Source: a virus
IMG/VR virus record: IMGVR_UViG_3300025769_000046
Location: 1 to 33,561 of that record
Direction: 5' to 3' (one strand)
DNA length: 33,561 nt
Shown here: positions 1 to 33,561 of the stretch, piece by piece
How the letters are laid out: each line of letters begins with the position of its first letter
Numbering within the stretch: the stretch's first letter is position 1
Made by a program: the position numbers and the translations under genes
The notes under the pieces: model-generated
The model's database searches: none
What the model saw: only the letters and a program-made list of their open reading frames with translations
What the model was told of the DNA's origin: nothing

Positions 1-86
1 TGTACTCAGAACATCAGTACAACATTCACATTGGTGATCTAACGTCCAGACATGAGGCAGCAAAAGAACAATATAACTTGCCTTAA
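1..86 (+). CDS. 3' end of the hypothetical gene that starts at 33155 (partial, duplicated by the contig overlap)
   Basis: This stretch encodes the last 27 residues plus stop (TAA at 84-86) of the 123-residue protein whose full copy lies at 33155-33526. It appears here only because the contig ends overlap by 121 bp. On the circular genome there is one gene, and it lies directly upstream of the YqaJ exonuclease gene. It is not a separate or broken gene. Confidence 0.9.
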   Translation, partial: YSEHQYNIHIGDLTSRHEAAKEQYNLP

Positions 87-106
87 CTGCACATATGCAG
101 TAGAAT
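78..106 (+). promoter_or_regulatory. Sigma70-like promoter ahead of the recombination operon
   Basis: A -35-like TTGCCT (78-83), a 17-nt spacer and a -10-like TAGAAT (101-106, five of six consensus bases) lie just ahead of the exonuclease gene at 127. The 14-bp dyad CTGCACATATGCAG occupies the spacer exactly, so a bound protein would block RNA polymerase. The promoter boxes are seen in the sequence; their activity is inferred. Confidence 0.5.
87..100 (+). promoter_or_regulatory. Operator candidate 1 of 3 (TGCA-N4-TGCAGT dyad)
   Basis: CTGCACATATGCAG is an inverted repeat with ACTGCA/TGCAGT arms around a 4-nt centre. Sister copies lie at 30770-30783 and 32304-32317, all in the early half between or at gene starts. 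This copy lies between the -35 and -10 of the promoter that would drive the exonuclease, annealing-protein and SSB genes. A likely ligand is one of the HTH proteins encoded at 32319 or 32485 (inference). Confidence 0.55.
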
Positions 107-126
107 CAAAAAAAAAGGAGAACACA

Positions 127-900
127 ATGAACCGCAAAGGTTTTATAGGCGGTAGTGACTGCGTTAAAATTATGAACGGTGAATGGTACGAGCTATGGCA
201 AGTAAAGACTGGTCGTGCTGAACCAGAAGACCTGTCTAATAATTTACCAGTGCAGCTTGGTACATTCACTGAAGACTTCAATCTGCAATGGTTTGAAAAG
301 CAACACAACGTAGTGCTTGCCGCACATCAGAAAGAATTTATTAGCAAGGTTGGTGAAGTACCAGTCAAAGGCACAATAGATGCTGGCGTTCGAGGAGAAC
401 GCAACATCGTTGAAGCCAAACACACTAATGCCTTTACCAATATGGACGAACAAATCGGACGTTACATGCCACAGATACAGTTGTATTGCCACTTGGCAAA
501 CTGTGAAGGTGCCTATCTCTCTGTAATTTTTGGCAATAGTAAATGGGAAAGCGCACATGTCGCGTATGATGAAGAGTATTTCAATTCAATGTGGGCAGTG
601 GTGTCAGACTTCTGGGGCTATGTGCTACGCGACGAAGAGCCGATTGGTATTGACACGCCGAAAATCTCAATCAACCAAATTAAAGTTGACGATATGGTCG
701 TTAGAGATGCCACTCTGGACAACCAGTTCGTTGACGCAGCCGTTACTTACGTTAATGGTATCGAACACAACAGAACGTTCGAGAACGCCAAGAAACAGTT
801 AAAAGATATGGTCGCAGATAATGAGCGTGAGGTGTACTGCGACTACATAACAATCAAGCGTGACAAGCGCGGAGCCTTGCGCATAACCAAACGTAATTAG
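127..900 (+). CDS. YqaJ-like viral recombinase / 5'-3' exonuclease
   Basis: A 257-residue PD-(D/E)XK-fold nuclease of the YqaJ/lambda-Exo group, predicted to resect double-stranded DNA ends in the host cytoplasm so that the annealing protein encoded next can pair strands. Visible motifs are the family start GGSD (residues 8-11), Glu49 in GTFTED, the catalytic Asp85 in KGTIDAG, the E-x-K pair Glu96/Lys98 in VEAKH, and the helical QIQLY segment (116-120) that closes the site. I chose the ATG at 127 over an in-frame upstream start at 52 because it has the strong Shine-Dalgarno AAAGGAGA at 115-122, and because residues before it overlap the previous gene. It is the first gene of a tight cluster (exonuclease, ERF, unknown, SSB), 10 bp from ERF. 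Family assignment is solid; polarity of digestion is family knowledge. Confidence 0.88.
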   Translation: MNRKGFIGGSDCVKIMNGEWYELWQVKTGRAEPEDLSNNLPVQLGTFTEDFNLQWFEKQHNVVLAAHQKEFISKVGEVPVKGTIDAGVRGERNIVEAKHTNAFTNMDEQIGRYMPQIQLYCHLANCEGAYLSVIFGNSKWESAHVAYDEEYFNSMWAVVSDFWGYVLRDEEPIGIDTPKISINQIKVDDMVVRDATLDNQFVDAAVTYVNGIEHNRTFENAKKQLKDMVADNEREVYCDYITIKRDKRGALRITKRN

Positions 901-910
901 GAGAACACTA

Positions 911-1339
911 ATGTCTAAAAATATAGTAAGCCTGTTAATCAAGGCGCGTAAAGATATACAACCGCCAGCCAAAACTGGCACCAACCCACACTTTCGCAGT
1001 CGTTATGTAACGCTCGAAGGTTGCATAGAAGCAGTGACACAGCCGTTGGCTAATCACGGCTTCTTTATTAGCCAACAAGTATCCACCAATGAACATGGTT
1101 CGTTTGTAGATACTATTCTTATGCATGAGGATGACCCCAATTGGGAGATGATTTCTCATGTGCCACTTGTACTCGGCAAGAATGACATGCAGGGATTGGG
1201 TAGTGCCATTACCTACGCTCGTCGGTATGGCATTATGTCTTTACTTAATCTTCCAGCTGAGGATGATGATGGCAATGCAGCCTCGCGCTCAAGCGGCCCC
1301 CCACAAGGCCAAGCGCAGAGCAGCGGAGGCGATTGGTAA
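911..1339 (+). CDS. erf: ERF-family single-strand annealing protein
   Basis: A 142-residue member of the ERF superfamily, which coats and anneals complementary single strands and works with a partner exonuclease. Diagnostic segments are NPHFRSRYVTLE (residues 25-36) and GSAITYARRYGIMSLL (about 97-112), followed by the acidic AEDDDGN. The last 20 residues are a Ser/Gly/Gln-rich tail ending SGGDW, perhaps a protein-interaction tail. It is shorter than many ERF proteins (about 200 residues), so the C-terminal domain is reduced. The start is supported by GGAGAACACTA right before the ATG; the GGAG overlaps the stop of the exonuclease gene. The stop overlaps the next start as TAATG. With the exonuclease and SSB it forms a Red-like recombination module. 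Confidence 0.9.
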   Translation: MSKNIVSLLIKARKDIQPPAKTGTNPHFRSRYVTLEGCIEAVTQPLANHGFFISQQVSTNEHGSFVDTILMHEDDPNWEMISHVPLVLGKNDMQGLGSAITYARRYGIMSLLNLPAEDDDGNAASRSSGPPQGQAQSSGGDW

Positions 1340-1593
1340 TGCTAACTAAACTAGTAAAAAAACTATGGAAAGGTGAGTATGTCTCAATAAGAGATTATGA
1401 AGCTGAGGCCGCTATTAAACAAGGTGGCCTCAAACTTATACACAATAATAAAGTTATGTATCTTGAGCCAGATCAAATTGAAAAGCTCAAGCCATCAAGT
1501 AAAGTTTTTAAATCTAAAACAGGAGGGAAAGACTACCAGTTAATAGACATTAAGTTTCTACCAGACGATCCTCGTCAAGAAAAATTAATTTAG
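1339..1593 (+). CDS. Hypothetical protein in the recombination operon
   Basis: An 84-residue protein that I do not recognise. It is Lys-rich (MLTKLVKKLWKG start), hydrophilic and without a membrane segment or cysteines; a small mixed alpha/beta fold is plausible. The ATG at 1339 overlaps the ERF stop (TAATG) and is preceded by GGAGG at 1325-1329, so translation is coupled to ERF. Its place between the annealing protein and the SSB suggests an accessory role in recombination or DNA binding, but nothing in the sequence proves that. An in-frame TTG at 1333 is a weaker alternative start. Confidence 0.75.
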   Translation: MLTKLVKKLWKGEYVSIRDYEAEAAIKQGGLKLIHNNKVMYLEPDQIEKLKPSSKVFKSKTGGKDYQLIDIKFLPDDPRQEKLI

Positions 1594-1610
1594 CTAAAGG
1601 AGCCAGAAGC

Positions 1611-2006
1611 ATGGCAGAATATGACAACACAAATGATGGCGTGGCATTCCCACCCTTTGAAGACATGAAGATGATCTTGCAAGGCAAGATGAATGTTGAG
1701 GGCAGAGAAGGACGCTATGCAATTGTTCGTCGTGAAACCAAAGGTGGTCGTGAGATCATGGAGGTCTACGAAAAAGTTGGTGTAATGTTTAAACAAGAAG
1801 GTGGCAAAGAAGGTGCGCCTGATTACACTGGCAATATGTATAACATGAATGACAAACAGCAGCCGTGGACTGACCCACATCCCAACCGTAGACTTGCGGG
1901 ATGGCGCAGAATGAAGGATGGCAAGCCATACATGTCATTCAATATCTCAGAGCCACAAGGTAAAGCAGCATCACAAAGCTTGAAAGATGATGACATTCCC
2001 TTTTAA
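1611..2006 (+). CDS. SSB-like single-stranded DNA-binding protein with acidic DDDIPF tail
   Basis: A 131-residue protein ending in DDDIPF, the same six residues that end E. coli SSB and that dock host SSB-partner proteins (RecQ, PriA, RecO, Pol III chi and others). The body has many basic and aromatic residues (GRYAIVRRETKGG, RRLAGWRRMKDGKPYMSFNIS), as expected of an OB-fold-type ssDNA binder; the GW..GKPYMSF part also resembles small DUF736-type proteins. It is preceded by AAAGGAG at 1595-1601. It is the last gene before the terminator at 2079, completing the exonuclease/annealing/SSB set. The tail is directly visible; the OB fold is inferred. Confidence 0.75.
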   Translation: MAEYDNTNDGVAFPPFEDMKMILQGKMNVEGREGRYAIVRRETKGGREIMEVYEKVGVMFKQEGGKEGAPDYTGNMYNMNDKQQPWTDPHPNRRLAGWRRMKDGKPYMSFNISEPQGKAASQSLKDDDIPF

Positions 2007-2021
2007 ATAGAGATGTTCTCC

Positions 2022-2072
2022 GTGGGAAGTTACACTGCTTGACATAGCCTTTATAGCCTCACTGCTTCCCAC
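2022..2072 (+). ncRNA. Hairpin with long loop (GTGGGAAG / CTTCCCAC)
   Basis: A perfect 8-bp inverted repeat, GTGGGAAG (2022-2029) and CTTCCCAC (2065-2072), encloses a 35-nt loop containing TATAGCC. It lies between the SSB stop and the terminator, in a non-coding gap. A similar element (10-bp arms beginning GTGGG) lies at 2479-2537, on the other side of the next gene. It could be a structured RNA or a stability element at the 3' end of the operon transcript; I do not recognise a known riboswitch. Confidence 0.4.
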
Positions 2073-2078
2073 TAAACT

Positions 2079-2106
2079 GCCAGCCTTCGGGCTGGCCTTT
2101 TTTTCT
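2079..2106 (+). terminator. Rho-independent terminator after the recombination operon
   Basis: A 7-bp GC-rich stem GCCAGCC (2079-2085) with a TTCG tetraloop and GGCTGGC (2090-2096) is followed by C and a run of eight T. This is a textbook intrinsic terminator, 73 bp after the SSB stop. The RBS of the next gene lies right behind it, so read-through or a separate promoter must express that gene. Confidence 0.9.
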
Positions 2107-2120
2107 GAAAGGAATTGCAC

Positions 2121-2474
2121 ATGGTAAATATTACAGAATCTTTCACTAAGCTGTACGGCAGACCACCAAGTGAGCAAGAGCTTGCTGCAATGTGGCAAAT
2201 GAAGCGAGAGCAAGAGGGATTCAAAAAACAATTAATAAAAGAAAAAACGTGTGGCATCAAAAGAAGCAAAGAGCCAGTGACACCAAAGGCATTGCCCAAA
2301 AAGACTGACACTCGTAAGTGGCCTTACCGCGCACCAAAGATGGCAAAGATGATTAACCGTATGCTAATCATTCAGGTAAGAATAGATGACATAGCATACG
2401 TCCTTGGCGTTACAGACAATGTTGTAATGTCTGAAATAAAAAAGTGGAAACTTCCACAGCACAATGATGGGTAA
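2121..2474 (+). CDS. Small basic protein with a C-terminal HTH-like segment
   Basis: A 117-residue basic protein. The N-terminal third is helical and charged (FTKLYGRPPSEQELAAMW), the middle is Lys/Pro-rich and likely flexible, and residues about 80-112 (IDDIAYVLGVTDNVVMSEIKKW) look like a helix-turn-helix: a helix, a GVT turn, then a recognition helix. It is therefore a candidate DNA-binding regulator, possibly of late transcription, since the phage has no RNA polymerase of its own. The ATG at 2121 has AAAGGA 7 nt upstream. The gene sits alone between two long-loop hairpins (2022-2072 and 2479-2537) and behind a terminator. No family is recognised with confidence. Confidence 0.75.
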   Translation: MVNITESFTKLYGRPPSEQELAAMWQMKREQEGFKKQLIKEKTCGIKRSKEPVTPKALPKKTDTRKWPYRAPKMAKMINRMLIIQVRIDDIAYVLGVTDNVVMSEIKKWKLPQHNDG

Positions 2475-2478
2475 TCGT

Positions 2479-2537
2479 GTGGGCAGTGCTATGTGAATGG
2501 TCGGACTATAGCTGCTGGCTTGGACGCCACTGCCCAC
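2479..2537 (+). ncRNA. Hairpin with long loop (GTGGGCAGTG / CACTGCCCAC)
   Basis: A perfect 10-bp inverted repeat at 2479-2488 and 2528-2537 encloses 39 nt that contain CTATAGCTGC. It begins 4 nt after the stop of the HTH-like gene and ends 33 nt before the next start. It has no T-run, so it is not an ordinary terminator. It resembles the 2022-2072 hairpin in its GTGGG foot and in the ACTATAGC/TTTATAGC loop element. Candidate structured RNA or protein-binding site. Confidence 0.45.
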
Positions 2538-2570
2538 TGCGACAATCTATCAAAAAAAAGAGAGAGAACA

Positions 2571-2843
2571 ATGGAAAATTACTTTATATTTACAATAGTT
2601 TATGTGCTAAATGGCTATCCAATGGAATCCAATATACTACTCGATAGTAGTGCCAAGTGTCAGCAAGTTATTCGTGCCAGTGAAGAACTATCGGATGCTT
2701 TGCCAGCCGATTTATTTTGCAAAGATACTGGTATATTATCTAAGTCTTTGCGACCTAAGCTTAGGCCATCAACTCAAAGTGAGGCCCATCAAGAAACGGA
2801 CGTCTGCCCTCAGATCGACGAAGATCAATGTAACAATTCATAG
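2571..2843 (+). CDS. Small two-cysteine protein, last early gene
   Basis: A 90-residue protein of unknown function. The first 13 residues are hydrophobic (MENYFIFTIVYVL), then NGYPMES and Cys30 and Cys50 spaced like a disulphide pair. The tail after about residue 58 is polar. It recalls the 58-residue protein at 3859-4035 (hydrophobic start, Cys31/Cys52). Whether the N-terminus is a signal sequence or a buried strand is unclear, because a positive charge is missing. The RBS AAAGAGAGAG precedes the ATG. Its last 83 bp overlap the 3' end of the endolysin gene on the other strand, where the early and late halves converge. Confidence 0.65.
   Translation: MENYFIFTIVYVLNGYPMESNILLDSSAKCQQVIRASEELSDALPADLFCKDTGILSKSLRPKLRPSTQSEAHQETDVCPQIDEDQCNNS
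2754..2765. repeat. 12-bp palindrome at the convergence of early and late halves
   Basis: CCTAAGCTTAGG is a perfect palindrome that covers the endolysin stop codon and lies inside the converging small gene. It has no T-run on either side, so it is a weak candidate for a two-way transcription stop; it may be chance. Confidence 0.3.
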
Positions 2844-3231
2844 CATGTTCAGCCGTGCTTTTATACGCGCGTATGTCGCCCTCGCTCCACGCCGCACCCC
2901 ACTTAATTGACGCGCCAGTTTCTTTGGCAGCCGCTGCCATCGCATCACATATCTCGTCATATACATTTAACTCCCAACAAACATCACCATCAATATAAGC
3001 TAATACATCGACAGCATGAGAGTATTCATCTGACTGTGGAATATGTTTGCTGTTCATAGTTTGAGAGCGACCAGAGGCAACAAGTTTCTTTTGCTCTTCA
3101 ACTGTGCGCAACCCGCAAGTCACACCGAAGTCAACGCGCGTTAGTTTAATAGCTAACTTTACAGTCTCAACTAAATCAGGGCGAACACCCTCCAGTTTAC
3201 CAAGGCTGCGCTTGCTTAAATTAAAACTCAT
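2761..3231 (-). CDS. Endolysin, M15-type D-Ala/L-Ala-D-Glu peptidase
   Basis: A 156-residue peptidoglycan peptidase of the VanY/M15 fold that cuts peptide cross-links of the cell wall at lysis. The zinc site is visible: His63 in NSKHIPQ, then SHAVDVLAY with Asp75 (and His72), and the distal His151 in DGPHFEL next to the C-terminus. The GLRTVEEQKKL stretch (40-50) is also typical of phage M15 endolysins. The distance between His63 and Asp75 is longer than in the plain SxHxxGxAxD form, a known variant. There is no signal peptide, so export needs the holin. I chose the ATG at 3231 (ATGA overlap with the holin stop, GAGAGG upstream) rather than a longer frame from 3303. It is the last gene of the late transcript. 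Confidence 0.9.
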   Translation of the reverse strand: MSFNLSKRSLGKLEGVRPDLVETVKLAIKLTRVDFGVTCGLRTVEEQKKLVASGRSQTMNSKHIPQSDEYSHAVDVLAYIDGDVCWELNVYDEICDAMAAAAKETGASIKWGAAWSEGDIRAYKSTAEHAMNCYIDLRRSEGRRPFLDGPHFELMA

Positions 3232-3572
3232 TTCTTTAATCCTCTCATAGTGCGGATTCCAAATGATGCTGCTATGGAAGCATACATTCCCCATTGAACC
3301 CACATTGGTGTTGTCTCCAAATTAGCAAATCCTTGTGCCATTGTTTCTTGCATAGAAGGAATGAAGTTGGCGCACAAAATCAAAACAAAAACTATTGTCC
3401 ACAGCTCGTCTTTCCAACTGTCCTTGCTGGCCTCGATTGCAGCTTGTTCCCAATCCATTTCGCCAGTGGCTTGCTTTAGTTTGATCTCTGCGTTTGCTTT
3501 TTGAATGGCTGTCTTGCCATCAATGTATGATGTAGCAAGGCCACCAATCGCTGATACTATTTGTCCAATCAT
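3228..3572 (-). CDS. Holin-like protein (GTA-type 3TM holin family)
   Basis: A 114-residue membrane protein. An amphipathic N-terminal helix (MIGQIVSAIGGLATSYIDGK) and a charged helix lead to two clear membrane segments at about 57-73 (LWTIVFVLILCANFIP) and 91-106 (WVQWGMYASIAASFGI). This layout is that of the GTA_holin_3TM proteins found next to endolysins in alphaproteobacterial phages and gene-transfer agents. It would open the inner membrane for the endolysin encoded directly after it; the stop and the endolysin start overlap as ATGA. Overlap with the preceding gene is also ATGA, so the lysis genes are translated as one coupled unit. Confidence 0.75.
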   Translation of the reverse strand: MIGQIVSAIGGLATSYIDGKTAIQKANAEIKLKQATGEMDWEQAAIEASKDSWKDELWTIVFVLILCANFIPSMQETMAQGFANLETTPMWVQWGMYASIAASFGIRTMRGLKK

Positions 3573-3781
3573 GCGCCACGATCCGTCTTAGCTTCTTTGT
3601 TCATCCAGATTCCAAAGCAGCCAGTCAATGCGCCCATGCAAACTGAAACTAAACCAGCCTGTCCATTCGTAGGATCAGGCAATGACATGTACCAGTGTAC
3701 ACTTTGGTAAGTTAAAATAGTAACCACTAGCATCATCAGCCGTGGGAATATTTTGTATTCATCAATCACTGTTGCTGGCAT
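3569..3781 (-). CDS. Small two-TM membrane protein, lysis cassette
   Basis: A 70-residue protein with two hydrophobic stretches, at about 14-31 (LMMLVVTILTYQSVHWYM) and 43-60 (GLVSVCMGALTGCFGIWM), joined by a short polar loop (PDPTNGQ) and ending in a charged tail. The size and hairpin topology fit a class II holin or antiholin, but the sequence alone does not name a family. It overlaps the holin start by 4 bp, and lies 77 bp after the 58-residue gene. Confidence 0.65.
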   Translation of the reverse strand: MPATVIDEYKIFPRLMMLVVTILTYQSVHWYMSLPDPTNGQAGLVSVCMGALTGCFGIWMNKEAKTDRGA

Positions 3782-3858
3782 ATAAACGCTCCGCTATCCG
3801 TTTATGCGTGGTGATTATAACAACTTTTCCATTTTTGTATACTGCCCACACACCTGAC

Positions 3859-4035
3859 TTAATTTCTACTAACCTCAAGACAGACCACCGTTTGGCTGTT
3901 GTGAACTACCAAACCCTCTCTTGCCTTTCTGCGTTCTTGTTCGCATTCCTCATATGTCGCATGGGTTGGCCCAATCTGGTAATACTTTAACTCAGCAGAT
4001 GGAATGTATTGTATAAAAACCAAAACAAAAATCAT
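3859..4035 (-). CDS. 58-residue exported-looking protein with two cysteines
   Basis: Starts at ATG 4035, which overlaps the stop of the previous gene (TAATG). Residues 1-14 are hydrophobic (MIFVLVFIQYIPSA) and look like a short signal or anchor, followed by a polar part with Cys31 and Cys52 and a charged helix EECEQERRKAREG. A longer frame from 4233 runs through the neighbouring gene and is unlikely. Being in the lysis cassette, it might act in the periplasm, for example as a spanin subunit, but there is no lipobox at the start and the assignment is only positional. No family recognised. Confidence 0.6.
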   Translation of the reverse strand: MIFVLVFIQYIPSAELKYYQIGPTHATYEECEQERRKAREGLVVHNSQTVVCLEVSRN

Positions 4036-4523
4036 TACCACTGACCTCGCGCAGCACCAATTAAAAAGATAATCCCGCCCAATATCCCAGCACCAACAAC
4101 AGCTATAACACTGCCAATGATCCAACTCATAATCGCATCTATTGCTTCTTGCTTGCGATACAGTTGCTCCTTGCGTTCTTTGCGTATCTGACCCTCTAAG
4201 CGCACTAATTCTTCCCAATGGGACGGCCCCCAATAAGCAGAAATATAAGACTTTAACTCAGACCTAAGATGATCTGCTTGCTTCTTTGCAGTGAAAGCCT
4301 CTAAAGCCTCAGCCTCTACAGACCCACGCATGGTTTGCCACAAAGATGGTTTCTCTTTTGCCTTGCTTTCTAGGTAGGTAATGTCAGACATTGCTGAGGC
4401 CCACTTGGAAAGCTGACCCGCGCAATCCTGTATCTCACGACCAGTAGAGATCATGGACTTTAACCCATTAAACGCCACATTTGCCGCAGATAATGCAGCA
4501 CCTATGGTAATGGGGTCAGGCAT
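4035..4523 (-). CDS. Tail-anchored membrane protein, lysis cassette
   Basis: A 162-residue protein. The N-terminal 125 residues are helical and charged, with a likely coiled coil at about 100-128 (HWEELVRLEGQIRKERKEQL), followed by one long Gly/Ile-rich membrane stretch at about 130-157 that reads as a C-terminal anchor or a tight hairpin. It could be an inner-membrane spanin-like or holin-accessory protein (inference from position between fibres and holin). The start MPDPITIGAALSAAN resembles small structural proteins of marine podoviruses, so a virion role is the alternative. Cys34 is the only cysteine. Confidence 0.6.
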   Translation of the reverse strand: MPDPITIGAALSAANVAFNGLKSMISTGREIQDCAGQLSKWASAMSDITYLESKAKEKPSLWQTMRGSVEAEALEAFTAKKQADHLRSELKSYISAYWGPSHWEELVRLEGQIRKERKEQLYRKQEAIDAIMSWIIGSVIAVVGAGILGGIIFLIGAARGQW

Positions 4524-4527
4524 TGGC

Positions 4528-4719
4528 TTAGCCCGACAAGCTCAGTCTTAACAGCATAATAATAATAGCTGCCGATGAGCCGATCATAATAGCTTCTAGT
4601 CTTTTTACACGATTAAACAAATCTTTAAACTGAATATCCATTTCGGTTTTCATAGCAACGATCTGTTTTTCTATTGTGTCAATGCGCTCATGCGCAGATG
4701 CAACAGTACGTTTGTCCAT
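4528..4719 (-). CDS. XhlA-like membrane protein (coiled coil plus one TM)
   Basis: A 63-residue protein with an N-terminal heptad-repeat helix (AHERIDTIEKQIVAMKTEM, about 9-27, continuing to about 42) and one C-terminal membrane segment (IMIGSSAAIIIMLLRL, about 44-59). This is the plan of haemolysin XhlA-type lysis accessories. The start directly follows the stop codon of the large fibre gene. It is the first of five small lysis-cassette genes. Confidence 0.65.
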   Translation of the reverse strand: MDKRTVASAHERIDTIEKQIVAMKTEMDIQFKDLFNRVKRLEAIMIGSSAAIIIMLLRLSLSG

Positions 4720-7548
4720 TTACACAACCCTAATCTTTAAGTTTTGCGCTGCATTAGAGGTAATGCGAACCTTGTTGTTTGCTGGGAAGTCAAAGTCATA
4801 GTCAGTCCCTAGCACCGCACCTTGGTTTATTGTGGCAGCATCATAGTTAATTGTTACGCCATCTGAGCTTGGAACAGTTGTTGCCGCAGTGTCTTGCTTG
4901 AGTGCGATCATCAGGTCTAACGTATCGCCTAACGTGAAGTGAGAGCCATCTGCTACTGCGTCTAGCTGTGTTTTGTCCATGCGGTTCACAGATGTAGCAC
5001 CTAGTGCTTCCTGTAGTGCATAGAACTCATCGTTAGTTGTGGCGTTAGTCCATGTGGTGTTGGTGCTGTAAGTAATTACAGTAGTGTCAGTACTGTATTG
5101 ATAGACATAGTTACTAAAGTCTATAACATACATTTTCTGTCCATCATTACTAAAAGCTATATCTCTTGGGTTAGTGGTCTGTCCTGTATGGTCAAAAGCA
5201 GTATTGCTATATGTAAGGGTAGACAGATCAAAGTTTGTGCCAAAATCATAAACATAAAGTCTGTCATAATCACTATCAACCATGTATAATTCTGAACCGT
5301 CAGACTTAACGACAATACCTTTAGGGGCAGACACAAGACCTGCTGAAGTCGTTAAGAATGAAACATTATTGTAAGATGCTGTTGAAACATCCCATGCAGT
5401 TGAGAGATCAAACTGATAAATATACTTAGATTGATTACCCAACACCCACATACGAGTACCATCGTATTTAAAATCAACACTAAAAGGAGAAGTGTCTTGC
5501 GAGGTCATATTAAACGACTTGCTTGCATAGGTTGCTGTAGTAATATCCCAAGCGGTGCTTAGAGTGTATTGGAAGATGGTGTTATTTGTATCCCCAAGCA
5601 TATACATTTTTGTACCGTCTGCCGAAAGAGTAACATCCCTTGGATCAGCGTCTTGAGAGTTTGTAGCTAATGAAGATTCAGCACCTGCCGTAGATACATC
5701 GTAAGCTGTAGACAAAGTTCTTTGATAAGTGAGCAAGTTGTTTTTGACGTAATATATCTTTGTTCCGTCATTGCTAATCTCAAAGCCATTTATACTACCG
5801 TCAAGGAATCTGTTCTTATTGTCGTAAGTACCACCCGCAACGTCCCAACCAACGGTGCTAGAACTTTCCTGACTATTATACTGCCAAGTACCCGCATTAT
5901 TTCTCACAATAGGACGAACACCATCGCTTGCCTTTGCGACTGACCAAGTGGTGCGATCATCTGTGGATACTGCATAGTATGCCTCACCATAATCACCCAA
6001 TGTTTGATCGGCAGTCATGCTGTTGATGTCTGTCCAGTATTGGCTGTCTATTTGCCCAGAGCTATTGGTAACGCCTATGTGATATTGAGATGTAGGTTGT
6101 ATGAGTTGACCAATATCAAACTGATAAACAGTAGTGCCTCCAGCATCATTAATATACATTCTTGTTTCATCATCACTAATATAAAATCCACCACTAGCCG
6201 ATGTAGAATAAATTGTTTTATTGAAGGTTGTGTCGTGTGTTCCTGTGCTAAAATCCCAAGCAGTTGTGAGGTTCCATTTTCTTAGCTTGCTATTATCGCC
6301 TCCAATATAAACCGTTAAACCATCTGTAGTGAATTGAATATCGTAAGGAAAAGTATCAATACTAGCTATAGGAGTATCTCTAACATACGAACCGCTAGTA
6401 ACATCCCAAGCTGTAGTCATTTGCCATTCAGTTACACGATCTGTGTTTCTACATACTGTCCAGAACCTTGTTCCATCTGGCTTGAAATAAAATCCATTAA
6501 ACCCACCATTTACTCTAGTGCTTGCGTACACACTAAAGCTGCCATTGTGGCTTGCTGTATTTACCGCCCAAGCTGTACTTAAATTGTACTGATGTACTCT
6601 ATCCCCATCCTGTCCAGCCATATACATTACTGTTCCATCGGATTTAAAATGTATATCAACAGGGCCACCATCATTGCCACCAACAGCTTTACTGGCAGTT
6701 GCGCCATTAGGGACAGTAGACAAATCCCAAGCCGTGCCAAAATCCCATTGATAAACGGTGTCATCCGTAGAATTTACAACGTATAGTTTTGTGCCATTGT
6801 CACCAATAAACATACCTTGGTTGCCACCAGAAATATGATTGGATGTGCTTCTTGTCGCGCTATGTCCACTAGCACTTTCAATCACGCTATAATCACCACT
6901 GGTTGCTAAACCTGACATAGACAAACCAGTTGATGCACCAGCCGATTTGATGCCACTCATTGACCAAGAGCCAGAAGCAATGGCACTTGTATCCGTAAAG
7001 TTAGTCACAATAGAATATGAACCATTTGTGCCAGTAAGGATTGCAACACCACCATTACCTTCAATCTGCTTACCCACATCTGTTGATGCAAAAGAACCAG
7101 TGCCTAGTGTAAATGTACCATCAGCCGATGCATTGCTTGGTGTTAGTGTCGTGCTATACGCAGTGTTATGCAGATCATAGTTGGACGCTGTTGCATCAAC
7201 ATCCCAATTACCTTTAGATGATACACCAGTTTGCGCTACTTCTTTTGTCACCTCAACTACTGGCGCGGGTGTTATGCTTTGCGACAAGGTAATTGTGGCA
7301 CTCTCACCGTTGGTAAATGTCTTAGTAAGGCTTCCAGATGTGACACTGACGTTATTAAGCTGGGATTGCAAAGAACTGGTTGAGCCAACGACATTATTTA
7401 GTTCCGCAGTTGTAGCGGTTAAACCGTCCAGCTTGTTGATCTCCGCAGCCGTAGCCGTTAAATCGCTGATCTCCGACACATTAATTGCACCATCCGCAAG
7501 TGCATTCCCTGCGCTGATTAGGTCGGCTAAGTCTCTTGCTTTGGTCAT
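4720..7548 (-). CDS. Large beta-propeller tail fibre / receptor-binding protein
   Basis: A 942-residue fibre. The N-terminus (MTKARDLADLISAGN, then TATAAEINKLDG/TATTAELNNV repeats to about residue 52) is the attachment style of marine phage fibres. Two blocks of propeller blades follow, at about 243-480 and 585-820. Each blade carries the pattern DGTxxYxxG..D.VYQ(W/Y).(L/F)(S/G)TAWD(V/L)STA; about nine to ten blades can be counted. Between them lies a non-repeat domain (about 495-570), and the C-terminal 110 residues (from WTNATTNDEF to LKIRVV) form a separate domain. Such YncE/NHL-like blades are common in adhesins, so this is a likely cell-surface binder. It lies 6 bp after the second fibre gene and shares no RBS gap with the next gene. 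Blade count and domain limits are by eye. Confidence 0.8.
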   Translation of the reverse strand: MTKARDLADLISAGNALADGAINVSEISDLTATAAEINKLDGLTATTAELNNVVGSTSSLQSQLNNVSVTSGSLTKTFTNGESATITLSQSITPAPVVEVTKEVAQTGVSSKGNWDVDATASNYDLHNTAYSTTLTPSNASADGTFTLGTGSFASTDVGKQIEGNGGVAILTGTNGSYSIVTNFTDTSAIASGSWSMSGIKSAGASTGLSMSGLATSGDYSVIESASGHSATRSTSNHISGGNQGMFIGDNGTKLYVVNSTDDTVYQWDFGTAWDLSTVPNGATASKAVGGNDGGPVDIHFKSDGTVMYMAGQDGDRVHQYNLSTAWAVNTASHNGSFSVYASTRVNGGFNGFYFKPDGTRFWTVCRNTDRVTEWQMTTAWDVTSGSYVRDTPIASIDTFPYDIQFTTDGLTVYIGGDNSKLRKWNLTTAWDFSTGTHDTTFNKTIYSTSASGGFYISDDETRMYINDAGGTTVYQFDIGQLIQPTSQYHIGVTNSSGQIDSQYWTDINSMTADQTLGDYGEAYYAVSTDDRTTWSVAKASDGVRPIVRNNAGTWQYNSQESSSTVGWDVAGGTYDNKNRFLDGSINGFEISNDGTKIYYVKNNLLTYQRTLSTAYDVSTAGAESSLATNSQDADPRDVTLSADGTKMYMLGDTNNTIFQYTLSTAWDITTATYASKSFNMTSQDTSPFSVDFKYDGTRMWVLGNQSKYIYQFDLSTAWDVSTASYNNVSFLTTSAGLVSAPKGIVVKSDGSELYMVDSDYDRLYVYDFGTNFDLSTLTYSNTAFDHTGQTTNPRDIAFSNDGQKMYVIDFSNYVYQYSTDTTVITYSTNTTWTNATTNDEFYALQEALGATSVNRMDKTQLDAVADGSHFTLGDTLDLMIALKQDTAATTVPSSDGVTINYDAATINQGAVLGTDYDFDFPANNKVRITSNAAQNLKIRVV

Positions 7549-7554
7549 GTTACG

Positions 7555-9114
7555 TTATCCTTTTACTAATAGCCTGTTTGATGCTAATGCTCTACCCGCA
7601 GTCTGAGAGCCTGATGTTGACAGACCCCCACCTAAAACAACGTAATAACTAGAGCCAACTGTTAATCCCGAAACGCTTTCATTTATGCCGCCGAATACGG
7701 TGACCTCGCCTGACGAACCAGAAGCTATGTTTTCTGCCGCTATGCCCACAAAGCCAGACTGATCACCTGTGGCAACTTGGACAAATACAACATCACCTCT
7801 ATCTGAAAGATCGGCTTCACCATAAGCAATCCAAACAGCACCCTGACCTGCATCATAATCCATGCTTACATTCTGCGTATAACTAGGGCCATGACTTGAT
7901 GTGGTTGAACCTTGCGTGTAAGCACTATTAACACTATCCCATGTCATGCTTGTTAGTTTACTAGCACTCCCAGTTTGATCACGGTAACTAAGATATAAAG
8001 TTTCCAAGGCTGCAGCTTCTGCTATTTCAACGTCCCTTGATGACCTTCCACTAGCAAAAACAGTTTCGGTTCCTGTTGTAATGCTTGTTCCGCTTACAGT
8101 TAAGTTTTGCACCCGCAGTGTACTGCCAGCATAGTAAAACGGAACGACATAACCATTTGTGCTATCGTATGCTGCTTTCATATAACCATCTATTGTTCCA
8201 GCATAAAACTTGACAGGTGTGCCAAAACTGATTGATGTCCCGCTGACTGTACCTACCAGCGCATAAGCGTGGTTATCAAAACCTGATCTAAAAATACAAA
8301 CGACTTTATTGTTTGTTGAATCAAATACTATATCATTCATGGTTCTGGATGAACTTGGCAAAGTCGAAGCCTGTGAATTGCTTGCTACTGGAGTGCCAAA
8401 ACTTACAGTGGTATTGGCTGCATCTACAGTTCCAACAACACAAGTTGCTTTGTTACCATTATCAGTATCTCTGTAGAACAAAACAACCTTTTGCGCATTA
8501 GAATCGTACACTGCCTGTATGTCCGTAATTAAAGATGCATCGGCAGTTACAGTGGAGCCAACAGTCCATGTGCCACTTGAGCTTAGTTTAGCAACACGAA
8601 CATTTAAGTTTCCACTATCAGAATTGTCTCTCCAACAAAAAACATATGCGTCTTGATCTGGATCATATACACCAGTTCCTTGTGAGGTGTTATTCGTTGT
8701 GACCGTTACATCTTGTACAGCGGTCATAGCACTTGAACTAAATGGGTTAGTTGCATCTGGTAGATAAGAGTAAACACGAAAATAGCCATTAGCACTATTT
8801 ATATATCCAACAACACCATAGCCATTTGGGTTTGCGTGTACAAAAGTAAAATAGGTTGCATTGCCATTATATGTTTTGAGTGCAGCACTTCCAAAAGATT
8901 TAGTTACAGAAAACTTACCAATGTTTCCATTGCTTTTTAGTTCAACAGCATCACCAGCCGTGATTGCTTCATCTGCCGTAAAATCAAAACTACCACCGCC
9001 GCCACCAACGCCAGCCGCTGACAACGCAGCTACAGTTGTTGCATCGACAGACGCAATGTTGGTTAGCTGTCTGCTATCATCTACTACGGTTGTACCGCCT
9101 ACTTTAATCGCCAT
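7555..9114 (-). CDS. Second tail fibre, propeller-like repeats
   Basis: A 519-residue fibre starting MAIKVGGTTVVDDSRQL, a common marine-phage fibre start, followed by a glycine hinge (GVGGGGGS, about 35-42). From about 120 to 430 there are blade-like repeats of about 45 residues with the pattern (Y/F)DS(T/N)NxxVVxxFYR...VGTVxGTxxSFGTPV. The C-terminal region (GFVGIAAENIASGSSGEVTVFGG.. to LLVKG) is a conserved closing domain of such fibres. It probably forms a receptor-binding or carrier fibre with the 942-residue protein. AAAGGACACGA precedes the start, 15 bp after the adaptor-fibre stop. Confidence 0.78.
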   Translation of the reverse strand: MAIKVGGTTVVDDSRQLTNIASVDATTVAALSAAGVGGGGGSFDFTADEAITAGDAVELKSNGNIGKFSVTKSFGSAALKTYNGNATYFTFVHANPNGYGVVGYINSANGYFRVYSYLPDATNPFSSSAMTAVQDVTVTTNNTSQGTGVYDPDQDAYVFCWRDNSDSGNLNVRVAKLSSSGTWTVGSTVTADASLITDIQAVYDSNAQKVVLFYRDTDNGNKATCVVGTVDAANTTVSFGTPVASNSQASTLPSSSRTMNDIVFDSTNNKVVCIFRSGFDNHAYALVGTVSGTSISFGTPVKFYAGTIDGYMKAAYDSTNGYVVPFYYAGSTLRVQNLTVSGTSITTGTETVFASGRSSRDVEIAEAAALETLYLSYRDQTGSASKLTSMTWDSVNSAYTQGSTTSSHGPSYTQNVSMDYDAGQGAVWIAYGEADLSDRGDVVFVQVATGDQSGFVGIAAENIASGSSGEVTVFGGINESVSGLTVGSSYYVVLGGGLSTSGSQTAGRALASNRLLVKG

Positions 9115-9129
9115 CTTCGTGTCCTTTCA

Positions 9130-11217
9130 CTAGGTGATTGTTGCATTGGTGTTGACGTTACCGACCACATCAAGGTTGCCGTTTGCATCTAGCTTCATCT
9201 TGTTCACACCGCCTGTGGCAAAGTACAAAGCCCCGCCAAGTTCAGTGATTGTCCAGTTGCCAAAACTAATCGGCTTGTTGAACGCCCAATTATCGCCAGT
9301 TGATTGATAGAGGATTGTTGCGCCAGCACCGTCCACAGTAATACCAGCACCGTTAGCCGCAGCCGCATTTGCCGCACCATTTGCAACAGTGATGTTTAAG
9401 TCAGCAACGTCTAGCGTTGTGCTGTTTACCGTTGTGGTAGTGCCTGAGATTGTCAGGTTGCCGCCAACAATTAAGTCGCCTGTAAGTGTACCGCCTGTTA
9501 GCTGTAGGTAACGAGCGTCTGACTGTGACTGAGTGTAAACTGATGTTAGCTCAAATGTGCCATAGGCAATGTACTCAACGATGTCACCCGCAACCGCCCC
9601 TGTTGTCAGGGTAAAGGTAGTTCCGTTTGTCGCAGTAACGTCTGTGCCTACAACGAGCTTAACACCGTTTAGATAAATATCTATGAACCCACTATCATAG
9701 CCAGTTGTAGTAAATACTGTTTGCCCAGATGTAGCAGTGAATGTACCGCGTGATGATGTACCGTTTACAGATGAACCCGCGTTCTGGAATGAAGATCCGT
9801 TATACACCTTCATTGTATCTGTTGAGGTATCGAACCACAGCAACCCTTCGTTGGCACTAGATGGTGCAGTTCCAGAAATAGTGTACTGATTAGAGAAACT
9901 ATTAACTGAGCTAATGTTGTTGCTCACGTTAGTGACAGAGCTAATGTTAGTTGCCACTGTGTTTACAGACGAGATGTTAGTGCCGACTGTAGAGATGTTA
10001 GAGGCATTGCTAATAACAGCAGTCAGGTCAGTGTTAGCCACTGTAGAAATGTCTGCGCTAATTCCAGCCACAGTTGTCACATCAGAGCTAATCCCCGCAA
10101 CAGTCGTAACATTGCCAGATATTCCTCCAACCGCATTCACATTAACAATGTTGGTTGCCACAACCCCAATGTCACTGGCATCCGCAGCCACCGCCGTAAC
10201 GTCTGCCGAGATACCCGCTACTGTTGTCACGTTACCGCTGATTGTTCCCACTGTGTTGACGTTGGCAATGTTATTCGCAACAACCTCAATCTCACTTGTC
10301 GCCTCGTTTAGATCATTAGCAACAGTCTCAATCTCAGACACAACCTCTAACAGATCGTTAGCCACTGTGTTGATGTTGCTGATGTTAGACGCGACAGTGT
10401 TAACTGCGTTGATGTTTGTGGCAACGGTTGTCACGTTAGTGTTGTTCGATGAAACTGTCGTAATGTCAGTTGAGATTGGTGCTAGAGTTGCCACTTCACT
10501 AGATACAGATGCCACTGTAGTAACATTGGCTGAAATGCCAGACACAGTAGTAACATTTGCAGATATGCCAGACACAGTAGTAATGTCAGTGCTTATTGCT
10601 CCAAGCGTTGCAACCTCAGAGCTAACAGATGAAACTGTAGTAATTGTGTTTGTTGCTATAGTTCCGTCTTGAATATCAGCAAGCAAAGCAATGTCAGCAG
10701 AAACATTAGCCAAGCTTTCCGTATCAGCAATAGAAGGGCCAGCTTCAACCGCACCAGTAACCGCATTGAATCCAAGAACTCGCCCTTTACGATCATCAAC
10801 AACAGGTAGGGTTAATCCAGCAGCAACATCAAAGTCTGTAAGCTGGAGAGCACGAGCAGCGCGGTCATCAAGGTCAGCAGCAATAGCAATAATGCGATCA
10901 AGCTCAGTGTTGAGAGTGGCGATATTAAATGCACCAGAAGCGGGAAAGTCAGTTGTGCGCTCTAGGTCAATGTCACGCGTAATAACGACTGTAGACCCCC
11001 CTGACGCGCCTGTGACAGATATTGTAACAGTGCCAGTAGAGCCATCACCACCTGTGACAGTGTAATCAGTGGTTAACGTCTTAAGTGTGCCATCAACATA
11101 GACATTCAAATCATCATTGTCGAAGAACTCAAATGACACAGTAAACGAGGTTTGAGTGACACCCTGAGCCACTGAGTATGACACACGAGGGGAATTGTCT
11201 GCTATGTTAATTGTCAT
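9130..11217 (-). CDS. T7-type tail-fibre adaptor with decapeptide-repeat shaft
   Basis: A 695-residue fibre. Residues 1-130 match the T7 gp17 N-terminal tail-attachment domain: VAQGVTQTSFTVSFEFF, ITRDIDLERTTDFPASGAFN and the coiled LNTELDRIIAIAADLDDRAARALQL. Residues about 187-441 are some 25 units of a 10-residue repeat of the type ISxNVTTVAG, likely a long trimeric shaft. Residues 457-481 (LWFDTSTDTMKVYNGSSF) and the later GGTLTGDLIVGGNLTI.. region are domains shared with marine myovirus and podovirus fibres. No propeller or peptidase-type receptor domain is seen, so it probably anchors the two propeller fibres encoded next. A copy of the late motif lies 51 nt upstream. Confidence 0.88.
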   Translation of the reverse strand: MTINIADNSPRVSYSVAQGVTQTSFTVSFEFFDNDDLNVYVDGTLKTLTTDYTVTGGDGSTGTVTISVTGASGGSTVVITRDIDLERTTDFPASGAFNIATLNTELDRIIAIAADLDDRAARALQLTDFDVAAGLTLPVVDDRKGRVLGFNAVTGAVEAGPSIADTESLANVSADIALLADIQDGTIATNTITTVSSVSSEVATLGAISTDITTVSGISANVTTVSGISANVTTVASVSSEVATLAPISTDITTVSSNNTNVTTVATNINAVNTVASNISNINTVANDLLEVVSEIETVANDLNEATSEIEVVANNIANVNTVGTISGNVTTVAGISADVTAVAADASDIGVVATNIVNVNAVGGISGNVTTVAGISSDVTTVAGISADISTVANTDLTAVISNASNISTVGTNISSVNTVATNISSVTNVSNNISSVNSFSNQYTISGTAPSSANEGLLWFDTSTDTMKVYNGSSFQNAGSSVNGTSSRGTFTATSGQTVFTTTGYDSGFIDIYLNGVKLVVGTDVTATNGTTFTLTTGAVAGDIVEYIAYGTFELTSVYTQSQSDARYLQLTGGTLTGDLIVGGNLTISGTTTTVNSTTLDVADLNITVANGAANAAAANGAGITVDGAGATILYQSTGDNWAFNKPISFGNWTITELGGALYFATGGVNKMKLDANGNLDVVGNVNTNATIT
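9895..10659 (-). repeat. Coding tandem repeat, 30-bp units (decapeptide shaft)
   Basis: About 25 degenerate 30-bp units encode decapeptides such as SGISANVTTV and ATNINAVNTV inside the adaptor fibre. Two neighbouring units (SGISANVTTV twice) are nearly identical at DNA level, around 10530-10590, showing recent duplication. Two longer units (ANDLLEVVSEIETV and ANDLNEATSEIEVV) interrupt the phase with four extra residues each. Confidence 0.8.
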
Positions 11218-11267
11218 GCTTTCACCTATAGATTTGTAGTCAATCTAGTATCAAGGAGAAATAAGCA

Positions 11268-11280
11268 CAACGCACAAAAA
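11268..11280 (-). promoter_or_regulatory. Late-strand motif copy D (TTTTTGTGCGTTG)
   Basis: On the minus strand the sequence TTTTTGTGCGTTG lies in the 64-bp gap before the fibre operon, 51 nt upstream of the fibre start. It contains the same 11-mer TTTGTGCGTTG as the copies at 22169, 25800 and 28693. Candidate phage-specific late promoter or activator site. Confidence 0.6.
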
Positions 11281-11281
11281 G

Positions 11282-14200
11282 TTAGTAACGACCAAATCCA
11301 GATGGGCCTTCCAACTCATCTTCAAGCATATTGGTGATGTCGTTCATCTTGCCCTTCCAGAACCACATCCTAGCAAATGGCAAGTTTCTAACTATTTCTT
11401 TAGTACCTTCGCCAACATTTCCAGTCAGTAAGTTGTATATTCCTGTGCCATAATCTAACGCAATAGACGGCCCCGCACCTAACACTCCTGTTGCAGCTTC
11501 ACCTAAGTTTGGCTTTTGAGGAAAGCGTGGTTGTAAAAATCCATTAGTAAGATTAGGGCCACCCAATGCCATACTTGTAGACATTGCTGTGTAGAACAAA
11601 TCTGAATACAAAGCTGCGGTGCCAGAGTAATCAAATGAACGTGCCAGTTTATCTTGGAATGACAGGTCAACAAAGTCTGGCGTTTTGTAATCCAACACCA
11701 TGTATCCCAAGCCCATAGATAAAGCTAACCCAAGGAACTGGCTCTTAACCTGACCGTGTGCATGTGCCGCTGCAATCTTGTTTGTTGCTGCAAGGGCATA
11801 GCTATAGAACTGAAATGGTAAGCCAAGAAGCTGGCTTTCAACACGAGCATATCCTTTGTACTTAGCATCTTCTTTCATGCCAAAGTTACGAGCTACACGC
11901 ATGGGAATGTAAGCAACGCCATCTGTAATGATTGGCTTATCAGCAGGTGTCCCCATAAGAATTGTATTAGCGACACCGCTAGACAATGCGGTTCTGAATC
12001 TACGAACAGTATCATCTTTCACTCTAGGTTGCGCTCTAAACTCAGCAATGGCTAAATCGTTAATAGCATTCTCGTATGCAGCAAGGTCTGCTTTCTTACG
12101 ACGATCAAAGCCTAAATCTTTAGAACTATTTCTTGTGTGCATAATTTCATGCATCTTAACAAAAGCTACTAAGTCATCTGGGCTGTTGATAATCCCATCT
12201 GGAATTGGCTTAACACCTTCCATCTTAGGATTCTTCCAGCCTTGGCTATTCCACATTTCAGTGCGAATAAATTCTTCGTCAATGAAGATTGTGTCTTTGC
12301 CATTGTAGTGGGCCGCTACATAGCTGCCATCTTTTCTTGTGCGACCAGTTGGCCCAGAAACAATGGTGGCTTTGGTTTCAGGGAACTGTATTGCATTGTT
12401 CCACGCACCAGTGTTCGCAATATACATTCCTGATTTGCCACGCTGCCAAGGTGCCTTTGCAATATCCGCTGCAACCTCTGCGTCTATGCCATACCGCGCT
12501 AGGTATTCCATTTCCATGCGCGTTGCATTGCCATTCGTTAGTCTTACTGAGTAGTCAATAAGAGTGTGGCTGCGCATCATCGCATCAAAGTCTTTGAAGA
12601 TACGAGTAATTGGTGCCAAACCATTAGCTAAATAAAAGTAGTTCTTAGCCTTATCAAACACAGTATCTTTAAATGGATTGTTGCTAAGATCATCTACCAA
12701 ACGCAAATGAGCAGAACCCATAATAATCTCAAGTGCCTCACCAGCAATCCGAGCTTCTTTAGCCCCAAGCTTTAACTGGTTGTCTGACATAATGTTAAAC
12801 AAGCCCTTCATCGTAGGGCCAAAGCCATGCTCAAGAACCATCTTTGCTGGCTCAGTAATTGTAGAAATACCCGCAGAACCTAGATAATTTAACTGTGCTA
12901 GATCACGAAGAACCTGCGCAATAGTAGCATCCCAAGTATCTGCTCTACGCAAAGCATTGCCTGACACACGATCATACAGATGGCGCATGTCACGAAGAAC
13001 AGAGTAAGCTTTTGCCTCTGTCATACCAGACGATAGCAAATCAATCATTGTATCGTCTAAGACTTCATCAATATCCTTGCCACCAAACTGACGAGAGAAC
13101 TCATAACGAGTGCCAGTTCTAGCAGTGTATGCCTTCATAATCTTGATTGGATTCTTTTCTATAAAATCCAACACAAGTTCGTTTGGAATATCTACAGTAC
13201 GATGCTTCATGTGCTTTGACTTACCAATGCCAAAGTATCCTGAATCAAAATTAGTATCATCGCGCAAACCAAGAAGATTATCTGTTAGCTCAGTCACACG
13301 TTTTCTAATTGCGTTCTCGCCAGTTGATAACTGTATAGTTTCTAGCTTACCGTTTTTAAATCTTGTTAGCTGTGCAGGGTTGTCCTTAAACCAGTTGAAC
13401 AATACTGACTCAAACTTTTCCCTGTTAGCAGAGATAGCATCCCGATCCCAATACCGAGGACGGAACACTCGCTCGTTTCTTGGCATTGTTGGCTGTTGCT
13501 TTGCATCATCAAGCATAACCTTTAGCTCTTCAACTTCCGAGGTTAGCTTTGATATGGTGCCTTGCAACTTGTTCTTTAAAGATTTTGTTCCTCTACTCGC
13601 AGATTGATCCAACTGCTTTTGCAGTTTAACTATCTTGGCTTCTTTGCGCTTTAGCTCATCAGCGTAGAAACGAGAGCTACCAATCATTCCCTGCTCTCTT
13701 AGGCGAATCTCCCAAGTATCGTAATACTTGTTGAGCGTTGCCATTGCTCTAGCCTCAAAGTCATCAGCAGCCTTGATGCCCTTCATTGCTTTGGTGTCTA
13801 CCATTTGCAGCCATTCTTCAAAGTCACGGCGTTTAAAGTGATAGTCTAGTGGATTAGTAACACCCTTCTTAGTTGACTCGCCCCAAGTGATAAGCATCTC
13901 ATCCATTGCCTGAACCCACTCACCTTCAAGCAGCTTTGAGTTCTGGAACACAGATGGACGCAGAGCTTTGCCTTGCTTATTCATGGCAAGCAAAATACCA
14001 GCATCGTTTGCAATTTCTAAAGCAGTAATACGCGCACTATCGGGAATAGACTTGTCTTGTAAGATGCGCTTCATAGGCGTTGTTACGCCTTTATACAGCC
14101 ATGAATCAGTAAACATGCTAGGAGCAATGCTTGCATCATCTGAATCTAATGCTTGTCTAAAGTTTTGTATTTCTGTTTCAGCTTCACGAATAGCTCTTGC

Positions 14201-14776
14201 ACGGCGTGACACTGGAACACGAGTTAATCCACCAAGCATTCCACCAAATACAAATGACGCACCAATACTAAACTGTGCTTCCTCTGGTGTTGCCAGCGGA
14301 TCAAATGGATAACGTAATGCTTCCTGACCTGCCACAATAGCAGCGGTTCCTGTGCCAGACTGAAGGGCTGCACGGCTGACAGACAAACCACGGCTAAGTG
14401 GAATGGCAACCCAATTGATAGGATCAAATATCTCAGCAGCAAACTGCGCACCAAATCCCGACTCAGCAAGCGTTTGCCTTGTCTCTAAAGACTGACGCAT
14501 CTGTGTTTCTAAGAAGTTAAGATGCTCTTGGTTGGTTGCTCGAAGAAGCGTAGAAGAATATGGTTTTAAGTCCTCTGATATATTTTCTAAAGCAGAGAAC
14601 CCTTCTTCTGGTAAATCGTATGTACCAAAGCGAGACTGCTCTTCAATAAAGTCAATAAGTGGATCGTAACGATAAGCCAGGGTTGCGCCGACAGTATCCA
14701 TGAACGATGGGGATTCTGAAAGCTGTGCGCCTCTAGACGCAGCAATTTGAGGAACCGTTGTTAATCCATTTTTCAT
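11282..14776 (-). CDS. Large internal virion / DNA ejection protein with HEIMH metalloprotease motif
   Basis: A 1164-residue protein in the position of T7 gp16, the largest ejection protein, expected to leave the head first and help build the DNA channel across the cell envelope. An unexpected zincin signature, MHEIMHT, lies at 875-881 (HExxH at 876-880), followed 22 residues later by Glu902 in AYENAINDLA, a spacing and context like gluzincins of the ImmA/IrrE style. A hydrophobic segment with beta character precedes it (GKDTIFIDEEFIRTE, 826-840). A coiled coil lies at about 373-425, and several Gly/Ala-rich possible membrane stretches lie at about 140-185 and 1014-1030. No lysozyme-like transglycosylase domain is seen. 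The start overlaps the preceding gene by 4 bp (ATGA). The virion role is from gene order; protease activity is inference. Confidence 0.75.
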   Translation of the reverse strand: MKNGLTTVPQIAASRGAQLSESPSFMDTVGATLAYRYDPLIDFIEEQSRFGTYDLPEEGFSALENISEDLKPYSSTLLRATNQEHLNFLETQMRQSLETRQTLAESGFGAQFAAEIFDPINWVAIPLSRGLSVSRAALQSGTGTAAIVAGQEALRYPFDPLATPEEAQFSIGASFVFGGMLGGLTRVPVSRRARAIREAETEIQNFRQALDSDDASIAPSMFTDSWLYKGVTTPMKRILQDKSIPDSARITALEIANDAGILLAMNKQGKALRPSVFQNSKLLEGEWVQAMDEMLITWGESTKKGVTNPLDYHFKRRDFEEWLQMVDTKAMKGIKAADDFEARAMATLNKYYDTWEIRLREQGMIGSSRFYADELKRKEAKIVKLQKQLDQSASRGTKSLKNKLQGTISKLTSEVEELKVMLDDAKQQPTMPRNERVFRPRYWDRDAISANREKFESVLFNWFKDNPAQLTRFKNGKLETIQLSTGENAIRKRVTELTDNLLGLRDDTNFDSGYFGIGKSKHMKHRTVDIPNELVLDFIEKNPIKIMKAYTARTGTRYEFSRQFGGKDIDEVLDDTMIDLLSSGMTEAKAYSVLRDMRHLYDRVSGNALRRADTWDATIAQVLRDLAQLNYLGSAGISTITEPAKMVLEHGFGPTMKGLFNIMSDNQLKLGAKEARIAGEALEIIMGSAHLRLVDDLSNNPFKDTVFDKAKNYFYLANGLAPITRIFKDFDAMMRSHTLIDYSVRLTNGNATRMEMEYLARYGIDAEVAADIAKAPWQRGKSGMYIANTGAWNNAIQFPETKATIVSGPTGRTRKDGSYVAAHYNGKDTIFIDEEFIRTEMWNSQGWKNPKMEGVKPIPDGIINSPDDLVAFVKMHEIMHTRNSSKDLGFDRRKKADLAAYENAINDLAIAEFRAQPRVKDDTVRRFRTALSSGVANTILMGTPADKPIITDGVAYIPMRVARNFGMKEDAKYKGYARVESQLLGLPFQFYSYALAATNKIAAAHAHGQVKSQFLGLALSMGLGYMVLDYKTPDFVDLSFQDKLARSFDYSGTAALYSDLFYTAMSTSMALGGPNLTNGFLQPRFPQKPNLGEAATGVLGAGPSIALDYGTGIYNLLTGNVGEGTKEIVRNLPFARMWFWKGKMNDITNMLEDELEGPSGFGRY

Positions 14777-17700
14777 CGAATAAATCCACCTAGAATGCCC
14801 CGAGATAATGCGCGACCATATGCTGATTCTTTAGCTGGCTCATTAAGTGGGCCAAACTGTGCTTGACGATTTTCAACTGCATTTTGCTCCTTGGCAATTC
14901 TGTCAGCTTCAGACTTCCTACGAAAATCTGCCGTTAAATCCATGTCAAACATAGGCCATGTAAGCTCAACTCTTTGGTTCATAGTCCGAGGGTCATATAC
15001 AGTGCGCTCATAGATTAAAGGTCTAAGCTCACCTGTTTGTGGCTCTTTGTAGTAAGCATAGTATTGAGGTGCATTTGTAACACCATATGGCATTAGGTAA
15101 ACTTCTCTACCTTCAACTGTTGGGTCAACACGTTCTCTAATTAGTCGCTCCATACCTTCAGCTTCTTTTGTTTTTCCTGAAGTTGTAGTTGCTAATGAAT
15201 AACCCTCTGGCAAGTTTTGATTTACTAATCTAATAAACTCATTTCTTTCTTCCTCTTGTGGGAACACAATGCCCAGCGCAAATCTTGACCGAGAAAAAGA
15301 ACCAACTGGCATTGAAGGATCAACGATATAATCAGACTTCAAGTATAATGTATCAACAATATTATCTGTAAGAGAATCAATGTCATTTAGTGTGCGACCA
15401 GTTTTGGCATAATACTCAACAATAGGTGACAACTCTTTAACAATCATCTTATCGTTGTCGTATTTACTTCTTAGATAATTCTGAACTACATTTCCACCTG
15501 ACCCTTTGTACTCAGAAAGAACCTCTAAATCTCCATCTGCGGCTCTCTTTTTAAGGTCACGAATAATTCCAGAGATAGGAATTGTACTTCCTGTTGCTAA
15601 GTTTCTAATTGCCAAGGCGTCATCAAGAAGACCTTTGTTTAGCTCTAAGCCATACAAACCATCAACAACACCATCAGCCGTTAACCTGTTGCGCAACCTT
15701 GCATAGTGGTTCATCAAAACATTTGCTTGCTCTTGAGTGAATGAACCTTCGTCTGAACCTAGCGTTTTAAGTGCTTGATATAAATTCTCTGACATAGTGA
15801 CTGACATCATTTGATAGAACTCATCAGTCTCAGAATTTGGAGATAGAATGTCTATTCCCTTTCTTGCCAGTTCATCATCAATTGCTTCTCTGTGTTCCTT
15901 TGTTTTTGTAACGCCACCATAACGAGCTTCTTGTGCAAGATCATACTGCTCTCTTGCTATACGCGCCTCTTCCGCTTCTTGTATTTCGCGGGTTCTTTCA
16001 TCAGCCTCACGCCCGCTCAACTCTTGAAGGATGCGAGTTCTGTTTTGGTCGTTTATAAATGAGAAGATGCCATCAATAGTTTCTTTTTCAGTAGGACTTA
16101 GCCCTTGGTCATCTTGACCACCAGTTCGTATGTATGTTGAGATATTATTTAAGTCACCAGATGATAAGTCACTTAATGAATTTACTCCTTGAATAACTCT
16201 AGCAGTTTGCATTCTAAGTTTAAGAGAATCTTTTTCTGCCGTTGTGTGCAGTATGCTTGCATCTATACTTTCAAAAGATGACTGCCACTCACCTACATCA
16301 TCCTCACCAGTCATAATATTGTTTATCAAGTCTGATATGCCATTATCAAAATCAGACTTCTTTGTGTAATTATCTATTGCAGTCTTTACTGTATCTTCTG
16401 AGTCCCCGAGCAACTGGCGAATGTATGTTACATCATCAGCATCAAATGGTATCTTTCCATTCCGCAATCCATTGGCAACGGACAATTGAAACTCTGTTAG
16501 ACTTTCAGCTGCCCTTGGGTTCTTAGATGTAATATACAGAGCAAGATCATTTACATTGCCATCACTAGCAGCGGCAATCATAAGTGGCGTTAAAACTGAG
16601 CGACGAATATCTTCATTAATTGCTCGTCTAGCGTCCGCTGTAAGATCGGTTCCAGCAGCAGCAGTTTCTTTCAAAAGCTGAGATGCATCATCTATTGCTG
16701 CGTTTATTGCAGTTTGCAACGCAATATCACGTTGAGTTGGGTCTAACTCATTTGCGTTGTTATAAGCATCTAATATTGAATTGTAAGAAGTGGCTTCTAA
16801 TCCATCAGCATCACTTAGAAATGTGTTAAGCAAAAACTTCTTATTATTTGCCAAACGTTCTTTTTCATTGGCTTCTGCTATTAGCTCAATAGAGGTTAGA
16901 GTGCCATTAATGTTAGAGCCATAGCTTGTTAGTGTGCCTTTGTTTTGAGCCGTTACATAAGGCAATATCTCATCAATGGCAGCTTTTACTTCTGACGATA
17001 GGCCATCAGTCTTCTTGCGACGAATAGCATCTATAATCTTTAGTCTGGTTGTTCTAGACTTACCTTCAAAGATTACATCAAGTCTTCCCTGAACAAACGC
17101 GGTCTGCATGGCATTCTCATGCACTGAGTGTGTGCCACGCTTAGTAATGTTAGCATTCTCACCGTCTTTGTTTCGGTTTACTGAACTCTCAAGAAATGGT
17201 GCAAACTTATCAACCTGACCAGATTGCCCCATTAAGTAAGCAGCTTCTACGTTCTCTGTATTTTTTAGACCAATAGAAACGCCTAGCTTTTCACGCTCTC
17301 TACGATTGCGCTCTTGCATCATGTTCAGCTTTGTTGCTGTCACATACTGCGCACCCTGAGACATAATGAAGTTAGTATAAAGAGTTGGCTGTCCATTCTC
17401 CTCTGATGCTGATGCCATCTCTTTGAGATAGTTATTCATCTGCTGTTCGTACTTCTCAGGAGAATACGGATCATTCTCAAACTTGAGAGCAAGCTCGCCA
17501 GCCTTTTCTTTTATTTCATTTTCTATCTCTTGCTGGAATCTGTCATTGATTACACGAGTATAAGCCTCTGCGCCAACACGTCCCATAAACCGAGATTCAC
17601 CAACCCAGTCTAAAGCTTCTGGCTTTCCAGTTTTTGGATTAATAGATGTAATCTTTGAAGAGACTACAGCTTGAGCCATCTCTTCGCCTTGGCGTGCTGA

Positions 17701-17850
17701 CTCTCGCCCCATCTCTTTAATTGCCAAGCTTGTTAGCTTTTGAGTGGCATCAGCAATTCTGGAGTATTTCTCAGTTTCTCCAAGGTTCATTCGCACAACG
17801 CCTACTGGCCCTGCGCTTTCTACCTGCCGCTTTTCTCTAATTACTGGCAT
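14773..17850 (-). CDS. Internal virion / DNA ejection protein (gp15-like position)
   Basis: A 1025-residue, mostly helical, charged and soluble protein with no membrane segment. Gene order (after the gp14-like gene and before the gp16-like gene) and size point to the T7 gp15-type ejection protein that polymerises in the periplasm during DNA entry. Helical runs include MQERNRREREKLG (about 177-189) and the charged EADERTREIQEAEEARIAREQ (about 634-654), a probable coiled coil. The C-terminus has Arg/Gly-rich GRALSRGILGGFIR. It overlaps both neighbours (TAATG at the start, ATGA at the stop). No enzymatic motif was recognised. Confidence 0.75.
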   Translation of the reverse strand: MPVIREKRQVESAGPVGVVRMNLGETEKYSRIADATQKLTSLAIKEMGRESARQGEEMAQAVVSSKITSINPKTGKPEALDWVGESRFMGRVGAEAYTRVINDRFQQEIENEIKEKAGELALKFENDPYSPEKYEQQMNNYLKEMASASEENGQPTLYTNFIMSQGAQYVTATKLNMMQERNRREREKLGVSIGLKNTENVEAAYLMGQSGQVDKFAPFLESSVNRNKDGENANITKRGTHSVHENAMQTAFVQGRLDVIFEGKSRTTRLKIIDAIRRKKTDGLSSEVKAAIDEILPYVTAQNKGTLTSYGSNINGTLTSIELIAEANEKERLANNKKFLLNTFLSDADGLEATSYNSILDAYNNANELDPTQRDIALQTAINAAIDDASQLLKETAAAGTDLTADARRAINEDIRRSVLTPLMIAAASDGNVNDLALYITSKNPRAAESLTEFQLSVANGLRNGKIPFDADDVTYIRQLLGDSEDTVKTAIDNYTKKSDFDNGISDLINNIMTGEDDVGEWQSSFESIDASILHTTAEKDSLKLRMQTARVIQGVNSLSDLSSGDLNNISTYIRTGGQDDQGLSPTEKETIDGIFSFINDQNRTRILQELSGREADERTREIQEAEEARIAREQYDLAQEARYGGVTKTKEHREAIDDELARKGIDILSPNSETDEFYQMMSVTMSENLYQALKTLGSDEGSFTQEQANVLMNHYARLRNRLTADGVVDGLYGLELNKGLLDDALAIRNLATGSTIPISGIIRDLKKRAADGDLEVLSEYKGSGGNVVQNYLRSKYDNDKMIVKELSPIVEYYAKTGRTLNDIDSLTDNIVDTLYLKSDYIVDPSMPVGSFSRSRFALGIVFPQEEERNEFIRLVNQNLPEGYSLATTTSGKTKEAEGMERLIRERVDPTVEGREVYLMPYGVTNAPQYYAYYKEPQTGELRPLIYERTVYDPRTMNQRVELTWPMFDMDLTADFRRKSEADRIAKEQNAVENRQAQFGPLNEPAKESAYGRALSRGILGGFIR

Positions 17851-18356
17851 TATTTACCTCCTCCGCCACCGCCTCTTTTAGGCTTTACTAAAGATGGCCC
17901 AAGGTTCTGAGCAATATCAGCTAAGTTTGTAAACAGGTTTGCTGTGGCTTGGGTTCTCATACCTGCCGCTGTATTTTGACCATAGGTGTAAGCAACAGCA
18001 GCTTGAGTAGCATATTTTGCTGAGAGTATTTCTGATTTACGATCTATCTCTGCTATATCAGCAGCAGCAATGTCTTGGTTTCTTTTTAAGAAAGCATCAA
18101 CTGACCTATCATCACGCTCCATCTTGCCAAACATTGCTAAGTTAGCAGACTCAGATTGAGTAAGCTCTTCCCGTCTGCGATTTGCTGCACCAATGGCTTG
18201 CGCTTTAGCTAAGAATAGTTCGTTAACAAACTGACGACCCTCTAGCTTGCCAACTTTCTCAGCTTTCTCAGCCGCAGCTTTTTGGTAATCGTAGCTTTTC
18301 TTTGCGCCAAATAGACTTAATCCAAATGTTGCTATTTCAAGTGGGCCGATGGGCAT
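17850..18356 (-). CDS. Small internal virion protein (gp14-like)
   Basis: A 168-residue protein. The N-terminus is hydrophobic and Gly-rich (MPIGPLEIATFGLSLFGAKKS), then comes an Ala/Lys/Glu-rich helix (DYQKAAAEKAEKVGKLEG) and helical RRREELTQSE, and it ends in GGGGGGK after a basic PKRG. This is the composition of T7 gp14-type ejection proteins, which insert in the outer membrane in T7. Position directly after the nozzle gene and before the two large ejection proteins supports the call. Start and stop both overlap neighbours as TAATG. Confidence 0.75.
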   Translation of the reverse strand: MPIGPLEIATFGLSLFGAKKSYDYQKAAAEKAEKVGKLEGRQFVNELFLAKAQAIGAANRRREELTQSESANLAMFGKMERDDRSVDAFLKRNQDIAAADIAEIDRKSEILSAKYATQAAVAYTYGQNTAAGMRTQATANLFTNLADIAQNLGPSLVKPKRGGGGGGK

Positions 18357-20593
18357 TAGAACGATACCTCCGCTACTATACCGTTTACTTGCAAGCTTAA
18401 CGGTGCGGTTTGTGTAAGGATGACTTGTGGATCGCGGCTATAGCCAAGCAATCTAAACTCTTTGTTGCCAGTAAATGGCGTTCTTTGTTGACTAAAGTCG
18501 CTGTTAGTTCTGCGAATGATTAGCTTTGTGCCATTCACTGAGGCTGAGAGTGTGTCAGTTAAGTTAACGATTACGCTGCCAAGCGTTCTTTCTCTGCCAG
18601 TTTCAGGCCCGATTGCTGTGTTTAAATCAATGGGGTTGGTCTTCAACTCAACGTCAAATGCAAATCCAGCCTCACAAGAAGTTAACGTAGCGTCAACCGC
18701 AGAAACATCTAAGTTGCCACTCGCAACGGTAAAGGTGCCAAGATAATCAGAGCCATTAATGACATCCAATACAGCACCATCTTCAAAGAAGTTAGACACA
18801 TCAAACACGCCAGCACTGCCAGTGTATGTATCTGAACAGTCTACATTCCTGTCTTCGTCCAACTGGCAAAGCACATAGCTATTAGTGCCACTGCCCATGT
18901 CTACTTTCAAAACTGCAAAGAGATGATCTGCTACAGAAGCAATCGAGTGAAACTCGCCAGCCGTTTCAAACTTAGTCCAACCTGCAATGTTCTCAACACG
19001 GTTTAGGTTGTAAGTAACAAGAGTGCCATCTTCATTTAAAAAGAATACCGCAGCATCGGATGCACCCACTTCACTGATAGTAACCGCAGACTGTATTGGG
19101 TTGTTAATCAGGTGTGAGGACAGCAATGAAATAGGATCAGCTTTGTAAGCATCTTCTGCATCACTGTAGATAAACTGACGAACTGTACTGCCACCAAACT
19201 GAGTAAACAGAGTGGCACCATAGAAAGGCTGAGGTCTAGCAAAGCTACTACCAAAAGAAGTCTGTCGCTTAACCACAGCATTCGTAGGCGTAATAGCTTG
19301 GTTTTGGAATGTTGGAATGTAAAACTCAGAGCCAGCGGTAAAGATATGAATGTCACGATTTGATACAAAGTGACGGATTGTTGCCACCTCGCCAATACTC
19401 ATAACCAATTCAATGCTGTCATTGTCTAAAGCAGTACCAATATCAAAGTTGTAGTACAAACCAGACTTACTTGCCCACACAGTGTCAGGCTGAGAAGTAG
19501 TGCCGCCAAACCACAGCCTATTCTCGTGGAATCCAACAGCGGCAGGGTATCCTCTTAGATCAGAGTATGATTGCTCATACCATTGCTCGGTTGCCGCGTG
19601 AGTAACAATCTCAATGTTACCACCACCATCTTCGGTTGTGTTTGCAGCCGCTCCAACAGTTACTTCAAAAGTATTTTCATCAATGATTGAAATAATTGAT
19701 CGGGTACCATTAATCTGACTGGCGTTAATACCACCAACAGTTGTTGCATTACGAATAGTAATACTATCACCAACCGCCATACCATGATTAATCTGAGTAA
19801 TCTTAACATCAGCAGAGCCATCAACAGTACGAATGGCATCTGGATCAAGCGATGCAAATAGTTCATCAGTAACAGTTGCGCTTGCAGTTGTGCTATTGGT
19901 TACAGAATTAATCGTTATCTCAGAACCATGATAGTAAAGCTTAACGCCGTTATGCTTACCCGTTGTGTCAAAGTAAGCTGCGCTTGTTGTCAGTGTAATG
20001 CTGCCTGTTGTGCCAGATGGATCAAGGGTGACGCCACTAGCTTGGAACTGGAAGTATGGCTGATATGTCTTTGCTCCACCCGCTCGAACTTGAAACTCAA
20101 ACGGCTGAACCTCAAAGCTACTTAGACCTGTGCGAACAATCTGTTGGCACTGGAATGTAGGATGGCAGAGGAACAGAATGTCACCACCTTGAGCATAGGT
20201 AATCTCATGCAGGTACTCTTCTGTCCAAGGAACAGTTGCTCCATTAATATCTGTAGTGACACTCGCAACGCTACTGACTGCACCAGTTACAGGGTCAATA
20301 AAGAAAAACTCTGCCTTACCTTCACTCAATGCAGTTACATACTGCTCATCATCTGAGAAGTTAAATGGAATAATTCGCACTTGCTGAGTAACGCTTGTGT
20401 CCTCTGTTACTCCAGTAAAGTCATGCAGAATCTTAAACCCACCACGTTTCTGAACTCCACCTTCTGACATAAGAAAGAAGTTCTTAACGCTTTGCGCAGA
20501 AGAATTATAAATGGCAGAATCCGTCCTTGATGACAGGGACGGACTAATCTCACCATACTGAAAGTTTGTCAGTGGGATTCTGGCCTTCTGCAT
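18356..20593 (-). CDS. Tail nozzle protein (T7 gp12 / tail tubular protein B-like)
   Basis: A 745-residue beta-rich protein, close to the 794 residues of T7 gp12. The start QKARIPLTNFQYGEISPSLS, followed by GGVQKRGGFKILHDF (about 45-59), is the hallmark of tubular protein B-type nozzles. GFHENRLWFGGTTSQPDTVW (about 353-372) and the AGSEFYIPTF segment are further conserved pieces. It would form the hexameric nozzle below the adaptor ring and carry the fibres. It starts at the adaptor stop (TAATG), so the two are made together. Confidence 0.88.
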   Translation of the reverse strand: MQKARIPLTNFQYGEISPSLSSRTDSAIYNSSAQSVKNFFLMSEGGVQKRGGFKILHDFTGVTEDTSVTQQVRIIPFNFSDDEQYVTALSEGKAEFFFIDPVTGAVSSVASVTTDINGATVPWTEEYLHEITYAQGGDILFLCHPTFQCQQIVRTGLSSFEVQPFEFQVRAGGAKTYQPYFQFQASGVTLDPSGTTGSITLTTSAAYFDTTGKHNGVKLYYHGSEITINSVTNSTTASATVTDELFASLDPDAIRTVDGSADVKITQINHGMAVGDSITIRNATTVGGINASQINGTRSIISIIDENTFEVTVGAAANTTEDGGGNIEIVTHAATEQWYEQSYSDLRGYPAAVGFHENRLWFGGTTSQPDTVWASKSGLYYNFDIGTALDNDSIELVMSIGEVATIRHFVSNRDIHIFTAGSEFYIPTFQNQAITPTNAVVKRQTSFGSSFARPQPFYGATLFTQFGGSTVRQFIYSDAEDAYKADPISLLSSHLINNPIQSAVTISEVGASDAAVFFLNEDGTLVTYNLNRVENIAGWTKFETAGEFHSIASVADHLFAVLKVDMGSGTNSYVLCQLDEDRNVDCSDTYTGSAGVFDVSNFFEDGAVLDVINGSDYLGTFTVASGNLDVSAVDATLTSCEAGFAFDVELKTNPIDLNTAIGPETGRERTLGSVIVNLTDTLSASVNGTKLIIRRTNSDFSQQRTPFTGNKEFRLLGYSRDPQVILTQTAPLSLQVNGIVAEVSF

Positions 20594-21180
20594 TAGCTTC
20601 TCCTATTAGTAATAAACCGAGAAGTAACAAGCTTCCGTGTGCTTTGCTGTTGGGAATCAATAGACCGAGCCTTTGCTAAGGCAACATTGTACTGTTGATT
20701 CATTAAGTTTGCTAAACCTTGGTCACGAGCAATGGCTGTCGCAAACACAGTTGCCATTGCATACTCTACACAAACTGAGAAGTAAGAAGGCCAGTCTTGT
20801 TCTTCTGCTCTGTAGGTGTAGTCAATAATAAGTTCGTCTTGAGGGCCAGCGTCACAATAAATCTTGTCGCCGTAAATATCATATTCAATCTGAAAGTCGT
20901 TCACTGTCACTGCGTGAACAAACAAATATCCAGATGGTAGCTGATAGGCTGCATCAAACCGACCAGTTGGCGCATCGCTCAATCTGTTAAGAACGGCTTG
21001 GTTTGTTGAGAAACGCCAGCGTGTAGATGTTAAGTTGGAACGAGCAATGTCTTCATACATGTTACTCGAAACTAGACCCTCTGTAGTATCGTCTTCAAAC
21101 GAAGTAATTGGCTCTGCGCCAATTAGGATCAAAGCCCTACTACAAATATCAATGCCACTGTTTGCTGCCGTACTTGCCAT
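20593..21180 (-). CDS. Tail adaptor protein (T7 gp11 / tail tubular protein A-like)
   Basis: A 195-residue protein, almost the size of T7 gp11 (196). The start SGIDICSRALILIGAEPITSF and the later LPSGYLFVHAV and ARSNLTSTRWRFS segments are typical of the gp11 adaptor family, which sits between the portal and nozzle as a dodecamer. CVEYAMATVFATAIARDQ and LMNQQYNVALAKARSIDSQQ are its helical C-terminal part. It is 41 bp after the capsid stop, with the UUCG hairpin between them. Confidence 0.88.
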   Translation of the reverse strand: MASTAANSGIDICSRALILIGAEPITSFEDDTTEGLVSSNMYEDIARSNLTSTRWRFSTNQAVLNRLSDAPTGRFDAAYQLPSGYLFVHAVTVNDFQIEYDIYGDKIYCDAGPQDELIIDYTYRAEEQDWPSYFSVCVEYAMATVFATAIARDQGLANLMNQQYNVALAKARSIDSQQQSTRKLVTSRFITNRRS

Positions 21181-21199
21181 ATCAACCTCTTAGATGAAT

Positions 21200-21215
21200 G
21201 GGGGCCGAAGCCCCC
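21200..21215 (-). promoter_or_regulatory. GC-rich UUCG hairpin between capsid and adaptor genes
   Basis: On the minus strand GGGGGC-TTCG-GCCCCC forms a 6-bp all-GC stem with a UUCG tetraloop, 7 nt after the capsid stop. It has no T-run (ATTCATC follows), so it is better read as an attenuator or 3'-end stability element that lets capsid mRNA exceed that of the tail genes than as a full terminator. Confidence 0.6.
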
Positions 21216-21221
21216 ACCATA

Positions 21222-22031
21222 TTAGTTGTTGTCTAGAACTTCATAGATGCCGTTCGCGTCGATAGCGACTGAACCCATTGACATCATTGATGTTGCTAGG
21301 TGTGCAACTTTCTGTGGTACATAGTTAACTTCTGTCTGTACGTCAGAGTTAATGCCGATACCAACCGCAGTTGTGTGGTACGCAAAGTTCTTACCACCAG
21401 CTACAGCAGACGTTGAGAAAATCTTGAAGCCCAAGAACTCTTTCATTGTCATGCCGCCAGCAAACGGTAGGTTTTGCGGTCCAACAAAGTCTGATGATGC
21501 GAACTCGTTGATGTTAAACAAGTCAGCAAAACCAGCAGGTGACATTGCTATGTAACGCTGTCCATCTTCTGGAATATCAGCAGTACCAAATGTTTCAAAC
21601 AATGTTAGCAAGTCTGCTTTACCCAATGCGCCAGATGTATCAGCGATTTGAGTAGCATTTGCACCAGCGTCCATTGCGGCAACAATCAATGCGTCTGTTT
21701 GGCGACCTAGAGCCGCAGCCGCAGACTGAGCGACAGCTTGACGTTCATTGATGTTGATTTTCAATTCGTCAAGTTTGTCGATGTATTCTGCTGCATAGTA
21801 GTCAGACATTGTTGCTTCAACATTGGTGTGTGCCAGTTCCATTGTGGTCACATCGCCATTGCGTGTTTTAGTAGAAGCGGCACCTGTGCCGATCTTCTGG
21901 AATCGAGCTGTTGAGCCTGTCACATTCGTAGAACGAATGGTGTTCCGTAGCTTGGAACCCATACGCTGGTACGCCATGTGAACCTCAGTCTCAAACTGCT
22001 TGATGAAGGCTTGGTCAATTGTATTAGCCAT
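21222..22031 (-). CDS. Major capsid protein
   Basis: A 269-residue HK97-fold-type capsid protein of the T7-like podovirus kind, smaller than T7 gp10A (345). The start TIDQAFIKQFETEVHMAYQRMGSKLRNTIR and the VTGSTARFQKIG segment (about 37-48) are typical; the ALIVAAMDAGAN helix and the IPEDGQRYIAMSPAGFADL stretch (about 154-172) belong to the A/P-domain core. The start has AAGGAC on the minus strand (CAAGGACTGTTAAA before ATG). It stands alone between a 5' leader with repeats (22032-22113) and a 3' hairpin, as expected for the most highly expressed gene. Confidence 0.9.
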   Translation of the reverse strand: MANTIDQAFIKQFETEVHMAYQRMGSKLRNTIRSTNVTGSTARFQKIGTGAASTKTRNGDVTTMELAHTNVEATMSDYYAAEYIDKLDELKININERQAVAQSAAAALGRQTDALIVAAMDAGANATQIADTSGALGKADLLTLFETFGTADIPEDGQRYIAMSPAGFADLFNINEFASSDFVGPQNLPFAGGMTMKEFLGFKIFSTSAVAGGKNFAYHTTAVGIGINSDVQTEVNYVPQKVAHLATSMMSMGSVAIDANGIYEVLDNN

Positions 22032-22065
22032 TTTAACAGTCCTTGTTTGAGTTTCCTGATTGCTA

Positions 22066-22100
22066 CGGGTATCCGCGCTCTCATCTCAATTCGGGTATCC
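22066..22100. repeat. 9-bp direct repeat in the capsid leader
   Basis: CGGGTATCC occurs at 22066-22074 and at 22092-22100, 26 bp apart, in the non-coding leader of the capsid gene (minus strand GGATACCCG). GGGCCG also occurs twice just beyond, at about 22107-22112 and 22126-22131. Spacing of about two and a half helical turns would put bound proteins on opposite faces. Possible regulatory site; short enough to be chance. Confidence 0.3.
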
Positions 22101-22113
22101 TGTTAAGGGCCGA

Positions 22114-22644
22114 TCAATGCACTACGGGCCGCAATGACTTATCCGTAACACTATTTTCTATTAAAAGGCAACGCACAAATTCAACATAACGATCATCTTC
22201 TGTTATCCCGCAAGGTTCAAAGCCAAGCCATACAGCCCAATTCAACATGTGTTCAAACTTAGAAAAGACAGTCATTGTCATTACTGGATGCACTTCATCA
22301 AACATTCTAAGCATTGCTTTTGACATTTTAGCAGTAAGAACTACGTTCTTTGCTAGGTTGTTAGCAAACATGCAGAACATCTGTGGTGACTCACCGCCAA
22401 ACCAAAGCCCACCAACAAAAGCTATATCGCCATCTTGGTTGCGACAAACGTAAGCTTCTGAATTGTTATACATTTCTGTAAGGCAGTGATGTGGGCTTTC
22501 ATAGCCAAGCTCGATCATTTCACTGGCATTGTAGGGATGCACACATTCATAGAACTCTTCTATGTGATAGTGTTGCATGGGGGTTAGATATGACAACCCC
22601 CTTTTGATTACCTTAACTTCTTGTAAACTTTTGCCAGCCATCAT
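22114..22644 (-). CDS. GNAT-like / gp13 (DUF2833)-like protein between scaffold and capsid
   Basis: A 176-residue protein whose pattern fits the GNAT acyltransferase fold as seen in T7 gp13-type proteins: an N-terminal strand/helix, DGDIAFVGGLWF (about residues 70-81) as a strand pair, MTMTVFSKFEHMLNWAVWLGFEP (about 122-144) with the NWAVWLGFE helix typical of GNAT C-termini, then DDRYVEFV. The acetyl-CoA loop (R/QxxGxG/A) is not clear, so catalysis is doubtful. In T7, gp13 lies after the nozzle gene, but here it sits between scaffold and capsid. Two tandem ATG codons (22644 and 22641) overlap the scaffold 3' end by about 30 bp. Its coding region contains late motif copy C (22169-22179). Confidence 0.65.
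   Translation of the reverse strand: MMAGKSLQEVKVIKRGLSYLTPMQHYHIEEFYECVHPYNASEMIELGYESPHHCLTEMYNNSEAYVCRNQDGDIAFVGGLWFGGESPQMFCMFANNLAKNVVLTAKMSKAMLRMFDEVHPVMTMTVFSKFEHMLNWAVWLGFEPCGITEDDRYVEFVRCLLIENSVTDKSLRPVVH
22169..22179 (-). promoter_or_regulatory. Late-strand motif copy C (TTTGTGCGTTG)
   Basis: The 11-mer TTTGTGCGTTG on the minus strand, inside the 3' end of the GNAT-like gene and 138 nt before the capsid start. On the minus strand it is followed by CCTTTTAATAGAAAATAG, AT-rich like the other copies. The only one of the four copies that lies within a coding frame; it would give the capsid gene a promoter of its own. Confidence 0.5.
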
Positions 22645-23356
22645 CAACCTGTTTTACATAATCCATGTCTCTACGCGCTGGGTTCCAGTAGCGTTCATCT
22701 TGCATCATACTGCGCAAGCTTTCTTCCGTGATCTGGTCAACAGGTGTTGATTCACCATTAACTGACGCACCTTTGACTTGATCCATAATGAACTCAAGTG
22801 CCATTAAGCCATCGGCTGTTTCTGTCAGACGTTCAATTGAAGGCATATGTTCTTCTGGGAAAAACTTATTTGAGAACAAAGCAGCCGCTTCTATTCGCGC
22901 GTTTGCATTGTCTCCAAGCTTACCCATCTCAGCTTCTACGTCTGGCACATCAGCATTCATAGAGCTAATCACCATCTCAATGCCTTTGGCAAACTCATCT
23001 TGGCTAAAACCATTCTCGTATGAAAGCTCTGCCCACCACTTAACAAGATCGCTATCTATTGCTTCACCTTCGTTTACAAAGTCAGGAAGTTGATAGTCAC
23101 CTGATGACTCTGGTCGATCTTTGTATGCTTCTGCATTTAGCTCTTCAATGAACTTTTCACGAAACTCCTCTTCGCGTGTGCCAAGCTTAGACTCCAATTC
23201 CTTGTATGCCTTAGCCAAGTCTTCGCCTGATTTGTATTTCTCAGGTAGCCATTCGGGACGTTCTGGTTGAACGTCCTCGGCTACCACAAAGTCTCGCTCT
23301 TCCGCTGGTGGTAAACCTTCTTCTTGTGCTGGCGTTTCTGTTACTTGCTCATTCAT
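22613..23356 (-). CDS. Capsid assembly scaffold protein
   Basis: A 247-residue, very acidic and helical protein encoded between portal-side genes and the capsid, as scaffold proteins are. The N-terminal 35 residues are Glu/Pro-rich (QVTETPAQEEGLPPAEERDF), then EWLPEKYKSGEDLAKAYKELESKLG (about 34-58) is the segment recurring in T7 gp9-like scaffolds. The C-terminus (RRDMDYVKQVDDGWQKFTRS) is a charged helix that would touch the capsid subunit. It overlaps the Bbp19-like gene by ATGA, and its stop lies inside the next gene. Confidence 0.85.
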   Translation of the reverse strand: MNEQVTETPAQEEGLPPAEERDFVVAEDVQPERPEWLPEKYKSGEDLAKAYKELESKLGTREEEFREKFIEELNAEAYKDRPESSGDYQLPDFVNEGEAIDSDLVKWWAELSYENGFSQDEFAKGIEMVISSMNADVPDVEAEMGKLGDNANARIEAAALFSNKFFPEEHMPSIERLTETADGLMALEFIMDQVKGASVNGESTPVDQITEESLRSMMQDERYWNPARRDMDYVKQVDDGWQKFTRS

Positions 23357-23607
23357 TTGATCTTATGCCCTCTCTGAACATGTCGTTCTATCAGGCCAAC
23401 AATGTGACGCTGACCCTCAAGGTGACGCAGTGATGCGTCAGTAATCTCAGGGCCACCAACCATTTCAATTGTAATACTACGCAAGTATTTTAAAACTGCC
23501 TGTCCAGTAGGTTCTGAGAATAAAGAAGCTATGTTCAGGCTAATCTTGTCTTCATCTTCCTTGGTTCGATGTATTCCATCTAATCCAATGTGACTATTCT
23601 GCGGCAA
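23353..23607 (-). CDS. Bbp19-like small head protein
   Basis: An 84-residue protein that resembles the small Bbp19-type proteins encoded next to podovirus portals: LFSEPTGQAVLKYLRSIT (about 29-46), then a loop with ITDASLRHLEGQRHIVGLIERHVQRG (about 55-80), the R..EG.R..V..I pattern of this family. The role is unknown; the position suggests head assembly. Its start overlaps the 3' end of the portal gene by 14 bp. An inner frame starting further down has no better RBS, so I keep the 23607 start. Confidence 0.65.
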   Translation of the reverse strand: MPQNSHIGLDGIHRTKEDEDKISLNIASLFSEPTGQAVLKYLRSITIEMVGGPEITDASLRHLEGQRHIVGLIERHVQRGHKIK

Positions 23608-25138
23608 GCTGTGGTCCTGCGATCTGTTGCTGTTGTTGCATCTGCTGCATTTGCTGCATCATTGCAACTATCTGTCTACGATCTTCTGCATCACGAATCA
23701 AGCCCTCTGGTACACCAAACTTTTTAGCAAGGAATACTGCTGTCTCTTCTGAGTCGATCAGTATGTTAGTCATATCAGGGCCAAAGTATCCATTCACAAG
23801 CTCTAAGAAGCGAGAAACGGAAGTAATATCTTGGTTCGATTGTGCTTGCGCCAGTGGGGAAACAGAGCGAATCTTTACCTCACGACCATTTACAGTTGGT
23901 ATTTCAATGCGGCCTTGCTTCTTCAAAATATGAATAACACGCTGCAATACTGGCTGAACTAACTCAGCTTGAAGGCGACCAAATGCAGAGCCAATACGAC
24001 GAGATAAGTCTGCCATACGCTCCGCTACTTCGGTGGCACTTGCTGGGGTGCGGTCTGGGTTGCCAAGCATATCATTATATAAGGCACGTTTAATATTCAA
24101 ACGCATGTCACTTAGAACAATATCAGCTACATCAAAGCGACCAGCGGCCTGTACTGGCTGTAATCCAACGGATTGTGGTGACTTAGGAATGATAGTCCCT
24201 GGCACTAAGTTAATTGTGTCAGGGTTAATAATGCCATCATCATCCATTTGATAGATGCCAGAGATAGCCATTTGTGCATTCTCTAGGATCAATTGAATGG
24301 TAAGGTTGGTTGTTTTGATAGCAGACAGAGCATTGATAAGCGGCCCACGACCATAGACTTCACCAGCACACTTAGACCAACGGAAACAAACATATGGATT
24401 TGAGCCAACGCCAGTAAAGCTTTCGTCCATGATGTAAGTCTTAGTGTTCATATCAATCACATAGTAAAGATATGCCTCTTGGTTTTTCTTTGTGTAGTCT
24501 TTGCAAACTACTTCAAGCAATGTGCATTTGCCCTCTGGGTCACGAGTAATGCGCTGCTCTACACGCGCATCGAATGTTCCCTTTGGATACATGTACTTCA
24601 GGTCTGAGTTGCGAATCCCTTTACGTTCACGGAACACATGGTCAATCTTATCATCTGGGCCAGTATCCAACACTACATGTGGCAGCGGGATTGCTGAGAA
24701 GACAATAGGATTAAGGGCATCGCCCTCTTCTACACAAAGAATGCCAGTCCCAACTGCCAAGTCCATAAATGACTCGTGTACTTCTTGGCCAAAGTTAGAG
24801 TTCTGAAGAATCTCAAAGACGTATTCTGTCACTTCATCAAGATCATTGTCTACAATGTCACGCTCTTGCGGGGGTATTTCTGATCCAGCGGCTAGGTCTG
24901 CCCAACGTGCAAAGTTAGGAACAAGGCCAGACTGTAAGCGAGATGCAAATTCCTGAACACCAACAACGGCTGTCTCGTCGAATATCTTATCATCTCGACG
25001 CTGACCTGCGGTTTCATAGTAGAAGGATTCACGTTGAGGCAGCGCGTATTCGTAACACTCCTCAAATAAATCAACGAAGTTCTGGCGGTGCGCCTTAGCT
25101 TTCTCGTACCGTTCTAGGTATTTTTTTGGATCATGCAT
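23594..25138 (-). CDS. Portal protein (head-to-tail connector)
   Basis: A 514-residue podovirus portal of the T7 gp8/Bbp21 type, forming the dodecameric ring at the packaging vertex. Typical features are FVDLFEECYEYALPQRESFY near the start (about 22-41), FASRLQSGLVPNFARWADL (about 79-97), and the region GRGPLINALSAIKTTNL (about 264-280) leading into the long wing helices, with RTPASATEVAERMADLSRRIGSAFGRLQ (about 373-400). The C-terminus is a Met/Gln-repeat tail (MMQQMQQMQQQQQ) encoded by CAG/CAA triplets, a barrel/crown extension. Length is close to T7 gp8 (536). TAATG overlap with the upstream gene. Confidence 0.9.
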   Translation of the reverse strand: MHDPKKYLERYEKAKAHRQNFVDLFEECYEYALPQRESFYYETAGQRRDDKIFDETAVVGVQEFASRLQSGLVPNFARWADLAAGSEIPPQERDIVDNDLDEVTEYVFEILQNSNFGQEVHESFMDLAVGTGILCVEEGDALNPIVFSAIPLPHVVLDTGPDDKIDHVFRERKGIRNSDLKYMYPKGTFDARVEQRITRDPEGKCTLLEVVCKDYTKKNQEAYLYYVIDMNTKTYIMDESFTGVGSNPYVCFRWSKCAGEVYGRGPLINALSAIKTTNLTIQLILENAQMAISGIYQMDDDGIINPDTINLVPGTIIPKSPQSVGLQPVQAAGRFDVADIVLSDMRLNIKRALYNDMLGNPDRTPASATEVAERMADLSRRIGSAFGRLQAELVQPVLQRVIHILKKQGRIEIPTVNGREVKIRSVSPLAQAQSNQDITSVSRFLELVNGYFGPDMTNILIDSEETAVFLAKKFGVPEGLIRDAEDRRQIVAMMQQMQQMQQQQQIAGPQLAAE

Positions 25139-25752
25139 TATTTAAACCTACTATAGTATCCGATCCCACCGCGAGAACCTGTCATTAATGAACGGCGACC
25201 ACGACCACCACGGCGACCTTGTGGCCCAAACTTCTGTGCGCTTTCTAGGCGTGTTCTTAATCTCTCAGCTTTTCCAATGGCACGTTGCTGACGTTGACGA
25301 CGAAGCTCTGCCGCAGCCAACTTCTCTTGGTCGCTCATAGCTTCTTCTGGATCGCGGGTATAGATTGACTCAGCAGTTACGCTTGTTGTGCCAGCACCAC
25401 TTATATCTGTGTCACGTTCTGTTGTTGTGGTTGTTGTTGTTGTTGTGTCCGTAGTATCTGTATCATCAGTGTCGGTCGTTGTGGTAGTAACCTTCATTGC
25501 ATTGTCATCGCCACCACCTCTTTTTTCCATTTCAGCTAAGCGTTCTTTGCTTCGAGCAGTTCGAGCTTGATAGTCTTTAATAGCAGCGTCACTGTAGCCT
25601 TGAGACTTCAACTTGTCAGCTTGAGCTTTTCCACTTAATCCAAATGTGCTTAAACCCATCTTAACGTCAGTAGAGATGTTTTTGACAACTGTTGGAGCTT
25701 TACTATCTTTAGAGCTACTTTCTTTAGAAGCTGTGGTTTCTTTTCCGCACAT
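25138..25752 (-). CDS. Low-complexity Thr/Asp-rich protein, between terminase and portal
   Basis: A 204-residue protein. It starts MCGKETTASKESSSKDSK, continues with a predicted helix (GKAQADKLKSQGYSDAAIKD), then a long Thr/Asp tract (about 88-112), a charged helix DQEKLAAAELRRQRQQRAIGKAERLRTRLESAQ (about 141-173) and a Gly/Arg tail (GRRGGRGRRS). The CG near the start does not look like a signal/lipobox. A minor head protein or packaging accessory is likely from position, but function is unknown. Late motif copy B lies 48 nt upstream of its start. The Thr tract is encoded by runs of ACA/ACC/ACT (plus-strand TTGTTGT repeats at about 25421-25450). Confidence 0.65.
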   Translation of the reverse strand: MCGKETTASKESSSKDSKAPTVVKNISTDVKMGLSTFGLSGKAQADKLKSQGYSDAAIKDYQARTARSKERLAEMEKRGGGDDNAMKVTTTTTDTDDTDTTDTTTTTTTTTERDTDISGAGTTSVTAESIYTRDPEEAMSDQEKLAAAELRRQRQQRAIGKAERLRTRLESAQKFGPQGRRGGRGRRSLMTGSRGGIGYYSRFK

Positions 25753-25798
25753 AACAAAATCCTCTTTGTCTATTCAAAAGCACAGAATGAATATTTTT

Positions 25799-27322
25799 TC
25801 AACGCACAAAAGACCAAACGCTTGGCTTCTTCTGTGTCTTGTTCTTCCCAAAGACATTGAAGTTCCTTGATGCATTAACAACTCTGGCTGGTTTCTGATT
25901 AGTCATAAGTGCGCGACCCTCACCAGCACCAAGCATCATATACTGTAATGCATCGTGGATATGCGAATACATATTCTTGTCTGGCTTATCAGCGTATCTT
26001 TCACCGCTAACTTCCATACGCTTGTACTGATAGCCGCCCTCGAACCCTTTGATTAACTGTTGGCACCTACGATCAATTAAGAAGGCTGGCTTACCATCTA
26101 CCATCTTGTTCAGCTGGGAGGAGACTGACTCAAGACGGAGGTCAACAGAGTTGGAGGGTGCAGGGAACGCCCTCAAGCCAGCCCCACGCAGAATGTGAAA
26201 GGGAGTGGATTCATCAGTCTGCGCTCTAAAGTCACCAGCGGGATCACCATAGATATACACATCAGATACTTCTGAAAAACGTGTGGCAATCTCTTGGCGT
26301 AGAACTTCGGCAAATCGAACAATGCCCATGTCAAAGGCAACAATCTCAGACTGAATCAGCCATCTGCCACGCACCTTCTGGCCTATAGTGGCAGCAGGGG
26401 TAAGCCCAAAATCCAAGCCAATATAAAGAGGCATAGAGGCTGCAACTGGTATTTCTTCCTTAGCCACATGAACATCTTGTGCAAACATCGGATAGATAGG
26501 CTTACCATCCTGAATGGCACCCAACTTGTTCATTACATAAACATCAATCCAACTCTTGGTCTTACCGCGTATAAGATTAGGGTAATAGTTCTCGAGCATG
26601 TGCCGACGATTCTCAGCGTCCTTGTTTGGCTTGTAATCCTCAATCTCACCTTCTTCACTGCGAACCTCTATCATCCCAGAGGGTTGCGTAAAGAACTGCC
26701 AGTTATCAGGTTTCACCAGCATCTTAGCTTGTTCGCGCGGAATGTGGTCTGGGATTGGCACCTCACCAGACATAATAGGCCACCAGTGATCTTCTTCTGG
26801 GGCGTTGGTATCTGCAATAACACCAGTCCAGCTTGGGCCACCGTCACGCATAGAGGGGTAACGACCAACACGCATGGTACACGCATCAATGATAGACTTC
26901 GGTATCTCCCTTGCCTCATTGATCCAGATGCCAGTCAGTTCGAGAGAGAGGAGTTTCTTGACATCTTCGGGACGATCAAGGGCAAGGAAGATTACTTCAA
27001 GTTCGACTTCGCCGCGCTTGATATTGTGGGTGTATGGGACTGACCATGTGAACTTTCCCCATTCGTTTTCTGGGAACCAGTCAAGCCATGTCTTAATAGT
27101 TGTAGTTCGTAGCTGTGGGTTTGTGTTCCGTATAATAGCCCATCGAGACTTTCGTAATCCGTCTGGCCCTTTCTTTTGTTGAAGCGCCCTCCGAAAAACT
27201 TCAACACAACATCCAACACTTTTACCACTCCCTACTGGCCCTCGAATCCCACGAAAGAAAGTATCGTCCTTCATAAAGGACTTTAGCACTTCACCGTCAG
27301 GCTTGTACTTAAAATCAACCAC
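25799..27322 (-). CDS. terL: Terminase large subunit (ATPase/nuclease)
   Basis: A 507-residue packaging motor. Walker A GPVGSGKS at 28-35; Walker B-type IWINE at 132-136 with the catalytic Glu136; the C-terminal RNase H-like nuclease shows Asp304 in IGLDFG, Asp360 in YGDPAG and Asp457 in HIHDALQY. It drives DNA into the prohead through the portal and cuts the concatemer with the small subunit. The start is GTG at 27322, overlapping the previous stop (TAGTG), with AAAGGA upstream. The stop codon overlaps late motif copy B, so the promoter for the portal operon lies at the very end of this gene. It is separated from the small terminase gene by five small genes. Confidence 0.93.
   Translation of the reverse strand: MVDFKYKPDGEVLKSFMKDDTFFRGIRGPVGSGKSVGCCVEVFRRALQQKKGPDGLRKSRWAIIRNTNPQLRTTTIKTWLDWFPENEWGKFTWSVPYTHNIKRGEVELEVIFLALDRPEDVKKLLSLELTGIWINEAREIPKSIIDACTMRVGRYPSMRDGGPSWTGVIADTNAPEEDHWWPIMSGEVPIPDHIPREQAKMLVKPDNWQFFTQPSGMIEVRSEEGEIEDYKPNKDAENRRHMLENYYPNLIRGKTKSWIDVYVMNKLGAIQDGKPIYPMFAQDVHVAKEEIPVAASMPLYIGLDFGLTPAATIGQKVRGRWLIQSEIVAFDMGIVRFAEVLRQEIATRFSEVSDVYIYGDPAGDFRAQTDESTPFHILRGAGLRAFPAPSNSVDLRLESVSSQLNKMVDGKPAFLIDRRCQQLIKGFEGGYQYKRMEVSGERYADKPDKNMYSHIHDALQYMMLGAGEGRALMTNQKPARVVNASRNFNVFGKNKTQKKPSVWSFVR
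25800..25811 (-). promoter_or_regulatory. Late-strand motif copy B (TTTTGTGCGTTG)
   Basis: On the minus strand TTTTGTGCGTTG is followed by AAAAAATATT. It lies at the end of the large terminase gene (its stop TGA is part of the motif). The 5' edge of the plus-strand form, 25800, is exactly 48 nt from the start of the next gene (25752), the same distance as copy A to its gene. Confidence 0.65.
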
Positions 27323-27522
27323 TATCGCAGTCCTTTGTCTACTCCGACCTTAATCATGCACTCTGCCACATCAGGGCCGATATTGTCTATCACTTGGTCT
27401 AGCATATAGTTTGTCACAAACATCTTCCCATGCTTTTCATCTACATGCTGGAAGTGAACCTTCTTTACAATGCCACGAAGCATACGAAGTTCTTCTGGCT
27501 TCAGTGAATTTACAAAGCTCAT
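27322..27522 (-). CDS. 66-residue protein ahead of the large terminase
   Basis: A small soluble protein (MSFVNSLKPEELRMLRGIV..) with a helix-rich start and MFVTNYMLDQVIDNIGPDVAECMIKVGVDKG at the end; one Cys. I do not recognise a family name, although similar small proteins are found before terL in marine podoviruses. It overlaps its neighbours at both ends (ATGA with the upstream gene, TAGTG with terL), so it is co-translated with terminase. Confidence 0.7.
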   Translation of the reverse strand: MSFVNSLKPEELRMLRGIVKKVHFQHVDEKHGKMFVTNYMLDQVIDNIGPDVAECMIKVGVDKGLR

Positions 27523-27749
27523 TTCTTCTTTGTGGCTTTCTTTTTAGGCTTAGAATAAGCCTCATTAACATCAGCAGTGGAAGGGTCGTCTGCCTTTAAT
27601 CGTCCCTTGGAGCTGCGAGAACGTGTTGGTTCTGGCCCTTCCACCAAGCGGCGCGAGTCAGGGGTTCTCGTTTTGCCGCTGTAAGTTGTTCCAGCAAGCT
27701 CATGTGTCTCGCCAGTATAGAGTTCACCAGTGGGTAAATACCATGCCAT
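27519..27749 (-). CDS. 76-residue basic protein
   Basis: Starts MAWYLPTGELYTGETHELAGTTYSGKTRTP and ends in a Lys-rich tail (SKPKKKATKKK). The N-terminal part could form a beta-hairpin, the rest is disordered and positively charged, as for a small virion or DNA-associated head protein. Function unknown. It starts by TAATG overlap with the preceding gene's stop and stops by ATGA overlap with the next. Confidence 0.7.
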   Translation of the reverse strand: MAWYLPTGELYTGETHELAGTTYSGKTRTPDSRRLVEGPEPTRSRSSKGRLKADDPSTADVNEAYSKPKKKATKKK

Positions 27750-27985
27750 TACGGAAACCTCTGCTCTGTGTCAGGCATATCAGAAAGCTGAGTGCCAAGT
27801 TTGCTAAGAAGGCTGCGGAGCTTTCGAGCGCGATCATCCTTCTCTTTGCTCAACCCACCCTCTGGTATGTTGTTCATAATCTTCTCTAGCTCTGCTTCGG
27901 CAGCATCGTATTGGCTGAGAAGAGATTGACGTTTCTTTGGTGGACGACCAACCTTCGATCCATAAGTTCCCTTACCCATAGGCAT
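27749..27985 (-). CDS. 78-residue small head-region protein
   Basis: The start MPMGKGTYGSKVGRPPKKRQ is a Gly/Lys-rich basic arm of a type that recurs in phage proteins encoded near terminase and capsid. A charged helix follows (SLLSQYDAAEAELEKIMNNIP and KEKDDRARKLRSLLSKLG). Probably a minor structural or DNA-binding protein. GGGGATTAATT before ATG gives the RBS; it begins 2 bp after the previous stop. Confidence 0.7.
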   Translation of the reverse strand: MPMGKGTYGSKVGRPPKKRQSLLSQYDAAEAELEKIMNNIPEGGLSKEKDDRARKLRSLLSKLGTQLSDMPDTEQRFP

Positions 27986-27987
27986 AA

Positions 27988-28347
27988 TTAATCCCCTTGT
28001 CTTTGTTCTAGGTACCGAGCTTTTGTTCTTGTAGTGTATTCGCGCTTACCTTTTTCCATGCCCTTGTCCATTTCAAAGCCAATTTCTTTTAAGTCCTGTG
28101 CTTCTTGTATTAAGGATTTTAGTTTATTCCTTTTAGCAATAAGGCTTGGCTTGCTCTCTCCACCTGAAAGAATCCTAATGCCACGACGTAAACCAGTTAT
28201 CGCATTCTTAACAGCTTCCACGTTATTATAAGCCGACCTTGATCCAGAAGAAAAAGCCTTCTCACCTGTATACTGAGGTATTGATCTAAGTTCTTTTTCT
28301 ACCTTCTTTAGCAAAGAAGTGGCACGACTAGCCGATCCTTTAGGCAT
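27988..28347 (-). CDS. 119-residue basic helical protein
   Basis: A Lys/Arg-rich helical protein (RATSLLKKVEKELRSIPQYTG; NKLKSLIQEAQDLKEIGFEMDKGMEKGKREY). No cysteines, no membrane segment. The ATG at 28347 has AAGGAT 10 nt upstream, which I prefer to a longer frame starting at 28422 that runs over the neighbour. It overlaps the upstream gene by 8 bp. Unknown function; composition and position suggest a DNA-binding or head protein. Confidence 0.7.
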   Translation of the reverse strand: MPKGSASRATSLLKKVEKELRSIPQYTGEKAFSSGSRSAYNNVEAVKNAITGLRRGIRILSGGESKPSLIAKRNKLKSLIQEAQDLKEIGFEMDKGMEKGKREYTTRTKARYLEQRQGD

Positions 28348-28645
28348 TTCTACTATCCTTGTTCTTATTTCTCTTACTAATAGCCCTAGCCTTGGCACGG
28401 GCGTCAGCCTTACTACTGGCACCCCACGCTCTTAGGCTGAGAAGAAGACGAGTAGGTTTGCCCTTGGCATCCCGCTCTGGGCCACGCATTCCAGCCATCC
28501 TTGCCAAGAAACTGGCGCGACGAGGATTGTCACCACTCTTCACTGGAGGCTTCAACGTGCCACCCTTGTAAGACGCACGGCCCTTGGCATTCAAGCCACC
28601 CCTAGGGTTCTTACCTTCTTTACGCGTCCAAGCTGGTGTTCTCAT
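28340..28645 (-). CDS. DUF6321-like small basic protein
   Basis: A 101-residue basic protein. TPAWTRKEGKNPRGGLNAKG at the start, PPVKSGDNPRRASFLARM in the middle and LLLSLRAWGASSKADARAKA are segments I associate with the DUF6321 proteins encoded by many marine phages near their packaging genes. The role is not known; a nucleic-acid-associated head component is plausible. It is the first gene behind late motif copy A (start 48 nt from it) and has TAGGAG as its RBS. Confidence 0.7.
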   Translation of the reverse strand: MRTPAWTRKEGKNPRGGLNAKGRASYKGGTLKPPVKSGDNPRRASFLARMAGMRGPERDAKGKPTRLLLSLRAWGASSKADARAKARAISKRNKNKDSRNA

Positions 28646-28692
28646 AGCTAAACTCCTATGCGTACCTTTCTAAGGAAAAATATTTTTTGAAG

Positions 28693-28704
28693 CAACGCAC
28701 AAAA
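28693..28704 (-). promoter_or_regulatory. Late-strand motif copy A (TTTTGTGCGTTG)
   Basis: On the minus strand TTTTGTGCGTTG followed by CTTCAAAAAATATTTTTCC in the 131-bp gap after the small terminase gene. Its 28693 edge is 48 nt from the next start (28645), identical to copy B. The downstream A6TATT block is also shared with copy B. It would drive the small head genes and large terminase. Confidence 0.65.
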
Positions 28705-28721
28705 CCTTTAATGGAAAAAAT

Positions 28722-28771
28722 GGGGGTAAGGGACATCGCTAGTGACAGAACGACAGGTTTTTTGACCCCCC
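28722..28771 (-). terminator. Weak terminator candidate after the small terminase gene
   Basis: On the minus strand GGGGGGT (5 nt after the terS stop) can pair with ACCCCC about 37 nt further on, which is followed by ATTTTTT. Long loop and short stem make it a weak candidate. It would separate terS transcription from the motif-A promoter that follows at once. Confidence 0.35.
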
Positions 28772-28776
28772 TCTCT

Positions 28777-29154
28777 CTAAGACAAGTCGATACTTACCCG
28801 TATGTCCCCAGCAACTTGCACTTGACTGCGATCTATAGGCTTAAAGCCAGCACGATCCAATATGTCTTTGGATGCCTCAAGCTGGACATACTCTGACTTG
28901 GCACCTGAAGCTAACTTCAAAACCTTTGCAGCCGCAACTGTAGCATTCAAACCGAGTTGTTCTGACACACGCGCCATCATATACTGTTGCACATGTGGTT
29001 GCCGTAAGGCCTTGGAAGCACTCACTCTTCCAGACTCGCCTTCAGCATAACCCGCATCTCTAGCGGCTTGAGTGACACTGCAACCAGTAGCTACGAGTGT
29101 ATCAACTAATTTCGTCTGTTTGTCAGTCAATTTCCTAGTTTCAATGGTATTCAT
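28777..29154 (-). CDS. terS: Terminase small subunit
   Basis: A 125-residue protein with the typical small-terminase N-terminal HTH: LTDKQTKLVDTLVATGCSVTQAARDAGY (about 9-36), followed by SGRVSASKALRQPHVQQYMMAR (about 41-62), then an oligomerisation helix region and a short C-terminal tail (VAGDIRVSIDLS). It recognises the packaging start site and regulates the large subunit. The ATG at 29154 has GAGAGAGG right upstream; a longer frame to 29379 has no family signature and crosses the G-rich leader. The site it binds may be in the non-coding DNA at 29155-29951. Confidence 0.85.
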   Translation of the reverse strand: MNTIETRKLTDKQTKLVDTLVATGCSVTQAARDAGYAEGESGRVSASKALRQPHVQQYMMARVSEQLGLNATVAAAKVLKLASGAKSEYVQLEASKDILDRAGFKPIDRSQVQVAGDIRVSIDLS

Positions 29155-29170
29155 TGTATCCTCTCTATCG

Positions 29171-29193
29171 CCCCCCCTTCCCTCTTCCCCCCC
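29171..29193 (-). promoter_or_regulatory. G-tract leader of terS (possible G-quadruplex)
   Basis: On the minus strand a run of seven G, AAGA, three G, AA and seven G again lies 17-39 nt upstream of the terS start. Four GGG tracts with short loops are available, which meets the usual rule for an intramolecular G-quadruplex in the transcript or non-template strand. It could throttle terS expression or mark a packaging cut. Confidence 0.4.
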
Positions 29194-29194
29194 A

Positions 29195-29223
29195 GATAAG
29201 CCGATTGACTGACAATGTGTCAA
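29195..29223 (-). promoter_or_regulatory. Promoter-like element reading toward terS
   Basis: A perfect -35 TTGACA (minus strand, 29223 to 29218) with a 17-nt spacer and a poor -10 (CTTATC). A TGACG palindrome ends 4 bp upstream of the -35 box, where an activator would sit. The weak -10 fits a promoter that needs activation. Low confidence in the exact start. Confidence 0.3.
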
Positions 29224-29227
29224 GTAG

Positions 29228-29240
29228 TGACGTAGCGTCA
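29228..29240. promoter_or_regulatory. Palindrome TGACGTAGCGTCA (operator candidate)
   Basis: TGACG-TAG-CGTCA. Its reverse complement is exactly the copy at 30734-30746, and a third copy is at 30711-30723. All three are in intergenic DNA. It lies just upstream of the leftward TTGACA box. A dimeric DNA-binding protein of the phage is the likely ligand. Confidence 0.5.
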
Positions 29241-29305
29241 CATTGCAAAGATTGCAGTGTCGGGGGTCTTGACAGGCTCGCCACAAAAAGGAGCCAAAGC
29301 CCACC

Positions 29306-29404
29306 GTGAGACTCAAGCAATGGTCAGTTCGAAAGCTGCCACTTGTTGATGAAGGTAACGCTTGGCGCAGCCACCACATCGTGCAGTAACGGCTTGAGAC
29401 TCAC
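29306..29404. repeat. 13-bp inverted repeat spanning 99 bp
   Basis: GTGAGACTCAAGC (29306-29318) and GCTTGAGACTCAC (29392-29404) pair at 12 of 13 positions, with 73 bp between them. Each arm contains GAGACTC, itself almost palindromic, so the arms are also direct repeats of that core. It may form a cruciform, a long stem-loop RNA, or a pair of binding sites such as those at a packaging or origin site. Confidence 0.5.
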
Positions 29405-29865
29405 AGTAAGCTTTGCGCCGACCAGTTCACAAGTATGGCCCAGCATCTGAGAGCTTCACTTCGCCCAATCTTAATCAACGACACGGCACTGCATCACTTG
29501 GCACCACTCAAAAGCCCTGCATGATGCTGCATCTGATCTTCCACACAGCGATTGCGCCAAGTAAAGCAGCACTCAAACCATCGACTCCCCGATGTATTCA
29601 TCGTCACCATATAAAAGTTGTGGGAAGTCATAAAAGGCCGCTTTCACAGCAACTAGGTCTTTGTGCCGAAGCTCTGTTTAGTTTGACATCTCTTGCGTCA
29701 CCACAGTAGCTCGTGCGCGGCCCCTCCCCGCGTGGTCTTATGTAGAACCCACCCAGAAATAGTTCGCAATGACGAATCCTCTTTCTGTTCCTCGGTTATC
29801 TCTTGGTGTGACGCTGCACTCTGCTCTTAGGGTGCCTTGTGGGGATTCTATGCGAACTACAAGCA

Positions 29866-29930
29866 CGACCGCCAGCGGTCGCGTTTCTCGGGTAGGTTAT
29901 ACAACACCCACGGCGGGGATTGGCCCCGCC
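29866..29930 (+). promoter_or_regulatory. Two GC-rich hairpins in the leader of the first early gene
   Basis: CGACCGC-CA-GCGGTCG (29866-29881), then GGCGGGG-ATTGG-CCCCGCC (29912-29930), the latter ending 11 nt before the GGAGA Shine-Dalgarno of the gene at 29952. Neither has a T-run suited for termination. They probably shape the 5' leader of the early transcript. Confidence 0.45.
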
Positions 29931-29951
29931 GACCTACAATGGAGACTAGAG

Positions 29952-30368
29952 ATGACAAAGCTAAACATCACTTCTTACAAAGACCTAGTTGCTGCGAAAA
30001 CGGCTATCATAAATTACCACAAAGGTGACGAAAATGAATACATCAGAGAGTCAATGGCCCGAGATGCATGCTTCACCAGTCACAATAGCATGATGTGGAA
30101 GACAGGTCAGATGGCAGACATCAAGGCAGAACTTGTTGAATGGCGCAAAGATAATACAGGTGCCGAGGTCATTGACGTTAAGATCGCGCGGAAGATGAAG
30201 CTCTACAGAAGCATGGAGCCAGAACTTGCCGAACTGGAAGAGCGGCACCAAGCTGACCGTGAGGTCTACAAGGCCATCACTGGCGACGAGTGGAAGCCGC
30301 GCGGCAAGCGTGACCATTCATCAGACAAGCTGGGCGAGCTTCACGAACTAGACGCAATGCTTGGCTAA
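29952..30368 (+). CDS. Hypothetical 138-residue early protein
   Basis: First gene of the rightward half. Charged and helical (NYHKGDENEYIRESMARDA; EPELAELEERHQADREVYKAITGDEW), no cysteine pair, no membrane segment, ending with GELHELDAMLG. I do not recognise a family. The ATG at 29952 has GGAGACTAGAG before it; the frame also extends upstream to 29769 but that part is unlike protein-coding sequence and crosses the hairpins. Being first after the divergent promoter region and before a terminator, it is likely an immediate-early takeover protein (inference). Confidence 0.7.
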   Translation: MTKLNITSYKDLVAAKTAIINYHKGDENEYIRESMARDACFTSHNSMMWKTGQMADIKAELVEWRKDNTGAEVIDVKIARKMKLYRSMEPELAELEERHQADREVYKAITGDEWKPRGKRDHSSDKLGELHELDAMLG

Positions 30369-30374
30369 CGGATT

Positions 30375-30393
30375 GGGGCTTCGGCCCCTTTTC
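30375..30393 (+). terminator. Rho-independent terminator after the first early gene
   Basis: GGGGC-TTCG-GCCCC (30375-30388) followed by TTTT, 6 bp after the stop. The short T-run (TTTTCGC) makes it a moderate terminator, so some read-through into the next gene is likely. Confidence 0.75.
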
Positions 30394-30508
30394 GCTTGCT
30401 CACCTTTGAGCCTGCGTGTCGAACAGGTAGCAGGTTGGGAAGGTTGGGAAAAGTACTGGCGGCTCACGCCAAAAAGTAAGGCTCAATAGAATCCAAAAGG
30501 AGAACAAA

Positions 30509-30703
30509 ATGGATACTCGTGACACCACTCTAACAACCACACTGCGTGGCATCATCAAGCAAGAGATTGAACTGGCACTCTATGTTCGTGACAAAGAACC
30601 AAAAGATGAATTGCCAATTGATATTGAGAATTATCGTGGCGAAATTGAAACGATGATCTCTGAATACATTAACTACAATGTCACAGTGTCAATCGAAGGC
30701 TAA
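30509..30703 (+). CDS. 64-residue acidic early protein
   Basis: MDTRDTTLTTTLRGIIKQEIELALYVRD followed by an acidic helix (ENYRGEIETMISEYINYN) and a short strand VTVSIEG. It is small, acidic and soluble, and not recognised. The strong RBS AAAAGGAGAACAAA is the same leader type as before the exonuclease gene. It is preceded by a 140-bp gap containing the terminator, a GGTTGGGAA tandem repeat (about 30434-30452) and a short GGCG/CGCC hairpin. Confidence 0.75.
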   Translation: MDTRDTTLTTTLRGIIKQEIELALYVRDKEPKDELPIDIENYRGEIETMISEYINYNVTVSIEG

Positions 30704-30710
30704 ACCAAAG

Positions 30711-30746
30711 TGACGTAACGTCACAAATATAAATGACGCTACGTCA
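30711..30746. promoter_or_regulatory. Twin TGACG palindromes (operator pair)
   Basis: TGACGTAACGTCA (30711-30723) and TGACGCTACGTCA (30734-30746) stand 23 bp apart centre to centre, about two helical turns, in the 107-bp gap before the gene at 30811. The single sister copy is at 29228-29240. Each is followed by CACA. Strong candidate for a paired dimer-binding site controlling the DUF932 operon. Confidence 0.6.
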
Positions 30747-30769
30747 CACAACTATTAGCTATTAAACTA

Positions 30770-30783
30770 CTGCATACTTGCAG
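30770..30783 (+). promoter_or_regulatory. Operator candidate 2 of 3 (CTGCATACTTGCAG)
   Basis: A dyad with perfect ACTGCA/TGCAGT arms, 24 bp after the twin TGACG palindromes and 28 bp before the start at 30811. It belongs with the copies at 87-100 and 32304-32317. Two operator families in one short gap suggest this operon is controlled by two regulators. Confidence 0.55.
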
Positions 30784-30810
30784 TGCAACAACAATCCACG
30801 GAGAACAACA

Positions 30811-31005
30811 ATGGATATAAACATTCACAAAGTGAAAGAGGTGCGTGAACAAATCAGCCACTACACTAGTGGCATTAAGTTCATTTGCCGCAATCTGATT
30901 ATCGTAGATGAAAGCGGTAATGAATTTAAAATCAATTTCTTCACTGAAAAAGATGAACGTGCAATTGCACCACTTAAAACAGAACGGAGCTATCACAATG
31001 CTTGA
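30811..31005 (+). CDS. 64-residue protein upstream of the DUF932 gene
   Basis: MDINIHKVKEVREQISHYTSG.., then strands IKFICRNLIIVDESGNEFKINFFTEKD, so an alpha plus beta-hairpin mini-protein; one Cys. Not recognised. The ATG at 30811 is preceded by CGGAGAACAAC; a frame starting upstream would cross the operator. Its 3' end overlaps the DUF932 start by 8 bp. Confidence 0.75.
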   Translation: MDINIHKVKEVREQISHYTSGIKFICRNLIIVDESGNEFKINFFTEKDERAIAPLKTERSYHNA

Positions 31006-31825
31006 TATGACAAACGAATGGAGCTTTCCAATTGAAACGCAACCTGTCTTTGACATGCATGGCAATGAGATTGATGGGCAACAATGCATCATGCGCACTG
31101 ACACCAACAAAGTGTTAGGCGTACACGGCTCTCGCTACAAAGCAGTAAGCCATGATGATGTTGTCAATTCAATCTTAGATGGTGTGTCACAAGCAGACTT
31201 ATCGAATGACTACACCGTTGACGTTGAAGTCTTAGAAGATGGACGCAAACTACGCGGTCAGATTCTATTCAACGATTTAGTGGTAGAGCCTGAGGTCGGT
31301 GACCACGTTAAGTTCAGAGTCAACTTCTTTAATAGTTACGATGCCTCTTGGCCTTTCTCTCAAATCGCAGATGCCTTTAGATTATGGTGCAAGAACGGAT
31401 GCACCACGCCTGATGCAGTAGCTAAGACACGCTACAAACATACTGCGTCTATCAACGTAGAAGGTAGTGCCAATAAAATGATTAATGGTTTGCAACACTT
31501 CATGTCACGCAAGGAAGTGTGGCAGTCATGGATGCGCACACCAGTGACAGACGCACAGATAGAGAACTTCTTTAAGAAGACTGTAGCCAAAGCGTTCACG
31601 CGCCAAGTGACAGTCTCTAAGACTAACGAGAAGCAGCTTGAGAACTTGCTGTCTATCTGGAGCAACGAAGCGGCTGCGCTAGGCCACAACAAATGGGCTG
31701 CGTACAACACGCTAACCTATTGGGCAACGCACACTGGCGAACTGCGTTCACCGCATACTGCGCGTTACAATCGTGAAGCAGCCATTGCATCTGCAATGCG
31801 CAACAAAGAATGGGAGTTTGCTTAA
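30998..31825 (+). CDS. DUF932 family protein
   Basis: A 275-residue protein of the DUF932 (phage/plasmid-like) family, found on many phages and plasmids. Recognisable pieces are LGVHGSRYKAVSHDDVVNSI (about 40-59), the GRKLRGQILF strand pair, DHVKFRVNFFNSYDASWPF (about 103-121), and RLWCKNGCTTPDAVAK (about 131-146). The function of the family is not established; association with plasmid and phage replication or early takeover has been suggested. The ATG at 30998 (CGGAGC 9 nt upstream) is preferred over a frame start at 30908 within the previous gene. TAATG overlap with the next gene. Confidence 0.85.
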   Translation: MLDMTNEWSFPIETQPVFDMHGNEIDGQQCIMRTDTNKVLGVHGSRYKAVSHDDVVNSILDGVSQADLSNDYTVDVEVLEDGRKLRGQILFNDLVVEPEVGDHVKFRVNFFNSYDASWPFSQIADAFRLWCKNGCTTPDAVAKTRYKHTASINVEGSANKMINGLQHFMSRKEVWQSWMRTPVTDAQIENFFKKTVAKAFTRQVTVSKTNEKQLENLLSIWSNEAAALGHNKWAAYNTLTYWATHTGELRSPHTARYNREAAIASAMRNKEWEFA

Positions 31826-32025
31826 TGCTTAATCTATCAACCGAACAAGTGGATGCACTCAGCGATAAGCTGGGTGTAGACCTATCACCACATGCACACA
31901 TGGCTATTGCGGAAGCAATCAAGTCAATCAATCCTAACTTCAATGCAGACAAGTTCCTAGCTCGTTGCATGCAATCATGGGAGGACAATCATCTTGCCCC
32001 ACTCAACGACGAAATACCCTACTAA
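31825..32025 (+). CDS. 66-residue protein after DUF932
   Basis: MLNLSTEQVDALSDKLGVDLSPHAHMAIAEAIKSINPNFNADKF then SWEDNHLAPLNDEIPY. The start overlaps the DUF932 stop (TAATG). Helical, soluble and acidic; residues 5-40 could form a small three-helix bundle. It ends in DEIPY, reminiscent of an SSB-like acidic tail but not the same. Its last 32 bp overlap the TTG-started zinc protein that follows. Unknown function. Confidence 0.7.
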   Translation: MLNLSTEQVDALSDKLGVDLSPHAHMAIAEAIKSINPNFNADKFLARCMQSWEDNHLAPLNDEIPY

Positions 32026-32140
32026 GTATTGCAAAGTTTGCGAACGAAGAGTCATGGGCAGAGCAGATAGAATCTATTGTTCAAAAGCCTGTAGAAGTAA
32101 AGCTCACAGAGAAAAGGTGAAAAATGAATCCAAAGATTGA
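31994..32140 (+). CDS. 48-residue zinc-ribbon protein (TTG start)
   Basis: A short gene overlapped at both ends. The frame gives Cys13-x2-Cys16 (YCKVCERR), GRADR, then Cys29-x3-Cys33 (YCSKACRSK) and HREK, the pattern of small treble-clef/zinc-ribbon proteins of phages and bacteria (C-x2-C ... GR.D..YCS..CR...HR). There is no ATG before the first cysteines; a TTG at 31994 stands 8 nt behind GGGAGGA (31979-31985), an excellent Shine-Dalgarno. The stop is at 32138-32140. It is likely a nucleic-acid or protein-binding mini-protein. Confidence 0.7.
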   Translation: MPHSTTKYPTKYCKVCERRVMGRADRIYCSKACRSKAHREKVKNESKD

Positions 32141-32303
32141 AACCGTTGCTTGCCCAGAGTGCCTGGGCGATGGCAAGCTAACATATGAGCGGCGTGAACC
32201 GTGGATAGATCGTGACACACCGCCAAGCCTTGAAGAATACAGAGATACCTGTTGGAATTGCAAAGGCTCTGGTGAAGTAGAAGTTGACTACGATCCGTAC
32301 TAG
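32124..32303 (+). CDS. 59-residue DnaJ-type zinc-finger protein
   Basis: Two CxxCxGxG-like motifs are visible: CPECLGDG (Cys10/Cys13) and CWNCKGSG (Cys43/Cys46), the arrangement of the DnaJ cysteine-rich domain reduced to one zinc site, with a charged 29-residue linker. The ATG at 32124 is preceded by AAAAGG and overlaps the end of the zinc-ribbon gene by 17 bp. There is no J domain, so it is a stand-alone zinc module as seen in several phages, perhaps binding DNA or partner proteins. The stop (TAG, 32301-32303) touches the operator at 32304. Confidence 0.75.
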   Translation: MNPKIETVACPECLGDGKLTYERREPWIDRDTPPSLEEYRDTCWNCKGSGEVEVDYDPY

Positions 32304-32317
32304 TTGCATACATGCAG
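32304..32317 (+). promoter_or_regulatory. Operator candidate 3 of 3 (TTGCATACATGCAG)
   Basis: TGCA-TACA-TGCAGT, matching the copies at 87-100 and 30770-30783. It starts right after the stop codon of the DnaJ-type gene and ends 1 bp before the ATG of the HTH gene at 32319, where an ordinary Shine-Dalgarno is missing. This is the expected place for autoregulation by that HTH protein. Confidence 0.55.
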
Positions 32318-32318
32318 T

Positions 32319-32582
32319 ATGAAACCATATTTTTCACAACTGCAAGTATTAGCTAATGAGCTAAACGTACCTTTGCTTGATGCATTTGCACGAGCAGAGG
32401 TTCCAACTTCTACTTACTATCGGTCAGTCAACGGAACAACAGAGATGCGTTACGACACAGCTTGTCGTATCTACAAGGCGATCTATGAAGAACACTCGGC
32501 TGTCTCAAAACTACGATCAGCTAATCAAGATGCTGGTCAAAGCGAGACACGAAAAGAAACTGAGTCAACCAGACTTAGCTAA
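32319..32582 (+). CDS. HTH regulator 1 (small repressor-like protein)
   Basis: An 87-residue protein. LQVLANELNVPLLDAFARAEVPTSTYYRSVNGTTEMRYDTACRIYKAI (residues 8-55) reads as an XRE-like five-helix DNA-binding domain: a helix, the LDAFARAEVPTSTYYR helix-turn-helix, and a closing TACRIYKAI helix. The tail after residue 60 is polar and overlaps the next gene in another frame. The ATG at 32319 has no clear RBS and is next to operator 3, which points to leaderless or repressed translation. A good candidate for the protein binding the TGCA dyads. Confidence 0.65.
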   Translation: MKPYFSQLQVLANELNVPLLDAFARAEVPTSTYYRSVNGTTEMRYDTACRIYKAIYEEHSAVSKLRSANQDAGQSETRKETESTRLS

Positions 32583-32718
32583 AATCATAGGCTGCACCGA
32601 ATCTCTGATTCATAAATGGGAGCAGCACAAACGTGTTCCGTCTGGCTTCTTCCTAATGTGTTGGCTTGAGGCACTAGACTATGACATCGAAGTCAAAAAG
32701 AAAAAAACAAACGATTAA
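32485..32718 (+). CDS. HTH regulator 2 (XRE family)
   Basis: A 77-residue XRE/Cro-type protein: MLVKARHEKKLSQPDLAKIIGCTESLIHKWEQHKRVPSGFFLMCWLEAL, with LSQPDLAKIIGCTESLIHKWE (about 26-46) as the helix-turn-helix. The family normally binds palindromic operators as dimers. The ATG at 32485 lies behind AAGGCG; an internal ATG at 32530 is an alternative. It overlaps HTH regulator 1 by 98 bp and the following gene by 38 bp. It could bind the TGCA or TGACG dyads. Confidence 0.78.
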   Translation: MKNTRLSQNYDQLIKMLVKARHEKKLSQPDLAKIIGCTESLIHKWEQHKRVPSGFFLMCWLEALDYDIEVKKKKTND

Positions 32719-33001
32719 CTGCATTGCGTGTGGCACCATCACCGAATGGTTTGTTGCCATACTAAAGCGCAAGCATCGTCGCACAATGGAGAAGCATTGG
32801 TTTGTTTGTCTTCATTGCTATGAGGAGGACAGATGGCAAACCGTAACAAGTCAAAAGGAACTTACCACGAAAAGTGGTTTGTCGATTGGCTCAACAAAAT
32901 CAAAGCGAAGATCGAAGCGAAACGCGTCCCCCTCTCAGGAAGCTTGGGAGGCGAGTATTCAGGGGACATCCACCTCTTCATCAACGGACGAAAGTTGGTA
33001 G
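32681..33001 (+). CDS. CxxC...CxxC zinc protein overlapping the resolvase gene
   Basis: The first 52 residues are protein-like: MTSKSKRKKQTINCIACG.., with Cys14/Cys17 and Cys43/Cys46 (WFVCLHCYEED) forming a four-cysteine zinc site, flanked by basic residues. From about residue 52 the frame runs inside the resolvase gene, and its sequence there is Ser/Thr/Lys-rich and may be an unselected extension. The whole frame is 106 residues and shares 169 bp with the resolvase gene. Likely a nucleic-acid-binding mini-protein; expression of the long tail is uncertain. Confidence 0.55.
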   Translation: MTSKSKRKKQTINCIACGTITEWFVAILKRKHRRTMEKHWFVCLHCYEEDRWQTVTSQKELTTKSGLSIGSTKSKRRSKRNASPSQEAWEASIQGTSTSSSTDESW

Positions 33002-33162
33002 GCGAAGTTAAGTACAGAGATACGTCCAACTTCCCTAGCCCCTTTAAAGTATTAGAAGGCAGAGACATTGCTTTCTACAAAAGACGGAGAGGAACTCCGC
33101 AAACTCTAGTCATAATGACTGGCGAACAATTTAAAAAGCTAATGGAGAACAGCAGTGAGTAA
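32833..33162 (+). CDS. Holliday-junction-resolvase-like PD-(D/E)XK nuclease
   Basis: A 109-residue protein with the archaeal Hjc-type layout: SKGTYHEKWF with Glu13, SGSLGGEYSGDIHLF with Asp45, and GEVKYR with the catalytic Glu58-x-Lys60, then a helix and the ALVIM-like strand TPQTLVIMTG. It would resolve or debranch recombination junctions made by the exonuclease and annealing protein encoded just across the circle junction, so that concatemers can be packaged. GAGGAGG 5 nt before the ATG is a very strong RBS. Length is close to Hjc-type enzymes (about 120-140). Confidence 0.8.
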   Translation: MANRNKSKGTYHEKWFVDWLNKIKAKIEAKRVPLSGSLGGEYSGDIHLFINGRKLVGEVKYRDTSNFPSPFKVLEGRDIAFYKRRRGTPQTLVIMTGEQFKKLMENSSE

Positions 33163-33526
33163 ACACATTGGAAGAGCTATTGAAGATGAAGTTTGGTCAG
33201 CAAGCGTAAGCCGACCATCACACAAAATCTATGAAGAAGATCGCAAGGCACAAAAGGAACGCGCCAAATCATGGCGACCAGACAGCTTGCAAGTAAACGC
33301 AGAGCGCATCAAGCGTGGTGAACTTGTGGGCGTAGAGTATCTCTGGGGTCGTCGTGCTGTGCAAATGATTAAGCTTGGCATGATCCTCGAAGAAACTCTC
33401 GACGCTCATCGCAAGTCGTACATGGATGAGTACAAAGAACTGTACTCAGAACATCAGTACAACATTCACATTGGTGATCTAACGTCCAGACATGAGGCAG
33501 CAAAAGAACAATATAACTTGCCTTAA
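33155..33526 (+). CDS. Hypothetical protein spanning the contig junction
   Basis: A 123-residue charged protein starting at GTG 33155 (GGAGAA upstream), overlapping the resolvase stop by 8 bp. Helical, Lys/Glu/Arg-rich with RRAVQMIKLGMILEETLDAHRK (about 65-86) as the longest helix. No family recognised. Its last 86 bp are repeated at the start of the window, so it is intact and leads into the promoter of the exonuclease operon. Function unknown; position suggests the recombination/early module. Confidence 0.75.
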   Translation: MSKHIGRAIEDEVWSASVSRPSHKIYEEDRKAQKERAKSWRPDSLQVNAERIKRGELVGVEYLWGRRAVQMIKLGMILEETLDAHRKSYMDEYKELYSEHQYNIHIGDLTSRHEAAKEQYNLP

Positions 33527-33561
33527 CTGCACATATGCAGTAGAATCAAAAAAAAAGGAGA
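33441..33561. repeat. Terminal direct repeat, right copy
   Basis: Identical to 1-121. It covers the end of the gene at 33155, the operator and promoter of the exonuclease operon, and part of that operon's RBS. Confidence 0.9.

What the first reader, a model, noticed from the sequence alone, without database searches (positions are those of the whole stretch)
12137..12151. Zinc-metalloprotease motif HEIMH inside the largest DNA-ejection protein
The 1164-residue gp16-like protein has MHEIMHT at 875-881 and Glu902 in AYENAINDLA 22 residues after the motif, a gluzincin/IrrE-like spacing. T7 gp16 instead carries a transglycosylase. A virion protein with a protease that enters the host first could cut envelope proteins for DNA entry or inactivate a host defence protein.
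Basis: partly seen in the sequence, partly recalled or inferred. Interest (0 to 1): 0.68.

Follow-up and report, generated by a model that had tools for sequence, protein, structure and literature searches.

The report
Injected phage protein carries metalloprotease cassette
A marine short-tailed phage carries, inside the large protein it pushes into the cell ahead of its DNA, a removable metalloprotease-like domain that related phages have kept intact, lost cleanly, or kept at another site in a form that can no longer bind metal; it probably cuts a protein just inside the host membrane, but no activity has been shown.

Summary
The motif is real. HEIMH (H876, E877, H880) and E902 lie in a 1164-aa T7 gp16-like ejection protein (12137-12151, minus strand). 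Chance expectation for HExxH in this protein is 0.008. They sit in a discrete cassette (residues ~797-925) that AlphaFold2 predicts confidently (pLDDT 87, pTM 0.82), with HExxH and E902 on two consecutive helices. Foldseek's best PDB matches are gluzincins (selecase, lethal factor, M48), none significant. HE[IV]xH is present in all 61 distinct active-type IMG/VR segments collected; E902 is invariant in the 41-row alignment. One nested clade deleted the cassette cleanly. Pelagibacter phage Hodr and relatives carry a homologous copy at another site with both histidines replaced (KKE[VI][YL][RK]). Mapped on T7 gp16, both sites fall in the part assigned to the host cytoplasm; the protein lacks T7's periplasmic transglycosylase. 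So an accessory gluzincin-like peptidase acting in the cytoplasm at the DNA entry site is likelier than an envelope enzyme. Substrate, metal and activity are unshown. Zincins in ejected phage proteins are known (N4 virion RNA polymerase, polyvalent proteins). This domain matches no Pfam zincin, no PDB sequence, and not the N4 domain beyond the motif: a new variant of a known kind.

The parts
11282..14776 (-). T7 gp16-like largest ejection (internal virion) protein, 1164 aa
   Evidence: phrog_342 E=7e-40, residues 16-793 on profile 216-1018; hhalign to T7 gp16 E=3e-6; gene order tail tubular B / gp14-like / gp15-like / gp16-like / fibre
12002..12388 (-). zincin cassette, residues ~797-925, inserted in the C-terminal (gp16-C) part
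   Evidence: absent as a block in 14 homologues with colinear flanks; AlphaFold2 pLDDT 87, pTM 0.82 for residues 793-929
12137..12151 (-). HEIMH: H876, E877, H880 (putative metal ligands and general base)
   Evidence: present in all 61 distinct active-type segments; lies in predicted helix 866-882
12071..12073 (-). E902, putative third metal ligand, in AYENAINDLA on the next helix (895-915)
   Evidence: invariant also in the Hodr-type copies
14773..17850 (-). gp15-like ejection protein by position (context)
   Evidence: gene order only; no family match
17850..18356 (-). gp14-like ejection protein by position (context)
   Evidence: gene order only; weak phrog_2700

Best explanation
Residues ~797-925 are an accessory, gluzincin-like metallopeptidase domain inserted in the C-terminal (cytoplasmic) part of a T7 gp16-type ejection protein. 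It is packed in the virion with gp16, ejected ahead of the DNA and, when gp16 refolds across the inner membrane, displayed on the cytoplasmic face at the DNA entry site. There it binds a metal ion through H876, H880 and E902 and, with E877 as general base, cleaves a protein, most likely a host protein that would hinder the incoming genome. Shown by computation here: the cassette, the invariant residues, loss in one clade, a metal-site-dead copy at another site in a sister group, and the mapping of both sites onto T7 gp16-C. Inferred from T7: ejection and topology. Inferred without direct evidence: metal binding, peptidase activity, host substrate.
For: HExxH and E902 invariant. Confident model with strands followed by the HExxH helix and the glutamate helix. 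Best PDB fold match is the minigluzincin selecase, and lethal factor and an M48 peptidase recur among 29 weak hits (BlaR1). Variable inserts between the two helices (0 to ~234 aa extra), as described for polyvalent-protein zincins (PMC5512222). Clean removal in 13 tree rows nested inside the zincin-bearing clade: gp16 works without it, so it is accessory. Insertion sites map to T7 residues ~1067 (this clade) and ~460-475 (Hodr group), both within gp16-C 411-1118 placed in the cytoplasm. Weak lead: ArdC genes, which carry another zincin, occur in 3 of 7 records >=25 kb without an active cassette and 0 of 25 with one (Fisher P=0.007, not corrected for ancestry).
Against: Foldseek hits to solved zincins are individually not significant (best E=0.5), and no sequence or profile match links the domain to a known zincin family. 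The gluzincin glutamate-helix signature Exx(A,F,T,S,G) is not met: residue +3 from E902 is an invariant Ile. The metal-site-dead but conserved copies in the Hodr group show that the fold can be kept without catalysis. In ArdC the peptidase site was dispensable for the tested phenotype (PMC7213743). The topology comes from a T7 model and the alignment is remote. The ArdC pattern rests on about two independent events and incomplete contigs.
Confidence: 0.45

Rival explanations
1. Self-processing: the zincin cuts gp16 (or gp14/gp15) in the virion or after ejection, releasing or refolding a segment, as proposed for P1 DdrB and other polyvalent proteins.
For: Proposed as a main role of zincins in polyvalent proteins (PMC5512222); the domain sits between gp16-C and the second membrane region, where a cut would free gp16-C from its anchor.
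Against: A nested clade lost the whole domain with colinear flanks, so cleavage is not needed for assembly or ejection there; N4 vRNAP, which also has a zincin, is packaged uncleaved (PMC5512222); no recognised separate effector domain in gp16 to release.
Confidence: 0.22
2. Structural or regulatory fold only: the domain binds partners or DNA or stiffens gp16, and catalysis is secondary or absent, as in the Hodr group.
For: Hodr and relatives keep the fold, including the two glutamates, without the histidines; ArdC works without its metal site in the assay used (PMC7213743).
Against: Both histidines are invariant in 61 distinct active-type segments while many other columns vary; metal binding without catalysis would still need to explain invariant E877.
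Confidence: 0.2
3. Envelope enzyme: the domain replaces the missing transglycosylase and cuts peptidoglycan cross-links or envelope proteins for DNA entry.
For: The T7 transglycosylase region is absent (starts at T7 residue ~172) and no other virion peptidoglycan hydrolase was recognised in the gp15-like protein.
Against: The site maps ~900 residues away from the periplasmic part, in the cytoplasmic gp16-C; the zincin-less clade also lacks the transglycosylase yet persists (L026 begins at profile 251); the Hodr-type copy is dead.
Confidence: 0.08
4. Chance motif in a helical protein without a zincin fold.
For: No significant hit to any solved zincin.
Against: Expected 0.008 per protein, invariant H/E/H plus E902, cassette behaviour, confident fold with gluzincin best hits.
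Confidence: 0.05

Closest known systems
Zincin-like metallopeptidase (MPTase) domains of phage and plasmid polyvalent proteins (Iyer et al. 2017, PMC5512222), including the N4 virion RNA polymerase domain (C1 in PMC12633501)
   Same: HExxH helix then glutamate helix, variable inserts between them, carried inside a large protein delivered into the host
   Different: Different carrier (T7-type gp16); hhalign to the N4 family aligns only around the motif, probability 2-3%; no match to MPTase-PolyVal PF18818 in this protein
ArdC (ArdcN + MPTase-PolyVal)
   Same: Phage/plasmid gluzincin acting in the recipient; related phages Hodr, L130's and L038's carry an ArdC-type gene
   Different: Separate early gene with its own DNA-binding domain; no sequence similarity to the cassette detected
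Minigluzincins / lethal-factor-type gluzincins (selecase, M48, M34)
   Same: Best, though not significant, fold matches
   Different: Glutamate-helix signature Exx(A,F,T,S,G) not met; no sequence similarity
T7 gp16 (internal virion protein D)
   Same: Homologous backbone from T7 residue ~172 to the C terminus
   Different: No N-terminal transglycosylase; extra zincin cassette at T7 position ~1067
Pelagibacter phage EXVC031P Hodr gp16-like protein (WDQ27578.1)
   Same: Same backbone and a homologous domain (hhalign E=8.5e-16)
   Different: Domain ~550-600 residues nearer the N terminus and both histidines lost (KKEVYR)

Membership tests
T7 gp16-type ejection proteins | homology over gp16-C and gene order after tail tubular B, gp14, gp15 | tested here: met
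   phrog_342 E=7e-40; hhalign E=3e-6 over 938 columns; gene order
T7 gp16-type ejection proteins | N-terminal lytic transglycosylase (T7 1-156) | tested here: not met
   protein begins at T7 ~172 / profile 216; the review says this part is phage-specific, not universal (PMC8954989)
Zincin/gluzincin metallopeptidases | HExxH on an active-site helix | tested here: met
Zincin/gluzincin metallopeptidases | glutamate ligand on the following helix | tested here: met
   E902 invariant, helix 895-915; ligation itself not shown
Zincin/gluzincin metallopeptidases | glutamate-helix signature (E,H)xx(A,F,T,S,G) | tested here: not met
   E902-N-A-I905; Ile invariant in the active set (signature quoted in PMC7213743)
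Zincin/gluzincin metallopeptidases | significant fold match to a solved member | tested here: inconclusive
   top hit selecase E=0.5, 13 of 29 hits are gluzincins (mostly one protein, lethal factor), none significant
Zincin/gluzincin metallopeptidases | bound metal and peptidase activity | not testable with these tools
   needs protein
ImmA/IrrE (M78), SprT, MPTase-PolyVal Pfam families | match to the family profile | tested here: not met
   no zincin family among Pfam matches of 21 members up to E=10; PF18818 absent from G000
N4 virion RNA polymerase zincin | profile-profile similarity beyond the motif | tested here: not met
   hhalign probability 2.3-2.7%
Polyvalent proteins | several effector domains in one delivered polypeptide | tested here: inconclusive
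   structural gp16 plus one enzyme-like domain; in L112/L113 a further ~234-aa insert of unproven nature

The most novel reading that the evidence does not exclude
T7-type gp16 ejection proteins carry an exchangeable slot system near the two ends of their cytoplasmic domain, into which effector domains (here a new gluzincin family that can itself carry a nested, possibly ADP-ribosyltransferase-like domain) are inserted, lost or inactivated; the zincin is a virion-delivered protease that disarms a host defence before any phage gene is expressed and is functionally replaced by ArdC in phages that lack it.
Probability: 0.15. Interest if true: 0.82.

Novelty: new variant of a known kind. Interest (0 to 1): 0.57.

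Why it matters
Zincins are reported as the commonest domain of polyvalent injected phage and plasmid proteins, yet their substrates are largely unknown. Here nature supplies three matched versions on one homologous backbone: active-looking, cleanly deleted, and metal-site-dead at another site. That gives a direct comparative and genetic test of what an injected phage metallopeptidase does, and suggests that the cytoplasmic part of the podovirus DNA-ejection machine can serve as a carrier for effectors.

Tried and rejected
Pfam, PHROG, PADLOC scans of the domain: no zincin family. Profile searches of PDB sequences with two alignments: nothing. Domain-only tblastn in annotated phages: nothing for the window's copy; Hodr's copy finds only Hodr. 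Genome collection (84,980 species): 57 pattern matches, none confirmed. N4 zincin as homologue: rejected beyond the motif. Search for a displaced copy of the cassette in zincin-less records: none (no positive control in that run); the HExxH scan of two such records found only ArdC in one and none in the other. The insert in L112/L113 looked ADP-ribosyltransferase-like by eye; Pfam, PHROG and PDB did not confirm it.

Full report
CHECK. The window is a 33,561-base virus record of a podovirus: terminase, connector, major head protein and tail tubular proteins match PHROGs. The minus-strand ORF 11282-14776 (1164 aa) contains KMHEIMHT; HEIMH is residues 876-880, window 12137-12151, and E902 lies 22 residues after H880. 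The protein's composition predicts 0.0085 HExxH by chance; this is its only H...H.

CARRIER. The protein matches phrog_342 (E=7e-40) from profile position 216, whereas T7 gp16 matches from 4. A profile comparison with seven T7-type gp16 proteins aligns it from T7 residue 172 to the end (E=3e-6), so the periplasmic transglycosylase (T7 1-156) is missing. It follows the gp14- and gp15-like genes and precedes a tail fibre, as in T7.

CASSETTE. A viral-contig search gave 43 loci and a domain search 80, most of them the same contigs or close relatives. In the alignment, 14 homologues lack residues ~797-924 with both flanks colinear. In all active-type copies the motif is KMHE[IV][MIY]H and ENAIN follows, while the distance between the two varies by up to ~234 residues. 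Twenty-seven columns are invariant in 41 active-type rows, among them H876, E877, H880 and E902.

SECOND SITE. The gp16 homologue of Pelagibacter phage Hodr has a region (residues 258-371) that the cassette profile matches at E=2.6e-10; profile-profile comparison gives E=8.5e-16. Ten related proteins have it, always with KKE[VI][YL][RK] in place of HExxH, while both glutamates remain. The place that holds the cassette in the window's group carries no copy in Hodr.

HISTORY. A maximum-likelihood tree of the backbone without the domain puts the 13 cassette-less rows inside the zincin-bearing group, next to the window's own subgroup (SH-aLRT 97-100, quick search), i.e. one loss; the Hodr group is the sister. 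Whether the common ancestor had the domain at one site or the other cannot be told; the outgroup branch is very long.

FOLD. AlphaFold2 with 45 sequences: pLDDT 87.3, pTM 0.82; three strands, a helix, the HExxH helix (866-882) and the E902 helix (895-915). Foldseek against the PDB: first hit selecase (a minigluzincin), then several lethal factor entries and an M48 peptidase, 13 of 29 hits, but best E=0.5. BFVD holds four long phage proteins with probability 0.98-1.0, probably relatives. The metal cluster itself was not measured, since coordinates are not returned.

TOPOLOGY AND MECHANISM. In the T7 model, residues 243-410 and 1119-1290 cross the inner membrane and 411-1118 are cytoplasmic (PMC8954989). 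The cassette maps to T7 ~1067 and the Hodr copy to ~460-475, so both sit in the cytoplasmic part, near its two ends. With dispensability in one clade and invariance elsewhere this favours an accessory peptidase acting in the cytoplasm early in infection. Self-processing and a purely structural role remain open. As a weak lead, ArdC (ArdcN + MPTase-PolyVal) genes were found in Hodr, L130's record and L038's record, i.e. 3 of 7 records of 25 kb or more without an active cassette and 0 of 25 with one; relatedness and incomplete contigs weaken this.

COMPARISON. Zincins in delivered phage proteins were described by Iyer et al. 2017 (PMC5512222) and an HExxH domain is seen in the N4 virion RNA polymerase structure (PMC12633501). 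The paper searches found no report of a zincin in a T7-type gp16; the library is open-access only. The domain fails profile tests for the Pfam zincins and for the N4 family, and misses the gluzincin Exx(A,F,T,S,G) signature, so it is filed as gluzincin-like, a new variant of a known kind, not as a member of a named family.

Noticed in passing
L123:19782-20666 (Hodr), L146:19-915 (record of L038), L151 (record of L130): ArdC-type anti-restriction genes (ArdcN + MPTase-PolyVal in the first two; MPTase-PolyVal match in the third) occur only in relatives without an active gp16 zincin in the sample.
   Followed up: partly
L112 and L113, ORF 5547-9815, between HExxH and ENAIN helices: A ~234-aa insert inside the zincin; HYT / MYFT / YDAI pattern resembles ADP-ribosyltransferases by eye, unconfirmed.
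   Followed up: partly
L123-L134, gp16-like protein, P0007 residues 258-371: Conserved metal-site-dead copy of the zincin at a second site of gp16.
   Followed up: yes
after window residue 213 of the gp16-like protein; L026: The cassette-less clade carries a 30-aa insert (YKPTVVDEGF...) close to the site where the Hodr group holds its zincin copy.
   Followed up: no
L069, L075, L076, L087, L096, L110, L115, L118: A deep clade of longer gp16-like proteins (1293-1418 aa) with extra sequence in the N-terminal half of unknown nature.
   Followed up: no
window 30908-31825 +: DUF932 protein (PF06067, E=1.4e-16) in the early region; no match in the two zincin-less genomes compared.
   Followed up: no
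window 52-1339 +: RecE-like exonuclease and Erf-like annealing protein; no tRNA in the window.
   Followed up: no
window 4720-7548 and 7555-9114, minus strand: Two large proteins downstream of the tail fibre without significant family matches; the second has no counterpart in the two relatives compared.
   Followed up: no
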